Source of the DNA: Chroococcus sp. FPU101
Lineage (GTDB): Bacteria; Cyanobacteriota; Cyanobacteriia; Cyanobacteriales; Microcystaceae
Assembly: GCF_017312365.1 (NCBI RefSeq)
Contig: NZ_BLJI01000001.1
Coordinates: 186,001-250,000 of the forward strand
Direction of reading: 5' to 3'
DNA length: 64,000 nt
Below the pieces are notes generated by a model. It was not told the DNA's origin. It saw only the letters and a list, made by a program, of their open reading frames with translations, and did not search any database. Position 1 is the stretch's first letter; each line of letters opens with the position of its first letter. The translations under genes were made by a program, and so were the position numbers. Shown here piece after piece: positions 1 to 64,000 of this stretch.

Positions 1-101
1 TGGTTTAACCAATTTGAGGTATAAGTTGGTTAAATAAGTAAAAGGTCAAAAGTAAATTAAGAAAAAATCATCTTTTATTATCTCTACTTTTTTAGAAAGG
101 G

Positions 102-396
102 CTAAGTATAATTAAATTTAAATCTTTCACAAAGACAATTATTTCTTTGATTTCTTGTCTCGATTCCTTCTATAACAGCCATCGCCAAATCATATTCATC
201 ATCAAACATTCTATCTGTTAACTCATGAGCTTTGAGTTGATGCCATTCCGATTCAATCAGATTTAATTCAGGACTCTCCTGCAGAAATAAAGAGAAATTC
301 TAACCCTTTAGCGCGCCATTCTTCTTCATGTTTTTTAACTTCTTTACTTTTATGCACCGTATAGTTGTCTAAAATAATTACTGTAATTTTCTCCAT
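102..396 (-). pseudogene. IS630-family transposase, C-terminal remnant
   Basis: The reverse strand reads a DDE transposase tail in two frames. The first part contains ILDNYTVHKSKEVKKH, with the second catalytic Asp. After a one-base shift near 280 the second part contains LNLIESEWHQLK, with the catalytic Glu, and ends in an ERFKF-type tail typical of IS630 proteins. The N-terminal half is missing and no terminal inverted repeats were found. This is a decayed insertion-sequence fragment, not an active element. Confidence 0.75.
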
Positions 397-432
397 TTCT
401 TAAAAATCAATCCGATGTGAGCCCGCAGGGAT

Positions 433-445
433 CTGGCGAAGCCAG
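433..445. repeat. small perfect hairpin, REP-like
   Basis: CTGGC-GAA-GCCAG forms a 5-bp stem with a 3-base loop inside a locally GC-rich stretch (about 420-450) that stands out from AT-rich surroundings. It lies between the transposase remnant and the thiO-thiG stop codon. It resembles short palindromes scattered through cyanobacterial genomes, but only one copy is evident in this window. Confidence 0.35.
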
Positions 446-462
446 CACGCTTGTAAATTTGT

Positions 463-480
463 AGGACTTTTAAAAGTTCT
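463..480 (-). terminator. possible terminator hairpin after thiO-thiG
   Basis: AGGACTTTTAAAAGTTCT is a near-perfect 18-base inverted repeat eleven bases beyond the thiO-thiG stop codon. There is no clear T-tract after it, so this is weak support for transcription termination. Confidence 0.3.
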
Positions 481-490
481 GTTGGCATGA

Positions 491-2431
491 TTAACCAATG
501 GTTCCCGTTAATGGAGAACTAGCACTGGCATATTGTTTAATCGGCATTCGTCCCGCGAGATAAGCTAATCTTCCTGCAACTGTCGCCATTCCCATCGCTT
601 GTCCCATTGCTACAGGGTTTTGGGCGAGTGCGATCGCGCTATTAATCAACAGTGCATCCGCCCCTAATTCCATTGCGTAGGATGCTTCACTGGGTGTTCC
701 AATACCCGCATCGACGACGACAGGGATTTTAGATTCTTCAATAATAATTGAGATATTCGCCGCATTTTTAATCCCTTGACCCGAACCAATGGGCGAACCT
801 AATGGCATCACTGTTACACATCCTATTTCTTCTAGACGTTTGGCTAAAAGCGGATCAGCATTAATATAAGGTAAAACGGCAAAACCTTCTTTAACTAATT
901 GTTCGGCTGCTTGTAAAGTTCCGATAGGATCAGGTAGCAGATATTTAGCATCGGGAATTACTTCTAATTTAATAAAATTATTGTCCTCTTGCCCTAATAA
1001 TTTAGCCATTTCTCGACCTAAGCGGGCGACTCGAATGGCTTCTTCTGCGGTTTGACATCCTGCCGTATTTGGTAACATCCAAATCTTAGACCAGTCTAAC
1101 GCTTCTGCAAGTCCTTCATGTCCTGGGGCTTTCGTTTGGACACGACGAACGGCTACGGTTACAATTTCACAGCCACTTGCTACGATACTTTGTCTCATTA
1201 AATCCAAGTTGGCATATTTTCCCGAACCTGTCATCAAACGAGAACGAAATTTACGTCCAGCAATAACTAACTCATCTGAAGTGTTTTGAAGTTCAGTAGG
1301 GATAGAACCGTTAAGGAGGGTTAAAGGCATAGCAGTAGAATTAAGTGTAATAGAACTAGATGAGGGTTTTTTAGAGAAACGATCGTAGTGAAACTGATGT
1401 AATAAAGGATCAGTTTTGTTTTGCAAGACTAAATCTGCAATCATTGAAGCAGTTACAGGACTCAGTAAAATTCCATTTCGATAATGTCCTGTGGCCAAGA
1501 TTAGATTATCACAAGAACTGATTCCTAAGATGGGAAGTTCATCGGGTGTTGCTGGACGAAACCCCCACCAAGTTTCCGATAGGGGCCAATCTTTGAGAGG
1601 GGGATACAGTTGAATAGCTTTACTGAATAGGGTTTGTAGACCATCGGGTGTATTGCCTGTTTTCCATCCGACTTTTTCTGATGTGGCACCAATAATTAAA
1701 CGTCCATCCTGACGCGGGACTAAATAGGTTTGGGGGCCAAATAATATCCGATGTAAAGGAGAAGTCTGATCTGATGTAGGCATTCTAACGGCTGCCATTT
1801 GCCCTTTGACGGGATAAACGGGAAGCGGTAACAGAAGACTTGCCCAAGAACCAGAAGCAAGAATATAGGTTTGAGCTTCGTATTCACCTTTTGAAGTCAG
1901 AAGACTTAAAATACGATTTTTTTGTTGTTGAATCGCACTTACGGTAACGCCTTCAATGAGTTCAACTCCTAAATTAAGGGCGGCTTGACGTAGGGCTGTG
2001 ACTAACTTGCGGTTGTCTACCTGTGCATCATCAGGATACCACCAACCCCCGACAACATTTGATCCTAGTTCGGCTTGATAAAACTTAATAGATTCTCGAT
2101 CTAACCAATTTTCATCTATGGATGAGGGAGTATCGTAGCTGAGTGAGAGAATACCGCAGGGATGATAGCCTGTGTCTAAACCTGTAACATCTTCAATTTT
2201 TCTGATCCATTCTGGATAAAGCCAACGAGATTTTAGACATAGATCTAACATCGCCCCAGGGGGAATTTTTTCCGCATAGGGGGCTAACATTCCAGCCGCC
2301 GCATGACTTGCCGCTTGTTGAAAATCTCGGCTAAGTACGGTTACAGTTGCGCCACGTAGTTTCAGATCAACTGCGATCGCTAATCCAATTATTCCCCCAC
2401 CGATCACGATTATTTCACTTGTTGAGTTCAT
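491..2431 (-). CDS. thiO/thiG: Glycine oxidase ThiO / thiazole synthase ThiG fusion
   Basis: Bifunctional thiamin-biosynthesis enzyme of 646 residues. The N-terminal part (about 1-360) is a glycine-oxidase flavoprotein with the dinucleotide motif [10 protein letters not shown] near residue 11. It oxidises glycine to the imine used for the thiazole ring. The C-terminal part (about 385-646) is ThiG, with the Schiff-base lysine in [12 protein letters not shown] (K488) and the phosphate-binding region [12 protein letters not shown]. This gene fusion is well known in cyanobacteria. It is transcribed away from the neighbouring coiled-coil gene across a 160-base gap. ThiS and other thi genes are not in the window. 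The ATG start is followed at once by the FAD motif, so it is secure. Confidence 0.95.
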
Positions 2432-2591
2432 TTTTTTCTCTAGCCCCCTACTAAACTATTTTATCGAATAGCCTTACTCAAACAAATAGAACTCTTATTA
2501 GTAATTCCTTAAGATTTTCGGTTTACTGGTATTGAGCGATCATTTTAAAGACAGAGATATTATAGATATCTAATCTAATGGAGTAACTCAA

Positions 2592-2837
2592 ATGACCAAT
2601 ACACCAAGCTTTAATAATGAACCAACACTAACAGACGTGATCGAAAGAATTGAAAAATTATCTACGGATGTTGAAAGATTGTCTACAGATGTTGAGAAAT
2701 TATCGGCTAATGTTAACCGTTTTGATGAAAGGTTCGCTGACTATAGACAAGCGACTCAATGGTTGGTTCAACTAGCCTTTACTCTTATTGCTAGTGCGAC
2801 GATTACTGTAATTATTACCTCAGTTTTTCGTAAATAA
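2592..2837 (+). CDS. Small coiled-coil protein with C-terminal membrane anchor
   Basis: A protein of 81 residues that I cannot assign to a function. Residues about 15-45 carry a heptad-like repeat (RLSTDVEKLSANV and a nearly identical preceding copy), which predicts a coiled coil. Residues about 57-77 (LVQLAFTLIASATITVII) form one membrane helix, followed by a short basic tail (FRK). This layout suggests a tail-anchored oligomer with the coil in the cytoplasm. It sits 50 bases before yqeK on the same strand and could share its transcript. Codon use looks like its neighbours. Confidence 0.6.
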   Translation: MTNTPSFNNEPTLTDVIERIEKLSTDVERLSTDVEKLSANVNRFDERFADYRQATQWLVQLAFTLIASATITVIITSVFRK

Positions 2838-2887
2838 TATAGGTTCGTTAAAATAGTTTTATTCTCCAAAAATACCATTAGTTCACT

Positions 2888-3511
2888 ATGCGATCGCAAG
2901 TCTTATCTTGGTTAGCGAAAAATGTATCAGAACATCGTTTACAGCATATTTTAGGTGTTGAAAAGATGAGTATTGACTTAGCCAAGCATTACCAATTAGA
3001 CGAAGAGAAAGCAGGGCAAGCGGGTTTAATGCACGATTTAGCTAAATTTTTTAAACCTAGTCGTTTATTAGAAATGGCATCAGCGAATCAGATAGAAATT
3101 GACCCAGTTTGTGCAGAAAATCCCCATTTACTTCATGCTGATGTTAGTGCGATCGTTGCTCGTGATGAATTTGGGGTGACTGATGAAGAAATATTAAGTG
3201 CGATTCGTAATCATACTCTCGGTTGTCCTGAGATGAGTGACCTTAGTTGTGTGGTTTTTGTTGCCGATGCGTTAGAACCAAACCGAGGTGATACACCTGA
3301 ATTAGAAGCGTTACGACAAGAAAGCTTTTTAAATCTTTACCAAGGGGTCTATCAAACCTGCGATTATTCTCTAAAATATTTGCTAAGTAGTCGTCTGACT
3401 ATCCATCCTCGAACAGTTTTAACTCGAAATTGGGCTTTACAAATCGTTAAACAAGAATTAAAAAAAAGTTCTATTGATCTCGATAAAAAAGAACGCGTTA
3501 AAATTAAATAA
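2888..3511 (+). CDS. yqeK: YqeK-family HD-domain phosphohydrolase (Ap4A hydrolase)
   Basis: HD-domain protein of 207 residues. Metal ligands expected for the family are visible: H20 (RLQHILGVE), H49-D50 (GLMHDLAKF), H84 (LLHADVSA), H110 (RNHTLG) and D128 (FVADALEPNR). YqeK proteins split symmetrical Ap4A into two ADP. The gene is followed 43 bases later by rsfS, a pairing that recurs in many bacteria; the usual third member nadD is not here. The start ATG overlaps a HIP1 octamer. The last 25 residues are lysine-rich and poorly conserved. Confidence 0.88.
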   Translation: MRSQVLSWLAKNVSEHRLQHILGVEKMSIDLAKHYQLDEEKAGQAGLMHDLAKFFKPSRLLEMASANQIEIDPVCAENPHLLHADVSAIVARDEFGVTDEEILSAIRNHTLGCPEMSDLSCVVFVADALEPNRGDTPELEALRQESFLNLYQGVYQTCDYSLKYLLSSRLTIHPRTVLTRNWALQIVKQELKKSSIDLDKKERVKIK

Positions 3512-3554
3512 GATGGCTAAAAACAAATTCATTGATTATTGTAAATATTACTGA

Positions 3555-3983
3555 ATGACCAATCAAATTCCATCCTCGATCCAAACCTCAACTCATTTAA
3601 CCGTTTCTCCTGCTATTTCAGAGCAGCAAACTGATTTATTAGTGCAAACGATCGCTCTATCGGCTGACGACAAAAAAGCGGCTGACATTACGATTTTAAA
3701 AATCACTCATGTTTCTTATGTAGCTGATTACTTGGTGATTGCTACAGGTTTTTCTAGAACACAACTTCGGGCGATTTCTGAAACAATTGAAGACAAAGTA
3801 GCTGAAAATTGCCAGAAAAAACCTTTGCGAGTCGAGGGACGCGCTGATGCAAGTTGGATCTTACAAGATTATGGGGATGTCATCGTTCATCTTTTCTTAC
3901 CAGAGGAAAGAGAGTTTTATAATTTAGAAGCATTTTGGGGACACGCCGAACGTATCGAGTTTTCCCCTATCCAGTCCCTATAA
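3555..3983 (+). CDS. rsfS: Ribosome silencing factor RsfS (Iojap)
   Basis: RsfS/Iojap protein of 142 residues. The family domain covers about residues 25-135, with the conserved stretches LVIATGFSRTQLRAI, RVEGRADASWILQDYGD and VIVHLFLPEEREFYNLE. RsfS binds ribosomal protein uL14 and blocks joining of the 30S and 50S subunits when nutrients fall. The first 25 residues are a Ser/Thr-rich extension common in cyanobacterial versions. It lies between yqeK and a CGLD27 gene with short gaps, so the three are probably cotranscribed. Confidence 0.93.
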   Translation: MTNQIPSSIQTSTHLTVSPAISEQQTDLLVQTIALSADDKKAADITILKITHVSYVADYLVIATGFSRTQLRAISETIEDKVAENCQKKPLRVEGRADASWILQDYGDVIVHLFLPEEREFYNLEAFWGHAERIEFSPIQSL

Positions 3984-3993
3984 TCAGACTTCT

Positions 3994-4494
3994 ATGAAAG
4001 AATCATCCCTGGATTTTTGTCCCGTTCCAACTGAACAGCAACCCGTCAACGAATACGAAGAGTTAAAAGAATCTTGGTTTTTTCGGTGGGGGATGCTAGA
4101 ACCACTCGCCTACTTTAAGAAATTGGCATGGGTTGCCTTTTTTGGACTCTTTTTAATTGCACCAATTGCCGCCGCCAGTTTTCCACCGCAAAAAGCCCTG
4201 TTCAAGTTTTTGCTTTCCAATGTTTTAGGAATTAGCATTTTCACTGGATTAGTACTGATGCGCTTGTATCTGGGGTGGTTGTATGTGTGCGATCGCCTAC
4301 AATCGGAAAAGGTTTTTTATGAAGAGTCGGGATGGTATGATGGACAAACTTGGATCAAAACTCCAGAGATTCTAGCGAGAGATCGGCTGATTGTCACTTA
4401 CCAAATTCAACCGATTTTAACTCGCTTACAAAAGACTGTTCTATTTTTGGGCGTTATGATTGCTCTGAGCAGTTTTTTATCGCTTTGTCTGTAA
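3994..4494 (+). CDS. CGLD27 family membrane protein (Ycf36/DUF1230)
   Basis: Membrane protein of 166 residues belonging to the family conserved in cyanobacteria and plastids (Ycf36, DUF1230). The N-terminal 40 residues are soluble and contain the typical PVNEYEELKESWFFRW. Hydrophobic segments follow at about 44-63, 70-92 and 145-164. The region between the last two contains the conserved EESGWYDGQTWIKTPEI. The molecular role is unsettled; family members have been tied to chloroplast function. It starts 10 bases after rsfS, consistent with one transcript. Confidence 0.82.
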   Translation: MKESSLDFCPVPTEQQPVNEYEELKESWFFRWGMLEPLAYFKKLAWVAFFGLFLIAPIAAASFPPQKALFKFLLSNVLGISIFTGLVLMRLYLGWLYVCDRLQSEKVFYEESGWYDGQTWIKTPEILARDRLIVTYQIQPILTRLQKTVLFLGVMIALSSFLSLCL

Positions 4495-4528
4495 TTTTCT
4501 TATTCTTTTACATAGAAACGCATTGCAC

Positions 4529-5482
4529 ATGACTAGGGGCAAACGTACAACGACATCTAAAATCAATGTCCATCTACTCAGAGAAGGTATTATCGAATCC
4601 GTTCACTATGTCGAAGCAACCGTCTGTGATAATAAAGGCCGAGTTTTGTTAGTGGCGGGTTGTTCGGAGACTAATGCTTTTATTCGTTCTTCTCTGAAAC
4701 CGTTTCAAGCATTGGCAGTAACGAGTACAGGTACTTTAGAACGCTACAGCTTGACGGACAAGGATTTAGCCATCATGTGTAGTTCCCATCAAGGAACAGT
4801 AGAACAGTCAAGACAAGTTTTTAATATTCTTTGGCGTTCTGATGTTGATCCAGATGCTTTACAATGTCCCATACCTGAAGGAAAACAAAGCCCACTACAG
4901 CATAACTGTTCTGGTAAACACGCAGGAATGTTAGCGGTGTGTCGTCAGTGCGATTGGCCTCTACACAACTATCTCAACCGTTCTCATCCTGTACAGCAAC
5001 TCATTCTTAATAAAATTTCCGAATTATTGGGAATGCCGGGGGATGAATTAATTGGGGCCCATGATGATTGTGGTGCCCCAACTTATTCGATGCAATTAGG
5101 TCAGATGGCTCATTTGTACGCTCAGTTAGCTTCAGGTCAAAACGTTGATTTGGAACGGGTTGAACGCGCAATGACCTATTATCCTCGCATGATTGCAGGG
5201 GATGGGGCTTTTGATACCGAATTAATGCGCTCATCAGAAGGCGAAATTGTTAGTAAATCGGGTGCTGAAGGTGTTCAATGTATCGGGCGAGTCGGTGAAG
5301 GTATGGGATTAGCAATTAAGGTCTTAGATGGCTCAAAACGTGCTAAATACGCTGTTGCTATTCATTTATTGACACAAATGGGCTGGATTAGTCCGAATGT
5401 AGCAGAATCTCTAGCCGATAAGTTTATTAATCTCAGTAAATATCTACGGTTAGAAGTCAATGGCGAGGCGACGATGATTTAG
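4529..5482 (+). CDS. L-asparaginase II family protein
   Basis: Asparaginase of the type formerly called L-asparaginase II (Pfam Asparaginase_II), which releases ammonia from asparagine. Recognisable motifs are CSSHQGTVEQSR, HNCSGKHAGMLAVC and GAHDDCGAPTYSM, and near the C-terminus IKVLDGSKRAKYAVAIHLL. I prefer the ATG at 4529 over the upstream TTG at 4523, giving 317 residues. The 3' end overlaps the oppositely oriented scpA by 26 bases, a convergent overlap. No signal peptide is seen, so the enzyme is probably cytoplasmic. Confidence 0.85.
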   Translation: MTRGKRTTTSKINVHLLREGIIESVHYVEATVCDNKGRVLLVAGCSETNAFIRSSLKPFQALAVTSTGTLERYSLTDKDLAIMCSSHQGTVEQSRQVFNILWRSDVDPDALQCPIPEGKQSPLQHNCSGKHAGMLAVCRQCDWPLHNYLNRSHPVQQLILNKISELLGMPGDELIGAHDDCGAPTYSMQLGQMAHLYAQLASGQNVDLERVERAMTYYPRMIAGDGAFDTELMRSSEGEIVSKSGAEGVQCIGRVGEGMGLAIKVLDGSKRAKYAVAIHLLTQMGWISPNVAESLADKFINLSKYLRLEVNGEATMI

Positions 5483-6218
5483 TAATCGTCAAATCTTGAT
5501 AAAAATCTGTTTGCTCTAAATCTACCTTGGATTGAGAACAGAGAAACAATAAAGCCCAAAAGATCGCTACTCGGTCTTTGTGTCCGTCAGAGCCTTTTTT
5601 CTCGATCCACCAGTTTAATAATTCTTCAAAGTTAATGGAGTTCAGTTCTTTTTGTTGTAATTGTTCTTCTAGAAAATGGTCTAATTCTGCGGCGAGTTCG
5701 GTTAAATTTTCTTGGTGAGCAAGTTCTGTAATTGATTTAATGGTTTCTCGGTGCGAAGGCTGACGAGGGCGACTTTCAACTTTAGGTGTGGGTAGGGTTT
5801 CGAGGTCGCTGGCAATTTGTTGCAGTTGGGTAATTAGTTCTTGCAGGGTAACTCGTCGTTTGCGCGGAGGGGGTGCCGAGGTTCGTCTACGGATATGCTG
5901 TTCTAAGCTTAAAGGTAAGCGTCGGGTTAATTCTTCTTCATCAACACTGATAAGATCTAAAATTTCCTCTTCTTCTGCTTCGGCTATGCGTTCTAGGGTA
6001 TCAGCTTTGTATAAAACCAGTTTTGAGGCCCATAAAAACGCTTGTCCCGATTGAGGTAAGTTCGCTTGTACTAAAGCAGTATCAAGATCTTGTAAACCTA
6101 ATTCATTTAAAAAACGATCAATCACTTGAATCACAGGAACATCCCAAGGATCGATTTCACCCTGTTCTGCCATATTAATAAGAGATGAGATCGCTTCTTG
6201 TGCTGATGTAATCGCCAT
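5457..6218 (-). CDS. scpA: Segregation and condensation protein A (ScpA, kleisin)
   Basis: Kleisin subunit of the SMC-ScpAB condensin, 253 residues. The N-terminal region contains the family hallmark of short helices (ISSLINMAEQGEIDPWDVPV, then FLWASKLVLYKADTLE), and the C-terminal part is a winged-helix-like region (VDLEQTDFYQDLTI). ScpA bridges the SMC heads in chromosome compaction. The start codon lies 1 base after the stop of the upstream 176-residue gene, so the two are likely translationally coupled. It is the last gene of a leftward run and its 3' end overlaps the asparaginase gene by 26 bases. Confidence 0.92.
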   Translation of the reverse strand: MAITSAQEAISSLINMAEQGEIDPWDVPVIQVIDRFLNELGLQDLDTALVQANLPQSGQAFLWASKLVLYKADTLERIAEAEEEEILDLISVDEEELTRRLPLSLEQHIRRRTSAPPPRKRRVTLQELITQLQQIASDLETLPTPKVESRPRQPSHRETIKSITELAHQENLTELAAELDHFLEEQLQQKELNSINFEELLNWWIEKKGSDGHKDRVAIFWALLFLCSQSKVDLEQTDFYQDLTITKSSSPRH

Positions 6219-6219
6219 T

Positions 6220-6750
6220 TTATTCTTTTAAACTAAGCAAAGTTTGATAAATTGCCTCTCGTTGTTCTGTATCATATTTCCAACGTTTTAGAAAATCTGT
6301 ATATTCTCCTTGGTTTTGTTCTAGAGTGGTTTTAAGTTGATCTAATTTAATAGCGATCGGATCTAAGGATAGTTTTTGGATTAAATCTTTACTTCTTTGA
6401 CGTACTCGACCTGAGCCTTGTGCCAACTCTTCGTCATCATTTCGACGATGGGCAATAACCATACCTGTAGACATTGCGAGATTTTTGACTAATAATTCGC
6501 CGACAATTTCTGGAGAAGATTTAAGAGCGTTAATGATTTCTTCGGTAGGATGATCGGCTAAAGAATCATCAACCGTTAGATAGGTGACAAAAAAACCTCT
6601 TGCACCATTTTCAGTTTTAACTAATGCAGCGATGAACGATTGAATTTCTTCTGGGCTTAGTTCTTTTGCTTTCATCTTTTTGAGCCAAGACTGGGTAAGA
6701 TCGATCGCTTCTTCAAAAGTTATCTGATCAGAAATTTTATAATTAAACAT
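6220..6750 (-). CDS. Conserved hypothetical protein upstream of scpA
   Basis: A soluble protein of 176 residues that I do not recognise beyond a resemblance to uncharacterised cyanobacterial proteins. It is predicted mainly helical, with a lysine/glutamate-rich N-terminal half (LTQSWLKKMKAKELSPEEI) and a C-terminal coil ending in RWKYDTEQREAIYQTLLSL. No signal peptide or membrane helix is visible. Its stop nearly abuts the scpA start, and it begins 19 bases after bestrophin. The tight spacing to scpA hints at a linked role, but nothing in the sequence proves it. Confidence 0.7.
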   Translation of the reverse strand: MFNYKISDQITFEEAIDLTQSWLKKMKAKELSPEEIQSFIAALVKTENGARGFFVTYLTVDDSLADHPTEEIINALKSSPEIVGELLVKNLAMSTGMVIAHRRNDDEELAQGSGRVRQRSKDLIQKLSLDPIAIKLDQLKTTLEQNQGEYTDFLKRWKYDTEQREAIYQTLLSLKE

Positions 6751-6769
6751 ATTGAGTCTCCTTTAATGT

Positions 6770-7750
6770 TTAGTATTCTAACAAGGGTTGACTTGATTCT
6801 GTATCTTGTTGTGCCAAACTTTTATAATGATCCCAATTTCTCACACTCGGAGCAAAACTAATTAAATCTTCAAGATTAATTTTTATATTTTCGCAAATCT
6901 GATCTAACGGTAAATCATTGGCATCTTTCCCGAAAGGATTTTCAATTTCTAAACCAATTTCCTCAATGCCAAAAACAGTAAAACTGAGAATAGCAACAAA
7001 TATAGGAGTCCACCATCCCAAACGATCTACCAACTCAAAAGGTAAACTTAAACAATAAACCAGTAGAAGTTGTCTAAGATGAATTGCATATGCTAATGGC
7101 ATCGGCGTTTTTAAAATTCGTTCACAACCACCCAAGGCATCTACCATATCATCTAATAGATTAGACATGGCTGTGAGTTGATAAGTATTTAAACAATTAC
7201 GTTGATATTGTTCTTGTAAATAATCCCCAACTAAAAAAGCAATTTCTAGGGGAATATGATTCATATGTTCAAGCTTTTCATATTTTTTATTATTCATTAA
7301 TTCTTTTAATTCAGCATGATTTTTTTCATTGCGTAAATGTAATTTAGTAGCCACGGCAAAAGCGACTAAAAGATTTAAAGAGGAAATTTTATTGGTTCGA
7401 TCATGGGGTGTTTCTTCAACGACATAAACCCAAATTGCTCTAGATAAGTTACGGATATGATTATTCAATGCACCCCAAATTTTACGACCTTCCCAAAATC
7501 GCTCATAAGCGGTATTAGTCCGAAAAACTAATAATAAACCGAGAACTACACTCGGAATGGTTCCATCTATTGGTAAAGCTACTGTTTTATATCCAGCTTC
7601 ATAAACATAAGCAAGAATCACACTAAGAACAACACACACCATTACTCTCGTAAAAACGGCGGGAACGACAGAGCCTTTGAGCCTAAATAATGTTTTAAAC
7701 CAGTTTTGTTCCGCTTGATGTTGTTGATTTAGATAACGAAATTTGGGCAT
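6770..7750 (-). CDS. Bestrophin family (UPF0187) anion channel-like protein
   Basis: Bestrophin/UPF0187 family membrane protein of 326 residues. The hallmark N-terminal half is present: LGLLLVFRTNTAYERFWEGR followed by KIWGALNNHIRNLSRAIW. The later segment TPIFVAILSFTVFGIEEIG and the motif IENPFGKDANDLPLDQIC are also typical. Family members are pentameric chloride or cation channels; plant and algal relatives tune thylakoid ion balance. It sits between LemA and the 176-residue gene, with 15- and 19-base gaps. Ion selectivity cannot be read from the sequence. Confidence 0.88.
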   Translation of the reverse strand: MPKFRYLNQQHQAEQNWFKTLFRLKGSVVPAVFTRVMVCVVLSVILAYVYEAGYKTVALPIDGTIPSVVLGLLLVFRTNTAYERFWEGRKIWGALNNHIRNLSRAIWVYVVEETPHDRTNKISSLNLLVAFAVATKLHLRNEKNHAELKELMNNKKYEKLEHMNHIPLEIAFLVGDYLQEQYQRNCLNTYQLTAMSNLLDDMVDALGGCERILKTPMPLAYAIHLRQLLLVYCLSLPFELVDRLGWWTPIFVAILSFTVFGIEEIGLEIENPFGKDANDLPLDQICENIKINLEDLISFAPSVRNWDHYKSLAQQDTESSQPLLEY

Positions 7751-7765
7751 ATTAAAAATAGTTTA

Positions 7766-8533
7766 TTATAGCTCAATCTTGGGATCAGCCGTATTGGTTG
7801 GCTGATAAAAATCCTTGGTTTGAAACCCTGTTAATCCTGCGACAATCGAATTAGGAAATGATTGTACCTTTTGATTGTAGTTTTGAATAGCGAGATTATA
7901 CCGTCTTCGTTCAGTAGCAATCCGATTTTCAGTTCCTGCAATTTCATATTGTAGATTACTAAAAACTTGAGATGAGCCTAGGGGTGTTTGGCTGGCATAT
8001 TGATTAAAACCTTGAATGGCTACATTAATTGCGTCAGATGCAGCTAACTTTTCATTGGGGGTTCTAGCACGATTAAACTTATTTTGTGCATCGGTTAGCA
8101 TTTTAACAATGGTTTGTTCCTGCTTGGCTTGTGCTTTCGTTACACTAACCAATTTTGGGATTAAATCAGCACGGCGTTGTAATTGGTTTTCGACTTGCGC
8201 CCACTGTGCATCAATTGCCTGAGCAGAACTGTTTAAAGAATTATAAGACAAAATACTCGAAAGTCCTACAACAGCAGCTAGTCCCGCACCTACGATAACG
8301 AGTGTTTTTTGTGTTTGTTTAGCCTGTTCTCGTTTTTCGGCTTCTAAACGTCGTTGTTCTTTGACTTGTGCAATCGCTTGATTAATCAGTTCTGGAGGTA
8401 TACTAACCTCTTGTCCTGCGGCTTGTAAATCGGATACTGAAAAACTATTTTGAGTTTTAGCATACAGTTCTGATGCGACTTTTAGCACATCGTCGGCGAT
8501 ATCTTCGGGAATACGAGAATTATTATCATTCAT
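7766..8533 (-). CDS. LemA family protein with an added N-terminal domain
   Basis: LemA-family membrane protein of 255 residues. The canonical core starts with a transmembrane helix (about 77-95) and continues with QVENQLQRRADLIPKLV, FNRARTPNEK and the signature ATERRRYNLAIQNYNQKV ... FPNSIVAGLTGF. Unusually, about 70 residues precede the helix: an acidic helical segment (PEDIADDVLKVASELY) and a basic coil (KEQRRLEAEKREQAKQ). Most LemA proteins start directly at the helix. Family function is unclear. LemA genes often neighbour TPM-domain genes, and here the TPM gene lies directly upstream on the same strand. Confidence 0.88.
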   Translation of the reverse strand: MNDNNSRIPEDIADDVLKVASELYAKTQNSFSVSDLQAAGQEVSIPPELINQAIAQVKEQRRLEAEKREQAKQTQKTLVIVGAGLAAVVGLSSILSYNSLNSSAQAIDAQWAQVENQLQRRADLIPKLVSVTKAQAKQEQTIVKMLTDAQNKFNRARTPNEKLAASDAINVAIQGFNQYASQTPLGSSQVFSNLQYEIAGTENRIATERRRYNLAIQNYNQKVQSFPNSIVAGLTGFQTKDFYQPTNTADPKIEL

Positions 8534-8569
8534 ATTTTTATTAAAGTATTTTTGGAATTTTAAATTATT

Positions 8570-9769
8570 TTACCAACTCCCTCCTGCACCACCACCACCA
8601 GAACTACCACCGCCAAAATCACCACCACCAGAACTACCACCAGAACTACCACCACCCCAAGAACCGCCGCCGCCAAAGCCACCACCACCGAAGCCACCAC
8701 CACCTGTGTAAACAATTACAGGGGCATTTCTAGGAATATAGTCATCTCGCTCGTTATGAAAACCACAGCTAACGCATTCTTGTACAGTTCTTTGAATTCC
8801 ATCAGCAAACACGCTGGCTGGTTGTAGTACATATACTGTAGATTTAAGGGTAAATTCATCGCAATTCGGACAGAGGTCATATTCACTGGTAAGGCGATAG
8901 GTTCTAAGATGAAATCCTTCGACACGCTTGTGTTCCTTGCAGTCGGGACATGACCAACCTCGATAGGCAGAACTGCGAATTTGTTCGGCGACTCGCTGAG
9001 GTTTGTTTAAATTTGCTTCAAGGGTATCGCGTCCGATTTCTTGCATCAGATTACGACATTTAGCACAATGAAATTTAGGTTTTTCTGTGACATACGCTCC
9101 ATAAGAACGCCCTTCAGGATTGAGATAGGTTTTACGAGTTTTCATAAAAAGAGTTAACCCGCCAATTCCGAGTACGCAGGTTCCTAAAAACCAGACTAAT
9201 TCGGCTGGAATACCTTCAGATGGCGGAGTGGGAGTTGCAAAATCTGGAGCTTGTAAAATAGTATTTGCGATCGCTTCTACGCCTGCTAAAATCCCTGCTG
9301 GATAGTTTCCCTGTTTAAAGTTTGGAATGATTTTAGTATTAATAATATTACCCGCTTGAGCATCGGTTAAAACTCCTTCGGTTCCGTAGCCTGTCTCAAT
9401 TTCGACTCGTCTTTCATCACGAGAAATTAAGATCAAAACCCCGTTATCTTGCCCTCGTTGTCCAATTCCCCAACGATTAAATAAATCTGTAGCGAATTCT
9501 TTCGGTGTAGCGGATGGTTGGGTATTAGGAACCGTGACAACTGCGATTTCTGCCCCTGTTTTCGTTTTCACTTCGGAGATAATAGTATTAATTCTAGCGA
9601 TCATGCTTTGATCTAACAGATTTGCTGTATCAACTACCCATCCTGTGTGCATTTGGCTAGGATGAGGCACTTCTTGAACCGATACTGCGTAGCTAGGTTG
9701 ATTAATAGTCGAATTTAAACCAACTACAATTGAGTTAGCTAGAAGCAAGATCAGAAAAAATTTTTTCAT
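8570..9769 (-). CDS. TPM-domain protein with zinc-ribbon cysteines and Gly-rich tail
   Basis: Exported TPM-fold protein (YgcG-like). I choose the ATG at 9769 because the signal peptide MKKFFLILLLANSIVVG begins there; an upstream start at 9862 would bury it. Predicted order in the 399-residue product: TPM domain (HTGWVVDTANLLDQ to AGVEAIANTIL), a membrane helix (WFLGTCVLGIGGLTLF), a cytoplasmic part with four CxxC-type pairs (CAKC, CPDC, CPNC, CVSC) that may bind zinc, and a repetitive glycine/serine tail. TPM proteins of photosynthetic organisms include the PSII repair factor TLP18.3. It heads the leftward operon with lemA. The tail is encoded by simple GGN repeats at 8575-8705. Confidence 0.85.
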   Translation of the reverse strand: MKKFFLILLLANSIVVGLNSTINQPSYAVSVQEVPHPSQMHTGWVVDTANLLDQSMIARINTIISEVKTKTGAEIAVVTVPNTQPSATPKEFATDLFNRWGIGQRGQDNGVLILISRDERRVEIETGYGTEGVLTDAQAGNIINTKIIPNFKQGNYPAGILAGVEAIANTILQAPDFATPTPPSEGIPAELVWFLGTCVLGIGGLTLFMKTRKTYLNPEGRSYGAYVTEKPKFHCAKCRNLMQEIGRDTLEANLNKPQRVAEQIRSSAYRGWSCPDCKEHKRVEGFHLRTYRLTSEYDLCPNCDEFTLKSTVYVLQPASVFADGIQRTVQECVSCGFHNERDDYIPRNAPVIVYTGGGGFGGGGFGGGGSWGGGSSGGSSGGGDFGGGSSGGGGAGGSW

Positions 9770-9892
9770 AAAAGCAGTATAATTTCTGATTGTTGTTTTT
9801 AGTTTAGCTTGCTCAACCGTCCTGTGATTATTATTTGTTTTATGAGTTGCTTTTTTAAACAATCTTTGTTATGATGACATATGGGCAAAAAT

Positions 9893-9964
9893 GGCGACAT
9901 AGCCAAGCGGTAAGGCAGAGGTCTGCAAAACCTCCATCCCCCAGTTCAAATCTGGGTGTCGCCT
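9893..9964 (+). tRNA. trnC-GCA: tRNA-Cys (GCA)
   Basis: A 72-base cloverleaf. The acceptor stem GGCGACA pairs with TGTCGCC, followed by discriminator T. The anticodon arm GAGGTCTGCAAAACCTC presents GCA, and the T arm has the loop GTTCAAAT. No CCA is encoded. It lies between the TPM operon (divergent) and the frameshifted exported protein. Confidence 0.97.
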
Positions 9965-9973
9965 CTTAGAAAA

Positions 9974-10017
9974 AAAGGAAAAAGACAAAACATACTTGAC
10001 TTTTCCCTTTAATTTTT
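9974..10017. terminator. Bidirectional Rho-independent terminator
   Basis: AAAGGAAAAAG (9974-9984) pairs with CTTTTCCCTTT (10000-10010) with a single mismatch. It is flanked by an A-run on the left and TTTTT on the right. It can end the tRNA-Cys transcript rightward and the exported-protein transcript leftward. Confidence 0.6.
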
Positions 10018-10037
10018 CAATTTCGTAGAACTAAAAT

Positions 10038-10660
10038 TTAATCGTCAACTGGTGCTTTAGGAAATTGAGATTCTAGCGCGGCTTGAGACAAATCAGGAAT
10101 CTGCCAATTGACTTCATCAGCTTGAAAAACTTGAGCAAAAGGTACATTAAAGTCGATTACACCCGTTTCTGGATTAGATGTTACTACTAATCGAGTTCCA
10201 TTGACGATTTTTGCAGCCAACGCCCCATTGGTATCGAAACCTGCTATATTTACGTCATTGGGAAGATAAATCCCCCTACAATCCCATTCGTCATCTGTTT
10301 CTTGACCAGGTGAGAGAAGATATAATTCATTATCGTAAGTAGATTGGGATTTCTTGGATCTTGGCCCGTAGACTGCTAGTGTCTGTTGAGTCTGGTTACG
10401 ACACAAGCCAACACCTTCTCCAGTCTCCATAATATATTTTTGGAACTTCAGATCGCAATTTGTTGCTGAAATTGTTCGGCTGTCATTCCTTTAGGTAAAG
10501 TTTGTTGCTCCCTAGCATTCAAAAAGTTATCAAGGGTTTGATTCAATTTAATATAATCGGGGTTTGATTCAATTTTAGGTCGGTCGGCTAATGAGGGTTG
10601 AGCGAGTGCTAAATTGATGCAAAATAATAAAGCGACAAGAGCAATTTTTAAAAGTCTCAT
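10038..10660 (-). pseudogene. Exported protein gene split by a frameshift
   Basis: Two adjacent leftward frames read like one protein. The first (10660 to 10448) has a signal peptide MRLLKIALVALLFCINLALA and runs to AEQFQQQIA before a TGA. The next frame, read upstream of its ATG at 10430, gives DLKFQKYIMETGEGVGLCRN and continues to 10038. Joining them at about 10450 yields one exported protein of roughly 205 residues, with no gap between the pieces. The start at 10660 is preceded by AGGAG. The function is unknown; the mature part looks like a small soluble beta-rich protein. The break could be a true mutation, a programmed shift or a sequencing error. Confidence 0.6.
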
Positions 10661-11135
10661 GATCTTTCTCCTTCTGAGCATTAATCGTTTTTCGCAATTG
10701 GATACTTACTCTCTAGCATAATCTGTTGAGCGATGCGTTGATAGCTAATATCAGTTCAACGTCAATAAAATTTAAAATTATTCAAGGAAGTTAGGCTAAA
10801 TTTTTCATTCAAAAGTTTCTTGACTTTGAGCGAGAAATTGATAAAAATAATTATGCTTATTGATATTAATAATAAATTTTATTGATGCGTATTCCAGAAG
10901 ACGCATACTAACTGTAAGGAGCCAAATTCAAGACCTGATTACCTTTGCCAGCTTTAGACAATTAACTGATGCTCATTGATTGTTATTAAGTTACAAAAAA
11001 TCTATCGGAATGTAGTTGTTTTTAGCCAGTTGAGTTGTATTGCTCTTTACTTTAAACTACTTGAAAAACTGTACTATATTTTCAAAATTTCATTAACTTT
11101 AATCCCTCAATATTAACTAAGGAGAGACGCGCCAT
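10661..11135. other. Intergenic region before the TauE-type exporter gene
   Basis: AT-rich and non-coding as far as I can see. A hairpin ATGCGT (10885-10890) / ACGCAT (10901-10906) with a 10-base loop is present but lacks a T-tract. The downstream end holds the Shine-Dalgarno AAGGAGAG for the TTG-start exporter gene. Confidence 0.5.
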
Positions 11136-11972
11136 TTGAATATCCTAGAATTTTCCTCACTGGTTTGGATAGGCTCATTTAGCGCAGGATTCTTAGGCGC
11201 ACTCACAGGTTTAGGAGGTGGAGTAGTTATTGTACCTTTCTTAACTTCAATATTTGGTGTTGATATTCGCTATGCCGTCGGTGCTTCATTAGTATCTGTG
11301 ATTGCCACCTCCTCTGGTGCCGCATCTGCATATATTAAGCAAGGATATACTAATTTAAGATTAGGGATGTTTATGGAAGTAGCGACAACAATCGGAGCCT
11401 TAGTAGGTGCTTTAATTGCCACTTTTGTTTCTGTCAAAGCCCTGACGCTGATACTTGCTCTTGTTCTTCTCTACTCAGCTTATTTATCACAACAGCCCCG
11501 ACTTGAACAAACTGAAAGTAAGTTAACGAACCCTTGGATCACTCATTTAAAACTGAATAGCACCTATCCTACCCCCGATGGACTAATGCCTTACCATGTT
11601 TACTCCCTACCTGTTGGGTTTGGCTTAATGATTGTGGCTGGCGTGTTTTCTGGGTTGCTCGGCATTGGTTCAGGTGCTTTTAAGGTTTTGGCAATGGATC
11701 AAATCATGCGCCTTCCTTTCAAAGTTTCTACTACTACCAGTAATTTTATGATCGGTGTAACAGCCGCCACTTCTGCTGGAGTTTATCTGGCAAGGGGTTA
11801 TATCGATCCGCGATTGTCAATGTCCGTAATGTTGGGAGTTTTACCTGGTGCTTTTTTAGGAGCTAGAATTTTGGTCGGAACTAAAACTGAGGTTTTGAGA
11901 ATTATCTTCAGTTTAGTACTTGTAGCAATGGCTTTTAAGATGGTTTATAACAGTTTAGTTGGAGGTTTTTAG
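11136..11972 (+). CDS. TauE/SafE family sulfite/sulfonate exporter
   Basis: TauE/SafE membrane protein of 278 residues with about eight helices. The two internal glycine-rich repeats typical of the family are visible: GFLGALTGLGGGVVIVPFL near residue 18 and GVFSGLLGIGSGAFKVLAMD near residue 175. Family members export sulfite, sulfoacetate or related anions. The start is a TTG at 11136, preceded by AAGGAGAG at a normal distance; no ATG fits. The stop is 1 base before the DUF1634 gene, a frequent partner, so the two are coupled. Neighbouring sulfur genes support a sulfur substrate. Confidence 0.88.
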   Translation: MNILEFSSLVWIGSFSAGFLGALTGLGGGVVIVPFLTSIFGVDIRYAVGASLVSVIATSSGAASAYIKQGYTNLRLGMFMEVATTIGALVGALIATFVSVKALTLILALVLLYSAYLSQQPRLEQTESKLTNPWITHLKLNSTYPTPDGLMPYHVYSLPVGFGLMIVAGVFSGLLGIGSGAFKVLAMDQIMRLPFKVSTTTSNFMIGVTAATSAGVYLARGYIDPRLSMSVMLGVLPGAFLGARILVGTKTEVLRIIFSLVLVAMAFKMVYNSLVGGF

Positions 11973-11973
11973 G

Positions 11974-12450
11974 ATGAATTTTATTAATTTCAAGTCCAAA
12001 AAATCTTCATCTTCAATAGATGAGGTACAATACGTTCCCACAAAGGATCAGATTGATGAGGAGAGAAATATTACAGCTCTGTCAAATGATCCATCAAATG
12101 CTCATTTAGTCAGTAATTTATTAAGATACGGCGTGATTTTTGCTAGTATGATCGTTATTGTTGGCGGTGTTCGGTATTTAATTTCTCATGGGACTGAAAC
12201 CGTAGATTTTCAAACTTTTCGAGGACAACCTAGTGAGTTATGTTCGCCAGTCGGTGTCATAAAAGCGGTTTACTCTGGTGATTCCTTAGCTTTAATTCAA
12301 TTTGGACTATTACTTTTAATTGCGACTCCAGTAGCAAGAGTGGCTTTTTCTTTATTAGCTTTTATTTGGCAACGGGATTTAATCTACGTGTTTTTAACCT
12401 TATTTGTCTTAATTAGTTTAATTTACGGCTTCATTGGCGCATATGTTTAA
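11974..12450 (+). CDS. DUF1634 membrane protein, partner of the TauE-type exporter
   Basis: Membrane protein of 158 residues matching the DUF1634 pattern. It has a polar N-terminal 45 residues and then three hydrophobic segments: LLRYGVIFASMIVIVGGVRY, LIQFGLLLLIATPVARVAFS and LIYVFLTLFVLISLIYGF. The central motif GVIKAVYSGDSLALIQFGLL is characteristic. I use the ATG at 11974 with GGAGG inside the end of the exporter gene as ribosome site. DUF1634 genes recur next to TauE/SafE genes, which suggests an accessory subunit; this is not proven. Confidence 0.82.
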   Translation: MNFINFKSKKSSSSIDEVQYVPTKDQIDEERNITALSNDPSNAHLVSNLLRYGVIFASMIVIVGGVRYLISHGTETVDFQTFRGQPSELCSPVGVIKAVYSGDSLALIQFGLLLLIATPVARVAFSLLAFIWQRDLIYVFLTLFVLISLIYGFIGAYV

Positions 12451-12477
12451 GATGAGCTTCTGTGACAAAATCATCAG

Positions 12478-12779
12478 TTAAGAATAAAGCGCGATCGCAA
12501 CTGCACATTCTCCCCGTTGTTGTTGTGTCAGTGACCATTCTTGTTCCCAAACAGATTGTAATTTTTCGAGTGCTTTTTCCATATCTTGACTACCTGAGCC
12601 AAAACTTTTGGTTCTTTGAAGACCAAAATGATTTCCGTTTGGAATTAAAATAGTACGATGATCCGAAGGATTTAGTGCATTACACCAAAACTAGTTATTC
12701 TGGGCAGTTTTTGCATAATACTGTTTTTGCTCAACTAAGCCGAAAATATGGTGAATCGGGAAGATCTAAGATGAGCCAA
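12478..12779 (-). pseudogene. Decayed gene behind the persulfide dioxygenase
   Basis: The reverse strand reads a coherent protein-like stretch interrupted by stops. It runs VEQKQYYAKTAQNN, a TAG, FWCNALNPSDHRTILIPNG, NHFGLQRTKSFGSGSQDMEK and ALEKLQSVWEQEWSLTQQQR, ending at TAA (12478). A second in-frame TAG lies near 12767, and the frame is continuous with the upstream dioxygenase stop. I do not recognise the family. The direct repeat TAAGATGAGC lies at both edges (12448 and 12767). Confidence 0.5.
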
Positions 12780-12780
12780 T

Positions 12781-15042
12781 CTAGATATACATGGCAAAGT
12801 AATCATTAAAAATTTCAGTATTGGTAAGTCGCATGAGTTCTGTTTTCTGTTGCGCCTCATCTATTGTTGAATTGAGATTGGTTTGAGGGATAAAATCACC
12901 ACAGTATTCATTAGCTGGAACTGCTTCTTTCATCTTCTTAGGATAGCTCAATTTAAGATGACCCATCAGGGTAATAAACTGACTGCGGCTATGATCGGCA
13001 AACCGAGGATTTAAGCGTTTTTCTTCGCCAATGGTGGAAACAGTACGCCCTTTATAATCATGACCTGGATAAACAAAGGTTTCTTCTGGCAGGGTAAATA
13101 ATCGTTGTGTTACTACATCATAGAGAATACCTGCGTCGCCTCCTTGAAAATCAGTGCGTCCACAACCACGAATTAACAAAGCATCACCCGTTAAGAGATG
13201 AGTTTTGTTCACTAAATAAGACAAATGGCTATAAGTATGACCAGGAGTGGCAATCGCTTCAATGACGACCGTTCCTACCGCTAAAGTTTCACCATTGGCT
13301 AAAGAATGATCAGCAGATTTAACACCTGCATTTTCAGGAATCATCACACGACAGCCTGTTTGCTGTCTCAGTTGACCCGCCCCTGTAATATGGTCAGCAT
13401 GGAGATGTGTTTCTAAACAATAGCGTAGCGTTAACCCTAAATCCTGAAGTATTTCTAAATCTCGCTTAACCTGCTCTAACACAGGATCGACTAAAACGGC
13501 ATCTTTAGTCTGCTGATCGGCAATCAGGTAAGTATAATTGCTTGATTCAGGATCAAATAATTGACGAAATAACATTGAACGATCTTCTTTTCGGTTGGAT
13601 ACTGAAGGAGTCGGAATATAACGCACCCGCACAGGAAGTGACTGCAAGATCTGTCGGGCTAATCCTTGCGCCTGAACTCGTAATTCTGGAACCGCGATCG
13701 TTTCCCACAAATTTCCTTTGCGCGGGGTTCCTATCGTATATAGTAGAGTTGAGGTTTGACCATTAGCGTCTATTACTGCACCATTAACAGCCGTATCTAA
13801 TCCTAAACCGATTTTGTTAGGGCGTACTAATCCCTGGGAGTGCAAACTAGCAATTAAAGGCACAGATGAGCGTCTATAATCTGCTTCTACTCCTGTACAA
13901 TTAACCACTCGGCTAATCTGATAAACTTGATTATGGGTTTTGCGTTCTTCCACAGTCACAGCGACGGCGTTAGGTAAAGCTTGATAATCCCGAATACGCC
14001 CCGCAGTCACGCTTAGTTGACCTGAAGCAAGCATTTCATTAACAATATTACCGATTTCTGGTGCAATGCGATGTCGATGCACCTCCCAATAGGATTTCAG
14101 ATGACGTAAAAAACGCCGTTGCTCATCAAGGGGTAAATTCTGCCAGAGTTGCGAGGTGATCGGACGTAGTGAATCAAGCACTGCTCGCCAGTCGTAGCCT
14201 TGAGTTGCTGCCGTTGCTATCTCAGTCCGAACACGACGCAATAGACCGCGAATCGTGGGGGGTGCGGTTTCAACACTCAAAAAAGGAGGATATGGTAAGG
14301 TCGCCTGGTGTTGTATTGGAGATAAACCCCGTCGAGATATAGCATAGATTTGACCCCGATGTTTCTGAGCGTGGAGAGATACGACCATATCTACCATTGT
14401 CAGTCCCGTCCCGATGAGTAATACAGGTGCATTGGGTTCGAGATCACTAAGAGCCGAAGCTGACCAAGCATCTCGCAAAAAGCGATCGCTACTATCTGAG
14501 TGTTGAGAAAAGGGGGTAGCGGGTGTATTTCCTAATGCTAGTACAATCTTATCGGCAAAGAAACGGGAATGATTACGGAGGGTGACGATCGCGCCTTTTC
14601 CATCTGGTTCTACTGCTACGACTTCATCAATTATACGCTCTAGCCAAACATTACTTAATGCGGTTGCTTCTGCTTCTTCTAAAATCGACTGAATGTAATA
14701 ACCGTAAACTTTGCGGGAAATAAATGTACTGGCGTTAATCTCATCGGGAAGCAATGCCTCTAACTCGTTGCGGTTATAGTTTAGCCAGCGCAGTATATGA
14801 CTCGGATCATCTGGAAATGCGCTCATATTGCCTGCTGAGACATTGAGTAAATGGCTGGTGGTTTCCGTACTGTAAGCTACTCCCTTGCCAATCTCATTTT
14901 GACGCTCGATTAGTTTGATAATGAGGGGCCGAGTTGCGGTTTTTAAAAGATGAGCCGCCACCAGAGAACCACTAAAGCCACTCCCAACAATGGCGATCAT
15001 CGTTGGAGTCTGAAGTTTTTCAGAAGGTAAAGCCATAGCCAA
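12781..15042 (-). CDS. Fusion of FAD/NAD(P)-binding protein and persulfide dioxygenase (ETHE1-like)
   Basis: A protein of 753 residues with two enzymes in one chain. Residues about 15-480 are a FAD/NAD(P)-binding protein (NAD_binding_9 type) with GSGFSGSLVAAHLL near residue 20 and a second nucleotide motif PVLLIGTGLTMVDMVVSL. Residues about 490-725 are a metallo-beta-lactamase-fold persulfide dioxygenase with THLHADH (545-551), PGHTYSHLSYL, LTGDALLIRGCGRTDFQGGD and VYPGHDY. The ETHE1 family oxidises glutathione persulfide to sulfite with O2, and RGCGRTDFQ is its signature. A Met at residue 490 starts the second half and suggests recent fusion. The N-terminal partner may reduce flavin or handle persulfide. 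Flanking genes concern sulfur. Confidence 0.85.
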   Translation of the reverse strand: MAMALPSEKLQTPTMIAIVGSGFSGSLVAAHLLKTATRPLIIKLIERQNEIGKGVAYSTETTSHLLNVSAGNMSAFPDDPSHILRWLNYNRNELEALLPDEINASTFISRKVYGYYIQSILEEAEATALSNVWLERIIDEVVAVEPDGKGAIVTLRNHSRFFADKIVLALGNTPATPFSQHSDSSDRFLRDAWSASALSDLEPNAPVLLIGTGLTMVDMVVSLHAQKHRGQIYAISRRGLSPIQHQATLPYPPFLSVETAPPTIRGLLRRVRTEIATAATQGYDWRAVLDSLRPITSQLWQNLPLDEQRRFLRHLKSYWEVHRHRIAPEIGNIVNEMLASGQLSVTAGRIRDYQALPNAVAVTVEERKTHNQVYQISRVVNCTGVEADYRRSSVPLIASLHSQGLVRPNKIGLGLDTAVNGAVIDANGQTSTLLYTIGTPRKGNLWETIAVPELRVQAQGLARQILQSLPVRVRYIPTPSVSNRKEDRSMLFRQLFDPESSNYTYLIADQQTKDAVLVDPVLEQVKRDLEILQDLGLTLRYCLETHLHADHITGAGQLRQQTGCRVMIPENAGVKSADHSLANGETLAVGTVVIEAIATPGHTYSHLSYLVNKTHLLTGDALLIRGCGRTDFQGGDAGILYDVVTQRLFTLPEETFVYPGHDYKGRTVSTIGEEKRLNPRFADHSRSQFITLMGHLKLSYPKKMKEAVPANEYCGDFIPQTNLNSTIDEAQQKTELMRLTNTEIFNDYFAMYI

Positions 15043-15313
15043 GTTAAGGTTAAAATAAATTAATTATTTTAAATAAACAGTTAATTTAATGCTAGTTGGT
15101 TATTTTTGCAATCTCTAAAGATTAACTTTTAGAAATAAACTTGAATTACCGATAATTTCGTGAGTGAAAAGAGCTTTTAAGTTCTTAAGCGAAACATTTT
15201 AATTAATACCTTTGTTCTTACCTACGGTTTTCCCAGCACTTAAAAAGACTTAATTGGCGTGGAAAAATTTGTCAATATTATTATCTGTTCCTCATCTAAA
15301 ACTGTAGAGCCTG

Positions 15314-15982
15314 TTAGATTTTCGGTAAAAAGAGACGATATGATTCACTATCTAAAATGATCCTCAAACCGAGCCACATCAGCACAAAAGGAAAAATCTT
15401 GCTCGCATAGCGGCTGAGGATAAAAGCAATACCTGGTTGATGGGTCAGATGATAGGACATGAAGATCCAAGTGGCAACTGTGAGATAGCAAATCAGTATG
15501 ATTACAGCCAGATTCGGGAATGTGCTAGAAGCAAACAGAGGGATATAAATTCCAAGATTGTTACCACCGTTGGAAATTGTGACTGCGGAGACACGATAGG
15601 TTTGTGGATCGCGGATGACATCCCAGAGCGATCGCTTTTGAGACTCAAATCCTCGATATTTAGAATTTCTTTTCCGATTAACTGATTTGTCTTGATCTGA
15701 CTCATTGCGATTAAGATTGATTAGGTTTCTTAAACCAATAAGGATCGGTAAAATCCCCAGTAAACCGATCCAAGTTGAATCAACCACTAGCCCTAGGACG
15801 AAACCCACCAAACTTACTAAAACCAGTACTGTGAACCCTAAAAGTTCACCAACTGCAACATGTTTAGGACGAAAAGTACGATTAACCTCACTAAAGAAGG
15901 CAGTTAGATAAATATTGTCGTCAAATGTTGTTGCTAGAGCAGCAGCTATGGCGATCTTAAGTGCATCAATTAACCAATCCAT
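15314..15982 (-). CDS. CadD family cation transporter (first copy)
   Basis: Membrane protein of 222 residues of the cadmium-resistance CadD family. The two internal repeats show LATTFDDNIYLTAFFSEVNR and TISNGGNNLGIYIPLF, the acidic/Asn motifs of this family. About five to six helices are predicted, with a charged cytoplasmic loop (NLNRNESDQDKSVNRKRNS) in the middle. Family members give cadmium tolerance in Gram-positive bacteria; the substrate here is open. A second copy lies at 23548-24270, so the two bracket most of the sulfur genes. The gene runs leftward toward the dioxygenase fusion with a 271-base gap. Confidence 0.82.
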   Translation of the reverse strand: MDWLIDALKIAIAAALATTFDDNIYLTAFFSEVNRTFRPKHVAVGELLGFTVLVLVSLVGFVLGLVVDSTWIGLLGILPILIGLRNLINLNRNESDQDKSVNRKRNSKYRGFESQKRSLWDVIRDPQTYRVSAVTISNGGNNLGIYIPLFASSTFPNLAVIILICYLTVATWIFMSYHLTHQPGIAFILSRYASKIFPFVLMWLGLRIILDSESYRLFLPKI

Positions 15983-16421
15983 TACTATTCCTCGTTTAAC
16001 ACCTGTCTAATGACACGGCTCACAATCGTTTATCGTAAAAACTAATTCCGCAATATCAAGCAATGTAAATCTAAGAATGTGAGTTTTACGCTTTGACTAT
16101 GACTCAACTCCTTTTTTTTCAACTTAATATTAATACCCAGAAAAGTTTAACATTCTAGCTATATTGTTGTGTGTAACACCTGATTCAACTAAAACATAAG
16201 TGATTGTTACGAAATTAAGCATCAATTATTTTTATTAAATGACTACAATAATCTAGTAAATGAAGCATTCCGTTTAAGACAAGTTGACGGTATACTTATA
16301 AACCAAGCAATTCAAGTAGTAAATAGTTTGTGAGTTTTTTGGCCAAAGGAAACTTTTATTGTAATCGCTCTTTTCTATTCATTTGCAATACCCATAAACT
16401 GAGTTTATCAAAGGAATCAGT
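15983..16421. other. Divergent intergenic region between CadD and sulfonate-binding gene
   Basis: This 439-base AT-rich region separates two divergent genes and should hold promoters for both. I see a Shine-Dalgarno AAAGGAAT just before 16422, but no convincing operator or coding remnant. Confidence 0.45.
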
Positions 16422-17687
16422 ATGAATAGCCGTTTGATTAACCGTTTGCTTAAATCCACAGGTCAAAAGTTTTTTCAGTTGCAAAAATCATTGCTTCCTC
16501 GTGCAGTTGCCTCCAGATTTATTGTTCTATTTTGTATCGGCCTTGTCTTGAGTCTAGCTTTTAACATTCATGCTATTGCTGCTCCTGAATCAGGCAATAG
16601 GCTTTCCGCTTTGATGGAGCAGTTATCATTCCCCAAAAAGATATCGATTCGAGTCTGGGAAACCATAGGACTGTTTATAGCTGGCATATTTTTTAGTATC
16701 GTCTTGGATCGCTGGTTTTCTAATCGTGCGGCTCGCTCTGGTAACACACCCTTAGCTGAACAAGCGCGGCAACTCAAGCAACTCAAAATCGGCTATCCAG
16801 AGGGAATGACTAATCTCGAAGTTCTCCGTGAACGAGGCTTGCTTGAAAAACAGTTACGACCGTATGGGCTGACAGTTACTTGGTCAAGCTTTTTATCGGC
16901 ATCTTCTTTAATTGAAGCCCTCAGCAATGGGACGATCGATTTTTGCGGTGGTGGTGGTACAGCTAGTATTTTCTCTCAAGCGGCGGATCATCTGTTTGTG
17001 CGAGTGGCTAAAGAAAAATATACCGATCCAAAGGGTCAAGCGATTTTAGTATTAGAAAATTCACCGATTCAGACCTTGGCAGACTTAAAGCATAAAAAGA
17101 TTGCTTTTGACTTAGGTTCGAGTTCCCATTACGTTTTGATTAAAGCTTTGGCCAAAGTTGGGCTAGATTTGAGCGATATTGAACCCATTTATCTGACACA
17201 GCCAGAAGCACTACCCCTATTCCGTCGAGGTGAAATCGATGCTTGGGTAAATTGGGTTCCCTATGCGGCAACTCAAACTCGAAGTAGTTATCCAGGACGC
17301 TCGATCATTGACCTAGAAAGTATCTTTGGCGACAACGTTTCTAATGAAGTTCCGACTCTCTACTATGCGATTCCAGAGTTGGTACGCGATTATCCAGATC
17401 TGCTCAAAGTGATTTTAGAAGAAGTCAACGAAGCTGGAGCTTGGGCTAAGAAGCAGGAATTAGAAGCAGCTAAACGATTAGCAGAACAATACGAAATCGA
17501 GCCATCGATTGTAGACAATCTGGAAAAACGTAGTATTGAACGCGCCATCATCCCGATTGACGATTTAACCCTTAATGCTCTACAACAGCAAGCTAATACG
17601 TTTAGAGATCTAAGACTGATCCCTAAGCGGGTGAATGTGAAAGATGGAACTTATAGCTTGCAGACGAAACAGAACTGGACATATTAG
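16422..17687 (+). CDS. Membrane-anchored aliphatic sulfonate-binding protein (SsuA/TauA-like)
   Basis: Substrate-binding protein of 421 residues. The SBP fold (about 115-400) shows typical SsuA/TauA/NrtA stretches: KIGYPEGMTNLEVLRERGLL, SSLIEALSNGTIDFCGGGGT and RRGEIDAWVNWVPYAATQ. Unusually, the N-terminus has two hydrophobic segments, at about 34-55 (FIVLFCIGLVLSLAFNI) and 79-96 (TIGLFIAGIFFSIVLDRW). The protein is therefore probably held in the membrane instead of being a simple lipoprotein. No SsuB/SsuC genes adjoin it, so the transporter partner is elsewhere or absent. SsuD downstream on the other strand supports sulfonate as ligand. Confidence 0.8.
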   Translation: MNSRLINRLLKSTGQKFFQLQKSLLPRAVASRFIVLFCIGLVLSLAFNIHAIAAPESGNRLSALMEQLSFPKKISIRVWETIGLFIAGIFFSIVLDRWFSNRAARSGNTPLAEQARQLKQLKIGYPEGMTNLEVLRERGLLEKQLRPYGLTVTWSSFLSASSLIEALSNGTIDFCGGGGTASIFSQAADHLFVRVAKEKYTDPKGQAILVLENSPIQTLADLKHKKIAFDLGSSSHYVLIKALAKVGLDLSDIEPIYLTQPEALPLFRRGEIDAWVNWVPYAATQTRSSYPGRSIIDLESIFGDNVSNEVPTLYYAIPELVRDYPDLLKVILEEVNEAGAWAKKQELEAAKRLAEQYEIEPSIVDNLEKRSIERAIIPIDDLTLNALQQQANTFRDLRLIPKRVNVKDGTYSLQTKQNWTY

Positions 17688-17737
17688 CTTGATAGTTACA
17701 GAGAAACTCACACTTAAAATTTTAATATTTTGATGTA

Positions 17738-17779
17738 CAAAAAAAATCGCAGATGAGTGATAGATTTCTCGCCTGCGAT
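17738..17779 (-). terminator. Terminator of the leftward ssuD unit
   Basis: ATCGCAG (17746-17752) pairs with CTGCGAT (17773-17779). An inner GAG/CTC also pairs, and an A-run at 17738-17746 becomes a T-tract on the minus strand. It ends leftward transcription from ssuD and the small broken frame. Confidence 0.6.
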
Positions 17780-17783
17780 CGGG

Positions 17784-17934
17784 TCAATAGGGAAAGCTCA
17801 AGACTGAGTAAAAACAACTTACACTAACTAATTCTGGTGTAATCGGTTGAAAAACTTCAATAGCGGTTAGTAAATCTGGTAAAACTACCTTAATTCTTTG
17901 CTCAAGTTCTTCATCTAAGCGACAACATCAACCA
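17784..17934 (-). pseudogene. Short frameshifted reading frame downstream of ssuD
   Basis: A start ATG (17934) with a good ribosome site (AGGAG) opens MVDVV and meets TAG after six codons. A one-base shift near 17917 opens a frame reading RLDEELEQRIKVVLPDLLTA then IEVFQPITPELVSVSCF, to a TGA at 17784. It lies between ssuD and the terminator, so it was probably the last gene of that unit. Family unknown. A sequencing error is possible. Confidence 0.45.
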
Positions 17935-18061
17935 TAATTAAATCTCCTAATGTTGTGAATAAATGAATTGTTCTTGATTAGAAACTGAGTTTTTTTGTAA
18001 AATACGATTCCAAAGAATTAGAGGCTGTAGGACTTGGAGCAAGGATTGAGAAGATAGCCAG

Positions 18062-19225
18062 TTAATCTACTGTCGTTGTGTTTTTCTTTGCTAAAGCTTG
18101 TTTGGGAAAATGCTCATTAGCAACGATTTCGCCAAAAGGACTAAACAATGTTAGAGGTTCTGAAGCGAGTTGATATTCTAAAGGCAACAGGGGAAAAAGT
18201 AATTCAGCGACTCGATAGGCTTCTTCGAGATGGGGATAGCCAGAAAGAATAAAAGTATCAACCCCTAAATCAACATATTCCAGCATTCTGACGGCTACGG
18301 TTTCAGGATTTCCTACTAACGCTGTTCCTGCACCACCCCGTACAAGTCCTACACCTGCCCATAAATTCGGGCTGATTTCTAACGCCTCTCGTGAACCATT
18401 GTGTAGTTGAGTCATTCGACGTTGGCCTTCTGAGTCCATGCCAGAAAAAGCTTTCTGTGCAATTGTGATCGCCTCATCATCGACATAGCGAATTAAATCA
18501 TTAGCGGCTTCCCAAGCCTGGGCTTCGGTTTCTCGGACAACCACGTGTAAACGAATGCCAAACTTTAAAGTGCGTCCTTGGCTTTCTGCTAAATGTCGGA
18601 CATGGGATATTTTTTCGGCGACTTGTGCGGGCGGTTCTCCCCAGGTTAGATAGACATCAACGTGTTTGGCTGCAATTTGTTGAGCAACGGGAGACGAGCC
18701 ACCGATCCATAAGGGCGGATAAGGTTTTTGGAGCGGAGGAAATAATAATTTACTACCTTGGACATCCAGATAATTCCCTTTAAAATCAACTTCCTCACCG
18801 CTAGTGATTCCTCTCCAAATGCTCAAGAATTCATCAGTTAGATTATAGCGATCGTCATGACTGAGATGTAAACCATCGCCTGCGAGTTCAATCGGATCGC
18901 CTCCTGTGACTACGTTAATTAGTAAACGTCCCCCGGACAGCCGATCAAAGGTAGCAGCCATTCTTGCGGCTATGCTTGGCGAAACTAACCCAGGGCGTAC
19001 CGCGACTAAAAAACGCATCCTTTGGGTATGAGCAGCTAAAAAAGAGGCTAAAATCCAAGCATCCTCACAAGAGCGACCTGTCGGTAATAATGCTCCCATA
19101 TAACCTAAATGATCGACTGCTTGGGCAATTTGTTTAAGATAAGGTAAATCTGTTGAGCGTCTTCCGATTGTAGTTCCGAGATAGCGACCATCGCTATAAG
19201 TGGGGATAAACCAAAGAACTTGCAT
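18062..19225 (-). CDS. ssuD: FMNH2-dependent alkanesulfonate monooxygenase SsuD
   Basis: Luciferase-fold monooxygenase of 387 residues (usual SsuD about 380). It matches SsuD through [20 protein letters not shown] at the start, [20 protein letters not shown] and [20 protein letters not shown]. The enzyme cleaves alkanesulfonates to an aldehyde and sulfite using reduced flavin and O2. The flavin reductase SsuE is not in the window. Short broken frames lie on both sides on the same strand, suggesting that a larger ssu operon has decayed around it. Expression under sulfur starvation is likely by analogy. Confidence 0.93.
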
Positions 19226-19235
19226 TTTTCTCTCC

Positions 19236-19384
19236 CTATTGTTTGGATGATTGAACGGCTTCTTTAACCTGAATGGGTTTAGGCAATAGTTTTAACTGCA
19301 ATAAATGTATCTGCTGATATTGAATAGGCTCGACGGGTGCGTCAGGTTTTTTTCTAAAACAGGAACGGGGATATTGAGTTGGGT
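19236..19384 (-). pseudogene. C-terminal tail of a lost gene upstream of ssuD
   Basis: A leftward open frame without a start codon reads RKKPDAPVEPIQYQQIHLLQ then [19 protein letters not shown] and stops at 19236. It ends 11 bases before the ssuD start, as an operon partner would. The upstream part is gone; an in-frame stop sits near 19395. It looks like the tail of a removed gene, with family unknown. Confidence 0.4.
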
Positions 19385-19617
19385 TAATTATTATTGGCTA
19401 TTTTCAATAGTACAGTAAGCTTATCGAAATACAGTGTTATTACAAACACAAAATTAAAAAGTTGTTCAAAGTTCTATCCTGCAAGCCTTAAACCTTTAGT
19501 TATCTAACGCTGATGATGTACTCTCTTGCTTTTTCAAGATATTTATGAGAATATTCACTTATTAAAAACTATTTGTTTATCAACTTAGTGTATTTTAAAG
19601 CCAATTCAAGTAAATCC
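19385..19617. other. Non-coding region upstream of sbpA
   Basis: AT-rich, with no gene seen. It probably contains the sbpA promoter; I cannot place -35/-10 elements with confidence. Confidence 0.4.
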
Positions 19618-20733
19618 ATGAACAATAACTTGTTTAGTTCAACCAAAGGTCAATCCCTATCTAGTCTCTTACAACCGTTAAAATCTCCTGTTTCTTTAGC
19701 ATCAGTCGCCCTCTTAACAGGTGTAGGCGTTGGTATTTTACCTGTACTGGCTTCTAGCAAGTTGTCATCGACCCCATCTGAGCAGCTTGTCGCCCAAAAA
19801 CCAAAAGCTGAAATTACCTTAGTTTCTTTCGCTGTCACCCAGGCAGCTTATTCAAAGATCATCCCTCTTTTTACGGCTAAATGGAAAAAAGAAAAAAATC
19901 AAGACATTGAGATCCGTCAAAGCTATGGGGGTTCAGGTTCTCAAACTCGTGCTGTCATTGATGGACTAGAAGCCGATGTAGTAGCCCTCGCTTTAGCTGG
20001 AGATACTGAAAAGATTCAAAAAGCAGGATTAATTAAGCCAGGTTGGGAAAAAGAAGCCCCTAATGGCGCTATTGTCACTCGTTCAGTAGCTGCTTTAGTC
20101 ACACGCCAAGGGAATCCGAAAAAGATCAATAACTGGCCAGATCTGGTTAAACCTGGGGTTAAAGTGATTACTGCCAATCCTAAAACCTCTGGTGGAGCGC
20201 AGTGGAATTTTCTAGCGTTGTGGGGTGCCGTGACACAGACAGGTGGAAATGATCAAAAAGCCCGTCAATTCGTGACTCAAGTTTATAACAATGCTCCAGT
20301 ATTGCCAAAAGATGCCCGTGAAGCGAGTGATGTTTTCTTTAAACAAGGTCAAGGGGATGTGTTGATCAATTACGAAAATGAAGTCATCTTAGCTAAACAA
20401 AAAGGTGAAGGAAATTTTTCTTATACCATTCCTGCTGTTAATATTTCGATTGATAATCCAGTAGCGGTAGTTGATAAAAATGTTGATAAACATAAAACTC
20501 GTGAAGTTTCAGAAGCATTTGTTAAATTTCTCTTTACTCCCGAAGCACAGCGAGAATTTGCTAAAGTCGGTTTTCGTCCCGTAAATACAACGGTTTCTAA
20601 AGAAGTTTCAACTAAATTTCCTAAAGTGAATAAACTCTCAACCGTTCAAAATTTTGGTGGATGGCCCAACATTCAGAAGAAATTTTTTGCTGATGGTGCA
20701 ATTTTTGACCAAATTCAAGGAACTAATCGTTAG
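19618..20733 (+). CDS. sbpA: Sulfate-binding protein SbpA (first copy)
   Basis: Periplasmic sulfate/thiosulfate-binding protein, 371 residues from the ATG at 19618. An upstream start at 19573 only adds a non-conserved stretch. A signal peptide lies in about residues 20-50 (SPVSLASVALLTGVGVGILP). Ligand-site motifs of the family are clear: QSYGGSGSQTRAVIDGLEAD, TANPKTSGGAQWNFLALWGA and AREASDVFFKQGQGDVLINY. It would feed a CysTWA transporter, which is not in the window. A rhodanese gene follows 95 bases later. A paralog lies at 24605-25720. Confidence 0.92.
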   Translation: MNNNLFSSTKGQSLSSLLQPLKSPVSLASVALLTGVGVGILPVLASSKLSSTPSEQLVAQKPKAEITLVSFAVTQAAYSKIIPLFTAKWKKEKNQDIEIRQSYGGSGSQTRAVIDGLEADVVALALAGDTEKIQKAGLIKPGWEKEAPNGAIVTRSVAALVTRQGNPKKINNWPDLVKPGVKVITANPKTSGGAQWNFLALWGAVTQTGGNDQKARQFVTQVYNNAPVLPKDAREASDVFFKQGQGDVLINYENEVILAKQKGEGNFSYTIPAVNISIDNPVAVVDKNVDKHKTREVSEAFVKFLFTPEAQREFAKVGFRPVNTTVSKEVSTKFPKVNKLSTVQNFGGWPNIQKKFFADGAIFDQIQGTNR

Positions 20734-20828
20734 AAACAGAGTAAGGCTTTTCAGTTAAAGATTAAATGACTGATTAAAGTCTTACAAAACTCTTATTAAA
20801 TTATAGTCACGTATTTAAAGAAATTAAG

Positions 20829-21791
20829 ATGAAAATAAACTTGTTTAGATTGTTTTCAAAGCTCAAACCTTGGTCAATTTCAGTTTTTACACTCTCTGCG
20901 ATCGTTTTTGGGCTAATTACCTCTTTACTGCATATTCAACCAACTGTCGCTCAAACATCTTCTGAGATTCAATTTGTTCCGCCTTCTTGGGTGGCAGAAC
21001 ACGCTAAAGACCCAAATCTACGCATTCTCGATACACGGTCTAACCCTCTAGATTACATCCCAGGACATATCCCTAATGCCGTTCACATTGCCGATTATAC
21101 CTTTCGTGGCCCTAATGGAACTTTACCCGTACAATATTGGCAAAACGAGCAACTACAATCGTTGTTTACAAAAGCGGGAGTAACCGATCAAAGTGAAGTT
21201 TTAGTCTATGCGGATGGACGGGAGGTTCTCGGTGCAACGATGGTAGCTTATCTATTAGAACGCACAGGACATTCTAATGTAGCGGTCTTAGATGGTGGTT
21301 TTACGGCCTATCAAGCTGCACAACTCCCTGTCGCTAAAGAGTTTCCTAAATATCAGTCGGGTCAATTTACAATTAAAGATGATCCTTCGATTCGTGTTAC
21401 TCTCGATCAAGTCAAAGCATCCATCGGCAAACCTAACGTTGTTTTTGTCGATCCTCGCCCACCAGAATTATTTTCAGGTGAAAAGCAACTTTGGGTCAGA
21501 AACGGCCATATTCCAGGTGCTAGAAATATTCCCTGGCCATCTTTTACAGTCGGTGAAACTAACTTTCATCAACTAAAATCACTCGATGAAATCAAGCAAA
21601 TTTTAGCAAGCAAGGGCATAACACCCGATAAAGATGTTATCGTAACTTGCAGCACAGGACGAGAAGCAACCTTACAGTATCAGGTACTAAAACATTTATT
21701 AGGCTATCCCAAAGTTAGAGTCTATGAGGGATCTTGGACAGAATATTCGTCTTATCCTGATTTGCCTGTAGAAACGGGACGAGATGCCTAA
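20829..21791 (+). CDS. Exported double-rhodanese sulfurtransferase
   Basis: Thiosulfate sulfurtransferase-like protein of 320 residues. An N-terminal hydrophobic segment (SVFTLSAIVFGLITSLL, then VAQT) acts as signal peptide or anchor, so the enzyme acts outside the cytoplasm. Two rhodanese domains follow (about 55-165 and 180-310). The second has the active cysteine C274 in VTCSTGREATLQY; the first has YADGREVLGA, without cysteine, and is probably structural. This matches the usual pattern of tandem rhodaneses. It would move sulfane sulfur from thiosulfate to a thiol. The small peptide gene and YeeE transporter follow closely, suggesting joint thiosulfate handling. Confidence 0.88.
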   Translation: MKINLFRLFSKLKPWSISVFTLSAIVFGLITSLLHIQPTVAQTSSEIQFVPPSWVAEHAKDPNLRILDTRSNPLDYIPGHIPNAVHIADYTFRGPNGTLPVQYWQNEQLQSLFTKAGVTDQSEVLVYADGREVLGATMVAYLLERTGHSNVAVLDGGFTAYQAAQLPVAKEFPKYQSGQFTIKDDPSIRVTLDQVKASIGKPNVVFVDPRPPELFSGEKQLWVRNGHIPGARNIPWPSFTVGETNFHQLKSLDEIKQILASKGITPDKDVIVTCSTGREATLQYQVLKHLLGYPKVRVYEGSWTEYSSYPDLPVETGRDA

Positions 21792-21828
21792 AATAGAATT
21801 TGTTGGGTTTTAAAAAGGATGACGAAGA

Positions 21829-22002
21829 ATGAAAGTTTTATCTTTAGTGACAGCAATGACGATCGCTTTAGGGATGATTAACTTAATATCTGATAGCAGT
21901 TCCGCTATGAGTTGTACACCGACAAGACGGGATAGTGATGATAAAGGTAAACCTCATCCTCATCCTTCTCCTTCGCCATCTCCATCTTTTTCCCCTACCT
22001 AA
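21829..22002 (+). CDS. Tiny exported Pro/Ser-rich protein between rhodanese and YeeE
   Basis: A 57-residue reading frame with GATGACGAAG before its ATG. It begins with a plausible signal peptide (MKVLSLVTAMTIALGMINLI, cut near SSSAMS). The short mature part has one cysteine (SCTPTRRDSDDKG) and ends in alternating Pro/Ser/His (PHPHPSPSPSPSFSP). It lies 37 bases after the rhodanese and 8 bases before the YeeE gene, so it is almost surely cotranscribed. I know no family. The His/Pro tail could bind metal or act as a spacer; that is speculation. Confidence 0.6.
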   Translation: MKVLSLVTAMTIALGMINLISDSSSAMSCTPTRRDSDDKGKPHPHPSPSPSPSFSPT

Positions 22003-22010
22003 AATAAGAT

Positions 22011-23201
22011 ATGAGTATCTTGACCATTCCTCAAACACATCATCTACAACCTCGTTCTCAAAGATGGCTGACGTTATTAATTCTCGCTATCTTAATGGTT
22101 GGAACGATCGCACTGAGTATTTACGGTTGGCGACAAAGTGTTTTATTCCTCATTGGTGTTTTATTTGGCATTAGCCTTTATCACGCTAGTTTTGGCTTTG
22201 CTTCGGCTTACCGTAAATTGTTTGTCTATGGTGAAGTTAAAGGGATCTTTGCTCAAATCTTAATGCTAACGGTTGCGACGATTCTCTTTGCTCCTATTTT
22301 AATTAGAGGTTCAGTATTAGGACATGAGGTAACAGGTGCCGTTTTCCCTGTCGCTGTACAAGGTGCGATCGGTGCTTTTCTGTTTGGCATTGGGATGCAG
22401 TTAGGAAGTGGTTGTGCTTGTGGTACTCTTTATACGATCGGTGGTGGTAGTAGTATGATGATGCTAACCCTGCTGACTTTTTGTCTTGGTTCTTTTTGGG
22501 GAACTCTGACAAAACAAGTATGGTCGGGACTTCCGCAAACTGAGCCTGTTTCGTTGATCCAGCTTTGGGGATGGTCGGGTGTTGCGATTCAATTACTTGC
22601 TTTTTTGATGATTACTTTTGCCTTATGGCTATGGCAAAAAAACCGAGATCAAGAAGTTATTCCTCAAGCGAGTTCATCAAATTTTCTTAATTCCTTGTTG
22701 TATGGCCCCTGGTCATTGATTTGGGGTTCAATTGCTCTAGCGGTTCTCAACTGGCTAACTTTAATTATTGCAGGTCGTCCCTGGGGCGTTACATGGGGTT
22801 TTACCTTATGGGCGGCTAAAATTGCTCAATTTTTGAGGTGGAATCCTGCTAATAGCGAGTTTTGGAGTCAAGGAGGAGCCGCAGAAGCTTTAAATCAAAG
22901 TGTCTTTGCTGATCCGATTTCTGCGATCAATCTTGGTGTAATTATTGGGGCGGCATTAGCGGCTGCATTGGCAGGACGACTAACCCTGAAAAAGCCTGCG
23001 TCTGGTTTTGCGGTGATAGGTGCTTTGCTGGGTGGGCTACTGATGGGATATGGGGCGCGTTTATCTTTTGGCTGCAATATCGGAGCCTATTTCAGTGGGA
23101 TTGCTTCAACTAGCTTACATGGCTGGCTGTGGATTGCTTTTGCTCTTTTAGGAACAATTTTAGGGGTGAGAATGCGATCCCTTTTCCGTCTTTCTAATTA
23201 A
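22011..23201 (+). CDS. YeeE/YedE family thiosulfate (sulfur) transporter
   Basis: Membrane protein of 396 residues with about nine to ten helices. The conserved cysteine motifs of YeeE/TsuA proteins are present: GSGCACGTLYTIGGGS (C135, C137) and, near residue 350, RLSFGCNIGAYFSGI. In characterised members such cysteines relay thiosulfate across the membrane. The gene starts 8 bases after the small exported peptide gene and follows the rhodanese, so the operon probably takes up and uses thiosulfate. No TusA (YeeD) gene is adjacent, although TusA is the common partner. Confidence 0.88.
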   Translation: MSILTIPQTHHLQPRSQRWLTLLILAILMVGTIALSIYGWRQSVLFLIGVLFGISLYHASFGFASAYRKLFVYGEVKGIFAQILMLTVATILFAPILIRGSVLGHEVTGAVFPVAVQGAIGAFLFGIGMQLGSGCACGTLYTIGGGSSMMMLTLLTFCLGSFWGTLTKQVWSGLPQTEPVSLIQLWGWSGVAIQLLAFLMITFALWLWQKNRDQEVIPQASSSNFLNSLLYGPWSLIWGSIALAVLNWLTLIIAGRPWGVTWGFTLWAAKIAQFLRWNPANSEFWSQGGAAEALNQSVFADPISAINLGVIIGAALAAALAGRLTLKKPASGFAVIGALLGGLLMGYGARLSFGCNIGAYFSGIASTSLHGWLWIAFALLGTILGVRMRSLFRLSN

Positions 23202-23218
23202 ATTAGATCTATTATCGC

Positions 23219-23425
23219 TTAATAACGTTTTTTCCAATGGATATAGCCTTCAATCGTTGGAAAATACTGAATTTCGCCGTCAAGTCCTTGTGGTCTATCA
23301 GATAGATAGCCATTCAAATAAGCACAGTCCTGTCTTCTTGGAAGCAAACCGCGATCGCGATCATCGCATCCTATCTGATACAGGTTTTCTTCGAGATGAT
23401 GCCAGTTAAATAGTCGTTTAAACAT
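23219..23425 (-). CDS. Small conserved-looking protein, unknown
   Basis: A 68-residue cytoplasmic protein with no family I can name. It contains NWHHLEENLYQIGCDDRDRG, then a basic and aromatic C-terminus (EIQYFPTIEGYIHWKKRY). Two cysteines and several Trp/Tyr residues suggest a compact folded domain. It is oriented against yeeE with a 17-base gap. Residue composition looks like a real gene and not a chance frame, but I cannot confirm conservation. Confidence 0.5.
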   Translation of the reverse strand: MFKRLFNWHHLEENLYQIGCDDRDRGLLPRRQDCAYLNGYLSDRPQGLDGEIQYFPTIEGYIHWKKRY

Positions 23426-23547
23426 AGGACAAATAGTATAAAGTACCTGTAATTTCTTACTTCTACTGTACTTCAGTCCTATTTATAAAAACAAATATTC
23501 TTTTTTCTAAAATCAATAAATTAAATTTATGGTTAATCCGAATACTG

Positions 23548-24270
23548 TTAATCTTGATTAGATTGTGTGGCTTGTTCGGTATTGCGAGAAAAAATGAGAT
23601 AACTCATCAGACAAACGATGAGAATGATTAATCTAAAAATTGGGACTTCAAGCGTTTGATTTTCAGACAAAATCGAAATCCCTAAAGCAATTAGCACAAA
23701 AGGAATTAAATAAAAACCGTAACGGGCTAAGGTTTCGGCAACGATGGGAATATAGGATAAACGATACGCGACATAACACCAAACGCTCACTAAAGTTAAG
23801 AAAACACTTAGAATCACTGCTAAACTCTCCAAAGTACAACTAGCAAACAGAGAAACATAGATCCCGATATTGTCACCCCCATTGGCAAATGTCACAGCCG
23901 CTACACCACAAGTTTGAGGTGAAATATAATTTGTCAGTGATGAAAATGCAGAATCTTCTTCAATATTGATTGAATTTTCATCATCAGAATCTTCTTCATC
24001 TGAGGTTAGCCACTGACGCATTCCTAAAATAATTGGTGCTAGTCCCAGCATTCCGAGCCAAACTTGAGGTAATAACATTCCACCAAAAAAACCAGGTAAA
24101 CTTACTAAAAGTAGTGCAATAAAGCCTAAATACTGACCTAACACAATATGACGACGACGAAACACACCATCAACTTGAGAGAAGAACAGTAACAGGATAA
24201 AAATGTCATCTATATTAGTAGCAATAAAAGCGGCAATGCCTGTCATAATAACTGTAAATAGATTGTGCAT
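23548..24270 (-). CDS. CadD family cation transporter (second copy)
   Basis: A protein of 240 residues homologous to the one at 15314-15982. It shows FIATNIDDIFILLLFFSQVD in the first repeat and TFANGGDNIGIYVSLFASC in the second, the family's acidic/Asn motifs. The central loop is strongly acidic (SDEEDSDDENSINIEEDS), unlike the basic loop of the first copy, so regulation or metal handling may differ. About six membrane helices are predicted. It stands between the YeeE gene and the sbpA2-pst operon. The true substrate is not known. Confidence 0.83.
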   Translation of the reverse strand: MHNLFTVIMTGIAAFIATNIDDIFILLLFFSQVDGVFRRRHIVLGQYLGFIALLLVSLPGFFGGMLLPQVWLGMLGLAPIILGMRQWLTSDEEDSDDENSINIEEDSAFSSLTNYISPQTCGVAAVTFANGGDNIGIYVSLFASCTLESLAVILSVFLTLVSVWCYVAYRLSYIPIVAETLARYGFYLIPFVLIALGISILSENQTLEVPIFRLIILIVCLMSYLIFSRNTEQATQSNQD

Positions 24271-24604
24271 GACTGTATAAATGGTTAAATTTCCGTGAAA
24301 AAATCAATTAGTCAGCGTTTGTTAGAGTTGGCTATCTAAAGAAAAATTATTATTTGTTATTTTTCTTGGTTTTCGAGTATATTAATCAGTGAAAGTTAAA
24401 TTATTGAAATTTTTGTTTTTTTCTTGACGACTTTATATTAAGCAATATTTGTCAATAAAATCAAATAGTCTTAATTGATGCAACGATAAATAAAATGAAT
24501 GAAAAATATCAAGATAAAAAAAGATTTCTCCTTCATAATCTTCTATAATTTCGATATTTGTACGGTATGTCGATTGATAAACCGTAATATTGGATTTAAC
24601 TTTC
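24271..24604. other. Upstream region of the sbpA2-pst operon
   Basis: An AT-rich region between divergent genes. It must contain the operon promoter. I looked for Pho-box-like direct repeats (CTTAACCT type) and found none convincing. Confidence 0.4.
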
Positions 24605-25720
24605 ATGAGCAAGTCAAGCAACTCAGCAATTGAGCAGATATTAGTGAATCTTGTAAAAGCACAAAGTAGACTTAAACGCTTTTGGGGTAAGCATTTGAGG
24701 GTGAGTGTGGTTAGTTTATTTCTAGCCAGTGTTGTTTTAAGTGTCACGATCGCCTCTTGTGCAGGAAGTAATCTAGCCAACACGCCAGAAGTTAAACTGA
24801 GACTGGTTTCATACTCCGTCACAAAAGCGGCACACGATCAGATTATTCCTAAATTTGTCGAAAAGTGGCAGCAAGAACACCAACAAAAGGTCATTTTTGA
24901 GCAAAGTTATGGGGGATCAGGATCACAAGCGGCGGATGTGATTTCGGGTAAGCAAGAGGCGGATATTGTGCATCTAGCCTTACCGTTAGATGTCAAGAAA
25001 ATTGAACAAGCGGGCTTGATTAATAAAGGTTGGAAAAACAAATCACCTCGTAATGGAGTGGTGACGCGTTCGGTAGCCGCGATCGTCACTCGTGAAGGCA
25101 ACCCCAAAAAGATCAATACTTGGTCAGATCTCGCTAAAGACAATATCCAAATCATTGCCGCCAATCCGAAAACGTCTGGGATTGCGATTTGGGAATTTCT
25201 AGGGTTTTGGGGATCGATTACTCAAACAGGCGGCGATGACGCAACCGCTTTAGATTTTGTAACCAAAGTTTATCGGAATATCCCAACACTGACTAAAGAT
25301 GCCCGTGAAGCGAGTGATGTATTTTTTCAACAACAGAAAGGAGATGCTTTGGTTAACTACGAAAATGAGGTCATTTTTGCCCAACAAAAAAACTTTCAGT
25401 TCCCTTATACAATCCCATCGATTAATATTTCCATCGATAATCCTGTCGCCTTAGTAGACACAAACGTAGACAAACACGGCACCAGAGAAGTCGCGCAAGC
25501 ATTTGTCGATTTTCTTTACTCAGATGATGCTCAAAGAGAGTTTGCTAAGTTAGGTTTTCGTCCCGTTAGTCCTTTTCTTGCTGAAGACGTGGCAATACAG
25601 CACACTCCCATTACAACCTTATTTACCTCTCAAGATTTAGGAGGATGGGATCTGATTCAGAAAGAATTTTTGGATAGTGGTGCTATTTTTGACCAAATTT
25701 GGGCGAAAAGCAAAGTATAA
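24605..25720 (+). CDS. Sulfate-binding-type lipoprotein heading the pst operon (second SbpA)
   Basis: A sulfate-binding-protein paralog of 371 residues. The N-terminus carries a lipobox-like SVTIASCAGS, so it is probably a lipoprotein, unlike the copy at 19618. Family motifs are kept but altered: FEQSYGGSGSQAADVISGKQ, AANPKTSGIAIWEFLGFWGS and AREASDVFFQQQKGDALVNY. It is followed 22 bases later by pstS and then pstC, pstA and pstB. The ATG at 24605 is preferred over the TTG at 24590. The placement raises the question of whether it delivers ligand to the Pst channel or is simply co-regulated. Confidence 0.85.
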   Translation: MSKSSNSAIEQILVNLVKAQSRLKRFWGKHLRVSVVSLFLASVVLSVTIASCAGSNLANTPEVKLRLVSYSVTKAAHDQIIPKFVEKWQQEHQQKVIFEQSYGGSGSQAADVISGKQEADIVHLALPLDVKKIEQAGLINKGWKNKSPRNGVVTRSVAAIVTREGNPKKINTWSDLAKDNIQIIAANPKTSGIAIWEFLGFWGSITQTGGDDATALDFVTKVYRNIPTLTKDAREASDVFFQQQKGDALVNYENEVIFAQQKNFQFPYTIPSINISIDNPVALVDTNVDKHGTREVAQAFVDFLYSDDAQREFAKLGFRPVSPFLAEDVAIQHTPITTLFTSQDLGGWDLIQKEFLDSGAIFDQIWAKSKV

Positions 25721-25742
25721 ATTCATTCACATTGAAAGCACT

Positions 25743-26723
25743 ATGAAAAGTCGTTTCATTCTTACTTCAATCTTATTCATCACCTCTAGTCTAAGTGCTT
25801 GTAGTCGAGGTCAAGATCCTAAACAAGTTAGTATTGATGGTGCTGCGGTAGGGTTTCCAATTTCTCTAGCGGTTGCTGAAGAATATAAAAAACAGAATTC
25901 TGAAGCTGTCGTTAGTGTGGCTTCAAGTGGTACAGGTGGCGGTTTCAGTAAATTTTGTGCGGGAGACATCGATATTGTTGCGGCTTCTCGTACGATTAAA
26001 GATGAAGAAATCGAAAAATGCCAAAAAAAGGGGATTGAGTTTGTTGAACTTGCCATTGCTCTAGATGGAATTGCTGTAATTGTCAACAAGAAAAATGATT
26101 TTGTTCAATGTTTGACCATCGAAGAACTTGCTAAAATATGGCAAGCGAAATCTGAGGGTAAAATCCTAACTTGGCAGCAAATTAATCCTAAATTTCCTAA
26201 TGAACCATTTAAGCTTTATGCGCCAGCTTCGGATACAGGAACTTTTGATTATTTTACTCAAGCTGTTACAGGTAAAGCAAAAAATGGACGAACTGACTAT
26301 ACACCCAGTCACAATCAAAATACTCTAGTCAAAGGAGTTCAAGGTGATGAATTCGCTATGGGTTATGTGGGGATCTCCTACTACATTCAAAATCAAGATA
26401 AGCTAAACATAGTAGCTGTTCAAAGTCCTACGGGTGAATGTATAAAGCCTGTTCCACTCGATAATATTGTCAAAAATACTTATAATCCTTTGGCTCGTCC
26501 TCTATTTATTTACGTCAGTAAAAAATCCTTGGATGCTAAACCTGCTGTTACAGAATTTGTCAATTTCTATCTAGCAAATTCTTGGAAATGGGTGGATAGC
26601 GTGGGTTATGTCGCCTTACCTGATGAAGCTTATATCAAAGTGAAAGAGAAATTTAAGACGGGTGAAACAGGAACGAAATTTAAAAAAGCGAAACCAGGCG
26701 AACCGATTACTAATTTTATTTAA
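25743..26723 (+). CDS. pstS: Phosphate ABC transporter substrate-binding protein PstS
   Basis: Phosphate-binding lipoprotein of 326 residues. It has the lipobox SSLSACSRG and ligand-loop motifs DGAAVGFPISLAV, SSGTGGGFSKFCAGDIDI and APASDTGTFDYFTQAV. I take the ATG at 25743, since the earlier in-frame start lies inside sbpA2. It captures phosphate in the periplasm and passes it to PstC/PstA. It sits between the sulfate-binding paralog and pstC (12-base gap) in one operon. Overall the sequence resembles the SphX/PstS group of cyanobacteria. Confidence 0.93.
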   Translation: MKSRFILTSILFITSSLSACSRGQDPKQVSIDGAAVGFPISLAVAEEYKKQNSEAVVSVASSGTGGGFSKFCAGDIDIVAASRTIKDEEIEKCQKKGIEFVELAIALDGIAVIVNKKNDFVQCLTIEELAKIWQAKSEGKILTWQQINPKFPNEPFKLYAPASDTGTFDYFTQAVTGKAKNGRTDYTPSHNQNTLVKGVQGDEFAMGYVGISYYIQNQDKLNIVAVQSPTGECIKPVPLDNIVKNTYNPLARPLFIYVSKKSLDAKPAVTEFVNFYLANSWKWVDSVGYVALPDEAYIKVKEKFKTGETGTKFKKAKPGEPITNFI

Positions 26724-26735
26724 GTTTGGATATTA

Positions 26736-27686
26736 ATGATGCAAAGTTCTGAACCTCAAGATAATTTATATAGTTTTACCGAACAATTAGTCGATCTTGA
26801 AACGAAACCAGGGGAAGATATCAAAGACAAACTTGTAAGCGTTGTTTTATTTGCTTGTACTTTAGTGTCCCTGATTACAACATTTGGGATTGTAGGGATT
26901 ATCTTTCAGGTCACTTTTGAGTTTTTTCAAGAAGTTTCTTTTGCGGATTTCTTTCTGGATACTAAATGGACTCCGTTATTTGCCCAAAGACATTTTGGAG
27001 TTTGGCCGTTAGTTAATGGTACATTGCTCACCACTGCGATCGCTATGGCAGTCGCAATTCCATTAGGACTATCATCAGCAATTTATCTTGGTGAATACGC
27101 CAAACCCAGAGTAGCGGCTTTTTTACGTCCTGCTGTCGAACTCCTAGCAGGGGTTCCCACCGTAGTTTATGGCTATTTTGCTCTTTTATTCGTCACTCCT
27201 TTTTTACGAAATATTTTTCCGTTAGAAGTTTTTAACGCCTTAAGTGCAGGATTGATGATGGGAATTATGATTACTCCCACCGTTGGCTCAATTAGCTTAG
27301 ACTCAATTAGGGCGGTTCCGTCAGCCTTGCGGGAAGGGTCTTATGCTTTAGGAATGACTAAACTAGAAACTATCTTTAAAGTCGTTCTACCTGCTGCACT
27401 TTCAGGAATTATCGCCTCAATCATTCTAGGAATTTCGCGGGCGGTTGGTGAAACGATGACGGTAGTAATTGCTGCGGGACTACAACCGAGAATAACCCTC
27501 AACCCCTTTGAAGCGATCGCAACGATGACTGCATACATGGCGCAGATTTCAGGGGGGGATAGTCCACGCGGTAGCCTGAATTTTAAAACTTTATATGCCG
27601 TCGGGGCCGTTTTATTCGTGCTGACTTTGATCCTAAATCTGGTTAGTTATTGGATTGCTCGTCGCTTTAAAGAAAAATACGACTAA
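26736..27686 (+). CDS. pstC: Phosphate ABC transporter permease PstC
   Basis: Inner-membrane permease of 316 residues with six expected helices. The Pst motifs are visible: [60 protein letters not shown] and the coupling loop [20 protein letters not shown]. With PstA it forms the phosphate channel. The start has two adjacent ATGs (26736 and 26739). The gene lies 12 bases after pstS and 20 bases before pstA. Confidence 0.94.
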
Positions 27687-27706
27687 AATTTTCGTTTGGA
27701 ATCATT

Positions 27707-28597
27707 ATGACCATTAGTAATAGACAAAATTTAGATACTGCGGATAGATTTACTGACAACATCGAACAGCGAGAAAGAGTAGGCCAAATCTTTGAAAAAC
27801 TATTTTTACTGGGCTTACTCACTGGGTTATTTGTCCTCGCTTTGCTTCTGTTTGACGTTTTACGAGTGGGATTAGGCCGATTTTTGACCCCTGGTTTTAT
27901 TACAGAAACCCCCTCGCGTTTTCCTGAAGTCGGCGGAATTGCTCCTGCTTTGATTGGGAGTATGCTTTTAGGTATTATCGTTATCTTAACAGCAGTACCG
28001 ATTGGTGTGGGAACGGCGATTTATCTCGAAGAATATGCCCCGAAAACTTGGTGGACATCGCTAATTGAAATTAATATCAGTAATCTCGCGGGTGTTCCTT
28101 CTATTGTCTATGGATTACTCGGTTTAAGTGTTTTTAACTATTTTCTCGGTTTCGGCCCGACTCTGATTTCAGGTGCTTTAACATTAGCCTTACTGTCTTT
28201 ACCTGTGATTATTGTGACCTCTCGTGAGGCGATTCGCGCTGTTCCAGATTCCTTGAGACACGCGGCTTTTGGTTTAGGGGTTACTAAATGGAACACGATT
28301 AGACATCATGTTATCCCTTATGCTGTTCCAGGGATTCTGACAGGTGTTATTATTTCGGTTTCTCGTGCGATTGGGGATGCGGCTAGTTTGATTGTCGTCG
28401 GTGCGGTCAGTTTTCTCACTTTTAACCCTGGTTTATTTAATCGTTTTATGGCTTTACCGATTCAGATTTATAGCTATATTACCCGTCCCGAACCTGGTTT
28501 TGCTAATGCCGCAGCAGCAACCATTATCGTTTTGTTGCTTTTGATTTTGGCACTCAATGGAACTGCAATTTATATCCGACAACGTTTTTCACATTAA
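27707..28597 (+). CDS. pstA: Phosphate ABC transporter permease PstA
   Basis: Permease partner of PstC, 296 residues with six predicted helices. Conserved parts include [40 protein letters not shown] and the coupling loop [20 protein letters not shown]. The N-terminal 40 residues are polar and cytoplasmic. It starts 20 bases after pstC and ends 20 bases before pstB. Regulation with the rest of the operon under phosphate limitation is likely but no Pho box was located. Confidence 0.94.
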
Positions 28598-28617
28598 ACT
28601 TACAAGGAGAACACACG

Positions 28618-29424
28618 ATGACTCAACACGATCCTAAAAATTTACAAGATCGCGCTGTATTTACGCTTGAAGGGGTGAAGGTATACTATTCACAACTGTT
28701 AGCTCTTCAGGAAGTCTATCTAAAAATTCCCAAGAATCAAATTATTGCTTTTATCGGGCCGTCAGGATGTGGGAAAAGTACATTACTCCGTTGCTTTAAT
28801 CGGATGAATGATCTAATTCCTGGTGCTAGGGTAGAGGGAAAACTGGTCTACCATGATCGCAATATTTACGATTCTAAGATCAATTCTGTTAAACTCCGAA
28901 AGCAAATCGGCATGGTTTTTCAAAGACCGAATCCTTTTCCAAAATCAATCTATGACAATATTGCTTATGCACCTGTAGCGAATGGGTATAAGGGTAATAT
29001 CGATGAGTTAGTCGAAAGTTCTCTACGACGCGCTGCGATTTGGGATGAGGTTAAGGATAAACTAAAAGCTAAAGGAACAGCTTTATCGGGTGGACAACAG
29101 CAACGACTTTGTATAGCCAGGGCGATCGCTATGAAACCTGATGTACTATTAATGGATGAACCTTGTTCTGCGCTTGATCCAATTTCAACCCGTCAAGTTG
29201 AAGAACTTTGCTTAGAATTGAAGGAACACTATACGATTATTATGGTGACGCATAATATGCAGCAAGCGTCAAGAGTTTCTGATTGGACAGGATTTTTTAA
29301 TACAGAAACGGACGATCATGGCAAACGACGCGGTAGATTAGTTGAGTTTAGCCCAACAGAAGAAATTTTTAAAGTTCCCAAGACTCAAGAAGCAGAAGCC
29401 TATATTAATGGACGTTTCGGTTGA
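28618..29424 (+). CDS. pstB: Phosphate ABC transporter ATP-binding protein PstB
   Basis: ATPase of the Pst system, 268 residues. It has Walker [10 protein letters not shown], the signature [20 protein letters not shown], Walker [17 protein letters not shown] and the switch histidine in [10 protein letters not shown]. The Q-loop region [19 protein letters not shown] is PstB-specific. AAGGAG precedes the ATG. It is the last gene of the operon and is followed by a strong hairpin terminator. Confidence 0.95.
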
Positions 29425-29486
29425 TAGAATGTAAATAAATCACAATAAAAGCAGAAAAAGCGGAATTCTTCTTAATTTTTCCAAAC

Positions 29487-29526
29487 CCCCCTCAAATAGA
29501 ACAGGAGAGGGGGAATCTTGTTTTTA
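29487..29526 (+). terminator. Terminator of the pst operon
   Basis: CCCCCTC (29487-29493) pairs with GAGGGGG (29507-29513) around a 13-base loop. CTTG and five T residues follow. It sits 60 bases after pstB and right before the end of the convergent por gene. Confidence 0.75.
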
Positions 29527-29530
29527 GCAC

Positions 29531-30610
<1,080 letters not shown>

Positions 30611-30629
30611 TTAAACGATCACTTTATTT

Positions 30630-31493
30630 CTATCTGCGTCGAAAACTTCGAGTCGGCGCACGACGTACCCCAGGACTGGTACCAAAACCCGAACGAGGTC
30701 TAGTCGATGAAGAACCAGGGCCAGTTTTTAAACGACTGGTTCCATAACCTGAACCAGTAGATTTTGTTCCTGTTGAAGGTGCAGGCTGTCTAACAGTAGT
30801 AGAAGGCGTTCTTCTGAGACCTCCAGTGGTACGGAAGGTTTCACGATTTCTTACGGCAGCAGGAGGCGCGTTATAGGTTGTTCTGTAACGTTGTACAGCC
30901 CCATTATAGGTATTTCCGTAACCGCCAAAGCCTCTCAAACCACCTGGTTGATAAACAGGAGGTACATAGTATTGAGGTCTAAATAATAGACTACCAATGG
31001 CTTGACCCGCCAATGCACCTGCAAAGGGACTCCAGAAATTAGACTCTTGACGAACTACAACGGTTTCTGTTTGTCCAGTTTGTGGGTTTTCTCTGGTTTC
31101 GGTAACGTTGTGAATGTAGTCAATCTTAAAGTCTTCAGTCAAGTATAAGACTGGAGTATTATCTTTAACCTCTAAATAGGATTTTTCCCCTTGAGCAATT
31201 TGTTCCTCGGTTAAGCGGGCCATCTGTAGATTGCTGACTCGATATAGAGGAGGCGTGCCAGGGGGGGTATTGAGCAATGTTAGGCTATAGGTTCCGTCTG
31301 CATCATCATAGGATGCTTGCTGTAAGGGATAGCGTCCATCTGCGATCGCTGATGTATTATTAACAGCCGTAGGTGTAGTATTGGATGTTGGTTGTTGAGA
31401 TTGAGTTACCTTAGATGAATTGGTTCCACAAGAAACAGTGGAAAAACACAAAGTCAGGGCCATCAAAAGGGCGGTGAATTGACGAAATATCAT
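30630..31493 (-). CDS. Lipoprotein with Arg/Ser/Thr/Gly-rich basic tail
   Basis: A protein of 287 residues with lipobox CFSTVSCGTN near residue 22, so it is probably lipid-anchored. The middle (about 50-150) is a soluble domain of unknown type. A short Gly/Ala segment follows (SPFAGALAGQAIGSLLF). The C-terminal 110 residues are disordered and strongly basic (GLRRTPSTTVRQP, then SGFGTSPGVRRAPTRSFRRR). Similar proteins are found in cyanobacteria without assigned role. It might bind peptidoglycan or nucleic acid by its basic tail; this is only a guess. Confidence 0.6.
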   Translation of the reverse strand: MIFRQFTALLMALTLCFSTVSCGTNSSKVTQSQQPTSNTTPTAVNNTSAIADGRYPLQQASYDDADGTYSLTLLNTPPGTPPLYRVSNLQMARLTEEQIAQGEKSYLEVKDNTPVLYLTEDFKIDYIHNVTETRENPQTGQTETVVVRQESNFWSPFAGALAGQAIGSLLFRPQYYVPPVYQPGGLRGFGGYGNTYNGAVQRYRTTYNAPPAAVRNRETFRTTGGLRRTPSTTVRQPAPSTGTKSTGSGYGTSRLKTGPGSSSTRPRSGFGTSPGVRRAPTRSFRRR

Positions 31494-31525
31494 GGATCAG
31501 ATTAAGATTTTTCTATGGTGTCAAG

Positions 31526-32119
31526 TTATAACGGAACTAATTCAGGAAAGTTCAGCAACAATTGATCATTGGTTAATTCATCCCCAAATTGTGCGGGTGA
31601 AAATTGAACCTGAATTGCTTCTAATCTACCTTGATAGTGTAAATTAATAATCGCTTTTAGTGCATCTTCTAGTACATCTCGATCCCCTAAACTGGTTTCT
31701 AAAGCTGAACTTTCACCTGTTGCCGCTATTGTGATCATAACAACTAAATTATGGGTAATGGGAATTGAAAAAGGTTCGTTTTCCCCTACTGGTCTACCGT
31801 AATTCGGTTCACTAAGATAGCGTTGCGCCGAATCGGTAAATAATTCTGTCACATAGTTTCCTGCGTCTTCCTCTTTCCACAAAACATCACCCTCATTAGA
31901 TACAGAAAACCAGTAGAGGTTCATCTGAAGCAAATTTTGACAAATTTCAACTAAACCTTCTCCTAAGACCTGTAAATCGCCCTCTGCGTTGATCGCTTCT
32001 CTGCCTTTTTCATTGAGTAAGCCTAATAGTGGAGCAATTTCATCACCCGCTAGATGTATCATCACCCGACAAACCATATAGCGGGTTTTTCCAGACATTC
32101 GGTTAAGCCATGATGCCAT
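31526..32119 (-). CDS. DUF1517-like protein (C-terminal type)
   Basis: A soluble protein of 197 residues. Its last 80 residues (HNLVVMITIAATGESSALET ... LTNDQLLLNFPELVPL) look like the end of DUF1517 proteins, and the central QNLLQMNLYWFSV fits the middle of that domain. The membrane and Gly-rich N-terminus of full DUF1517 proteins is absent. Function unknown; members are common in cyanobacteria and plastids. Genes on both sides share its direction with gaps of about 35-40 bases. Confidence 0.5.
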   Translation of the reverse strand: MASWLNRMSGKTRYMVCRVMIHLAGDEIAPLLGLLNEKGREAINAEGDLQVLGEGLVEICQNLLQMNLYWFSVSNEGDVLWKEEDAGNYVTELFTDSAQRYLSEPNYGRPVGENEPFSIPITHNLVVMITIAATGESSALETSLGDRDVLEDALKAIINLHYQGRLEAIQVQFSPAQFGDELTNDQLLLNFPELVPL

Positions 32120-32159
32120 ACTTGATCCTATTTCTTGAAATGTTCTGTTTAGTTTAAGA

Positions 32160-33032
32160 TTATCCGAGATAACGACGCAAGAAACTTTCTAAGGACTCTA
32201 GCTTAAAGTTATAGACGGTTTCTAAACGATTAATTTCGTCTGGAGTACAATAAAATTCATGGGCAAGTAGGGTTCTTAATGTTCCTAAAGAACGCTGTAA
32301 TTGTGGATTGAATAAACCCAGTCCTGTTCGTAATCCATCAAAAACAAATAGAGGAGGATTAATAATAATGGGATCTTGGCTAAACAGATGAGCGAAAATC
32401 CGAGGAATATCTTCTCTATTAAGAATATCGGGCCCACCAACGGCAAAGATTTGATTTTTCGCGCCTTCAGTGGAGACAGAAGCGATCGCAATTCGGGCTA
32501 AGTCATCTGTACTAACGATTGATGAACGATGTTGAGGATCTCCAATTAAAAGATAAATTCCCGTATCTTTAAAACGTTCGGCTAAAGGGAGTAAGTTATT
32601 AGCAAAACCCGACGGTCTAAGAATCGTGTAAGATAAACCGCTATTAATTAGATATTTTTCTACTTCTCGTTTCGCCTTAAAGACAGGTGCATCAGAATAA
32701 TTTCGCTCCACCCCTAAAACGGAGATGTAGACAAAATGCTTAACCCCATTCGCTAAAGCTTGATCGATTAATTCAATATTGGCTCGATAATCTAAAGCTT
32801 GTGTATCATTACCCGAACCATGTGCGCTAATGATATAATCAACGCCTTGACACGCTTTAGCAATATCTTTATCTTGTTTAAGATCGCCGATGAAAATTTC
32901 TGCACCACGATCCTCTAATTCATTGTAGCGAGAGAAAAGACGAACAAACGCCCGCACAGGAAGATTAGCCTCTCGTAACTGACGAACAATTCTGCGACCC
33001 AGTGAGCCAGTAGCCCCAGTAACTAGAAACAT
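32160..33032 (-). CDS. NmrA/Ycf39-like SDR family NAD(P)-binding protein
   Basis: An atypical short-chain dehydrogenase of 290 residues. The Rossmann motif is TGATGSLGRRIVRQL near residue 5. Other support comes from EIFIGDLKQDKDIAKACQGV, VKHFVYISVLGVERNYSDAP and LSYTILRPSGFANNLLPLAE. The catalytic YxxxK is replaced (FKAKRE), as usual for NmrA/Ycf39-like proteins, which often act as redox sensors or assembly factors. Cyanobacterial Ycf39 helps deliver chlorophyll during photosystem II assembly, but paralogs exist and I cannot assign this one. Confidence 0.82.
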   Translation of the reverse strand: MFLVTGATGSLGRRIVRQLREANLPVRAFVRLFSRYNELEDRGAEIFIGDLKQDKDIAKACQGVDYIISAHGSGNDTQALDYRANIELIDQALANGVKHFVYISVLGVERNYSDAPVFKAKREVEKYLINSGLSYTILRPSGFANNLLPLAERFKDTGIYLLIGDPQHRSSIVSTDDLARIAIASVSTEGAKNQIFAVGGPDILNREDIPRIFAHLFSQDPIIINPPLFVFDGLRTGLGLFNPQLQRSLGTLRTLLAHEFYCTPDEINRLETVYNFKLESLESFLRRYLG

Positions 33033-33396
33033 AACAAATCATTCTTTTATATCACTACTATTGTCGATCTTGTCTTTATATTAAGTTTTCTGAAAGTACG
33101 GATCATACACCCTTTCTCACCAAAAGTGCTTTGATAAGCTTCAATTAAATTCTGTTTAACATAATTGTTATTCTATGGTTTTCATTCTCCATTAAAACAA
33201 TTGTTAAATAACGTGTCAGAGCCAATTTGATTAGATGTGATCTGACTTTTATGCTAAACTAGATGACGAGAATCAAGATTAGCGTTCAAGTTCGTTGTCC
33301 GTATTAACTCAATAGGTTTCGTAGATTTAGTATTGGTCAGCTTCTTTCCCCGATTTTGTCTCTCTATACATTTTGATTTGTTCAAGGTAAACAGTT
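33033..33396. other. Divergent intergenic region upstream of the RRM gene
   Basis: No coding remnant. It contains the 10-base palindrome AACAATTGTT (33196-33205), a good promoter candidate downstream of it, and a leader of about 135 bases. Long leaders are usual for cold-induced RNA-binding-protein genes of cyanobacteria. Confidence 0.45.
33227..33255 (+). promoter_or_regulatory. Candidate sigma-70 promoter of the RRM gene
   Basis: TTGATT (33227-33232) and TATGCT (33250-33255) are separated by 17 bases, the optimal spacing. Transcription would begin near 33262. Confidence 0.4.
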
Positions 33397-33702
33397 ATGT
33401 CTATTTTTGTAGGCAATCTCTCCTACGAGATTACTCAAGAAGATCTTGTTGATGTCTTTACTGAATACGGCAAGGTTCAACGAGTTCATATTCCTACTGA
33501 CCGGGAAACTGGAAAGAAACGTGGTTTCGCTTTTGTAGAGATGGAAACTAAAGCCCAAGAAGCGGCGGCTATTGCTGCATTAGATGGTGCAGAATGGATG
33601 GGACGCGAATTAAAAGTTAATCAAGCTCGTGAAAGAGAAGATAGAGGCTCGTCATTTGGTGGCGGCGGCGGTGGCGGTAACCGCAGACAAAAACGTTTTT
33701 AA
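33397..33702 (+). CDS. RRM-type RNA-binding protein (Rbp family)
   Basis: A 101-residue protein. Residues 1-80 form one RNA-recognition motif with RNP2 IFVGNL (3-8) and RNP1 KKRGFAFVEM (about 44-53). Residues about 85-101 are Gly-rich and basic. This matches the cyanobacterial Rbp proteins with Gly-rich tails, often cold-induced; some guide mRNAs to thylakoids. The gene stands alone between a divergent SDR gene and a strong terminator. Confidence 0.92.
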   Translation: MSIFVGNLSYEITQEDLVDVFTEYGKVQRVHIPTDRETGKKRGFAFVEMETKAQEAAAIAALDGAEWMGRELKVNQAREREDRGSSFGGGGGGGNRRQKRF

Positions 33703-33768
33703 GCCAACTTTACGCTAGTCTAATTGTGGCTCTTGTCAACATTAATTAATTTAATCATTTATAGAAAT

Positions 33769-33803
33769 GACTGGTTTAGTTTTCAATTAATCCAGTCTTT
33801 TTT
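33769..33803 (+). terminator. Terminator of the RRM gene
   Basis: GACTGG (33769-33774) pairs with CCAGTC (33792-33797), and a T-run follows. It lies 66 bases after the RRM gene stop and next to the convergent hpnP-like gene. Confidence 0.75.
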
Positions 33804-33807
33804 ATTT

Positions 33808-35412
33808 TTAAGATCTCACTTTTTGGGAATAAAAAGAAGCTGATTCATCGTCTTTTGTGCAATCAATTGTAAATTGTATTAAATGATGGCTCACTAAAGC
33901 AATATGAATTAAGGTTTGTATATTCCCTTTTTTTAGTGCAGGCCAAGCCATGTTCCAAAAGGTTTTACGATAATGACTAAATAGACCCACTCTAATGATT
34001 AGATTGCCTAGAATAGTTAAACCTTTAATAATATTTGCTCTAGAAGTTCGCGCTGGGCTATTAGGAACTTCAATCCGATTAGAAAACGTATGTACTGAAT
34101 TATAAGCAAAACGTTCATATAGAAATTCGGGACTGTAAGCAGTGGTAATACATTTTTTCCACATAGCAACCACTTCTTCATATGGCATTAAAAATTTAAT
34201 ATTTGATTCTCGACCTTCATCACTAACAATTCGATCTTCTTTTTCTAAGCGTTCCCATAAAGCCGTTTTAGGTAGTGCATAGAGTAAATTAATCGTTAAC
34301 ATGGGAATTTGAGACACTCGAATAAATTCCAAAATATGATCAACGGTTTTCGGTGTGTCTGTATCAAAGCCTAAAATAATTCCAGAAACGACTTCTAAAC
34401 CATAGCTATTTAAAATTTTCACGGCTTCTAAAATTGGCATACTTAAATTATGCTGTTTAGAAATGGCTTGTAAGGCTTCTGGTTCTGGTGTTTCTATTCC
34501 ACAAAAAACCGTTCCAAAATACGCCTCTCTCATCATTTCTAATAATTTAGGACTTTGGGCTAAATTTAGGGTGGCTTCACAGGCAAATTGGACAGGATAG
34601 CCATTTTTTTTCTGCCATTCAATCAAATAGGGCAGCAATTCACTAATCGCTTTACGATTTCCAACAAAATTATCATCGACAAAATAAATCGCCCCAGGAT
34701 TTCCTGATGCTAAGATGGCATCTAATTCCGCAATAATTTGCTGTGGGGTTTTCAGTCGTGGGTTTCGTCCATATAAAGTCGGAATATCGCAAAATTCACA
34801 GTTATAGGGGCAACCACTCGAAAACTGAATACTACCGATAAAATATTGACTTAAATTAATTAAATGATAAGCGGGTATGGGAAACTCATTAAGCGGTAAT
34901 CTTTCTTTGGTTTGAAACTGAATTTGTTTTGTAGGTCGTTCTTTGTGTTCGTCTAAATATTGAACCAAATCATCGGTTGCATCGCCTAATTCGCCGATAT
35001 GCAATAGATCAAAATCGGGATAATATTCAGGACAAGCTGAAACTGAAGGGCCACCAACAACCGTTATTTTACCCGCTTGATGGGCTAATTGATTAATTCG
35101 ATTGATTTGGGGTCGTTGGATGTGCATACCACTAACAATTACGACATCTGCCCAAAGATAGTCTTTTGGTGATGCTGGAGTTATATTTTCATCAATCAAA
35201 CGGATGTCCCATTCTTTCGGTAAATAGGCCGCAACGACCAAAATTCCTTGAGGTGGCATAAACGCTTTAACTCTACCCATCAGGGGGTAAGCATAATGAA
35301 ATGTGCCAAAAGAGCGACTATATTTGGGGAAAACACAGAGAATACGGCGATGATTACGGGGAATGTAGCGTGTTTTGTTAGGGGTTATCTCTGCTAGATT
35401 AGCTGTTATCAT
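33808..35412 (-). CDS. hpnP: B12-binding radical SAM protein, probable hopanoid C-2 methylase HpnP
   Basis: A 534-residue protein. The N-terminal cobalamin-binding-like domain holds GTFHYAYPLMGRVKAFMPPQ, VIVSGMHIQRPQI and GGPSVSACPEYYPDFD. The radical SAM cluster is SSGCPYNCEFCDIP (C201, C205, C208). The C-terminal part is a DUF4070 region with the conserved HNLSMPILEAVKILNSYG and PMLTINLLYALPKT. These stretches closely resemble HpnP, which adds the C-2 methyl group to hopanoids using SAM and B12. DUF4070 radical SAM paralogs exist, so assignment needs a tree. Squalene-hopene cyclase is not in the window. Confidence 0.75.
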   Translation of the reverse strand: MITANLAEITPNKTRYIPRNHRRILCVFPKYSRSFGTFHYAYPLMGRVKAFMPPQGILVVAAYLPKEWDIRLIDENITPASPKDYLWADVVIVSGMHIQRPQINRINQLAHQAGKITVVGGPSVSACPEYYPDFDLLHIGELGDATDDLVQYLDEHKERPTKQIQFQTKERLPLNEFPIPAYHLINLSQYFIGSIQFSSGCPYNCEFCDIPTLYGRNPRLKTPQQIIAELDAILASGNPGAIYFVDDNFVGNRKAISELLPYLIEWQKKNGYPVQFACEATLNLAQSPKLLEMMREAYFGTVFCGIETPEPEALQAISKQHNLSMPILEAVKILNSYGLEVVSGIILGFDTDTPKTVDHILEFIRVSQIPMLTINLLYALPKTALWERLEKEDRIVSDEGRESNIKFLMPYEEVVAMWKKCITTAYSPEFLYERFAYNSVHTFSNRIEVPNSPARTSRANIIKGLTILGNLIIRVGLFSHYRKTFWNMAWPALKKGNIQTLIHIALVSHHLIQFTIDCTKDDESASFYSQKVRS

Positions 35413-35513
35413 GATCGGTTCTGGCTACTGAAGTGGTTTCTTTCTTAGATTAGAAGATTTTAGATATTTCTTTTAGTTTCCTAATTTTTTCTAAATTTTT
35501 GCAAATATTTTGT

Positions 35514-36359
35514 CTAGTGCGTAACAGCCACCTCAAAGGTATAGGTATCGCCATGATTAAGATATTTAACTTTATTTTCTAGTCCAGCTTCACGAACAGC
35601 ATCTTTAAAATCTTCTAAAGGTGATCTGAAAACTTCATAATCGTTGTAGTGTATCGGAATTGCCACGTGAGGATTAATGATTTGCAGTGCTTCTATTCCC
35701 TGTTTATGATCCATTGTGACCAAAATGCCAAAAATTCTGGTGCCACCTAAATGAAATAATCCCACATCAATATGAGGATAACGTTTCGGAATTTCTTTTA
35801 ATTGCTCAATGATTAAGGTATCTCCAGTGATGTATAGACAAAAGCGCGTTTGTCCTTTTTCTTGAAATTCTAGTATACTTCCCATCACTTCAGGCAGTGC
35901 AGTCGCTATGATAATTGGGCCGTGTCGTCCTGGCATAGACGTAATTTTTAAATTACTTTCTCCTTTATGAATACTGATACTTTCCCAAGTGTCTAACCCA
36001 TAAAGAGATGTAAAACCTTGTTTATGAAGTGATTTAGTAGCGTGGTGTGTTGTCACAATTGGTAAAGTTTTATTGAGCTTTTCGGAGGCAATCTGATCAA
36101 AATGATCTCCGTGCATATGGGAAAGTACGACTAAATCTAAGGGTGGTAAATCTTCTATTTCAATGGCGGGATTTGTTAGACGACGAGAAGTCATACCATG
36201 ACCTAAATGAGCATGATCCCCCTGATGCAGGAAATTCGGGTCAGTTAAAATGGTAAAACCAGCATAGCGTAGAATAATTGTGGCAGTGCCAACGAAAAAA
36301 ATCGAGCCATTTCTAAATTCAGCAGGGCTATCACTCGCAGATAAGATTAATTCTTTCAT
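35514..36359 (-). CDS. Metallo-beta-lactamase-fold hydrolase (UlaG-like)
   Basis: Metal-dependent hydrolase of 281 residues. The MBL motif is HMHGDHFD (81-88), followed by the glycine/His regions MPGRHGPII and TGDTLI, and a final IPIHYNDYEVF. The early segment TILRYAGFTILTDPNFLHQG is typical for UlaG-type proteins. Members hydrolyse lactones or phosphodiesters, and this substrate is unknown. No signal peptide is seen. It lies alone between hpnP and lpxC, on the same strand, with gaps of about 90-100 bases. Confidence 0.82.
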   Translation of the reverse strand: MKELILSASDSPAEFRNGSIFFVGTATIILRYAGFTILTDPNFLHQGDHAHLGHGMTSRRLTNPAIEIEDLPPLDLVVLSHMHGDHFDQIASEKLNKTLPIVTTHHATKSLHKQGFTSLYGLDTWESISIHKGESNLKITSMPGRHGPIIIATALPEVMGSILEFQEKGQTRFCLYITGDTLIIEQLKEIPKRYPHIDVGLFHLGGTRIFGILVTMDHKQGIEALQIINPHVAIPIHYNDYEVFRSPLEDFKDAVREAGLENKVKYLNHGDTYTFEVAVTH

Positions 36360-36449
36360 GACTAGACAACAATAGATGTAGACAGCGATATCGTTATTGT
36401 TGCAATCACTCGTCTGAATTACATCTAACTTTGAGGATAAGTTAAAAAA

Positions 36450-37271
36450 TTACAGTGTTTGTTCTTGAATGGCTTTAGCTAATTTTAGATGTAAATGATG
36501 ACTGGCTTTGTAAGCGATATAATGCGCTTGAGGAATTGTTCTGAGTAAACTTAGATCTCCAATTAGATCGAGTAATTTGTGTCTAGCGGGTTCATTCTCA
36601 AATCTAAGAGGAGGATTGAGCCAGCCTTGATCATCGCAGACTAAAGCATTTTCTAAACTACCTCCTTTAATTAAACCCACTTGTTGTAGATGTTCAATTT
36701 GATCCGCAAAACCAAACGTTCTAGCAGGTGCGATCGCATCAACAAACTTTTCTAAACTTGGATTCCAGCTATACCATTGTTTCCCAATTGCCGAATAGGA
36801 AAAATCAATGCCATAGGTAAAACGAAGTTCAGAAGAAGGAATAGCCGCGACAAATAGATCTTGATCATAAATCCAAATCGGAGAACAAATTGGATCAGCG
36901 TTTTTAAAGTCTGACACCATTCCCGCTTGCTGTAAAGCTTCTGTCCAAAGTTTAGCACTGCCATCGAGTAGCGGAACTTCACCCCCATTAATTTCGATGC
37001 GAGCATCTGTAACACCACATCCCGTTAAAGCAGCAAGGAGATGTTCAACAGTTCTTACTTTGGCTTCTCCTGCAACTAATTCAGTAGAAAGCGTCGTTTG
37101 ACCAACCGATGAGACTTGCGCTTTGATGATGGGTTGAGAGGGTAAATCAACCCTTACAAAATAACGCCCCTCTCCAGTATTAGCCCGATGGATGGTAACT
37201 TGGGTCATTTCGCCAGAATGTAGACCCACGCCTGAAAGAGTAACCGATTGAGTCATTGTACTATTAATCAT
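36450..37271 (-). CDS. lpxC: UDP-3-O-acyl-N-acetylglucosamine deacetylase LpxC
   Basis: Zinc deacetylase that commits to lipid A synthesis, 273 residues (about 30 shorter than enterobacterial LpxC, normal for cyanobacteria). It shows [20 protein letters not shown], the zinc His in [35 protein letters not shown] and [14 protein letters not shown] with the second His/Asp ligands. The start ATG overlaps the stop of the upstream Omp85 gene by one base, so translation is coupled. The bamA-lpxC order is common in cyanobacteria; fabZ and lpxA usually follow but are not here. Confidence 0.93.
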
Positions 37272-39577
37272 TAGAAACGTTCTCCGATTGCAAAGTGTAT
37301 TCGAGAATCCCCTTGATCATTAAAACCATAATCGACTCGAATCGAACCTACAGGAGATTGAACCCTAACTCCTAAACCATAACCGAAACCACTTCCTGGG
37401 AGATCACGAATTCCATTTGGATTACCGCGAACACTGTTACCTGTTCCCAAATTAGTCGCCGCATCAAAAAATAAGGCTCCACCAACGATCGAAATAATAG
37501 GAAAACGATACTCAGCCGTAAATTGAGCATATGAACTACCGCTTCCTAATTCCCCTTCTGCATAGCCTCTAACGGAGTTACTGCCACCAATAACAAACGC
37601 TTCATAGGGAGGAAAACCACCAATTACGGTACCGCCTTGTACGTTAAAAGCTAGAGTTTGTGGCCCTTTCATAAAATCAAAGGTCAGGATTCTCACTGGA
37701 ATATAGTAGCTATAACTAGCACGAATTCGATTGTAAAAAATTGAACTAATCCCGATACTCTGTTCGGCACCGAGACGCAATAAAGAACCACTCGTCGGCT
37801 GTGTGGGATTATCACGAAAGTCGCGGGTTGCACCAAACGTCAGTAAAACGATGTCATCGATCCCACTATCATTGTACGCCAGCCTAATTCTATTATCTTG
37901 TTCACGAGCGCGAGGGGAGATCTCTCCATCGGCGTTTTTCACCTCAACGTGTTGATACAAGAGTCCTGCTGAGAGTGTCCAATCTGGCTTGGTATAGACG
38001 TTTTTAGCCAAGGGACGAACAAAGGTAATCCCCCCCCCTGTCCGAACAATTCTGGGGCTATCGTTGCCATTTTCGGTACGAATGTTGGTATCTTCACCGT
38101 CGTATACCAATGAGATCGAACGACGACGGAAAGCATTAACGGTGTAGGAGGTGCGATAGGGGTCAGTTGCGATCCAAGGATCGGTAAAACTAACATCAAA
38201 TAATAATTCTCGTTGACCAACCTGCAATTCTGCTCCGAGGGTATGGTTATTCCCACCGAGGTTTTGCTGTTGATAACTCACACTACCGAATAAACCACTA
38301 TTGGAGCTAAAACCTGCCCCTGCTGCGATCGATCCTGTACGCCCTTCAACTGTATCCACATTAACAACGACTTGCCCTGGTTCTGTTCCTTGATCAAATG
38401 ACAAGCGGACATCCTCAAAGATACCGAGTCCGAACACACGCTGTAAATCTCTTTGAGCGGTATTTCGATTAAAAACGTTCCCCGGTTTTAACTCCATTTC
38501 GCGGGTAATAATAAAATCTCTCGTACGACCGTCAACGGATTCTTCTTCTTTGGTAAAAAATCTCACCCGAATATCTTCGATGTATCCTTCCGCAATTACT
38601 AAAATTAGGGTGCCATCTTCAGCAATTTGAGGCGCACCAACCACTTGAGCGAGATCATAGCCATTTTTACTGTACCATTCATTAATCTGTCTAACGCTTT
38701 CTTGCACGTCTCTAAGATTGAGAATTTGACCGTATTGCTCTTGAAAAATTTCTGTAACAACGGTATCGGGTAAGACTTGTTGTCCTTGAATATCAGGTGT
38801 TGTATCAATTGTTACCTTTTGTAAAACTGGATTAGGTTGAACAACAAAAGCAACCCGAACACCTAGCGGGGTGTCTTCTGGTGAGACATCAACTTTGGCA
38901 AAATATCCCGTTGCATAAATAGCGTTAACATCTTCTTGAAGTTGCGCTCGCGTTGCACTTCGACCTGGTCGCGTCCTAATAGTATTGTAAATTAGATCTT
39001 CTAGTTCAGGGTTGGCACCAGTAACAACAACTTCTGAGATTAAAACCCTAGGTTCTTCTTCGGGTGGTGTTTCGGTCGTATCAGGAGTCTGAGGAGGTGT
39101 TGGCGTTTCAATTGTTGGTGGGGTAGTAGGCTGTTCTGGAGTCTGAGGGGGTGTTGTTGGCGTTTCGATTGTTGGTGGAGTAGTAGGTTGTTCTGGAGTT
39201 TGAGGAGTTGTTGGCGTTTCGATTGTTGGTGGGGTCGTGGGTTGTTCGCTTGGGGGTAGCTCGAAGGGAGTAAGCTGTAATGAGGGATCTGACGGTAACT
39301 CTACAGGTGAGGATGGGTCAGTCGCAGGTTGTGGCGTTTGGGCTAAATTGGCTTCTTTTTGGACTTCTTGAACTAAAGGAAACTTTTCTGCTGTTTCTAA
39401 GTCTAGTTCTGGTTTAATTTCTCCATTTGACTCTAGCTCATGGGTAGAAATAGGAGTTATTTCTGGGATCGTGGTCTCTGCTTTGACTGATGGAGCAATA
39501 TTCCACGCTGTTATGGTTACTAGCGTACAAACTAATAAAGAAAACGGTTGATTGTTTTTTAGCACTTCCACACCCAA
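37271..39577 (-). CDS. Omp85/BamA family outer-membrane assembly protein with Pro/Thr repeats
   Basis: A 768-residue protein. It has a signal peptide (about 1-33), a disordered Pro/Thr/Glu region (about 34-178) with three near-identical repeats, POTRA domains (about 180-415; for example [19 protein letters not shown]), and a 16-strand Omp85 barrel. The barrel carries the motif [20 protein letters not shown] and ends in a Phe (HFAIGERF). It inserts proteins in the outer membrane. It precedes lpxC with a one-base overlap. Cyanobacterial Omp85 often has a Pro-rich linker; here the repeats look recently duplicated. Confidence 0.92.
39098..39245 (-). repeat. Tandem coding repeat in the Omp85 linker
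   Basis: Three copies of a 54-57 base unit, beginning near 39098, 39155 and 39209, encode [18 protein letters not shown]. Copies differ by a few bases and one codon, consistent with recent slippage or duplication. Confidence 0.75.
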
Positions 39578-39675
39578 AATTGATCACTGAATGACTAGAG
39601 TCAACAGGCTGTCAAATCAGTATTTAGTGACTTGACCACTTGCTGATTGTTCCATGTTTGATAAGAGTAAGATTA

Positions 39676-40410
39676 TTATTGCAATTTGGCAATCTGCGTT
39701 AAGACGCGCTGTTGGACATTTTGATAAGCGTCTTCAATTTTACCTAAATCTCGTCTAAAACGATCTTTATCCAAAATTCTAGCTTGAGGATCGGTTTCGT
39801 TATTATCCCACAGGCGGCACGTATCGGGGCTAATTTCATCCGCCAGACGGATTTTTTGTTCATGATCTAGACCAAATTCTAGTTTAAAATCCACTAAGGT
39901 AATGTCACACTTTTTAAAAAAATCAATGAGATGTTGATTGATTAAAAGGGCGAGTTGTTGAAGTTGTTCGAGTTGTTCGGGTGTTGCTACTTCTAGGAGA
40001 AGAATACGATCGCGGGTCAGAAGTGGGTCACCTAATGCGTCATCTTTGAGATAAAATTCAACGAGAGGAAAGGGTAAAATAGTTCCTTCAGTAAGTCCTG
40101 TTTGTTTACATAGACTCCCTGCGGCGATATTGCGTACCACAACTTCTAATGGTAGGATCTTGACAGCGTGGACAAGCATTTGATTAGGGGATGGCTGCTC
40201 GATGTAATGAGTCGGAATCCCTAGTGATTCTAGCCATTGAAAGAGTGATGAGGCGATCGTACAATTAATCTCTCCTTTTCCTGGGATTTGTCCTCTTTTT
40301 TGAGCGTTAAATGCAGTAGCATCATCTTTGTAATGCGTTAAATAAATTTCTGGATCATCCGTTGGATAGATAATTTTAGCTTTTCCTTCGTAAAGTTTTT
40401 CCCTTATCAT
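39676..40410 (-). CDS. purC: Phosphoribosylaminoimidazole-succinocarboxamide synthase PurC
   Basis: SAICAR synthase of 244 residues, step seven of purine synthesis (joins aspartate to CAIR with ATP). It has KLYEGKAKIIYPTDDPEIYL at the start, FNAQKRGQIPGKGEINC, VVRNIAAGSLCKQTGL and LADEISPDTCRLWD near the C-terminus. Length matches bacterial PurC. It is the first gene of a leftward group with the Omp85 gene, 98 bases away, an association often seen in cyanobacteria. Confidence 0.95.
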   Translation of the reverse strand: MIREKLYEGKAKIIYPTDDPEIYLTHYKDDATAFNAQKRGQIPGKGEINCTIASSLFQWLESLGIPTHYIEQPSPNQMLVHAVKILPLEVVVRNIAAGSLCKQTGLTEGTILPFPLVEFYLKDDALGDPLLTRDRILLLEVATPEQLEQLQQLALLINQHLIDFFKKCDITLVDFKLEFGLDHEQKIRLADEISPDTCRLWDNNETDPQARILDKDRFRRDLGKIEDAYQNVQQRVLTQIAKLQ

Positions 40411-40651
40411 AATGGCTATAGTATCTTGTTTGATTGATGATAGTTTCAGCTTATCTTAGATTGGAAACGATTGTAGAGTCGAGTTTGTACCAGATTAGAA
40501 ATTGTCATTATCATTTGATTTTCAAGGAATCATTATTTTTTTCGCTGTTTAAACTTTCAATTTATTGATATTTATAGGACAATAAAAGGTAATGCTGATT
40601 GTTAAAAGCGAGGAAAGAGCAAGCAAATATCTTATATATTGAGGTTTTTTT

Positions 40652-40927
40652 ATGCCGACTAATGATGACAAAGATAACTTTTTTTATCCTCGCAGTTCCT
40701 ATCATGGGGAATTTAAGCCAGAGAATTTGGTGTTTAATGCTAATTTACAAGAATTTGCTCAAAAAGTTAGTTATTTGTGCAATTTAGAAACGGCTGGTAA
40801 AATCAAACCAGGCGAAGCCTATCGACAAATTAAAGACTTGTGGAAGCAGCTTAAAAATAGCAAAAAAGCTTTAGGAATTGATGAAAAGCCGCTTGATTCC
40901 AATCCAGATTCAAATGATAATGAATAA
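40652..40927 (+). CDS. Small conserved cyanobacterial protein (probably DUF7219)
   Basis: A 91-residue acidic, helical protein. The core KPENLVFNANLQEFAQKVSY and CNLETAGKIKPGEAYRQIKD recalls an uncharacterised family found in cyanobacteria (I believe DUF7219). The last 15 residues are disordered (LDSNPDSNDNE). No membrane segment is visible. A T-rich stretch follows the stop. Role unknown. Confidence 0.7.
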   Translation: MPTNDDKDNFFYPRSSYHGEFKPENLVFNANLQEFAQKVSYLCNLETAGKIKPGEAYRQIKDLWKQLKNSKKALGIDEKPLDSNPDSNDNE

Positions 40928-41031
40928 AAAATCCTGTTTTTTTTTTTATATTTAATAAAAATTAAATAAGCAACTTTTTTCATTAAATTCTCGTCGGCTC
41001 TTTACTGATGACTGGTCACTGATTACTGAAT

Positions 41032-42057
41032 ATGTCTCGTCTAAAAGCCTTACAATCCTACATTGCGGTACGCTTATTGTTAGCTCCTCTGATGTTGTGG
41101 ACAATTGTTACCGTTGTTTTTCTACTCCTGAGAGCGACTCCAGGGGATGCGAGCGACGCAATTTTAGGTAATCGTGCGCCAGAAAGTGCTAAAGCCGCAT
41201 TAAGAGAACAATTAGGACTCAATCAACCGCTATGGTTACAGTATGTCAATTATTTGGGTCAATTACTGCGCTTTGATTTGGGTGCATCCATTACCCGTAA
41301 AGGGGTAACAGTTTGGCAAATTATCCAACAACATTTTCCTGCAACCGTCGAGTTAACTTTTTTTGGAATGCTGATTGCTGTTATTGTGGGAGTCAGTTTA
41401 GGAGTTTATTCTGCCTCGCGCCCAGGGACGGTGTTTGATGCAGGGGGTCGTTTATTTGGTCTTATTACCTATTCTTTGCCGATATTTTGGGTAGGCATGA
41501 TACTACAGTTGATTTTTGCTGTACAATTGCGCTGGTTTCCCCTGGGTACTCGTTTTCCCCTGAATGAGTCACCACCGCCTTTGGTAACGGGTTTGTATAC
41601 AATTGATAGTCTTTTAACGGGACAGTTTGGGCATTTTTTGACCACTTTATATTATCTGGCTCTACCGAGTTTAACCCTCGGCATCCTTTTAAGTGGAATT
41701 TTTGAACGAATGGTTAGAATTAATCTCAAACAAACTCTAAAAGCAGATTATGTCGAGGCGGCCCGTGCAAGAGGTATTCCAGAACAACGAATTTTGATGG
41801 CCCACGCCCTCAAAAATGCTCTGATACCTGTGATTACGGTTTTGGGTTTAACGTTTGCCTCTTTATTAGGGGGGGCGGTTCTGACAGAAGTGACTTTCTC
41901 TTGGCCTGGTTTAGGAAATCGTCTGTATGAGGCTATTTCTCAGCGAGATTATCCAACGGTACAAGGGTTAATGGCTTTTTTTGCGATGATTGTCGTTTTA
42001 AGTAGCCTACTGATTGATATCATTAATGCGTATATCGACCCGAGAATTCGTTATTAA
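41032..42057 (+). CDS. Peptide/nickel-type ABC transporter permease (DppB-like)
   Basis: Permease of 341 residues with six helices. Family features are PGDASDAILGNRAPESAKAA, DLGASITRKGVTVWQIIQQH, the coupling loop VEAARARGIPEQRILMAHAL and the end ALKNALIPVITVLGLTFASL. It is typical of the DppB/OppB half of oligopeptide importers. No partner permease, ATPase or binding protein is adjacent, which is frequent in cyanobacteria where opp genes are scattered. Its stop overlaps the convergent response-regulator gene by four bases. Confidence 0.88.
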   Translation: MSRLKALQSYIAVRLLLAPLMLWTIVTVVFLLLRATPGDASDAILGNRAPESAKAALREQLGLNQPLWLQYVNYLGQLLRFDLGASITRKGVTVWQIIQQHFPATVELTFFGMLIAVIVGVSLGVYSASRPGTVFDAGGRLFGLITYSLPIFWVGMILQLIFAVQLRWFPLGTRFPLNESPPPLVTGLYTIDSLLTGQFGHFLTTLYYLALPSLTLGILLSGIFERMVRINLKQTLKADYVEAARARGIPEQRILMAHALKNALIPVITVLGLTFASLLGGAVLTEVTFSWPGLGNRLYEAISQRDYPTVQGLMAFFAMIVVLSSLLIDIINAYIDPRIRY

Positions 42058-42908
42058 CGTTTCATTGACTGGGCGGCTATTTTGGTTGAATGATGACCAT
42101 TGCTGACGAGTGGATTAATGACAGATGGTGCTACAGTGGGTGTCGAAATCTCTTGTAAGGCCTCAAGATTAAAACGATAGCCAACGTTACGGACGGTTTG
42201 AATTAAACTCGGCTGTCTGGGGTCTGTTTCAACTTTTTTACGAAGGGATAGTACGTGTGTATCAATTGTACGCGGGTTATCGATGGCATCAGGCCAAGCA
42301 CGACGCAATAATTCAGAACGAGTTAGAGCATTTCCTTCGGCTTGCGCTAAGACATAGAGTAGGCTAAATTCTTGGGGAGTAAGTTCGATATATTCCCCTT
42401 TAAATTGTACACGTCGTTGTGCTAAATCGATTTTGAGTTCTCCATAGTCGAGATAGAGAGGGACTGATGACATTCTAAGTCGCCTAATTAATGCTTCGAC
42501 TCTAGCCATAAATTCTTGCATCCCAAACGGTTTTTTGAGATAGTCATCGGCACCCGCTTTTAAGCCGTCTACTACGTCTTTTTCTCCGTTGCGGGCTGAT
42601 AAAATGAGAATTAAAGATTGTCTTTGTTCTGCTAAAGTGCGACAGAGTTCTATCCCGTCACCATCGGGTAAATCAGAATCAATAATTACTAGAGTGGGTT
42701 GACGATGTGCTAATGCGTGTCTAGCTTGCTGTAAATTAGCACATTGCTGCACGATATAGCCAGCTTGTTGTAGATGCCATGCTAAAAGCGATCGCAAGTG
42801 TGGATTCCCTTCAATAATTGAAATATGTACTAATCCCACCTTTGTTGTTCCTATAAGAGCGATACACACTGACAGGCTATCAAAGGCATTGTCAAGGTGT
42901 TGTAACAT
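42054..42908 (-). CDS. OmpR/PhoB-type response regulator
   Basis: Two-domain regulator of up to 284 residues. The receiver spans about 27-145, with phospho-Asp in VIIDSDLPDGDG, Ser in LILILSARNGEKD and Lys in YLKKPFG. The winged helix spans about 155-250 (ELTPQEFSLLYVLAQAEGN, then RTIDTHVLSLRKKVE). The usual acidic pair at the end of strand one is replaced by EGN. About 20 residues before LVHISIIEGN are poorly conserved, so a GTG start near 42840 is possible. No histidine kinase is adjacent. Target genes unknown. Confidence 0.85.
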   Translation of the reverse strand: MLQHLDNAFDSLSVCIALIGTTKVGLVHISIIEGNPHLRSLLAWHLQQAGYIVQQCANLQQARHALAHRQPTLVIIDSDLPDGDGIELCRTLAEQRQSLILILSARNGEKDVVDGLKAGADDYLKKPFGMQEFMARVEALIRRLRMSSVPLYLDYGELKIDLAQRRVQFKGEYIELTPQEFSLLYVLAQAEGNALTRSELLRRAWPDAIDNPRTIDTHVLSLRKKVETDPRQPSLIQTVRNVGYRFNLEALQEISTPTVAPSVINPLVSNGHHSTKIAAQSMKR

Positions 42909-43129
42909 TCGCTACTGAGATTTCAAGTCGTCTTAAAAAAAGCTCTTAGATTATGCTATTTTTTCATGAATTACTCTACGACCCTCTTTTTGCCGAAAGA
43001 GATGGGTAAAATAAAAATAAGACTGTTCAGTGTTTACACATACAATTGCGTTAATTCCGTGTAATTACGCCTTGCTTGTTACTTTTCATCTGCTTACTCA
43101 TCCATTCTATAAATCGTTAGTTACTCTCC

Positions 43130-43383
43130 ATGCTCCAAGATACTCTTACTATCCGTTATTATCAAAGACTCACCGATGATCTGGTGGATTTGTGGGAACG
43201 CGGTTACCGTTTCATTATATGCGACTTTATGTCGATGGTTATATATCTTGTTTGCGTGATAATAACCTAGTCGAAGCCTATTTAATTCACCGTCTAGAAG
43301 AGGAAGTTTTTCGGTTTTTGCGAGATCCTTCCAATTTTGAGTTAGCGATTCCTCAAACTCAAGTAGAACGCGATTACTACTAA
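43130..43383 (+). pseudogene. DUF6761-like gene with a one-base frameshift
   Basis: The ATG at 43130 opens MLQDTLTIRYYQRLTDDLVD then LWERGYRF. The continuing frame after a one-base shift reads HYMRLYVDGYISCLRDNNLV and ends VERDYY at 43383. Together they make an 84-residue protein of a small cyanobacterial family (I believe DUF6761). Restoring one T in the short T-run near 43210 repairs the frame. The gene lies alone downstream of an AT-rich leader. The lesion could be a sequencing error in the T-run. Confidence 0.7.
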
Positions 43384-43450
43384 TTTAATTTATGTTGTCT
43401 TTTATTTTGGGTAGGTTAACTATACCTACCCTTGGATGACTGGGTAATTG

Positions 43451-43774
43451 TTATGATGCCAAGGCGACTTCTACGATTTGCTGTAATTCACCACTTTGAT
43501 ACAGTTCGATTAAAATGTCTGAACCACCGACAAATTCGCCATTAATATACACTTGAGGAATGGTTGGCCAGTTAGAATATTCTTTAATACCTTGACGGAT
43601 CTCGTAGTCTTGTAAAATATCTACAGTTTCATAGGGGACACCCAATGTGTTTAATATTTGCACAACATTATTAGAAAAACCACATTGAGGCATTAATTTA
43701 GAGCCTTTCATGAAAACCAAAACTTTATTGTCGTTCACTAATTGCTCAATTTTTTGCTGAATTTCGGGATTCAT
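43451..43774 (-). CDS. Grx4-type monothiol glutaredoxin
   Basis: Monothiol glutaredoxin of 107 residues. The CGFS active site is in [10 protein letters not shown] (C31), with [20 protein letters not shown], the cis-Pro region [18 protein letters not shown] and a normal C-terminus. These proteins carry Fe-S clusters with glutathione and serve in cluster transfer and iron sensing. It is transcribed alone, and the T-rich stretch before 43440 may end it. Confidence 0.94.
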
Positions 43775-44060
43775 AGATTTTTTTACACGAATTAACGACT
43801 AAATCAAATGAGTAGTTACAGAACTTAAGATTTTTCTATTATACCACAAACCATCCCTAATTCATCAATTTTTGTGGAATGTATTTTAAGTTTAAAAACG
43901 ATTGAATAGCAAGATAATAAAAGCTTTTGTGAGCCATCATACAAAAGATCAAGGTCAAACTAAACTATTAAAAACGTCTGGGGAAGAACACAGATAAAAC
44001 AATAATAAAATTTATCGATGATTTTTCTTTTAGTTTGTACCATAGAGAGGAGGTGATCGA
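43775..44060. other. Non-coding region before the leader ORF
   Basis: AT-rich, no coding remnant seen. It should contain the divergent promoters of grx and the downstream small gene. Its right end carries an exceptionally long Shine-Dalgarno match (GAGGAGGTGATC, 44047-44058). Confidence 0.4.
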
Positions 44061-44084
44061 ATGTCAGATTACCATTACTCCTAA
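44061..44084 (+). CDS. Possible seven-codon leader peptide
   Basis: ATG to TAA encodes MSDYHYS, directly after GAGGAGGTGATC, an almost full complement of the 16S rRNA 3' end. The next gene starts 8 bases after its stop. Such a strong ribosome site before a tiny frame suggests a translational leader. Alternatively it is the ribosome-loading site of the next gene through a standby mechanism. Confidence 0.35.
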   Translation: MSDYHYS

Positions 44085-44092
44085 ATTAGCTT

Positions 44093-44401
44093 ATGAGTCA
44101 GCCTTATTCCTCGTCTAAAGATTTTACGAGTGAAAATTTAGAAAAAGAGGTAATTTCACGATTTCGCTCGTTAGTCAAGTTTTTGCCGAAAAACTGTCGA
44201 ATTTTTCGAGAAAAATGGGATACTTCTACTGTACTGTGTCTAGATTTTGATGATTGTCCAAGTTATCTACCCATTTCTAAAGTAAAAGCACCTTTATTAT
44301 CAGAAGTGGCACAACAATTAGGCCTCAGTCAAGCTATTACTTTTAAAATGGGTCATCGTTCGATGGGATGGGTAACTCTTCCTGTTAAAGAAAGTCAATA
44401 A
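44093..44401 (+). CDS. Small conserved cyanobacterial protein, unknown
   Basis: A 102-residue soluble protein without a name I recognise. It contains KFLPKNCRIFREKWDTSTVL and CLDFDDCPSYLP, then QAITFKMGHRSMGWVTLPV. Three cysteines are present. There is no signal peptide. A seven-codon leader with a very strong ribosome site precedes it. Its 3' end overlaps the convergent rnhB by seven bases. Confidence 0.6.
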   Translation: MSQPYSSSKDFTSENLEKEVISRFRSLVKFLPKNCRIFREKWDTSTVLCLDFDDCPSYLPISKVKAPLLSEVAQQLGLSQAITFKMGHRSMGWVTLPVKESQ

Positions 44402-45069
44402 GTCGTAACTAAGCTTGAAGGTATTTGACAAGGACGAAAAGAAAGACGATGCTGTGATGATATGCCATATTGTGCGATCGCGTCTAGATGTTTTTGGGTT
44501 CCGTATCCCTTATTCGCTGCTAAATCATATTCTTGGTAATTTTTAGCCCACCGCAGAATGAGATCATCACGCCATACTTTTGCAATAATACTCGCAGCAG
44601 CAATAACGGGCGATCGTTGATCTCCTTTGATGATATTATGTTGAGGGATAGATAAATTGGGAATTTTTTGTCTACCATCGACTAAACAAATTGTTGGTTG
44701 ATGTTTAAGTTTTTTAATTGAACGCAGCATTGCCAATAAAGATGCTTGTAGAATATTAAACTGATCAATCTCTTGAACTTTAGCGTAACCAATACGATAT
44801 TGTAAAACTATTTTAGAAATTTTGTGAAAAAGTTCTGTTCTTTTTTTAATTGAAAGTAGCTTACTATCTTTAACTCCAATTTCAATTAGTCTTGGAATAT
44901 CACAAACGGGTAAAACCACGACAGCAGCAACCACAGGGCCAAATAAACAACCTCTACCCACTTCATCAACTCCTGCAATTAATGTATTTTGCTCTGTGAT
45001 TTCTGGTAGCAGGATTGATAAATCGATAAAGTCGAGTTTATTTAAGGTTTTCATGATTTGTTTAGACAA
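44395..45069 (-). CDS. rnhB: Ribonuclease HII
   Basis: RNase HII of 224 residues, which removes ribonucleotides from DNA and RNA primers. The catalytic acids are seen in IAGVDEVGRGCLFGPVVAA (D35, E36), LVDGRQKIPN and ASIIAKVWRDDLILRW. The conserved GYGTQKHLDAIAQYG follows. A later start (the second Met) is possible. It overlaps the unknown gene at 44093-44401 by seven bases, tail to tail. Confidence 0.93.
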   Translation of the reverse strand: MSKQIMKTLNKLDFIDLSILLPEITEQNTLIAGVDEVGRGCLFGPVVAAVVVLPVCDIPRLIEIGVKDSKLLSIKKRTELFHKISKIVLQYRIGYAKVQEIDQFNILQASLLAMLRSIKKLKHQPTICLVDGRQKIPNLSIPQHNIIKGDQRSPVIAAASIIAKVWRDDLILRWAKNYQEYDLAANKGYGTQKHLDAIAQYGISSQHRLSFRPCQIPSSLVTTY

Positions 45070-45140
45070 TGAGTTGACTAAGTTTTTGAGGTCTTTTATT
45101 AGAGTTTTTGGGTAATATTTTTAATTTTTTTTTAGGGTGG

Positions 45141-45377
45141 TTAAACTTCTGGAAAAATATCTTTAAATAGTACAAGAATAACTTGCTCGAAATCTTCTAG
45201 GTCTTGTTTCGCATCATAAAGATTTCTATAATCATCCCAAAAACTTTTAAAAAAATAAACTAACTTAGCCACAACACTTTTACCTTGTGCTTGTGGCCCA
45301 ATAGGGATATTTATTTTTCCTATCTCTAATTCTATGTGTTTAATATTCAAAAAATTAGTGACGATTAATTTTTCCAT
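45141..45377 (-). pseudogene. N-terminal fragment of an AAA ATPase
   Basis: A 78-residue frame starts MEKLIVTNFLNIKHIELEIG, then NIPIGPQAQGKSVVAKLVYF with the Walker A GPQAQGKS, and stops after VLFKDIFPEV. Full proteins of this type (AAA_15/OLD-like, often found in defence systems) are several hundred residues; signature and Walker B motifs are missing. It lies between aroB and rnhB, both housekeeping. This is most likely the remnant of an acquired gene. A functional short form cannot be excluded but is unlikely. Confidence 0.6.
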
Positions 45378-45416
45378 AAAACCTCTGTATGGATTTTGTT
45401 ACTAAACCCAAATTAA

Positions 45417-46526
45417 TTACAATGCTTTAAGTTCTTCCACTACTTCAAAAATCAATTCAGACGGAACCTCATCAGTAATAATAACTGTACCTATTTGAGT
45501 CGGTAAAATAAAACGAACTTTACCTGATTTTACTTTTTTATCAATCTTCAGCGCGTCTACAATTTCTGATGAATTGACACTTGCTGGAATAGTTGTCGGT
45601 AAACCTGCTTTTTTAATTAAATCGTTTTGTTTAATTTCTGCTTCAGATGACCAAAGATTTAAATGAGTGGCTATTTTTCCTGCAGCAACCATCCCAATAG
45701 CAACCGCTTCACCATGATTAATTACACTATAACCCGTTAAACTTTCAATGGCATGACCGATCGTATGTCCATAGTTTAAGATCGCTCTTAAATTCGATTC
45801 TTTTTCATCTTTGCTCACGACATCGGCTTTTGCTTGACAAGAACGAGTGATGATAGTTAGTAGTAAATCTTCACTAATATTGGAAAAATCGGCTAATTTT
45901 TCTGCTGCTTCTAACTGAGAAAATAGATCCGCATCCCATATAATGCCATATTTAATCACTTCAGCCATTCCGGCGCGAAATTCTCTGACTGGGAGAGTTT
46001 TTAAGACCAAAGGATCGATTAATACTAGACGAGGTTGATAAAATGCACCAATAAGGTTTTTACCTTGCGGATGGTTAACCCCAGTTTTTCCACCAATAGA
46101 CGCATCTACCATCGCGAGTAGGGTTGTAGGAACTTGTACGAAGTTTACCCCTCTTAACCAAGTTGCTGCGGCAAAACCTGTCATATCCCCAATAACACCC
46201 CCACCTAACGCGATGAAGGTAGACGATCGTTCTAAGCGTTGAGTAACAGCCGTATCATAGATTTTGGCAATAGAATCGAGGTTTTTGTAGGTTTCTCCTG
46301 CGGGTATAAAATGAGTCGTTACTTCAAACCCCTTATCAGATAAAGATTTTAATGCTGTTTCTCCGTAAATCTCAAAAATTTCGGGACTGGAAACAAGAAG
46401 AACTTTTTTTCCGAGATCGAGTGAGCTAATTTGTGCGCCGAGTTGGGCTAAACTATTGGAGATAATCGCAATGTTATAGGGATTTTGGGGAAGCTTAACA
46501 GGAATAATTGAAGACATAGCCGACAT
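45417..46526 (-). CDS. aroB: 3-dehydroquinate synthase AroB
   Basis: AroB of 369 residues, second step of the shikimate pathway, NAD- and metal-dependent. It has [60 protein letters not shown], and metal ligands in [15 protein letters not shown] and NHGEAVAIG. The second Met (46517) is an alternative start with equal family support. It is followed downstream by the AAA fragment on the same strand. Confidence 0.94.
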
Positions 46527-46599
46527 TGATGAAGTGGTGTTCTCTAACAGTACAATAACAAAGAATGAATTACATTATTTCAGGAGTCGTTGCCAAAAA

Positions 46600-46701
46600 A
46601 TGTCTATCTTTGCTATTGTCTCTTTTATCGCTTACATTCTAGTATTCACCGTTATTGCAGCAGGTCTCTATCTTGGTTTCCGCGCTGCTAAACTAATCTA
46701 G
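46600..46701 (+). CDS. petL: Cytochrome b6f subunit PetL (33 residues)
   Basis: A single-helix peptide of 33 residues. It starts MSIFAIVSFIAYILVF and ends GLYLGFRAAKLI; the -LI end after a basic/Gly segment is typical for PetL. CAGGAGT precedes the ATG. PetL is a small peripheral subunit that stabilises the b6f dimer. It stands alone upstream of the ars genes. Other single-helix thylakoid peptides are possible but fit less well. Confidence 0.65.
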   Translation: MSIFAIVSFIAYILVFTVIAAGLYLGFRAAKLI

Positions 46702-46816
46702 TTGGTGTTTATAAAAATTCTATATTTCGCTAAGAGTCGTCAGAAAAATGATCTTTCTGGCGATTTCTACATTAATCACAAAAGTTTCAAGTAAAATTGA
46801 TCTAGTCTTACTGCAT

Positions 46817-46832
46817 TTCAATTTTTTTTGAT
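46817..46832 (+). promoter_or_regulatory. ArsR-type operator overlapping the arsR start
   Basis: TTCAA-N6-TTGAT, where N6 is TTTTTT. It matches the ATCAA-N6-TTGAT motif known for ArsR in Synechocystis in all but one position, and its end covers the first bases of the arsR ATG. A second copy lies before the aquaporin gene. Confidence 0.55.
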
Positions 46833-47139
46833 GAACGCTACAACCTCTGACGTATCTACTGGATTTCATGCCCTCTCAGATCCACTTCGTTTACGAGTAT
46901 TAGATTTACTACGTGTGCAAGAATTATGTGTGTGCGAACTGTGAGAAAAACTAGAAATTAACCAATCTAAACTATCTTTTCACCTAAAAATACTCAAAGA
47001 AGCCAATTTAGTTCGTAGCCGACAACAGGGACGCTGGATCTACTACAGCCTTAATCTATCAGGATTTTTAGCCCTCGAAGAATATCTAGCAGAGTATCGG
47101 AGACTTACTCAACTGTTTCCAGTACGACAATGTGATTAG
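46831..47139 (+). pseudogene. arsR: ArsR/SmtB arsenic repressor with in-frame TGA at the third Cys ligand
   Basis: An uninterrupted frame of 102 codons except for one TGA at codon 38 (46942-46944). Before it, GFHALSDPLRLRVLDLLR and ELCVCEL are ArsR-like; after it, EINQSKLSFHLKILKEANLV and RQQGRWIYYSLN form the recognition helix and wing. ArsR proteins bind arsenite by ELCVCDLC; here Cys33 and Cys35 are kept and the TGA replaces the third Cys (normally TGT/TGC). I see no convincing SECIS hairpin. A nonsense mutation or sequencing error is likelier than selenocysteine. Confidence 0.85.
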
Positions 47140-47153
47140 CTGCCTCTTGACAA

Positions 47154-47169
47154 ATCAATTTTTTTTGAA
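47154..47169 (+). promoter_or_regulatory. ArsR-type operator before the aquaporin gene
   Basis: ATCAA-N6-TTGAA with N6 TTTTTT, one mismatch from the ATCAA-N6-TTGAT motif. It lies 38 bases before the aquaporin start, so the aqp-arsC pair has its own control site. Confidence 0.5.
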
Positions 47170-47207
47170 ATGATAAGAAAGGGTTTATTTATTTCATCGA
47201 CTGCGTT

Positions 47208-47906
47208 ATGCGTCTAGCTAAAACCGTTCCCAAAAAGTCCCTCAAAATACGACCAGAAGTTCTCGCCGAAGGAATTGGTACATTTATTCTCGTTTTTGCG
47301 GGTACTGGTGCAGTAATGGTGAATAGTATCAGTGATGGTGCATTGACTCATTTAGGGATTAGTTTTGTTTTTGGTGCGGTTGTAGCGGCTTTAATCTATA
47401 CTCTAGGTCACATCAGTCAAGCACATTTTAATCCTGCGGTAACACTGGCTTTTTGGGTGAGTGGTTTTTTCCCAAAAAAATCGGTTTTGTCCTACATTAT
47501 TGCTCAATGTGCGGGGGCGGTTGTCGCGTCTGGAGTGTTGTTAATAAGCTTGGGAAAAGTCGCTAATTTAGGTGCAACGCTGCCGTTAGAGGGAAATTGG
47601 CTACAATCCTTGGTTTTAGAGACGATTTTAACCTTTATCTTGATGTTTGTCATTTTAGGCTCAGGTTTAGATCGTCGTTCACCAGTAGGTTTTGCGGGTA
47701 TAGCAATAGGATTAACTGTAGCATTAGAAGCAGCATTTATGGGGCCGATTACAGGTGCGAGTATGAACCCTGCGCGATCGTTTGGTCCTGCAATGGTAGG
47801 AATGCTGTGGCAACATCACTGGTTGTACTGGGTTGCCCCCATTTTTGGCGCACAACTAGCAGTTATTGTCTATCGACATTTATCCAATGGATTTCAGGAT
47901 TTTTAG
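47208..47906 (+). CDS. Aquaporin (MIP family), probable arsenite channel of the ars operon
   Basis: MIP channel of 232 residues with six helices and two NPA boxes: HFNPAVTLAF (75-77) and GASMNPARSFG (187-189). It lies between arsR and arsC. In rhizobia the analogous AqpS replaces the ArsB pump and lets arsenite leave after ArsC reduces arsenate. That role is inferred here from position only. The selectivity filter looks closer to AqpZ-like proteins and was not modelled. The stop is two bases before the arsC ATG, so the two are cotranscribed. Confidence 0.85.
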   Translation: MRLAKTVPKKSLKIRPEVLAEGIGTFILVFAGTGAVMVNSISDGALTHLGISFVFGAVVAALIYTLGHISQAHFNPAVTLAFWVSGFFPKKSVLSYIIAQCAGAVVASGVLLISLGKVANLGATLPLEGNWLQSLVLETILTFILMFVILGSGLDRRSPVGFAGIAIGLTVALEAAFMGPITGASMNPARSFGPAMVGMLWQHHWLYWVAPIFGAQLAVIVYRHLSNGFQDF

Positions 47907-47908
47907 TC

Positions 47909-48310
47909 ATGAAAAGTATTATGTATGTGTGTAAAAAAAATTCGCGCCGTTCTCAAATGGCTGAAGGATTTACAAAAGTATTAGGGAAAGATAAAGTTAA
48001 GGTGACAAGTTCGGGTCTAGCGTCTTCTGAAGTTGATCCGATTACAATTCAAGTCATGTTGGAAATTGGGATTGATATTCGTGAGCAAACGTCTAAATCT
48101 TTGAGTGATTTTAATCCAGATGATTATGATGCGGTCATTTCTTTGTGTGGCTGTGGCGTGAATTTATCGCAAGAATGGCTATTACAAGAAGTTTTTGAAG
48201 ATTGGCAACTCGATGATCCTGAAGCAGAATCAATTGATACGTTTCGACGTGTTCGAGATCAGATTAAAGAAAGAGTGGTGAAATTAATCGCTCAATTAAG
48301 TGAAGAATGA
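47909..48310 (+). CDS. arsC: Arsenate reductase ArsC (glutaredoxin-linked type)
   Basis: Low-molecular-weight phosphatase-fold arsenate reductase of 133 residues. The CX5R loop is MYVCKKNSRRSQMAEG (C8, R14), and the resolving pair is VISLCGCGVNL (C80, C82), as in the Synechocystis enzyme. The usual second Cys of the loop (CKKNSCR) is Arg here. It reduces arsenate to arsenite with glutathione/glutaredoxin. It follows the aquaporin gene by two bases and completes the ars unit. A larger overlapping frame begins inside the aquaporin gene but is not the real start. Confidence 0.92.
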   Translation: MKSIMYVCKKNSRRSQMAEGFTKVLGKDKVKVTSSGLASSEVDPITIQVMLEIGIDIREQTSKSLSDFNPDDYDAVISLCGCGVNLSQEWLLQEVFEDWQLDDPEAESIDTFRRVRDQIKERVVKLIAQLSEE

Positions 48311-48311
48311 T

Positions 48312-48338
48312 AAAAAAGGGTTTGACGACCAAACCCTT
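48312..48338 (-). terminator. Terminator shared by arsC and the DUF1499 gene
   Basis: AAGGGTTTG (48316-48324) pairs perfectly with CAAACCCTT (48330-48338) around ACGAC. An A-run on the left gives a T-tract for the leftward DUF1499 transcript. It can also slow transcription coming from arsC. Confidence 0.75.
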
Positions 48339-48361
48339 GACAAAATCAAGTTAATATGCAG

Positions 48362-48868
48362 TTAGAACAATTTTCTAATCTGTTCAATGCGTTGACGATT
48401 TACCCCTAAGTCAGATTCGCCTAAACGAGAAGCAGAACGAACATCGATCACTTTTTCGTTGGAATTGACTAAAAATTCGACATCATCAACATAGCCCATC
48501 CAACGACTTGCAAATTCAGCATAAAGATAATTACTTTCTTCAGCAATGATTTTAGTCCGTTCTTGGGAATTTATCAGACTGGTTAAAGCAGCGATCGCGG
48601 TTTGCGATTCACCTTGATAAGCGATCGGTTCGATATAATGTTCTTTGTCTAGACTCTGACTACTGACACAGTTTGGACTACTGGGGCATGGTGCGAGTCT
48701 ACCCGCAACGACACCTAAGTTATCGGGGCGCATTCCCGAAAAAGGTGTGGGGAGAGTCGGAAAAGCGACGCGGATACCCATCGTAATCAAAATAATCAAC
48801 ACTGGGGCAATGAGAAAGAAAACACCACGATTTTTTGATTTGAATGATGACGATTTAGCTTGAGACAT
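48362..48868 (-). CDS. DUF1499 membrane-linked protein
   Basis: A 168-residue protein with an N-terminal membrane helix (GVFFLIAPVLIILITMGIRV) and then a DUF1499 domain. The domain shows APCPSSPNCVSSQ with the paired cysteines, YLYAEFASRWMGYVDDVEFL and VIDVRSASRLGESDLGVNRQ. The domain is probably periplasmic or lumenal. Function is not known, although members are widespread in bacteria and plastids. It is transcribed toward the ars terminator. Confidence 0.85.
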   Translation of the reverse strand: MSQAKSSSFKSKNRGVFFLIAPVLIILITMGIRVAFPTLPTPFSGMRPDNLGVVAGRLAPCPSSPNCVSSQSLDKEHYIEPIAYQGESQTAIAALTSLINSQERTKIIAEESNYLYAEFASRWMGYVDDVEFLVNSNEKVIDVRSASRLGESDLGVNRQRIEQIRKLF

Positions 48869-48896
48869 AAAAAAACTGTTAATTAAAAGCTAATCT

Positions 48897-49994
48897 TTAA
48901 ATTACAGCACTAGGGAGAATCAACATAGCATCCCCGAAAGAATAAAACCGATATTCTTTTTGAATTGCTTCTGCATACAAGGCTAACAACCGTTCTCGTC
49001 CAATTAAAGCACTAACTAACATCAGTAAACTCGATTTAGGTAAATGAAAGTTTGTGATTAACCCATCAACCACTTGCCACTGATAACTGGGATAAATAAA
49101 CAAGTTCGTTTTCCCGCGAAAAGCCGCTAATTCATCTCCTCCCGCTTCTTTAATTTCTTTCATTGCCCCTTCTAAAGTGCGTGTAGCAGTGGTTCCGACA
49201 GCAATGACTCTCGATCCTTTAGCTTTGGTTTCTCGAATTAAATCAACCGTCTCTTGAGGTAATTCAATCCATTCTTGGTGCATGATATGTTGAGTAATAT
49301 CTTCAACTTCAACAGGGCGAAAAGTTCCCACCCCGACATGAAGCGTTACATAAGCCAAATTAACCCCCATTGCTTTGAGTCGCCCTAAAAGTTCCTCCGT
49401 GAAATGAAGTCCCGCCGTTGGTGCTGCAACAGAACCTGGTTCATGAGCGTAAACCGTCTGATATTGCGAGGGGAGAGCTTCAGAATGATTAACATAAGGA
49501 GGGAAGGGAATTTGACCAAACTTTTCTAAAACTCCTAAAAAAGATTGATCATCAGGAACGTGAAATTGTAATAATCTGCCTCCAGTCGCCGCATCCCGAT
49601 CAATTACTTTAGCTTTAAGAATATTGTGGGGGGAGTTTGGAGCAGCATCAAAAGGATAAAACCAGATTTCTGAGCCTAATTTAAAACGTTTGCCCGGTTT
49701 AACTAACGCTAACCAACAATTATGATCTTTTTCTTCTAAAAGCAAAATTTCAACGGGTGCGCCAGTTGCTTTTCGTCCATAGAGACGGGCAGGAATCACC
49801 TGAGTATTATTAAGAATAAGTAAATCGCCAGGTAATAACCAATTGGTTAAATCATAAAAAAAGCTATGTACATGAGTATTTAAAGAGTCAATAATCAAAA
49901 GCCGTGAATGATCTCTAGGGGTCACAGGATTTTGCGCGATTAACTCTGATGGGAGAGTATAGTCATAGCCAGACAATAACTGATCTGAAGTCAT
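48897..49994 (-). CDS. queA: tRNA ribosyltransferase-isomerase QueA
   Basis: QueA of 365 residues, which makes epoxyqueuosine in tRNA from preQ1 and S-adenosylmethionine. It has YDYTLPSELIAQNPVTPRDH, RLLIIDS, LNNTQVIPARLYGRKATGAP, APTAGLHFTEELL, HVGVGTFRPVEVEDI and ITNFHLPKSSLLMLVSAL. Length is as usual for the family. It runs leftward into the DUF1499 gene with a 28-base gap. Confidence 0.96.
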   Translation of the reverse strand: MTSDQLLSGYDYTLPSELIAQNPVTPRDHSRLLIIDSLNTHVHSFFYDLTNWLLPGDLLILNNTQVIPARLYGRKATGAPVEILLLEEKDHNCWLALVKPGKRFKLGSEIWFYPFDAAPNSPHNILKAKVIDRDAATGGRLLQFHVPDDQSFLGVLEKFGQIPFPPYVNHSEALPSQYQTVYAHEPGSVAAPTAGLHFTEELLGRLKAMGVNLAYVTLHVGVGTFRPVEVEDITQHIMHQEWIELPQETVDLIRETKAKGSRVIAVGTTATRTLEGAMKEIKEAGGDELAAFRGKTNLFIYPSYQWQVVDGLITNFHLPKSSLLMLVSALIGRERLLALYAEAIQKEYRFYSFGDAMLILPSAVI

Positions 49995-50149
49995 GTTGTT
50001 ATTGTATTAACAAAAGAACATTGATTTTTGGGTGATCTTACCCAGAAGAACATCACTAAATCGCGGGTTTTTCCCCTAGAAGTAACAATACTATTTTTGC
50101 CAGAATAATCTTATAGCAATTCTTGGGATCATTTGCGCCTTACGCTACT

Positions 50150-50539
50150 ATGGATTATTTATATTTTTTAGCTACTGCAAGTTTAACGCTACGAGTCACT
50201 CAATATCTTCATGGTATGACTCATCTACCGCCCGCTTGCATGACAGTGATTCATCAGATCAACGGTTGGATCGTTAAAGTAAAATTTAGCCAGTCGCTTA
50301 CTCCTGAACAGCATGGCGACTTTCAAGCTTTTATGTTAGAGCTAGGCATTCCTTACCCGCCAGAAATTCGCTTACAGATGGTGTTTTGGAGTTTGGAAAC
50401 AGGACAGTCTGCTACTGAGGTGATGCGTCGTTATCAAGTTGCGATCGTTTCTCATGGAATGCCCGATGCCAATGATATCGAAGCCTTTCGTCAACAGTTT
50501 ACCAGAGGGTTAGGCTACTGTCCAGAAACCTTGGCTTAA
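50150..50539 (+). CDS. Conserved cyanobacterial protein, unknown
   Basis: A 129-residue soluble protein from the ATG at 50150; a TTG at 50123 would add nine residues. I know no family name. Features include RVTQYLHGMTHLPPACMTVI, VKVKFSQSLTPEQHGDFQAF and MPDANDIEAFRQQFTRGLGY. Two cysteines flank the core. Its stop overlaps the convergent TMEM14 gene by four bases. Confidence 0.6.
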   Translation: MDYLYFLATASLTLRVTQYLHGMTHLPPACMTVIHQINGWIVKVKFSQSLTPEQHGDFQAFMLELGIPYPPEIRLQMVFWSLETGQSATEVMRRYQVAIVSHGMPDANDIEAFRQQFTRGLGYCPETLA

Positions 50540-50847
50540 ACACGCGCTGTCAGCATCATTGCAAGTGTCACTAAACCTGCGAGTAACATTAAACCAGAAG
50601 GCATAAACTTTCGTGTTTTGGCGAGTCGTAAGCTAAAAACGACGATTAGAGTGATCGTGATGATTAAAGACAAATTAAAACCCCAAGTAATTCCTTGGAG
50701 TTGTAAAAAGGCCCCCAGTAACAAGATGAGTCCGCTAATCGTTCCAGAAATTAAAGATGCTTTACTTTTAACGGTTTGATAGGCTGCGATCCCACCGATG
50801 AGCGCGAGTAAACCGTAGGCTAGGGTTGCAATAATTGGCAGTTCCAT
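50536..50847 (-). CDS. TMEM14 family membrane protein
   Basis: A 103-residue protein with four membrane helices (ATLAYGLLALIGGIAAYQTV, LISGTISGLILLLGAFLQLQ, LSLIITITLIVVFSLRLAKT and FMPSGLMLLAGLVTLAMML). The RFxKTRKFMPSGLM-type motif between helices three and four identifies TMEM14/FAX1. Plant FAX1 exports fatty acids from plastids, and the cyanobacterial role may be similar. I choose the second Met (50847) as start. Confidence 0.85.
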   Translation of the reverse strand: MELPIIATLAYGLLALIGGIAAYQTVKSKASLISGTISGLILLLGAFLQLQGITWGFNLSLIITITLIVVFSLRLAKTRKFMPSGLMLLAGLVTLAMMLTARV

Positions 50848-50977
50848 TTTTATAATCATTCCTCAATGCAATTTTTCTATCTCATATAAGAAAAGCGCAG
50901 TTCAGGTACCTGTGGCCAGTCTTGAAAAAAAATGTTACTTATTGATCCATTAACACTAACTCCTAGCCTCACGTTAA

Positions 50978-52144
50978 TTAACGCAATGGCCCAGCTATAA
51001 TAACCTTTTTCAGCGCGTCGGTAACATCAGAAGGTTTTTCAGTGGCGAGTTGTTGATACCATTGTTGGGTAATTGCTGGATCTTTGCCGTGAATCTGTTC
51101 AGCCCGTTTACGTGCTTTTTGAACGATCGCATTAGCGCGGATCATTCGTTCTGTTTCGTAGCGTTTCAGGGCGCGTTCAACCCCCGCATGAGTATTAACC
51201 AAGTGATCGGCAATAACTAAGGCATCTTCTAGGGCTAAACAACCACCTTGACCCATATCTGGGCAAGTCGCATGAGCAGAATCACCTAATAACGCCACAC
51301 GACCCCGTACATAGCGGTTAAAGGGGCCAGCATCATGAATTTCAATACGAGCAACGTCTGAAGGGTTAAAACGGTCGATGAGCATTTGTACTGGTTCAGC
51401 CCAACCTTTAAAGTGTTCTCTAAGTTCTGTTTTAAAATAATCGGGGTTACAAGGAGTACCTAAGCGAAGTGGTACATCAAAGAAGAAATAAAAGCGATCC
51501 CCACCGATGGGCATCATTGAAGCGCGTTGATGATCACCAACATAAATGACCCAAGTATTTGCGGGGGCTAGATCTGTACTTGCTGTTACTAAACCATTCC
51601 AATTGACATAACCTGCATACTTCGGTTCTAGATCAGCCTCATTACCTAAAACATACCTGCGAATAGTTGAACGAATACCATCTGCTGCAATAAGTACATC
51701 ACCTTTAGCTTGATGCCCATTTTCAAAAAATACGGTAACACCTGTTTCGTCTTCTTCCACACCCACACATTTATGATCTAGTTTAATCTCATCGCTATAA
51801 GCCTTTAACAACATATTCTGTAAATCACGACGGGCTACGGGATAGGGACGCTGATGTACTGCATCGATCAAGGGTAATAAACTGATTTGATTAAGCGGTG
51901 TACCTGTTTTGTGGTGATAGGCCATTTGATTCATCGTACCGCCGATCGCACTAAGTTGCTCACCTAAGCCTAAATAGGTTAATACTTTTGCACCATTTGA
52001 CCACAATGAGATCCCTGCACCAATTGGACGTAATTCTTTAACCCGATCATAGATTTCCACTTCACAACCAGCACGTCGCAGGGCAATTCCTGCCGTTAGT
52101 CCGCCAATTCCTGCACCCGTTATGATTACTTTCGGTTTTTCCAT
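50978..52144 (-). CDS. hpxO: FAD-dependent urate hydroxylase HpxO-like
   Basis: Flavoprotein monooxygenase of 388 residues. It has VIITGAGIGGLTAGIALRRA, GAGISLWSNGAKVLTYLGLG, YAGYVNWNGLV, GDRFYFFFDVPL, RVALLGDSAHATCPDMGQGG and a final IIAGPLR. These closely follow HpxO, which turns urate into 5-hydroxyisourate with NADH and O2. Other uricolytic genes (HIU hydrolase, OHCU decarboxylase) are not near. Related hydroxylases exist, so the substrate is probable but not proven. I use the Met at 52144 as start. Confidence 0.8.
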   Translation of the reverse strand: MEKPKVIITGAGIGGLTAGIALRRAGCEVEIYDRVKELRPIGAGISLWSNGAKVLTYLGLGEQLSAIGGTMNQMAYHHKTGTPLNQISLLPLIDAVHQRPYPVARRDLQNMLLKAYSDEIKLDHKCVGVEEDETGVTVFFENGHQAKGDVLIAADGIRSTIRRYVLGNEADLEPKYAGYVNWNGLVTASTDLAPANTWVIYVGDHQRASMMPIGGDRFYFFFDVPLRLGTPCNPDYFKTELREHFKGWAEPVQMLIDRFNPSDVARIEIHDAGPFNRYVRGRVALLGDSAHATCPDMGQGGCLALEDALVIADHLVNTHAGVERALKRYETERMIRANAIVQKARKRAEQIHGKDPAITQQWYQQLATEKPSDVTDALKKVIIAGPLR

Positions 52145-52480
52145 GATCTTGTCCTGCAATAGTTAATTGCTTATAAGCTTGCTTTTGCGTCCGCTCGGTT
52201 TGAGTTCACCGATTGGTCAAGAAATTTATATATTTAAGTTTTATTTACCAGATTGTATACAATCTTATTTTGCTAAAAGAGTATCTAAATATACCTAAAG
52301 CTAGAATTTTAGCTTCAAAAAACTTTTTAAATTGCAAAATTACTTTACAGGTTGCAACCCAAGTCATTAAATTTCGAACACCATTAAAGTATCTTTTTGT
52401 CAATATTTTGATTGAACAAAAAATTGTCTAATGAGACTTAATTTGTGTTGGTGAAAACATCCAGTTAACTTAGAGCAATT
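52145..52480. other. AT-rich region upstream of the exchanger remnant
   Basis: A weak 72-codon frame at 52213-52431 is hydrophobic and AT-driven and is not a credible gene. I see no structured element. It lies between the divergent hpxO-like gene and the exchanger tail. Confidence 0.4.
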
Positions 52481-52603
52481 GTGTTCGCAGTAACTCTAGC
52501 CAATTTCATCGGGTTTAGTGGGTTCTCAACTTGGCTAGATGGGTCTTTATTGTTTGCGACTTATGCGGTATTGGCCTTGGCGTTTTACGAGCATCTGGCT
52601 TGA
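52481..52603 (+). pseudogene. C-terminal fragment of a Ca2+/cation:proton exchanger
   Basis: A rightward frame without start context reads VFAVTLANFIGFSGFSTWLD then GSLLFATYAVLALAFYEHLA before TGA. The end resembles the last helix of CaCA/Cax exchangers (SNWLEG..LL..YAILALAFF type). No upstream exchanger frame exists in this window. It ends three bases before the stop of pxcA on the other strand. Confidence 0.5.
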
Positions 52604-52605
52604 TG

Positions 52606-54147
52606 TTAGGTGTTCATGCGTTCATAAATTGCCGATGCCGCAGGTGAAAAACGAGTCAGATAGTTAAAGATCCAGAATTTAATCCAAGAATCGATTAAAA
52701 CGGGAACCGTCGCAATAAAACCATAGATTATAATTCTGCTTTCAGGAAGTCCGAAACGATGGCTTAATCCTTCTAAAATAATTTCCCATCCTTCGGCTGA
52801 ATGGAAGCCAACAAACATATCTGTAATGAGAATAAACAGAAAGACTTTACTGGGATCATTAAGATTCAAGAAAGCTCTATTTGAGAAACTTCTGACAATG
52901 GCTAAACGTTGACGACCAAAATAAACAAGAGCGATAAAAGCAAGAAGGGCAACACAATCTGCTAACACATTTTTAATTCCTTCAAGCTGTTCTTGCCTAG
53001 CTTCTCGCCATAAATCAAGAACTTTTTCTTGGAGGGCTTTTTCTTCGAGTTCTTGTTCGACTTCCGTCCATCCTGTTGTTAGCAAAAGACTTTTAAATTG
53101 ACCTGGTTGCTGATTGACTAAATCTTCAACCAGTTCGGGTGGGATTTCACCAAACAAAGCAGAGGCTAATTCTGCTTCTTCTTGAGGGGTGTTGATATAA
53201 GTTTTATGACCTTCTTTTTCTTCTTCGATGATCGCTTTAGCAATAAATCGTTTAATTTCTAGCGTTTCCCTAAATTTTCTAAATTCATTGATAAATTCTT
53301 CTTGAATTTCTTTACTCAATTCTACTTTAGTAGGATTTTCGTCAAAGTAGTTACCCAATAGTGGATTAAGAAGAAGATTTTTAGTTAGAATTTGCGTGAC
53401 TATGGGAATAACTAACAATAAGATGAGCCAACGGACGGCGGTTCGATTCTGCGATCGGATCACGCGCAATTCTTGAATAACTTCTTGTTCATATTTGGGG
53501 CTAAACTCTTTGCCAATTTTCGCCGCCCCCCCAAACAAACGAAGTGCATAAGGAGATTGATTATTTTTAGTTGTTTTTCCTTTAGTTTGAACTATTCTAG
53601 GAGGTGTAGCAGGACGAATAATTCCCGCGTCTTCATCAGCTAAAGGGGGTTCTTCTTTAGGCGAATCGATGTCTTCTGTGCTTAGGACTTCTGGGGTAAC
53701 GGTTGGCACTGGATCAGAGAAAATGTTGGAAAATAATTTATTAAAAGATTGCTTGGAGTTTCGGTATTTTCCGACAACCGATTCAATAAATGCCAGCTTT
53801 TCTAGAATAATCGCCTCGTTGGTTTGATCGCTGATGGTAATTTCAAAACGATTATCTTGCTGTTCGATGCGAGTTGGTGTAGTACTTGATGGACGAGGGG
53901 TTAAAAAGCTAGTTGCTCGGAAACGCAGTAGACTAGAACGAATTCTGAGAAGTTGACGATCTAATTGAGTCTGAAAGTAGTCAGATACCGTTTTTCCTTT
54001 ATCGGGTTGGTTAATAATTGCCTTCCCCTCAAAATGTGTGTCTTCAATTTTCTTGATGGCGAGTGCGCCTTGATATGCGTCTTCTAAAGCCTTTAAAGAT
54101 GATCGGTTGACCCACCTATTCAGTCCAGACAGATTCCAGGAGTTCAT
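52606..54147 (-). CDS. pxcA: Proton extrusion protein PxcA (CemA homolog)
   Basis: A 513-residue protein homologous to plastid CemA. The N-terminal 230 residues are soluble with coiled segments (for example RQLLRIRSSLLRFRATSF). Membrane helices are at about 242-260 (LILLLVIPIVTQILTKN), 405-420, 440-460 and 480-505, with conserved GLSHRFGLPESRIIIYGFIA and DSWIKFWIFNYLTRFSPA near the end. PxcA controls light-induced proton extrusion and helps inorganic-carbon uptake. Length agrees with cyanobacterial PxcA, longer than CemA. It points toward the exchanger remnant. Confidence 0.93.
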   Translation of the reverse strand: MNSWNLSGLNRWVNRSSLKALEDAYQGALAIKKIEDTHFEGKAIINQPDKGKTVSDYFQTQLDRQLLRIRSSLLRFRATSFLTPRPSSTTPTRIEQQDNRFEITISDQTNEAIILEKLAFIESVVGKYRNSKQSFNKLFSNIFSDPVPTVTPEVLSTEDIDSPKEEPPLADEDAGIIRPATPPRIVQTKGKTTKNNQSPYALRLFGGAAKIGKEFSPKYEQEVIQELRVIRSQNRTAVRWLILLLVIPIVTQILTKNLLLNPLLGNYFDENPTKVELSKEIQEEFINEFRKFRETLEIKRFIAKAIIEEEKEGHKTYINTPQEEAELASALFGEIPPELVEDLVNQQPGQFKSLLLTTGWTEVEQELEEKALQEKVLDLWREARQEQLEGIKNVLADCVALLAFIALVYFGRQRLAIVRSFSNRAFLNLNDPSKVFLFILITDMFVGFHSAEGWEIILEGLSHRFGLPESRIIIYGFIATVPVLIDSWIKFWIFNYLTRFSPAASAIYERMNT

Positions 54148-54354
54148 TATGATCTATTCGGCGACAAAGAATTATGTTTATCGTTTTTATTTATCAATGT
54201 AAACACAGGTTGTCCCTCAGGGAAGTATTTTTTTATTCATTTTTTGGAATGTTGCTTGTCTTTAAACGTTTTTTTGTTTGTCGATAGGAGCGAAAATATG
54301 TCTTTTTTGGTAGAGTTTAGATGTCCGTCAGCGACATCGCTCTTTCAGGTCAGT

Positions 54355-55917
54355 ATGAATCGTTATCTAAAGCTTTTATCCATTCGAGCCCTTCCCCTCA
54401 TCGTTTGTTTTCTGTTTTGTTTTTTAAGTTTGACTGATGCTGCTTTAGCGAACAACTTTTTTGATAGTAGCAACTCACTCAAGAAAGAATTTACAGAAAA
54501 GATAATCGCTGAAACACCCCAACAAACAGGGGGTTTTCGAGGTCTTCTCAAACAACTAACAGTAACCACGACGGCAGATGATGGTACTGGTTCGCTGCGT
54601 TGGGCAATCAATCAAGCTAATGAATCCCCTGAAGATGATTTAATCGATTTATCTCAAGTCAGTGGCACGATTAAACTTAAAAAAAGTTTGCCGAAGATTG
54701 ACAGTAATATGACCATTGTTGGCAACGGTGATGATATGATTAGTGGCGACAATGCACATCAAGTGTTATATGTCAATAGTGGAGAAGTAACAATTAAAAA
54801 TTTGACGATCGCGGATGGTCAGGCAATTGGAAATGATGGAGATAACGGCGCGGGCGGTGCGGCGGGTATGGGTGGCGGTTTGTTTATGAATGGCGGAACG
54901 GTTACTCTTAGTAGTGTTAGATTTATTAATAATCATGCCCTTGGTGGACAAGGAACCGCGAGAATTCCACGACAAGCAACCAAGCTACAGACCCAGATTT
55001 TAGCCGATAAAAATAAATTTAATGTCAATCGTGGTGGGATTGTCGGGGTTAATGGGATCAGTTTACCGAATCTAGATGGGATCGATCTAGATAAAGAAGG
55101 CATTCGCATCAGTGGCGGTAATGAAAAGTTTAAAGCGAATCGAGGGGCGATCGCAGGGATGAACGGCATCGGGATCGGTGGCATCGGTAGTATCGCTTTT
55201 GGTGGTGGCGGTGGTTTTGGCGGTTTTGGTAATGGTGGCAATGGTGGTAATGGAGGTAAAGGGGGTAAAGATGGCGGTAATGGGGGTAATGGAGGCGATG
55301 GTGGAAACGGTGGTACTGGTGTATTTGCAAGTTTTGATGTGTGGGGACAACAGGGGATCGGATCGGCGGCATTTAGTGGGGGTGCGGGTTTCGGCGGTTT
55401 AGGAAATGCAGGTAAAGGCGGTGAAGGGGGACAGGCTAAAGCACCTGTAGCAGATGGCGGAAAGGGTGGTAATGGTGGCAACGGTGGTAACGGCGGCTTT
55501 GGTGGCGGTGGCGGAAGTGCAGGTTTTGGCGGACAAGCGGGAAATATTGAGATAGAAGGGGCCAATGGTATTCCAGGTAGCGGCGGTTTTGGTGGTGGTA
55601 ATGGGCAATTAGGATTTGGTGGCGGTGGCGGTGGTTTTGGTGGTGCGATTTTCGTCCGCGCTGGCAATCTAATTTTAAATAAAACAGCGTTTGAAAATAA
55701 TACAGCGAGTGGGGGAATAGGAGAAAATTCGGGTCAGGGTAAAGGAGGAGCTATTTTTATTGTGACGGAGGATTTGAAACAACAAGCAGAGATTAATCAG
55801 GCTCCGAAAGTATCGTCATTTGGTCGCTTACCCGTTTTTATCAGTAATATGGCAACTCAAGCCGAAAGTACACCAACCGATAACCCTGATGTGTTCGGCA
55901 CCATTCAAGTACGGTAG
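54355..55917 (+). CDS. Exported Gly/Asn-rich repeat protein with beta-helix-like ends
   Basis: A 520-residue protein from the ATG at 54355, where a signal peptide begins (IRALPLIVCFLFCFLSL). Residues about 55-170 resemble the start of parallel beta-helix surface proteins (LTVTTTADDGTGSLRWAINQ, VLYVNSGEVTIKNLTIADGQ). A long central part is built of GGNGG-type triplets similar to PGRS proteins. The end regains beta-helix style (GNLILNKTAFENNTASGGIG). It is likely secreted or on the surface. The GC-rich simple repeats differ from flanking DNA. Role unknown. Confidence 0.7.
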   Translation: MNRYLKLLSIRALPLIVCFLFCFLSLTDAALANNFFDSSNSLKKEFTEKIIAETPQQTGGFRGLLKQLTVTTTADDGTGSLRWAINQANESPEDDLIDLSQVSGTIKLKKSLPKIDSNMTIVGNGDDMISGDNAHQVLYVNSGEVTIKNLTIADGQAIGNDGDNGAGGAAGMGGGLFMNGGTVTLSSVRFINNHALGGQGTARIPRQATKLQTQILADKNKFNVNRGGIVGVNGISLPNLDGIDLDKEGIRISGGNEKFKANRGAIAGMNGIGIGGIGSIAFGGGGGFGGFGNGGNGGNGGKGGKDGGNGGNGGDGGNGGTGVFASFDVWGQQGIGSAAFSGGAGFGGLGNAGKGGEGGQAKAPVADGGKGGNGGNGGNGGFGGGGGSAGFGGQAGNIEIEGANGIPGSGGFGGGNGQLGFGGGGGGFGGAIFVRAGNLILNKTAFENNTASGGIGENSGQGKGGAIFIVTEDLKQQAEINQAPKVSSFGRLPVFISNMATQAESTPTDNPDVFGTIQVR

Positions 55918-55979
55918 ACGACAAATTCATCTAAAAAATTGTTATACCGTTTTGGGTAAAGTGTCTAGGTATTTTAGAT

Positions 55980-57260
55980 ATGAGCGAACTTTCATCAACT
56001 CTTTTATTATCAAATCGTCAGGTTTGGGTACAGGCGATGGGGCGAATGCTGTTTCAATTAGCCTTTGGTTTAATTAGCTTTTATCTGCCGATTTTATTTG
56101 TTAATGAAGTGGGTTTCTCGGCGACTTTGGTGGGTTTCAGTATTAGTTTAAGTTCAATTTCAGAAATCGCTGGACACTTATTTAGTGGTACTGTCTCCGA
56201 TATGCCGAAGTTTGGGCGTAAATTTGCTCTCTCCTGTGCAGCCGTCCTTGGAATGATCGTCGCCCTCATTTTGACCTTTGCCCAACAACTTTGGTTACTG
56301 ATGGTCGCTTGTATATTTCTGGGTTTGGCTTTGGGGAGTTATTGGACTCCTGCAAGTGCGGCGGTGATGGATTTTACGGAACCCGATGAACGTCCTCAAG
56401 CCTTTGCTATTTTGGGGGTGGCTGAATATTTAGGACTGGGAACAGGAATTTTAGGCGGTGGTATTCTCTTTAATTTACTCAGAGAAACGCCACAATTAAT
56501 TTTTGTTAATTCTGCCGTAATTTTCCTCGCTTTTCTGCTACTGATTACACGTGCAATGGCACCTAGAAAACATCCCGCCTCGGATAATAATACAAAACAA
56601 GGAATTTTAGTAGCTCTCAAAGATAAAAAATTACTGGTTTTTATTTTAGCTAATATTCTCTTTTCAACGTATGTGACTTTTATTACCAGTGTTCTACCTT
56701 TGTATTTTACTAACTTTGTCGATGTCACTGGCGATACTGCTAAGAGTTCAATTACAAGTACGGCTAATCTTTTTACTTGGTCTTATATTTTAATAGGTGT
56801 TTTGTTACAAATTCCTCTAACTCGCTTCTTTAAATCGTTTCGACGTGTTCAAGTTTTAATGATTGCCTTTGTCATTTGGGCTAGTGGATTTTTCTTAGTT
56901 TGGTTGGCTGGAACTTTTGCCGAAACAAGCGGAACTTTTGCTTATCCTGTGAGTCTTGCGGGTCTTGCTGTTCTTTTGATTGCGAATGTTTCTTATAAAC
57001 CTTATTCAGTTTCGATTATCTCTGATTTAGCACCTCCTAGTTTGCGAGGTGCTTATCTGGCGGTGGGTTCTCAGAGTTGGGCGATCGCATATTTGATCGG
57101 GCCACTTTTAGGTGGTTGGGCGTTAGATCAAAAAGAAACGATCGCTGATACTTTCTGGTTATTTGTTGCCGCGACGACTATTTTAGGTTTAATCATTCTA
57201 GCGGTTTTTGAGTCCATGACTTCGACTGTCATTGACCAAGTTCAACCTTTAAAGTCATAA
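55980..57260 (+). CDS. Major facilitator superfamily transporter
   Basis: MFS protein of 426 residues with twelve helices. The loop 2-3 motif appears as GTVSDMPKFGRKFALSCAAV, and other family hallmarks include GSYWTPASAAVMDFTEPDER and LGVAEYLGLGTGILGG. It is drug/sugar-efflux-like; the substrate cannot be read. It lies 62 bases after the Gly-rich protein gene on the same strand. A separate promoter is likely for the mla genes that follow after 158 bases. Confidence 0.85.
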   Translation: MSELSSTLLLSNRQVWVQAMGRMLFQLAFGLISFYLPILFVNEVGFSATLVGFSISLSSISEIAGHLFSGTVSDMPKFGRKFALSCAAVLGMIVALILTFAQQLWLLMVACIFLGLALGSYWTPASAAVMDFTEPDERPQAFAILGVAEYLGLGTGILGGGILFNLLRETPQLIFVNSAVIFLAFLLLITRAMAPRKHPASDNNTKQGILVALKDKKLLVFILANILFSTYVTFITSVLPLYFTNFVDVTGDTAKSSITSTANLFTWSYILIGVLLQIPLTRFFKSFRRVQVLMIAFVIWASGFFLVWLAGTFAETSGTFAYPVSLAGLAVLLIANVSYKPYSVSIISDLAPPSLRGAYLAVGSQSWAIAYLIGPLLGGWALDQKETIADTFWLFVAATTILGLIILAVFESMTSTVIDQVQPLKS

Positions 57261-57418
57261 TAATTTAGTCTTTATTGTTTAGGTAAAATTTTATGTCAAT
57301 CTAGTTCAATTTAGAAAATAAACTGATCTCACTTCGGTGAGCAAAAACCTAAACGATAAAATAATTTAAAATTTTATAGTTATCAATATATGGCGAACAT
57401 TAATCAGGTTGGTCAACG

Positions 57419-58192
57419 ATGGAAGAGCCGTTAATAGAATGGAGAAAAGTGAGCAAAGCTTTTGGCTCAAAAGTCATTTTAGATCAGGTCGATTTAAAAG
57501 TTTTCCCTGGTGAGGCAGTAGGGGTGATCGGCCCATCAGGTACGGGGAAATCAACAATTTTACGCCTCCTTGCGGGCTTAATGACACCCGATACAGGGGA
57601 AATTTATGTACATGGTCGAAAACGAGAGCTAACGATCGAGCAAGGGCAAGAACCCGAAGGAATTGGTTTAGTGTTTCAACAGTCCGCTTTATTTGACTCC
57701 CTAACGGTTGGTGAAAATGTCGGATTTAGCCTAATTCGTCATAGTAAGCTCTCTAAAGAGAAAATACGAGAATTAACGGCTGAAAAATTGGCTTTAGTCG
57801 GGATGCCAGATACTCAAGATCTCTATCCAGCAGAAATATCTGGGGGGATGCGTAAACGGGTGAGTTTGGCGCGGGCTATTATTAGCGATCCTGAAGTGGC
57901 TAAGGATCAATTGAATATTTTACTGTATGATGAACCGACAGCAGGGCTAGATCCTGTAGGTTCGACCCGCATTGAAACCGTGATCCGAGAACTTCTGACC
58001 GTACAGAAGGCTTGTAGTGCTTATCTCATGGTTACTCATGTCCATACGACGATCAAAAATACAACTGATCGTATTGTCTTCCTCTATCAAGGGAAATTTC
58101 AATGGGAAGGTACAACCGATGATGCTTATCGTTCTGAAATTCCTTTACTTAAACAGTTTTTTACTGGGAGTATAGAAGGGCCGATTAAATAA
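57419..58192 (+). CDS. Mla-type ABC transporter ATP-binding protein (MlaF/TGD3-like)
   Basis: An ATPase of 257 residues. It has Walker A GPSGTGKST (38-46), signature ISGGMRKRVSLARAIISDPE, Walker B ILLYDEPTAGLDPVGST and the switch VTHVHTT. The GIGLVFQQSALFDSLTVGEN loop is typical of MlaF/TGD3. It drives lipid transfer with an MCE protein and an MlaE permease, both close by. An MCE gene follows after 42 bases. Confidence 0.92.
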   Translation: MEEPLIEWRKVSKAFGSKVILDQVDLKVFPGEAVGVIGPSGTGKSTILRLLAGLMTPDTGEIYVHGRKRELTIEQGQEPEGIGLVFQQSALFDSLTVGENVGFSLIRHSKLSKEKIRELTAEKLALVGMPDTQDLYPAEISGGMRKRVSLARAIISDPEVAKDQLNILLYDEPTAGLDPVGSTRIETVIRELLTVQKACSAYLMVTHVHTTIKNTTDRIVFLYQGKFQWEGTTDDAYRSEIPLLKQFFTGSIEGPIK

Positions 58193-58234
58193 CGTGTCAA
58201 TATTCTATGTGGTTAATCAATAGGAGTGTAAAAG

Positions 58235-59599
58235 ATGCAAGTTTCGCCCACAATACGACAGAGTGCAGTCGGTTTAATGCTTTTAGTGTCTGGGGCTGCC
58301 TTAATTAGTTTAATTGCTTGGCTGGCTGATTTTACTTTAGGGGGTCGTAGTTATCGGGCGACGGTTCTTTTTCCCAATGTAGGTAGCATGACTGTCGGAA
58401 CCGCAGTCGGCTATCGGGGTGTGACAGTCGGACGAGTTACGGAAATTACCCCACAACCTGAAGGAGTCGCCGTAGAAGTGAGAATTTCTCCCGCGAGTCA
58501 AATTATTCCCAGTAATTCAGTTGTTGAGGCAGTACAGTCGGGTTTAGTGGGAGAAACACGCATCGATATTACTCCGCTTCAAGCTTTACCACAGGGCAAT
58601 ATTACGGGAAAACCCCTAAGTTCTGATTGTGATCCCACCGTCATTATCTGTAATGGTTCTAGACTTCAAGGACAAGCGGCTCTTGATGTTAATAGTTTAA
58701 TCCGTTCTTTACTTAGAATTTCTAATCTGCTAACTGATCCAGAATTAGTCGCGTCTTTTCGTTCTCTTTCTCAGAGAACATCCACCACACTCGGTAGACT
58801 CAATCAAGTCAGTGGAGAAGCAACAGCAGTTTTGCAAGATGTCCAACGTAAAGGAACCCTTCAGGAACTTAATACAGGTTTAAGATCTCTTAGAAGTATC
58901 GATCAATTGTCAGGGAATCTTGATTCAGTGTCTGGAAATATCAATACACTGACAGGTGAACTCGAAGGAGTGGGGCCATTAAGTCGAGAAGCTAAGGTAT
59001 TAATTAGAGATCTTCAAAGCAATGGCAGACTCAGAAATTTAGATTCTACTTTGGTCGAAGCTCGAAAAACCCTCATTTCTGTCGGAGAAACAGCCGATCA
59101 AATTCGACTTTTTCTGAATTCCAATCAAACTCGAATTGTTGGAACACTCGATAGTATTCAAAAAACCAGCGATAGTCTACAAACGACGATTAATCGGTTA
59201 GATCCAGTATTAAGTCAGGTTGAACAATCACAATTAATCGCTAATTTAGATGAAGTTGCGGCTAATGCAGCGATTTTAAGCAAAAATTTAAAACAATTTT
59301 CGACTTATTTATCCGATCCTGAAGCTGTCGTCACCCTACAAAAGCTTCTTGATTCAGCAAGAGTCACTTTTGAAAATCTGCAAAAAATTACGTCAGATGT
59401 TGATGAAATAACGGGAAATCCTCAACTACGACAAGAATTGATCCGTTTGATTCAAGGGTTATCAAATTTGGTTTCATCAACCCAACAATTACAACAAGAT
59501 GCTCTTTATGCTCAAACTTTAACCCAAGTGGCTGCCGAAATTGCGACCTTTGCACCTCCTCAACAACCGACTCAGCCCTTACCTGCTAAAAAACCATGA
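58235..59599 (+). CDS. MCE-domain lipid-transport protein (MlaD/TGD2-like)
   Basis: A 454-residue protein with an N-terminal membrane helix (about 13-33), one MCE domain (about 38-120, YRATVLFPNVGSMTVGTAVG and VEAVQSGLVGETRIDITP), and a long helical coil with repeated LNQ/LDS-type heptads. The tail is Pro-rich (FAPPQQPTQPLPAKKP). It binds lipid in the periplasm and pairs with the MlaF/MlaE complex. GGAGTG precedes the ATG. Its stop overlaps the WD40 gene start by four bases (ATGA). Confidence 0.9.
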   Translation: MQVSPTIRQSAVGLMLLVSGAALISLIAWLADFTLGGRSYRATVLFPNVGSMTVGTAVGYRGVTVGRVTEITPQPEGVAVEVRISPASQIIPSNSVVEAVQSGLVGETRIDITPLQALPQGNITGKPLSSDCDPTVIICNGSRLQGQAALDVNSLIRSLLRISNLLTDPELVASFRSLSQRTSTTLGRLNQVSGEATAVLQDVQRKGTLQELNTGLRSLRSIDQLSGNLDSVSGNINTLTGELEGVGPLSREAKVLIRDLQSNGRLRNLDSTLVEARKTLISVGETADQIRLFLNSNQTRIVGTLDSIQKTSDSLQTTINRLDPVLSQVEQSQLIANLDEVAANAAILSKNLKQFSTYLSDPEAVVTLQKLLDSARVTFENLQKITSDVDEITGNPQLRQELIRLIQGLSNLVSSTQQLQQDALYAQTLTQVAAEIATFAPPQQPTQPLPAKKP

Positions 59600-60609
59600 T
59601 TAACTCGTTTTTTGCTCGATTCATTCCAGTGGCGATCGCCGTAGTTGGGTTGGTTAGTTGTTCTTTTCAAGCGAATACTTCTAAGGACGTTAATACGGTG
59701 TCGTCTCCATCTCCTGCTTTTGTCCCCTGGCAAGGATTGAAAAGGCTGTATTTGTTAGGGGGTAATGCAAATCCGATCTTCTCGATAGCGATTAGCCCTG
59801 ATAATAAAACTGTACTGACGGGTAGTTTCGATGGCATCTTGAAAAAATGGAGTATAGAAGAACGAAAAACAATTCAGCAACCCGACTTAGAAGAAACTGT
59901 AACAGCTATTGAATATAGTCCCAATGGTCAAACTTTTGTGACAGGAGATGTAGACGGTCGGGTCAGTTTGTGGAATGCTCAAACAGGGGAAATCATCTGG
60001 AGTTATATCCGTCATCGTTTTGTTGTGACTTCGGTAGCAATTTCTCCTGATGGAAAACTACTGGCTACAGGGAGTTGGGATCGTACTGTTAAACTCTGGG
60101 ATCTCGCAACAGGTAGTTATATTAAGACGATCGCCCTTCATCCTAGTCAAGTTCAGTCGATCGCTTTTAGTCCCGATGGCAAAGCAATTGTTAGTGCGGA
60201 CTATGATGGCGCGGTTAAAATGTGGCAAATTAGCAACGGTAAGTTAATTAGACCTTTTGCGGGTAATACCTTTCCCGTTTCTCAAATTATTTTTAGTGCT
60301 GATGGAAAAACCTTAGCTAGTGGCAGCCATGACGGTAGTATTCGATTTTGGGATGTTGAAACAGGATTACTCAAAAATACCTTGCAAGCTCATTCTCTGG
60401 CTGTAACCGATATTGCTTTTAGTCCCGATGGTACGATCTTAGCGAGTACTTCTCAAGACGGAACGATTAAAATTTGGGAGCTTAAAAATTTTAGACGATT
60501 AAATACACTGTCTGGAAACATCATTCTAAGAATAGCTATTAGCAATAACAACCGTTGGTTAGTTACAGGTGATGAAAAAGGCTATGTTACCATTTGGGAA
60601 GTAATCTAA
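59596..60609 (+). CDS. Seven-blade WD40 lipoprotein in the Mla cluster
   Basis: A 337-residue protein. It has a signal peptide with lipobox (VAIVAVVGLVSC, about residues 13-22), so it is probably lipid-anchored and periplasmic. Seven WD repeats end in LKKWSIEE, VSLWNAQTG, VKLWDLATG, VKMWQISNG, IRFWDVETG, IKIWELKNF and VTIWEVI, enough for one full propeller. WD40 proteins act as binding platforms. Its ATG overlaps the MCE stop by four bases, so it is translationally coupled to the transporter, which suggests an extra component. Confidence 0.9.
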   Translation: MINSFFARFIPVAIAVVGLVSCSFQANTSKDVNTVSSPSPAFVPWQGLKRLYLLGGNANPIFSIAISPDNKTVLTGSFDGILKKWSIEERKTIQQPDLEETVTAIEYSPNGQTFVTGDVDGRVSLWNAQTGEIIWSYIRHRFVVTSVAISPDGKLLATGSWDRTVKLWDLATGSYIKTIALHPSQVQSIAFSPDGKAIVSADYDGAVKMWQISNGKLIRPFAGNTFPVSQIIFSADGKTLASGSHDGSIRFWDVETGLLKNTLQAHSLAVTDIAFSPDGTILASTSQDGTIKIWELKNFRRLNTLSGNIILRIAISNNNRWLVTGDEKGYVTIWEVI

Positions 60610-61412
60610 GAGCCGATGACGCTTGCACCTTGTCCCGTACCTTGAAACATGAGCCAAGTTAAAAGAAAGTTAGCGACAAAAATCGCAAGCAGCATCGTCA
60701 CAACGGCGGCTGTGGTCGATTGGCCAACCCCTTTTGCCCCGCCACTGGTGGTTAACCCCCAATTACAGCCAATAATCGCAATTAACGCCCCAAAAACAAT
60801 CCCTTTAATTGGGCCAGCGATTAGATCCCAAATAGCGAGAAAGTTTTTAATTGAATCAAGAAAAACTGATACAGCAATTCCATAAGCGGCTTGACCAAGA
60901 ATTAATCCACCCAATAAGCCCGTTACTAAAGCTAAGATAGTGAGGGCGGGTACCATAATACAACAGGCGATCAAACGCGGCATCACTAAGTATTCTACTG
61001 GATCTGTTTTGAGCATATACAAAGCGTCAATTTGTTCCGTGACCTTCATTGTGCCAAGTTCAGCCGCAAACGCAGAACCGACGCGACCCGCAACAACGAT
61101 CGCCATCATAATTGGACACAGTTCTCGACTGAGGGTAAGGGCTAAAATTCCCCCAACCAGACTACTTGCACCCAGTGCTTGAAACTCACGTGCTACTTGA
61201 ACGGTAAAAATCATGCCAATGACAAAGGCCGTAAATAACGCAAGGATCAAAGAAGCTGGCCCAGTTTCCATTAATTGATCGAGTGTCAGACGAGGATCAG
61301 GTTTGCGTGTAAATAAAAAATAAAACACCCGTCCAGTCAGAAGAACGGCCGCCCAAGTTCGCTGTAACCATGAGCCTAATGATGTACTCAGAAACTTAAT
61401 AATAGAATTCAT
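60606..61412 (-). CDS. MlaE/TGD1-like lipid-transport permease
   Basis: Membrane permease of 268 residues. It has GPASLILALFTAFVIGMIFT, VQVAREFQALGASSLVGGIL, ALTLSRELCPIMMAIVVAGR, VGSAFAAELGTMKVTEQIDA, LPAA-type linker KTDPVEYLVMPRLIACCIMV and a final TTAAVVTMLLAIFVANFLLT. It should partner with the MlaF-like and MCE proteins encoded beside it. It is convergent with the WD40 gene and overlaps it by four bases, so this subunit is transcribed from its own promoter. Confidence 0.93.
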   Translation of the reverse strand: MNSIIKFLSTSLGSWLQRTWAAVLLTGRVFYFLFTRKPDPRLTLDQLMETGPASLILALFTAFVIGMIFTVQVAREFQALGASSLVGGILALTLSRELCPIMMAIVVAGRVGSAFAAELGTMKVTEQIDALYMLKTDPVEYLVMPRLIACCIMVPALTILALVTGLLGGLILGQAAYGIAVSVFLDSIKNFLAIWDLIAGPIKGIVFGALIAIIGCNWGLTTSGGAKGVGQSTTAAVVTMLLAIFVANFLLTWLMFQGTGQGASVIGS

Positions 61413-61477
61413 ATTTTTAAAAGAATAATGTTATAAAATTATACCGTTAGGGATTAAAATTCTTGTCTCATAGCTTA

Positions 61478-61559
61478 AGTCAGTTTTAACTGACTAATTT
61501 ATGAGGTTTTAGTCCATTTTAATGGACTAGCGCTTTGAGCCGTGAAATAAATTTCACGG
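61478..61559. repeat. Cluster of three perfect hairpins, palindromic repeat element
   Basis: Three perfect stem-loops within 82 bases: AGTCAGTT-TT-AACTGACT (61478-61495), TAGTCCATT-TT-AATGGACTA (61510-61529) and CCGTGAAA-TAAA-TTTCACGG (61540-61559). Similar multi-hairpin, non-coding units are scattered in cyanobacterial genomes. It follows the permease gene start by about 65 bases, in the region upstream of it. No protein is encoded. Confidence 0.6.
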
Positions 61560-61804
61560 TGGATTTAAGAACTAGCATTATAATCAGATTAATTTTTTAT
61601 CTTTATTTCACAGTACTTTATGGTAATCAAATAATAATCCAATTAATTATTTAACTTAACATTAAAGAAACTTCTTTAAGGGTCAAACGCTTTTTGCGTA
61701 ATTGAGGGTAGTTGATTTTTGCTCATTCCTGATTTAACTCAGTTCGTATAAATTTCTGTTTTTATTGCTAGTAATTTTTCTCAATATTGTTGGAGAGTCA
61801 GTAA
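61560..61804. other. AT-rich non-coding stretch
   Basis: No gene, RNA or clear repeat is visible. It separates the hairpin cluster from the antiporter remnant. Confidence 0.4.
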
Positions 61805-61954
61805 TTATAGTTGCGGATAAGACTTCCTTTGGGCTAACCAATTAGTTAAAGCACTAAAACCATAGACCGAAATAGCGCGAGAAATCATGACAGTAAAAAA
61901 GACGACTAAGGTGGTGTTTAGGTTTTCAAAAAACTTAGAAATCAATATTTAATT
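61805..61954 (-). pseudogene. C-terminal fragment of a Na+/H+ antiporter (CPA1-like)
   Basis: A leftward frame reads ILISKFFENLNTTLVVFFTV then MISRAISVYGFSALTNWLAQ and RKSYPQL, ending at TAA (61805). The segment resembles the SRA-(I/L)-(A/S)-VY pattern late in NhaP/CPA1 antiporters. An in-frame stop lies just upstream. Only about 48 residues of a family that is usually above 400 remain. Confidence 0.55.
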
Positions 61955-62049
61955 ACTAAAAAATAAAAATAAAATAGAATTGACAAAAAAGACAATAAAA
62001 TCCTAAAAATCAAGCATTTTTGAGTGTTCGTGTCTATCGATTTGGATAT

Positions 62050-62063
62050 GTTAAGTACTTAAC
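62050..62063. repeat. 14-base perfect palindrome
   Basis: GTTAAGTACTTAAC is fully self-complementary and is followed by another TTAAC half. It lies in a non-coding AT-rich stretch. It may be a regulator site or chance. Confidence 0.35.
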
Positions 62064-62170
62064 TTAACAGGCTTATAGTCTGAGAAGAGAATAAATTAAT
62101 TTATTTTTAAATTATTAAATAGAGAGTGTTTAACTACACAATATTGTCAATTTCAATACGCAATTAAAGA

Positions 62171-62216
62171 ATTAACCCAAAACCAATATTTTTAAAAATA
62201 CTGTTTTTGAGTTAAT
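62171..62216 (-). terminator. Long imperfect hairpin after the LTxxQ protein gene
   Basis: ATTAAC (62171-62176) pairs with GTTAAT (62211-62216), and CAAAA/TTTTG and TATTTTT/AAAAATA extend the stem with small bulges. It sits 19 bases past the stop of the leftward gene and is very AT-rich. It is a plausible terminator for that gene. Confidence 0.45.
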
Positions 62217-62234
62217 GAATTTTTAATTATTCTC

Positions 62235-62720
62235 TTATTTTGTGGCTGTTTCACTACCTAAGAATTTTTCGGAGATTTTTTCGGTAATTTCTTCAAGTGT
62301 GGGTCTGAATAATTCTTTCTTTTTCTGGAAAAGATGTTTTCTTTGAGCAGGCGTTAAAGTTGCTAGAAATTCTTCTTTGGGCATTGCCTTAATGGTCTGA
62401 CTTAATTGCATTTTTTGTTCAGGAGTCAAAGGGACTGTCTTAAAAGCTTTACGAATATTGCCTTTTTCTTCCAATGCTTGTCTAAAGAGCCTGCGTTGTT
62501 CGGGGGTAAGAATTTTTTCAACTGCTGGAAAAAAATTGTTTTTTAGTTTTTCATAAAGTGCTTCTTCGTCTTCGGGTGTAATCATATTTTCGCCAATCCC
62601 AAAGATAGCGATGATCGGTTGTTTGCTAATTTGAAGGGGCTGTGCTTGAGCAAAACTACTCGGAATTAAACTCCAAAAAAGCGTCAGACAAAGAAAAATA
62701 GAGATTAAAAAACGTTTCAT
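62235..62720 (-). CDS. Periplasmic LTxxQ-repeat protein (Spy/CpxP-like)
   Basis: A protein of 161 residues from the ATG at 62720, with a signal peptide (FLISIFLCLTLFWSLIPSSF, cut at AQA). The mature part is helical and contains three related units beginning LTPEQRRLFRQAL, LTPEQKMQLSQTI and LTPAQRKHLFQKK. These recall the LTxxQ motif of Spy/CpxP, periplasmic chaperones or stress sensors. Overall similarity is limited, so a distinct cyanobacterial family is possible. It is followed by a YoaK gene upstream at 106 bases and by an AT-rich gap. Confidence 0.55.
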   Translation of the reverse strand: MKRFLISIFLCLTLFWSLIPSSFAQAQPLQISKQPIIAIFGIGENMITPEDEEALYEKLKNNFFPAVEKILTPEQRRLFRQALEEKGNIRKAFKTVPLTPEQKMQLSQTIKAMPKEEFLATLTPAQRKHLFQKKKELFRPTLEEITEKISEKFLGSETATK

Positions 62721-62825
62721 GATTAATTGCCTCAATACTAGAATGATAAATTATGATTTTTATCGAGCTTCAATAACAATGACTCGGTTCTATATCAATA
62801 AAACCGAGCCTTTAACAGTTTAGCT

Positions 62826-63623
62826 TTAAGCTTTTTCAACTGATGCGGATTTGTGAGCGTAATCTGCATAGGAAGCCAAAGTTAGAATAGCCATTGCGAT
62901 GAGGGGAAAAATTAAGCAATTAAATTCCATTGTACCAACTGTATAAGCGGCAGCCCCTGCTCCTAAAAAGAATCCTGCAATAATCGGTGCAACACGACCA
63001 ATACGGGCTAATGCTTCTTGAGTTTCAACACTTGGTATTTTATTAGAAAGGGGCAACACTGGAGCAATGATTAATAGAACTAAATCTAGGGTCAACTGTG
63101 TGGTATTCCCTGTCATGACGGTTGTCGGAAAATAACCTGTAAATGAGGTGATAGCTTCTTTCATCAAAGCATTTTGAATCGCCATTGCTACAACACCTGC
63201 CGCACCAATGGGGAAAATAATGTCTTCTTGAACATCTAACATTAAAGAAGGTGAAAGCGTAGAAGCAACGAACAGAAAAACACCAATTCCAATCGTTTCG
63301 GCAGTTAGAAGGACGGGTAAAACAGGCCAATTTTTATACCGACAAAAGCGGGCAACAACTGAAGTTACCGCTACAGCCACCATAAAAATTGGAATCATCA
63401 TTAAATGAGTTAAAGTATCTTTTTCATCTGAGGCAGCAGAAGCTCCAGCTAAGGCAATGTTTCCAGTAACGTGTGCCGTAAATAGGGCAAATAAGACAAT
63501 AAAAGAAGCAGTATCAACAAATCCTGCAACCCAGCTAAGAATAAAGCGTGCTGGGCCATCGCTCATCAAAAAACCACTGATACTGAATGGCTCTTTTTCG
63601 CTGTTTGGTAGGGTAATGGTCAT
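62826..63623 (-). CDS. YoaK family (DUF1275) membrane protein
   Basis: Membrane protein of 265 residues with about six helices. DUF1275 features are seen in SWVAGFVDTASFIVLFALFT, HVTGNIALAGAS, GAAGVVAMAIQNALMKEAI and the motif TTVMTGNTTQLTLDLVLL. Function is not known. The first 20 residues are polar. The start ATG has no strong ribosome site. It runs leftward between a partial gene at the edge and the LTxxQ gene. Confidence 0.88.
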   Translation of the reverse strand: MTITLPNSEKEPFSISGFLMSDGPARFILSWVAGFVDTASFIVLFALFTAHVTGNIALAGASAASDEKDTLTHLMMIPIFMVAVAVTSVVARFCRYKNWPVLPVLLTAETIGIGVFLFVASTLSPSLMLDVQEDIIFPIGAAGVVAMAIQNALMKEAITSFTGYFPTTVMTGNTTQLTLDLVLLIIAPVLPLSNKIPSVETQEALARIGRVAPIIAGFFLGAGAAAYTVGTMEFNCLIFPLIAMAILTLASYADYAHKSASVEKA

Positions 63624-63765
63624 TGTTTTTTAAGAATCAAAGATGCAGTAGAGTTAGAAAAAAGGTAACAAATTTTACGGATTGGGTTTGTAGCAAATGT
63701 GACTAGCTTTATGCTTGCTCTGAAGCTTCACTTTAAAAGTCGCAAAGCTATTTTAGCTTGCTGTT

Positions 63766-64000
63766 TCAAAGTTCAGGTGGTGGCGGGGGAATAATTTTTA
63801 AAACTTCGTAAAGATGTTGCTCATTATCGGCGGCGGCGACTAAATCTTGTGGTAGTTCGGCAAAGCTAGGGGGTGTCTCTAATCCATCAAAGTCTGCGCT
63901 ACAACTCCAACTCGCTAGTAAGGCTACTTCTTTATTATCACTACTTTTTAGTAAAATAACGGTACGTGGTGCAGGAACCATATCACTCGCGGTTGGGATG
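63766..64000 (-). CDS. Partial gene at the right edge, cyanobacterial hypothetical
   Basis: A leftward frame stays open to the window edge. Visible residues include VPAPRTVILLKSSDNKEVAL, SWSCSADFDGLETPPSFAEL and EVLKIIPPPPPEL at the end. A Met at 63981 could be internal or the start, and upstream codons continue in frame, so the gene probably begins outside the window. I cannot name it. The poly-Pro end is next to the stop. Confidence 0.5.
   Translation of the reverse strand, partial: IPTASDMVPAPRTVILLKSSDNKEVALLASWSCSADFDGLETPPSFAELPQDLVAAADNEQHLYEVLKIIPPPPPEL

Follow-up and report, generated by a model that had tools for sequence, protein, structure and literature searches.

An in-frame TGA in a cyanobacterial arsR gene that has an intact second copy: probably a recent nonsense mutation, possibly a sequencing error, rather than recoding

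Introduction

ArsR of the E. coli plasmid R773, a type 1 protein with Cys32, Cys34 and Cys37 in its arsenic site, is the closest described counterpart of the repressor considered here. In the available part of one source, Cys37 of R773 ArsR is termed a required As(III) ligand (PMC11868830); in that of another, the exchange C37S in E. coli ArsR lowered the response to As(III), while As(V) and phenylarsine oxide still elicited one (PMC7309064). For cyanobacteria, the accessible section of a review describes arsR of Synechocystis PCC 6803 as unlinked to the arsBHC operon, and mentions cyanobacterial clusters with an ArsR gene ahead of pstS (PMC4284471). As to the decoding of UGA, excerpts of two further sources name SelB together with SelC as the signature of selenocysteine decoding (PMC1273633), and report a tRNA-Cys with a UCA anticodon (selC*) from some anaerobic bacteria of other phyla (PMC7609411).

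Here, we analysed a stretch of 64,000 nucleotides from Chroococcus sp. FPU101 (the window), in which an arsR gene carries an in-frame TGA. Its product shares with R773 ArsR the protein family and the motif ELCVCxL with the first two cysteines; unlike in R773 ArsR, the third cysteine codon is TGA, and without read-through the DNA-binding helix would be missing. As far as the Synechocystis PCC 6803 system is described in that review section, a glutaredoxin-type arsC accompanies ArsR here as it does there, whereas the broken arsR adjoins an aquaporin gene and arsC. In a second cluster of the assembly, a pstS-like gene comes after arsR, an arrangement similar to the ArsR-pstS clusters of the review (PMC4284471). 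A tRNA of the selC* type would decode UGA as cysteine, which is what recoding of this arsR would need; unlike in the anaerobic bacteria of the excerpt (PMC7609411), we found no counterpart in this assembly.

Results and discussion

The features of the locus are collected in Table 1. The translated arsR frame, M...ELCVCEL-TGA-EKLE...QCD-stop, contains a single internal stop. When the TGA is taken as cysteine, the product matches Pfam HTH_5 (E 5e-18) and NCBIfam NF033788 (99.7 bits, cut-off 55), and contains an ArsR-type winged helix-turn-helix domain. A sequence-only reading of this DNA had placed the TGA exactly at the third cysteine of ELCVCxLC, which we confirm, so that the three cysteines of a type 1 ArsR are not all encoded. 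It had also described the rest of the gene as intact, including the DNA-binding helix. This holds for the sequence, the frame 3′ of the TGA being undamaged, though the recognition helix is encoded after the TGA; without read-through, the product would thus be 37 residues long. No in-frame restart codon (ATG, GTG or TTG) follows the TGA. What is at stake is consequently everything beyond residue 37, recognition helix included, rather than a single ligand.

Table 1. Features of the arsR locus in the window (positions are those of the window)
Feature	Position	Strand	Basis
Dyad TCAA-N6-TTGA, additional upstream copy	46787..46800	.	pattern; function putative
Dyad TCAA-N6-TTGA reaching into the start codon of arsR	46818..46831	.	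pattern; function putative
arsR frame, ArsR/SmtB repressor, type 1 arsenic site ELCVCxL-(stop)	46831..47139	+	Pfam and NCBIfam
Internal TGA, codon 38, site of the third arsenic-binding Cys	46942..46944	+	translation and comparison of loci
Dyad TCAA-N6-TTGA between arsR and the aquaporin gene	47155..47168	.	pattern; function putative
MIP-family channel (aquaporin) gene, intact	47208..47906	+	MIP 194 bits; TIGR00861 over cut-off
arsC, glutathione/glutaredoxin-type arsenate reductase, intact, TGA stop	47909..48310	+	TIGR02689 217 bits, cut-off 157.6

How telling is the position of the stop? Single-base changes that yield a stop number 51 in the intact arsR of the sister species (G001), three of them at the three arsenic cysteine codons and one at the third; for TGA specifically, the numbers are 14, three and one. 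The chance of a stop falling on an arsenic cysteine codon is hence about 6%, and on the third cysteine about 2%, both judged after the fact. The coincidence of the TGA with an arsenic-binding cysteine is a weak one, and with 3/51 possible nonsense changes hitting such codons, we ruled out its position as evidence of design.

Across 30 arsR loci, the window's included, the equivalent of codon 38 is TGY in 25 (TGC in the sister species), CGC for arginine in four, and TGA in one. The four arginine loci (L019, L021, L022 and L027) all belong to one genus, g7, whose fifth genome (L008) has TGC. An additional ArsR copy in genome G006, part of which shows at the edge of locus L013, reads ELCVCELM. 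The third cysteine is thus replaceable in nature.

The TGA did not recur among relatives. Matches to the ArsR protein were present in 56/58 genomes and, counting from the matches listed, reached 53% identity or more in at least 48 (own genome included in both figures); no internal stop was seen among the listed matches of that identity in the 47 other genomes. A distant match in G044 (38% identical) with an internal TAG was not accepted as an orthologue. In a phylum sample of 386 genomes, ELCVC-x-L-TG occurred at 77 places in 76 genomes, again counting the own one, and only the window's genome (1/76) had ELCVCxL-TGR, the 75 others being without it. The same ELCVCxL-TGR pattern, scanned in a collection of 84,980 species that may leave out the window's own genome, gave 39 stretches, 32 with TGA and seven with TGG. 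By eye, none of the 32 TGA stretches continues as ArsR, and the one stretch of the 39 that does (L127) has TGG. Among the relatives compared, the TGA is private to the window's genome. No literature title among the matches listed concerned a UGA-recoded ArsR, which does not prove that none exists.

Several searches addressed the recoding of UGA as cysteine or selenocysteine, one of three options that the sequence-only reading had left standing. In the same assembly, scored 98.94% complete, the best selA match had 16.2 bits (cut-off 267.9) and the best selB match 188.2 bits (cut-off 242.25); the latter, a 415-aa frame covering profile positions 1–264 of 581, was taken as EF-Tu. None of 16 tRNA-Sec (selC) matches passed the cut-off, the best, at 45.2 bits vs 47, being a tRNA-Leu(TAA), and all 16 coincided with sites of tRNAs found in the general tRNA search. 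That search, which scored 150 of 398 first-look candidates so that an odd tRNA could escape it, returned 43 matches, 42 of them with an ARAGORN call and none of these 42 with anticodon UCA; the 43rd (C1:530214-530349) is part of a tRNA-like repeat array. A pattern combining a UCA loop with a T-loop matched 36 times vs 48 in a reversed control. Run on 30 of the 36, ARAGORN placed one tRNA at a match, a tRNA-Leu(CAG), and no further one, with a tRNA-Asp in the flank of two other pattern matches. Three stretches after the TGA folded about like their shuffles (z-scores −0.25, −1.12 and +1.40), and Rfam gave no match at E≤1 in 46500-48400. Among 57 window ORFs of at least 100 aa, 43 end in TAA, nine in TAG and five in TGA, arsC being one of the last.

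The genome search for selA, selB and selC that had been proposed thus brought nothing over cut-off, and the earlier remark that no SECIS-like hairpin follows the TGA holds. With neither machinery nor recurrence, decoding of this UGA as Cys or selenocysteine found no support, and the tRNA, selA/selB and recurrence checks agree with the original reading, which had put recoding behind both a nonsense mutation and a sequencing error.

We then asked how old the stop could be. Compared with the sister species, arsR has a dN/dS of 0.104, inside the range of 0.040–0.136 for 14 gene pairs (arsR included), and the values before and after the TGA are both 0.100. Equal values on either side imply that the stop is very recent, or an error, or read through; if the gene is lost, they are compatible with a young loss only. 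In a simple Poisson model with a background of 0.10, the probability of seeing 13 or fewer changes is 0.014 if the gene evolved neutrally over 20% of the branch, and 0.125 if it did so over 10%.

To judge the stop against its surroundings, 32 frames of the sister species with a match in the window were considered, covering about 36–51 kb and parts of 0–36 kb. Point lesions occurred in two, arsR and a DUF6761 gene at 43130-43383 (+), 3.7 kb from arsR, which has one base fewer than its counterpart and is split over two frames. The DUF6761 gene is present as a single copy here and occurs in 16/18 other genomes, in none of them with a stop; its frameshift, near position 43,210, points either to a further recent gene loss or to errors in the assembly. 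No internal stop follows the start in the other aligned frames, which rules out a high error rate. The density of lesions is compatible with ordinary gene loss as well as with sporadic errors. Left out of this count were two frames at window 31505-30633 and 33373-33699, in which the stop precedes the called ORF start, and an AAA-type ATPase, a truncation rather than a point lesion: 431 aa in the sister species, it persists at the same place as a 78-aa remnant at 45141-45377 (-), the first 77 residues matching.

The order of arsR, MIP-family channel gene and arsC was also found at loci L013, L014 and L028, whose flanks were viewed over about 1.5 kb; no arsenite exporter gene was seen among the window's ORFs at 45–50 kb. 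Elsewhere in the assembly lies a second arsR (C1:557865-558158) without a stop, 61% identical to the broken one; its neighbours are arsH, a pstS-like gene and another arsC, and the two ArsC proteins are 71% identical. When 31 ArsR sequences were placed in a tree, the broken one grouped with its counterpart in the sister species (support 98/98) and the paralogue fell outside this pair, most remaining forks of the tree being unresolved. Downstream of the sister species' arsR, neither a channel gene nor arsC was found. The sister species is thereby the mirror image of the window: there, the targets are lost and the regulator is kept. In that species (L081:13773-14460), arsR is intact and the intergenic dyad after it is retained.

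This dyad, TCAA-N6-TTGA, clusters strongly around arsR. Over the 30 loci, which are related and whose counts are therefore not independent, we found 19 dyads in 10.8 kb upstream of arsR (18/30 loci) and 32 in 12.0 kb within 400 bases after it (25/30 loci), i.e. 51 in 22.8 kb vs four in 68.0 kb of remaining flank. At 18/30 loci, the dyad runs into the ATG of arsR; its strict form is missing upstream in 12/30 and downstream in 5/30. In the window's genome, dyads also lie at the start of the second arsR and in the gap that separates this gene from the pstS-like one. From the sequence, we infer that TCAA-N6-TTGA is an ArsR operator and that the second ArsR would bind the dyads of the window. The dyad is a by-product of this work, yielding a testable candidate operator for these ArsR proteins. 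In genus g7, the four loci with arginine at the third cysteine retain the downstream dyad, and the strict upstream dyad is absent from all four as well as from the cysteine-bearing L008.

What, then, is the TGA? A recent nonsense mutation that replaced a Cys codon by TGA and inactivated a duplicated arsR is the explanation we hold to be probable. Translation would end after 37 residues, ahead of the DNA-binding helix, so that this gene would yield no repressor. The aquaporin-arsC pair, preceded by an operator-like dyad of its own, would be held at least partly by the second ArsR, and would otherwise be constitutively on. Repression of the same promoters by the second ArsR is plausible, given that this paralogue is intact and that the dyad is common to both arsR genes and the region before aquaporin-arsC; for the same reasons, constitutive ars expression, which the sequence-only reading had expected of a nonsense mutation, is unsupported as stated. 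Instead, the gene may really be intact and the stop a sequencing or assembly error, in which case ArsR would be autoregulated and also repress the aquaporin-arsC pair. The equal dN/dS before and after the TGA, the otherwise undamaged arsR frame and the second point lesion in the DUF6761 gene, 3.7 kb away among the 32 aligned frames, speak for such an error. However, the remaining aligned frames lack an internal stop after their start, and a substitution in arsR and a missing base in the DUF6761 gene are not obviously one type of error; we regard an error as possible but rather unlikely. The weights given to mutation and to error are judgements and were not computed.

Recoding in either form fares far worse. 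Read-through by a near-cognate or unrecognised suppressor tRNA, inserting cysteine or another residue, would give some full-length repressor. It would account for purifying selection that looks as strong past the TGA as ahead of it, and arginine at the third cysteine codon in four related genomes, which makes that cysteine replaceable, means that most residues at codon 38 might serve; a UCA-anticodon tRNA-Cys also exists in some anaerobic bacteria, as far as the excerpt goes (PMC7609411). Nevertheless, no UCA anticodon was found among the 42 of 43 tRNAs with a call, the loop pattern added none in the 30 of 36 matches scanned, the TGA is not conserved in the sister species, and TGA serves as a stop here, in arsC for instance. 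Read-through is accordingly very improbable, and a working repressor made through a missed suppressor tRNA or a leaky context is a shade more improbable still. If true, this would place the level of an arsenic sensor under the control of stop-codon read-through, and this in an organism that lacks the machinery for selenocysteine. Selenocysteine as the third arsenic ligand has in its favour that Sec/Cys exchange is usually marked by UGA at a cysteine position. Against it, no SECIS-like fold follows the TGA, and SelA as well as SelB and SelC, named as the decoding signature in the excerpt consulted (PMC1273633), stayed below cut-off. Since the machinery is missing from an assembly of this completeness, selenocysteine is largely refuted and its probability next to nil. 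A recent nonsense mutation matters little in itself, being a single genome's loss in a duplicated regulator. The case rather calls for caution: a UGA at a conserved cysteine, without machinery, recurrence or reads, is no evidence of recoding.

Additional observations

Upstream of arsR, a small frame at 46600-46701 (+) encodes MSIFAIVSFIAYILVFTVIAAGLYLGFRAAKLI, which we take to resemble the cytochrome b6f subunit PetL; the sister species has similar DNA. Outside the window, the tRNA-like repeat array of the same assembly (L179:2640-3340, corresponding to G000:C1:530140-530840) consists of units with a common stem and tRNA-like arms. It gave two tRNA matches and two weak matches to YrlA (Y RNA-like; 27.6 and 24.2 bits, cut-off 69), and is followed by a gene for a 477-aa protein with a VWA_2 domain, for which Pfam reported no TROVE match. 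As a guess, the array might encode divergent Ro-associated Y RNAs, placed in tandem with the gene for a Ro60-like protein.
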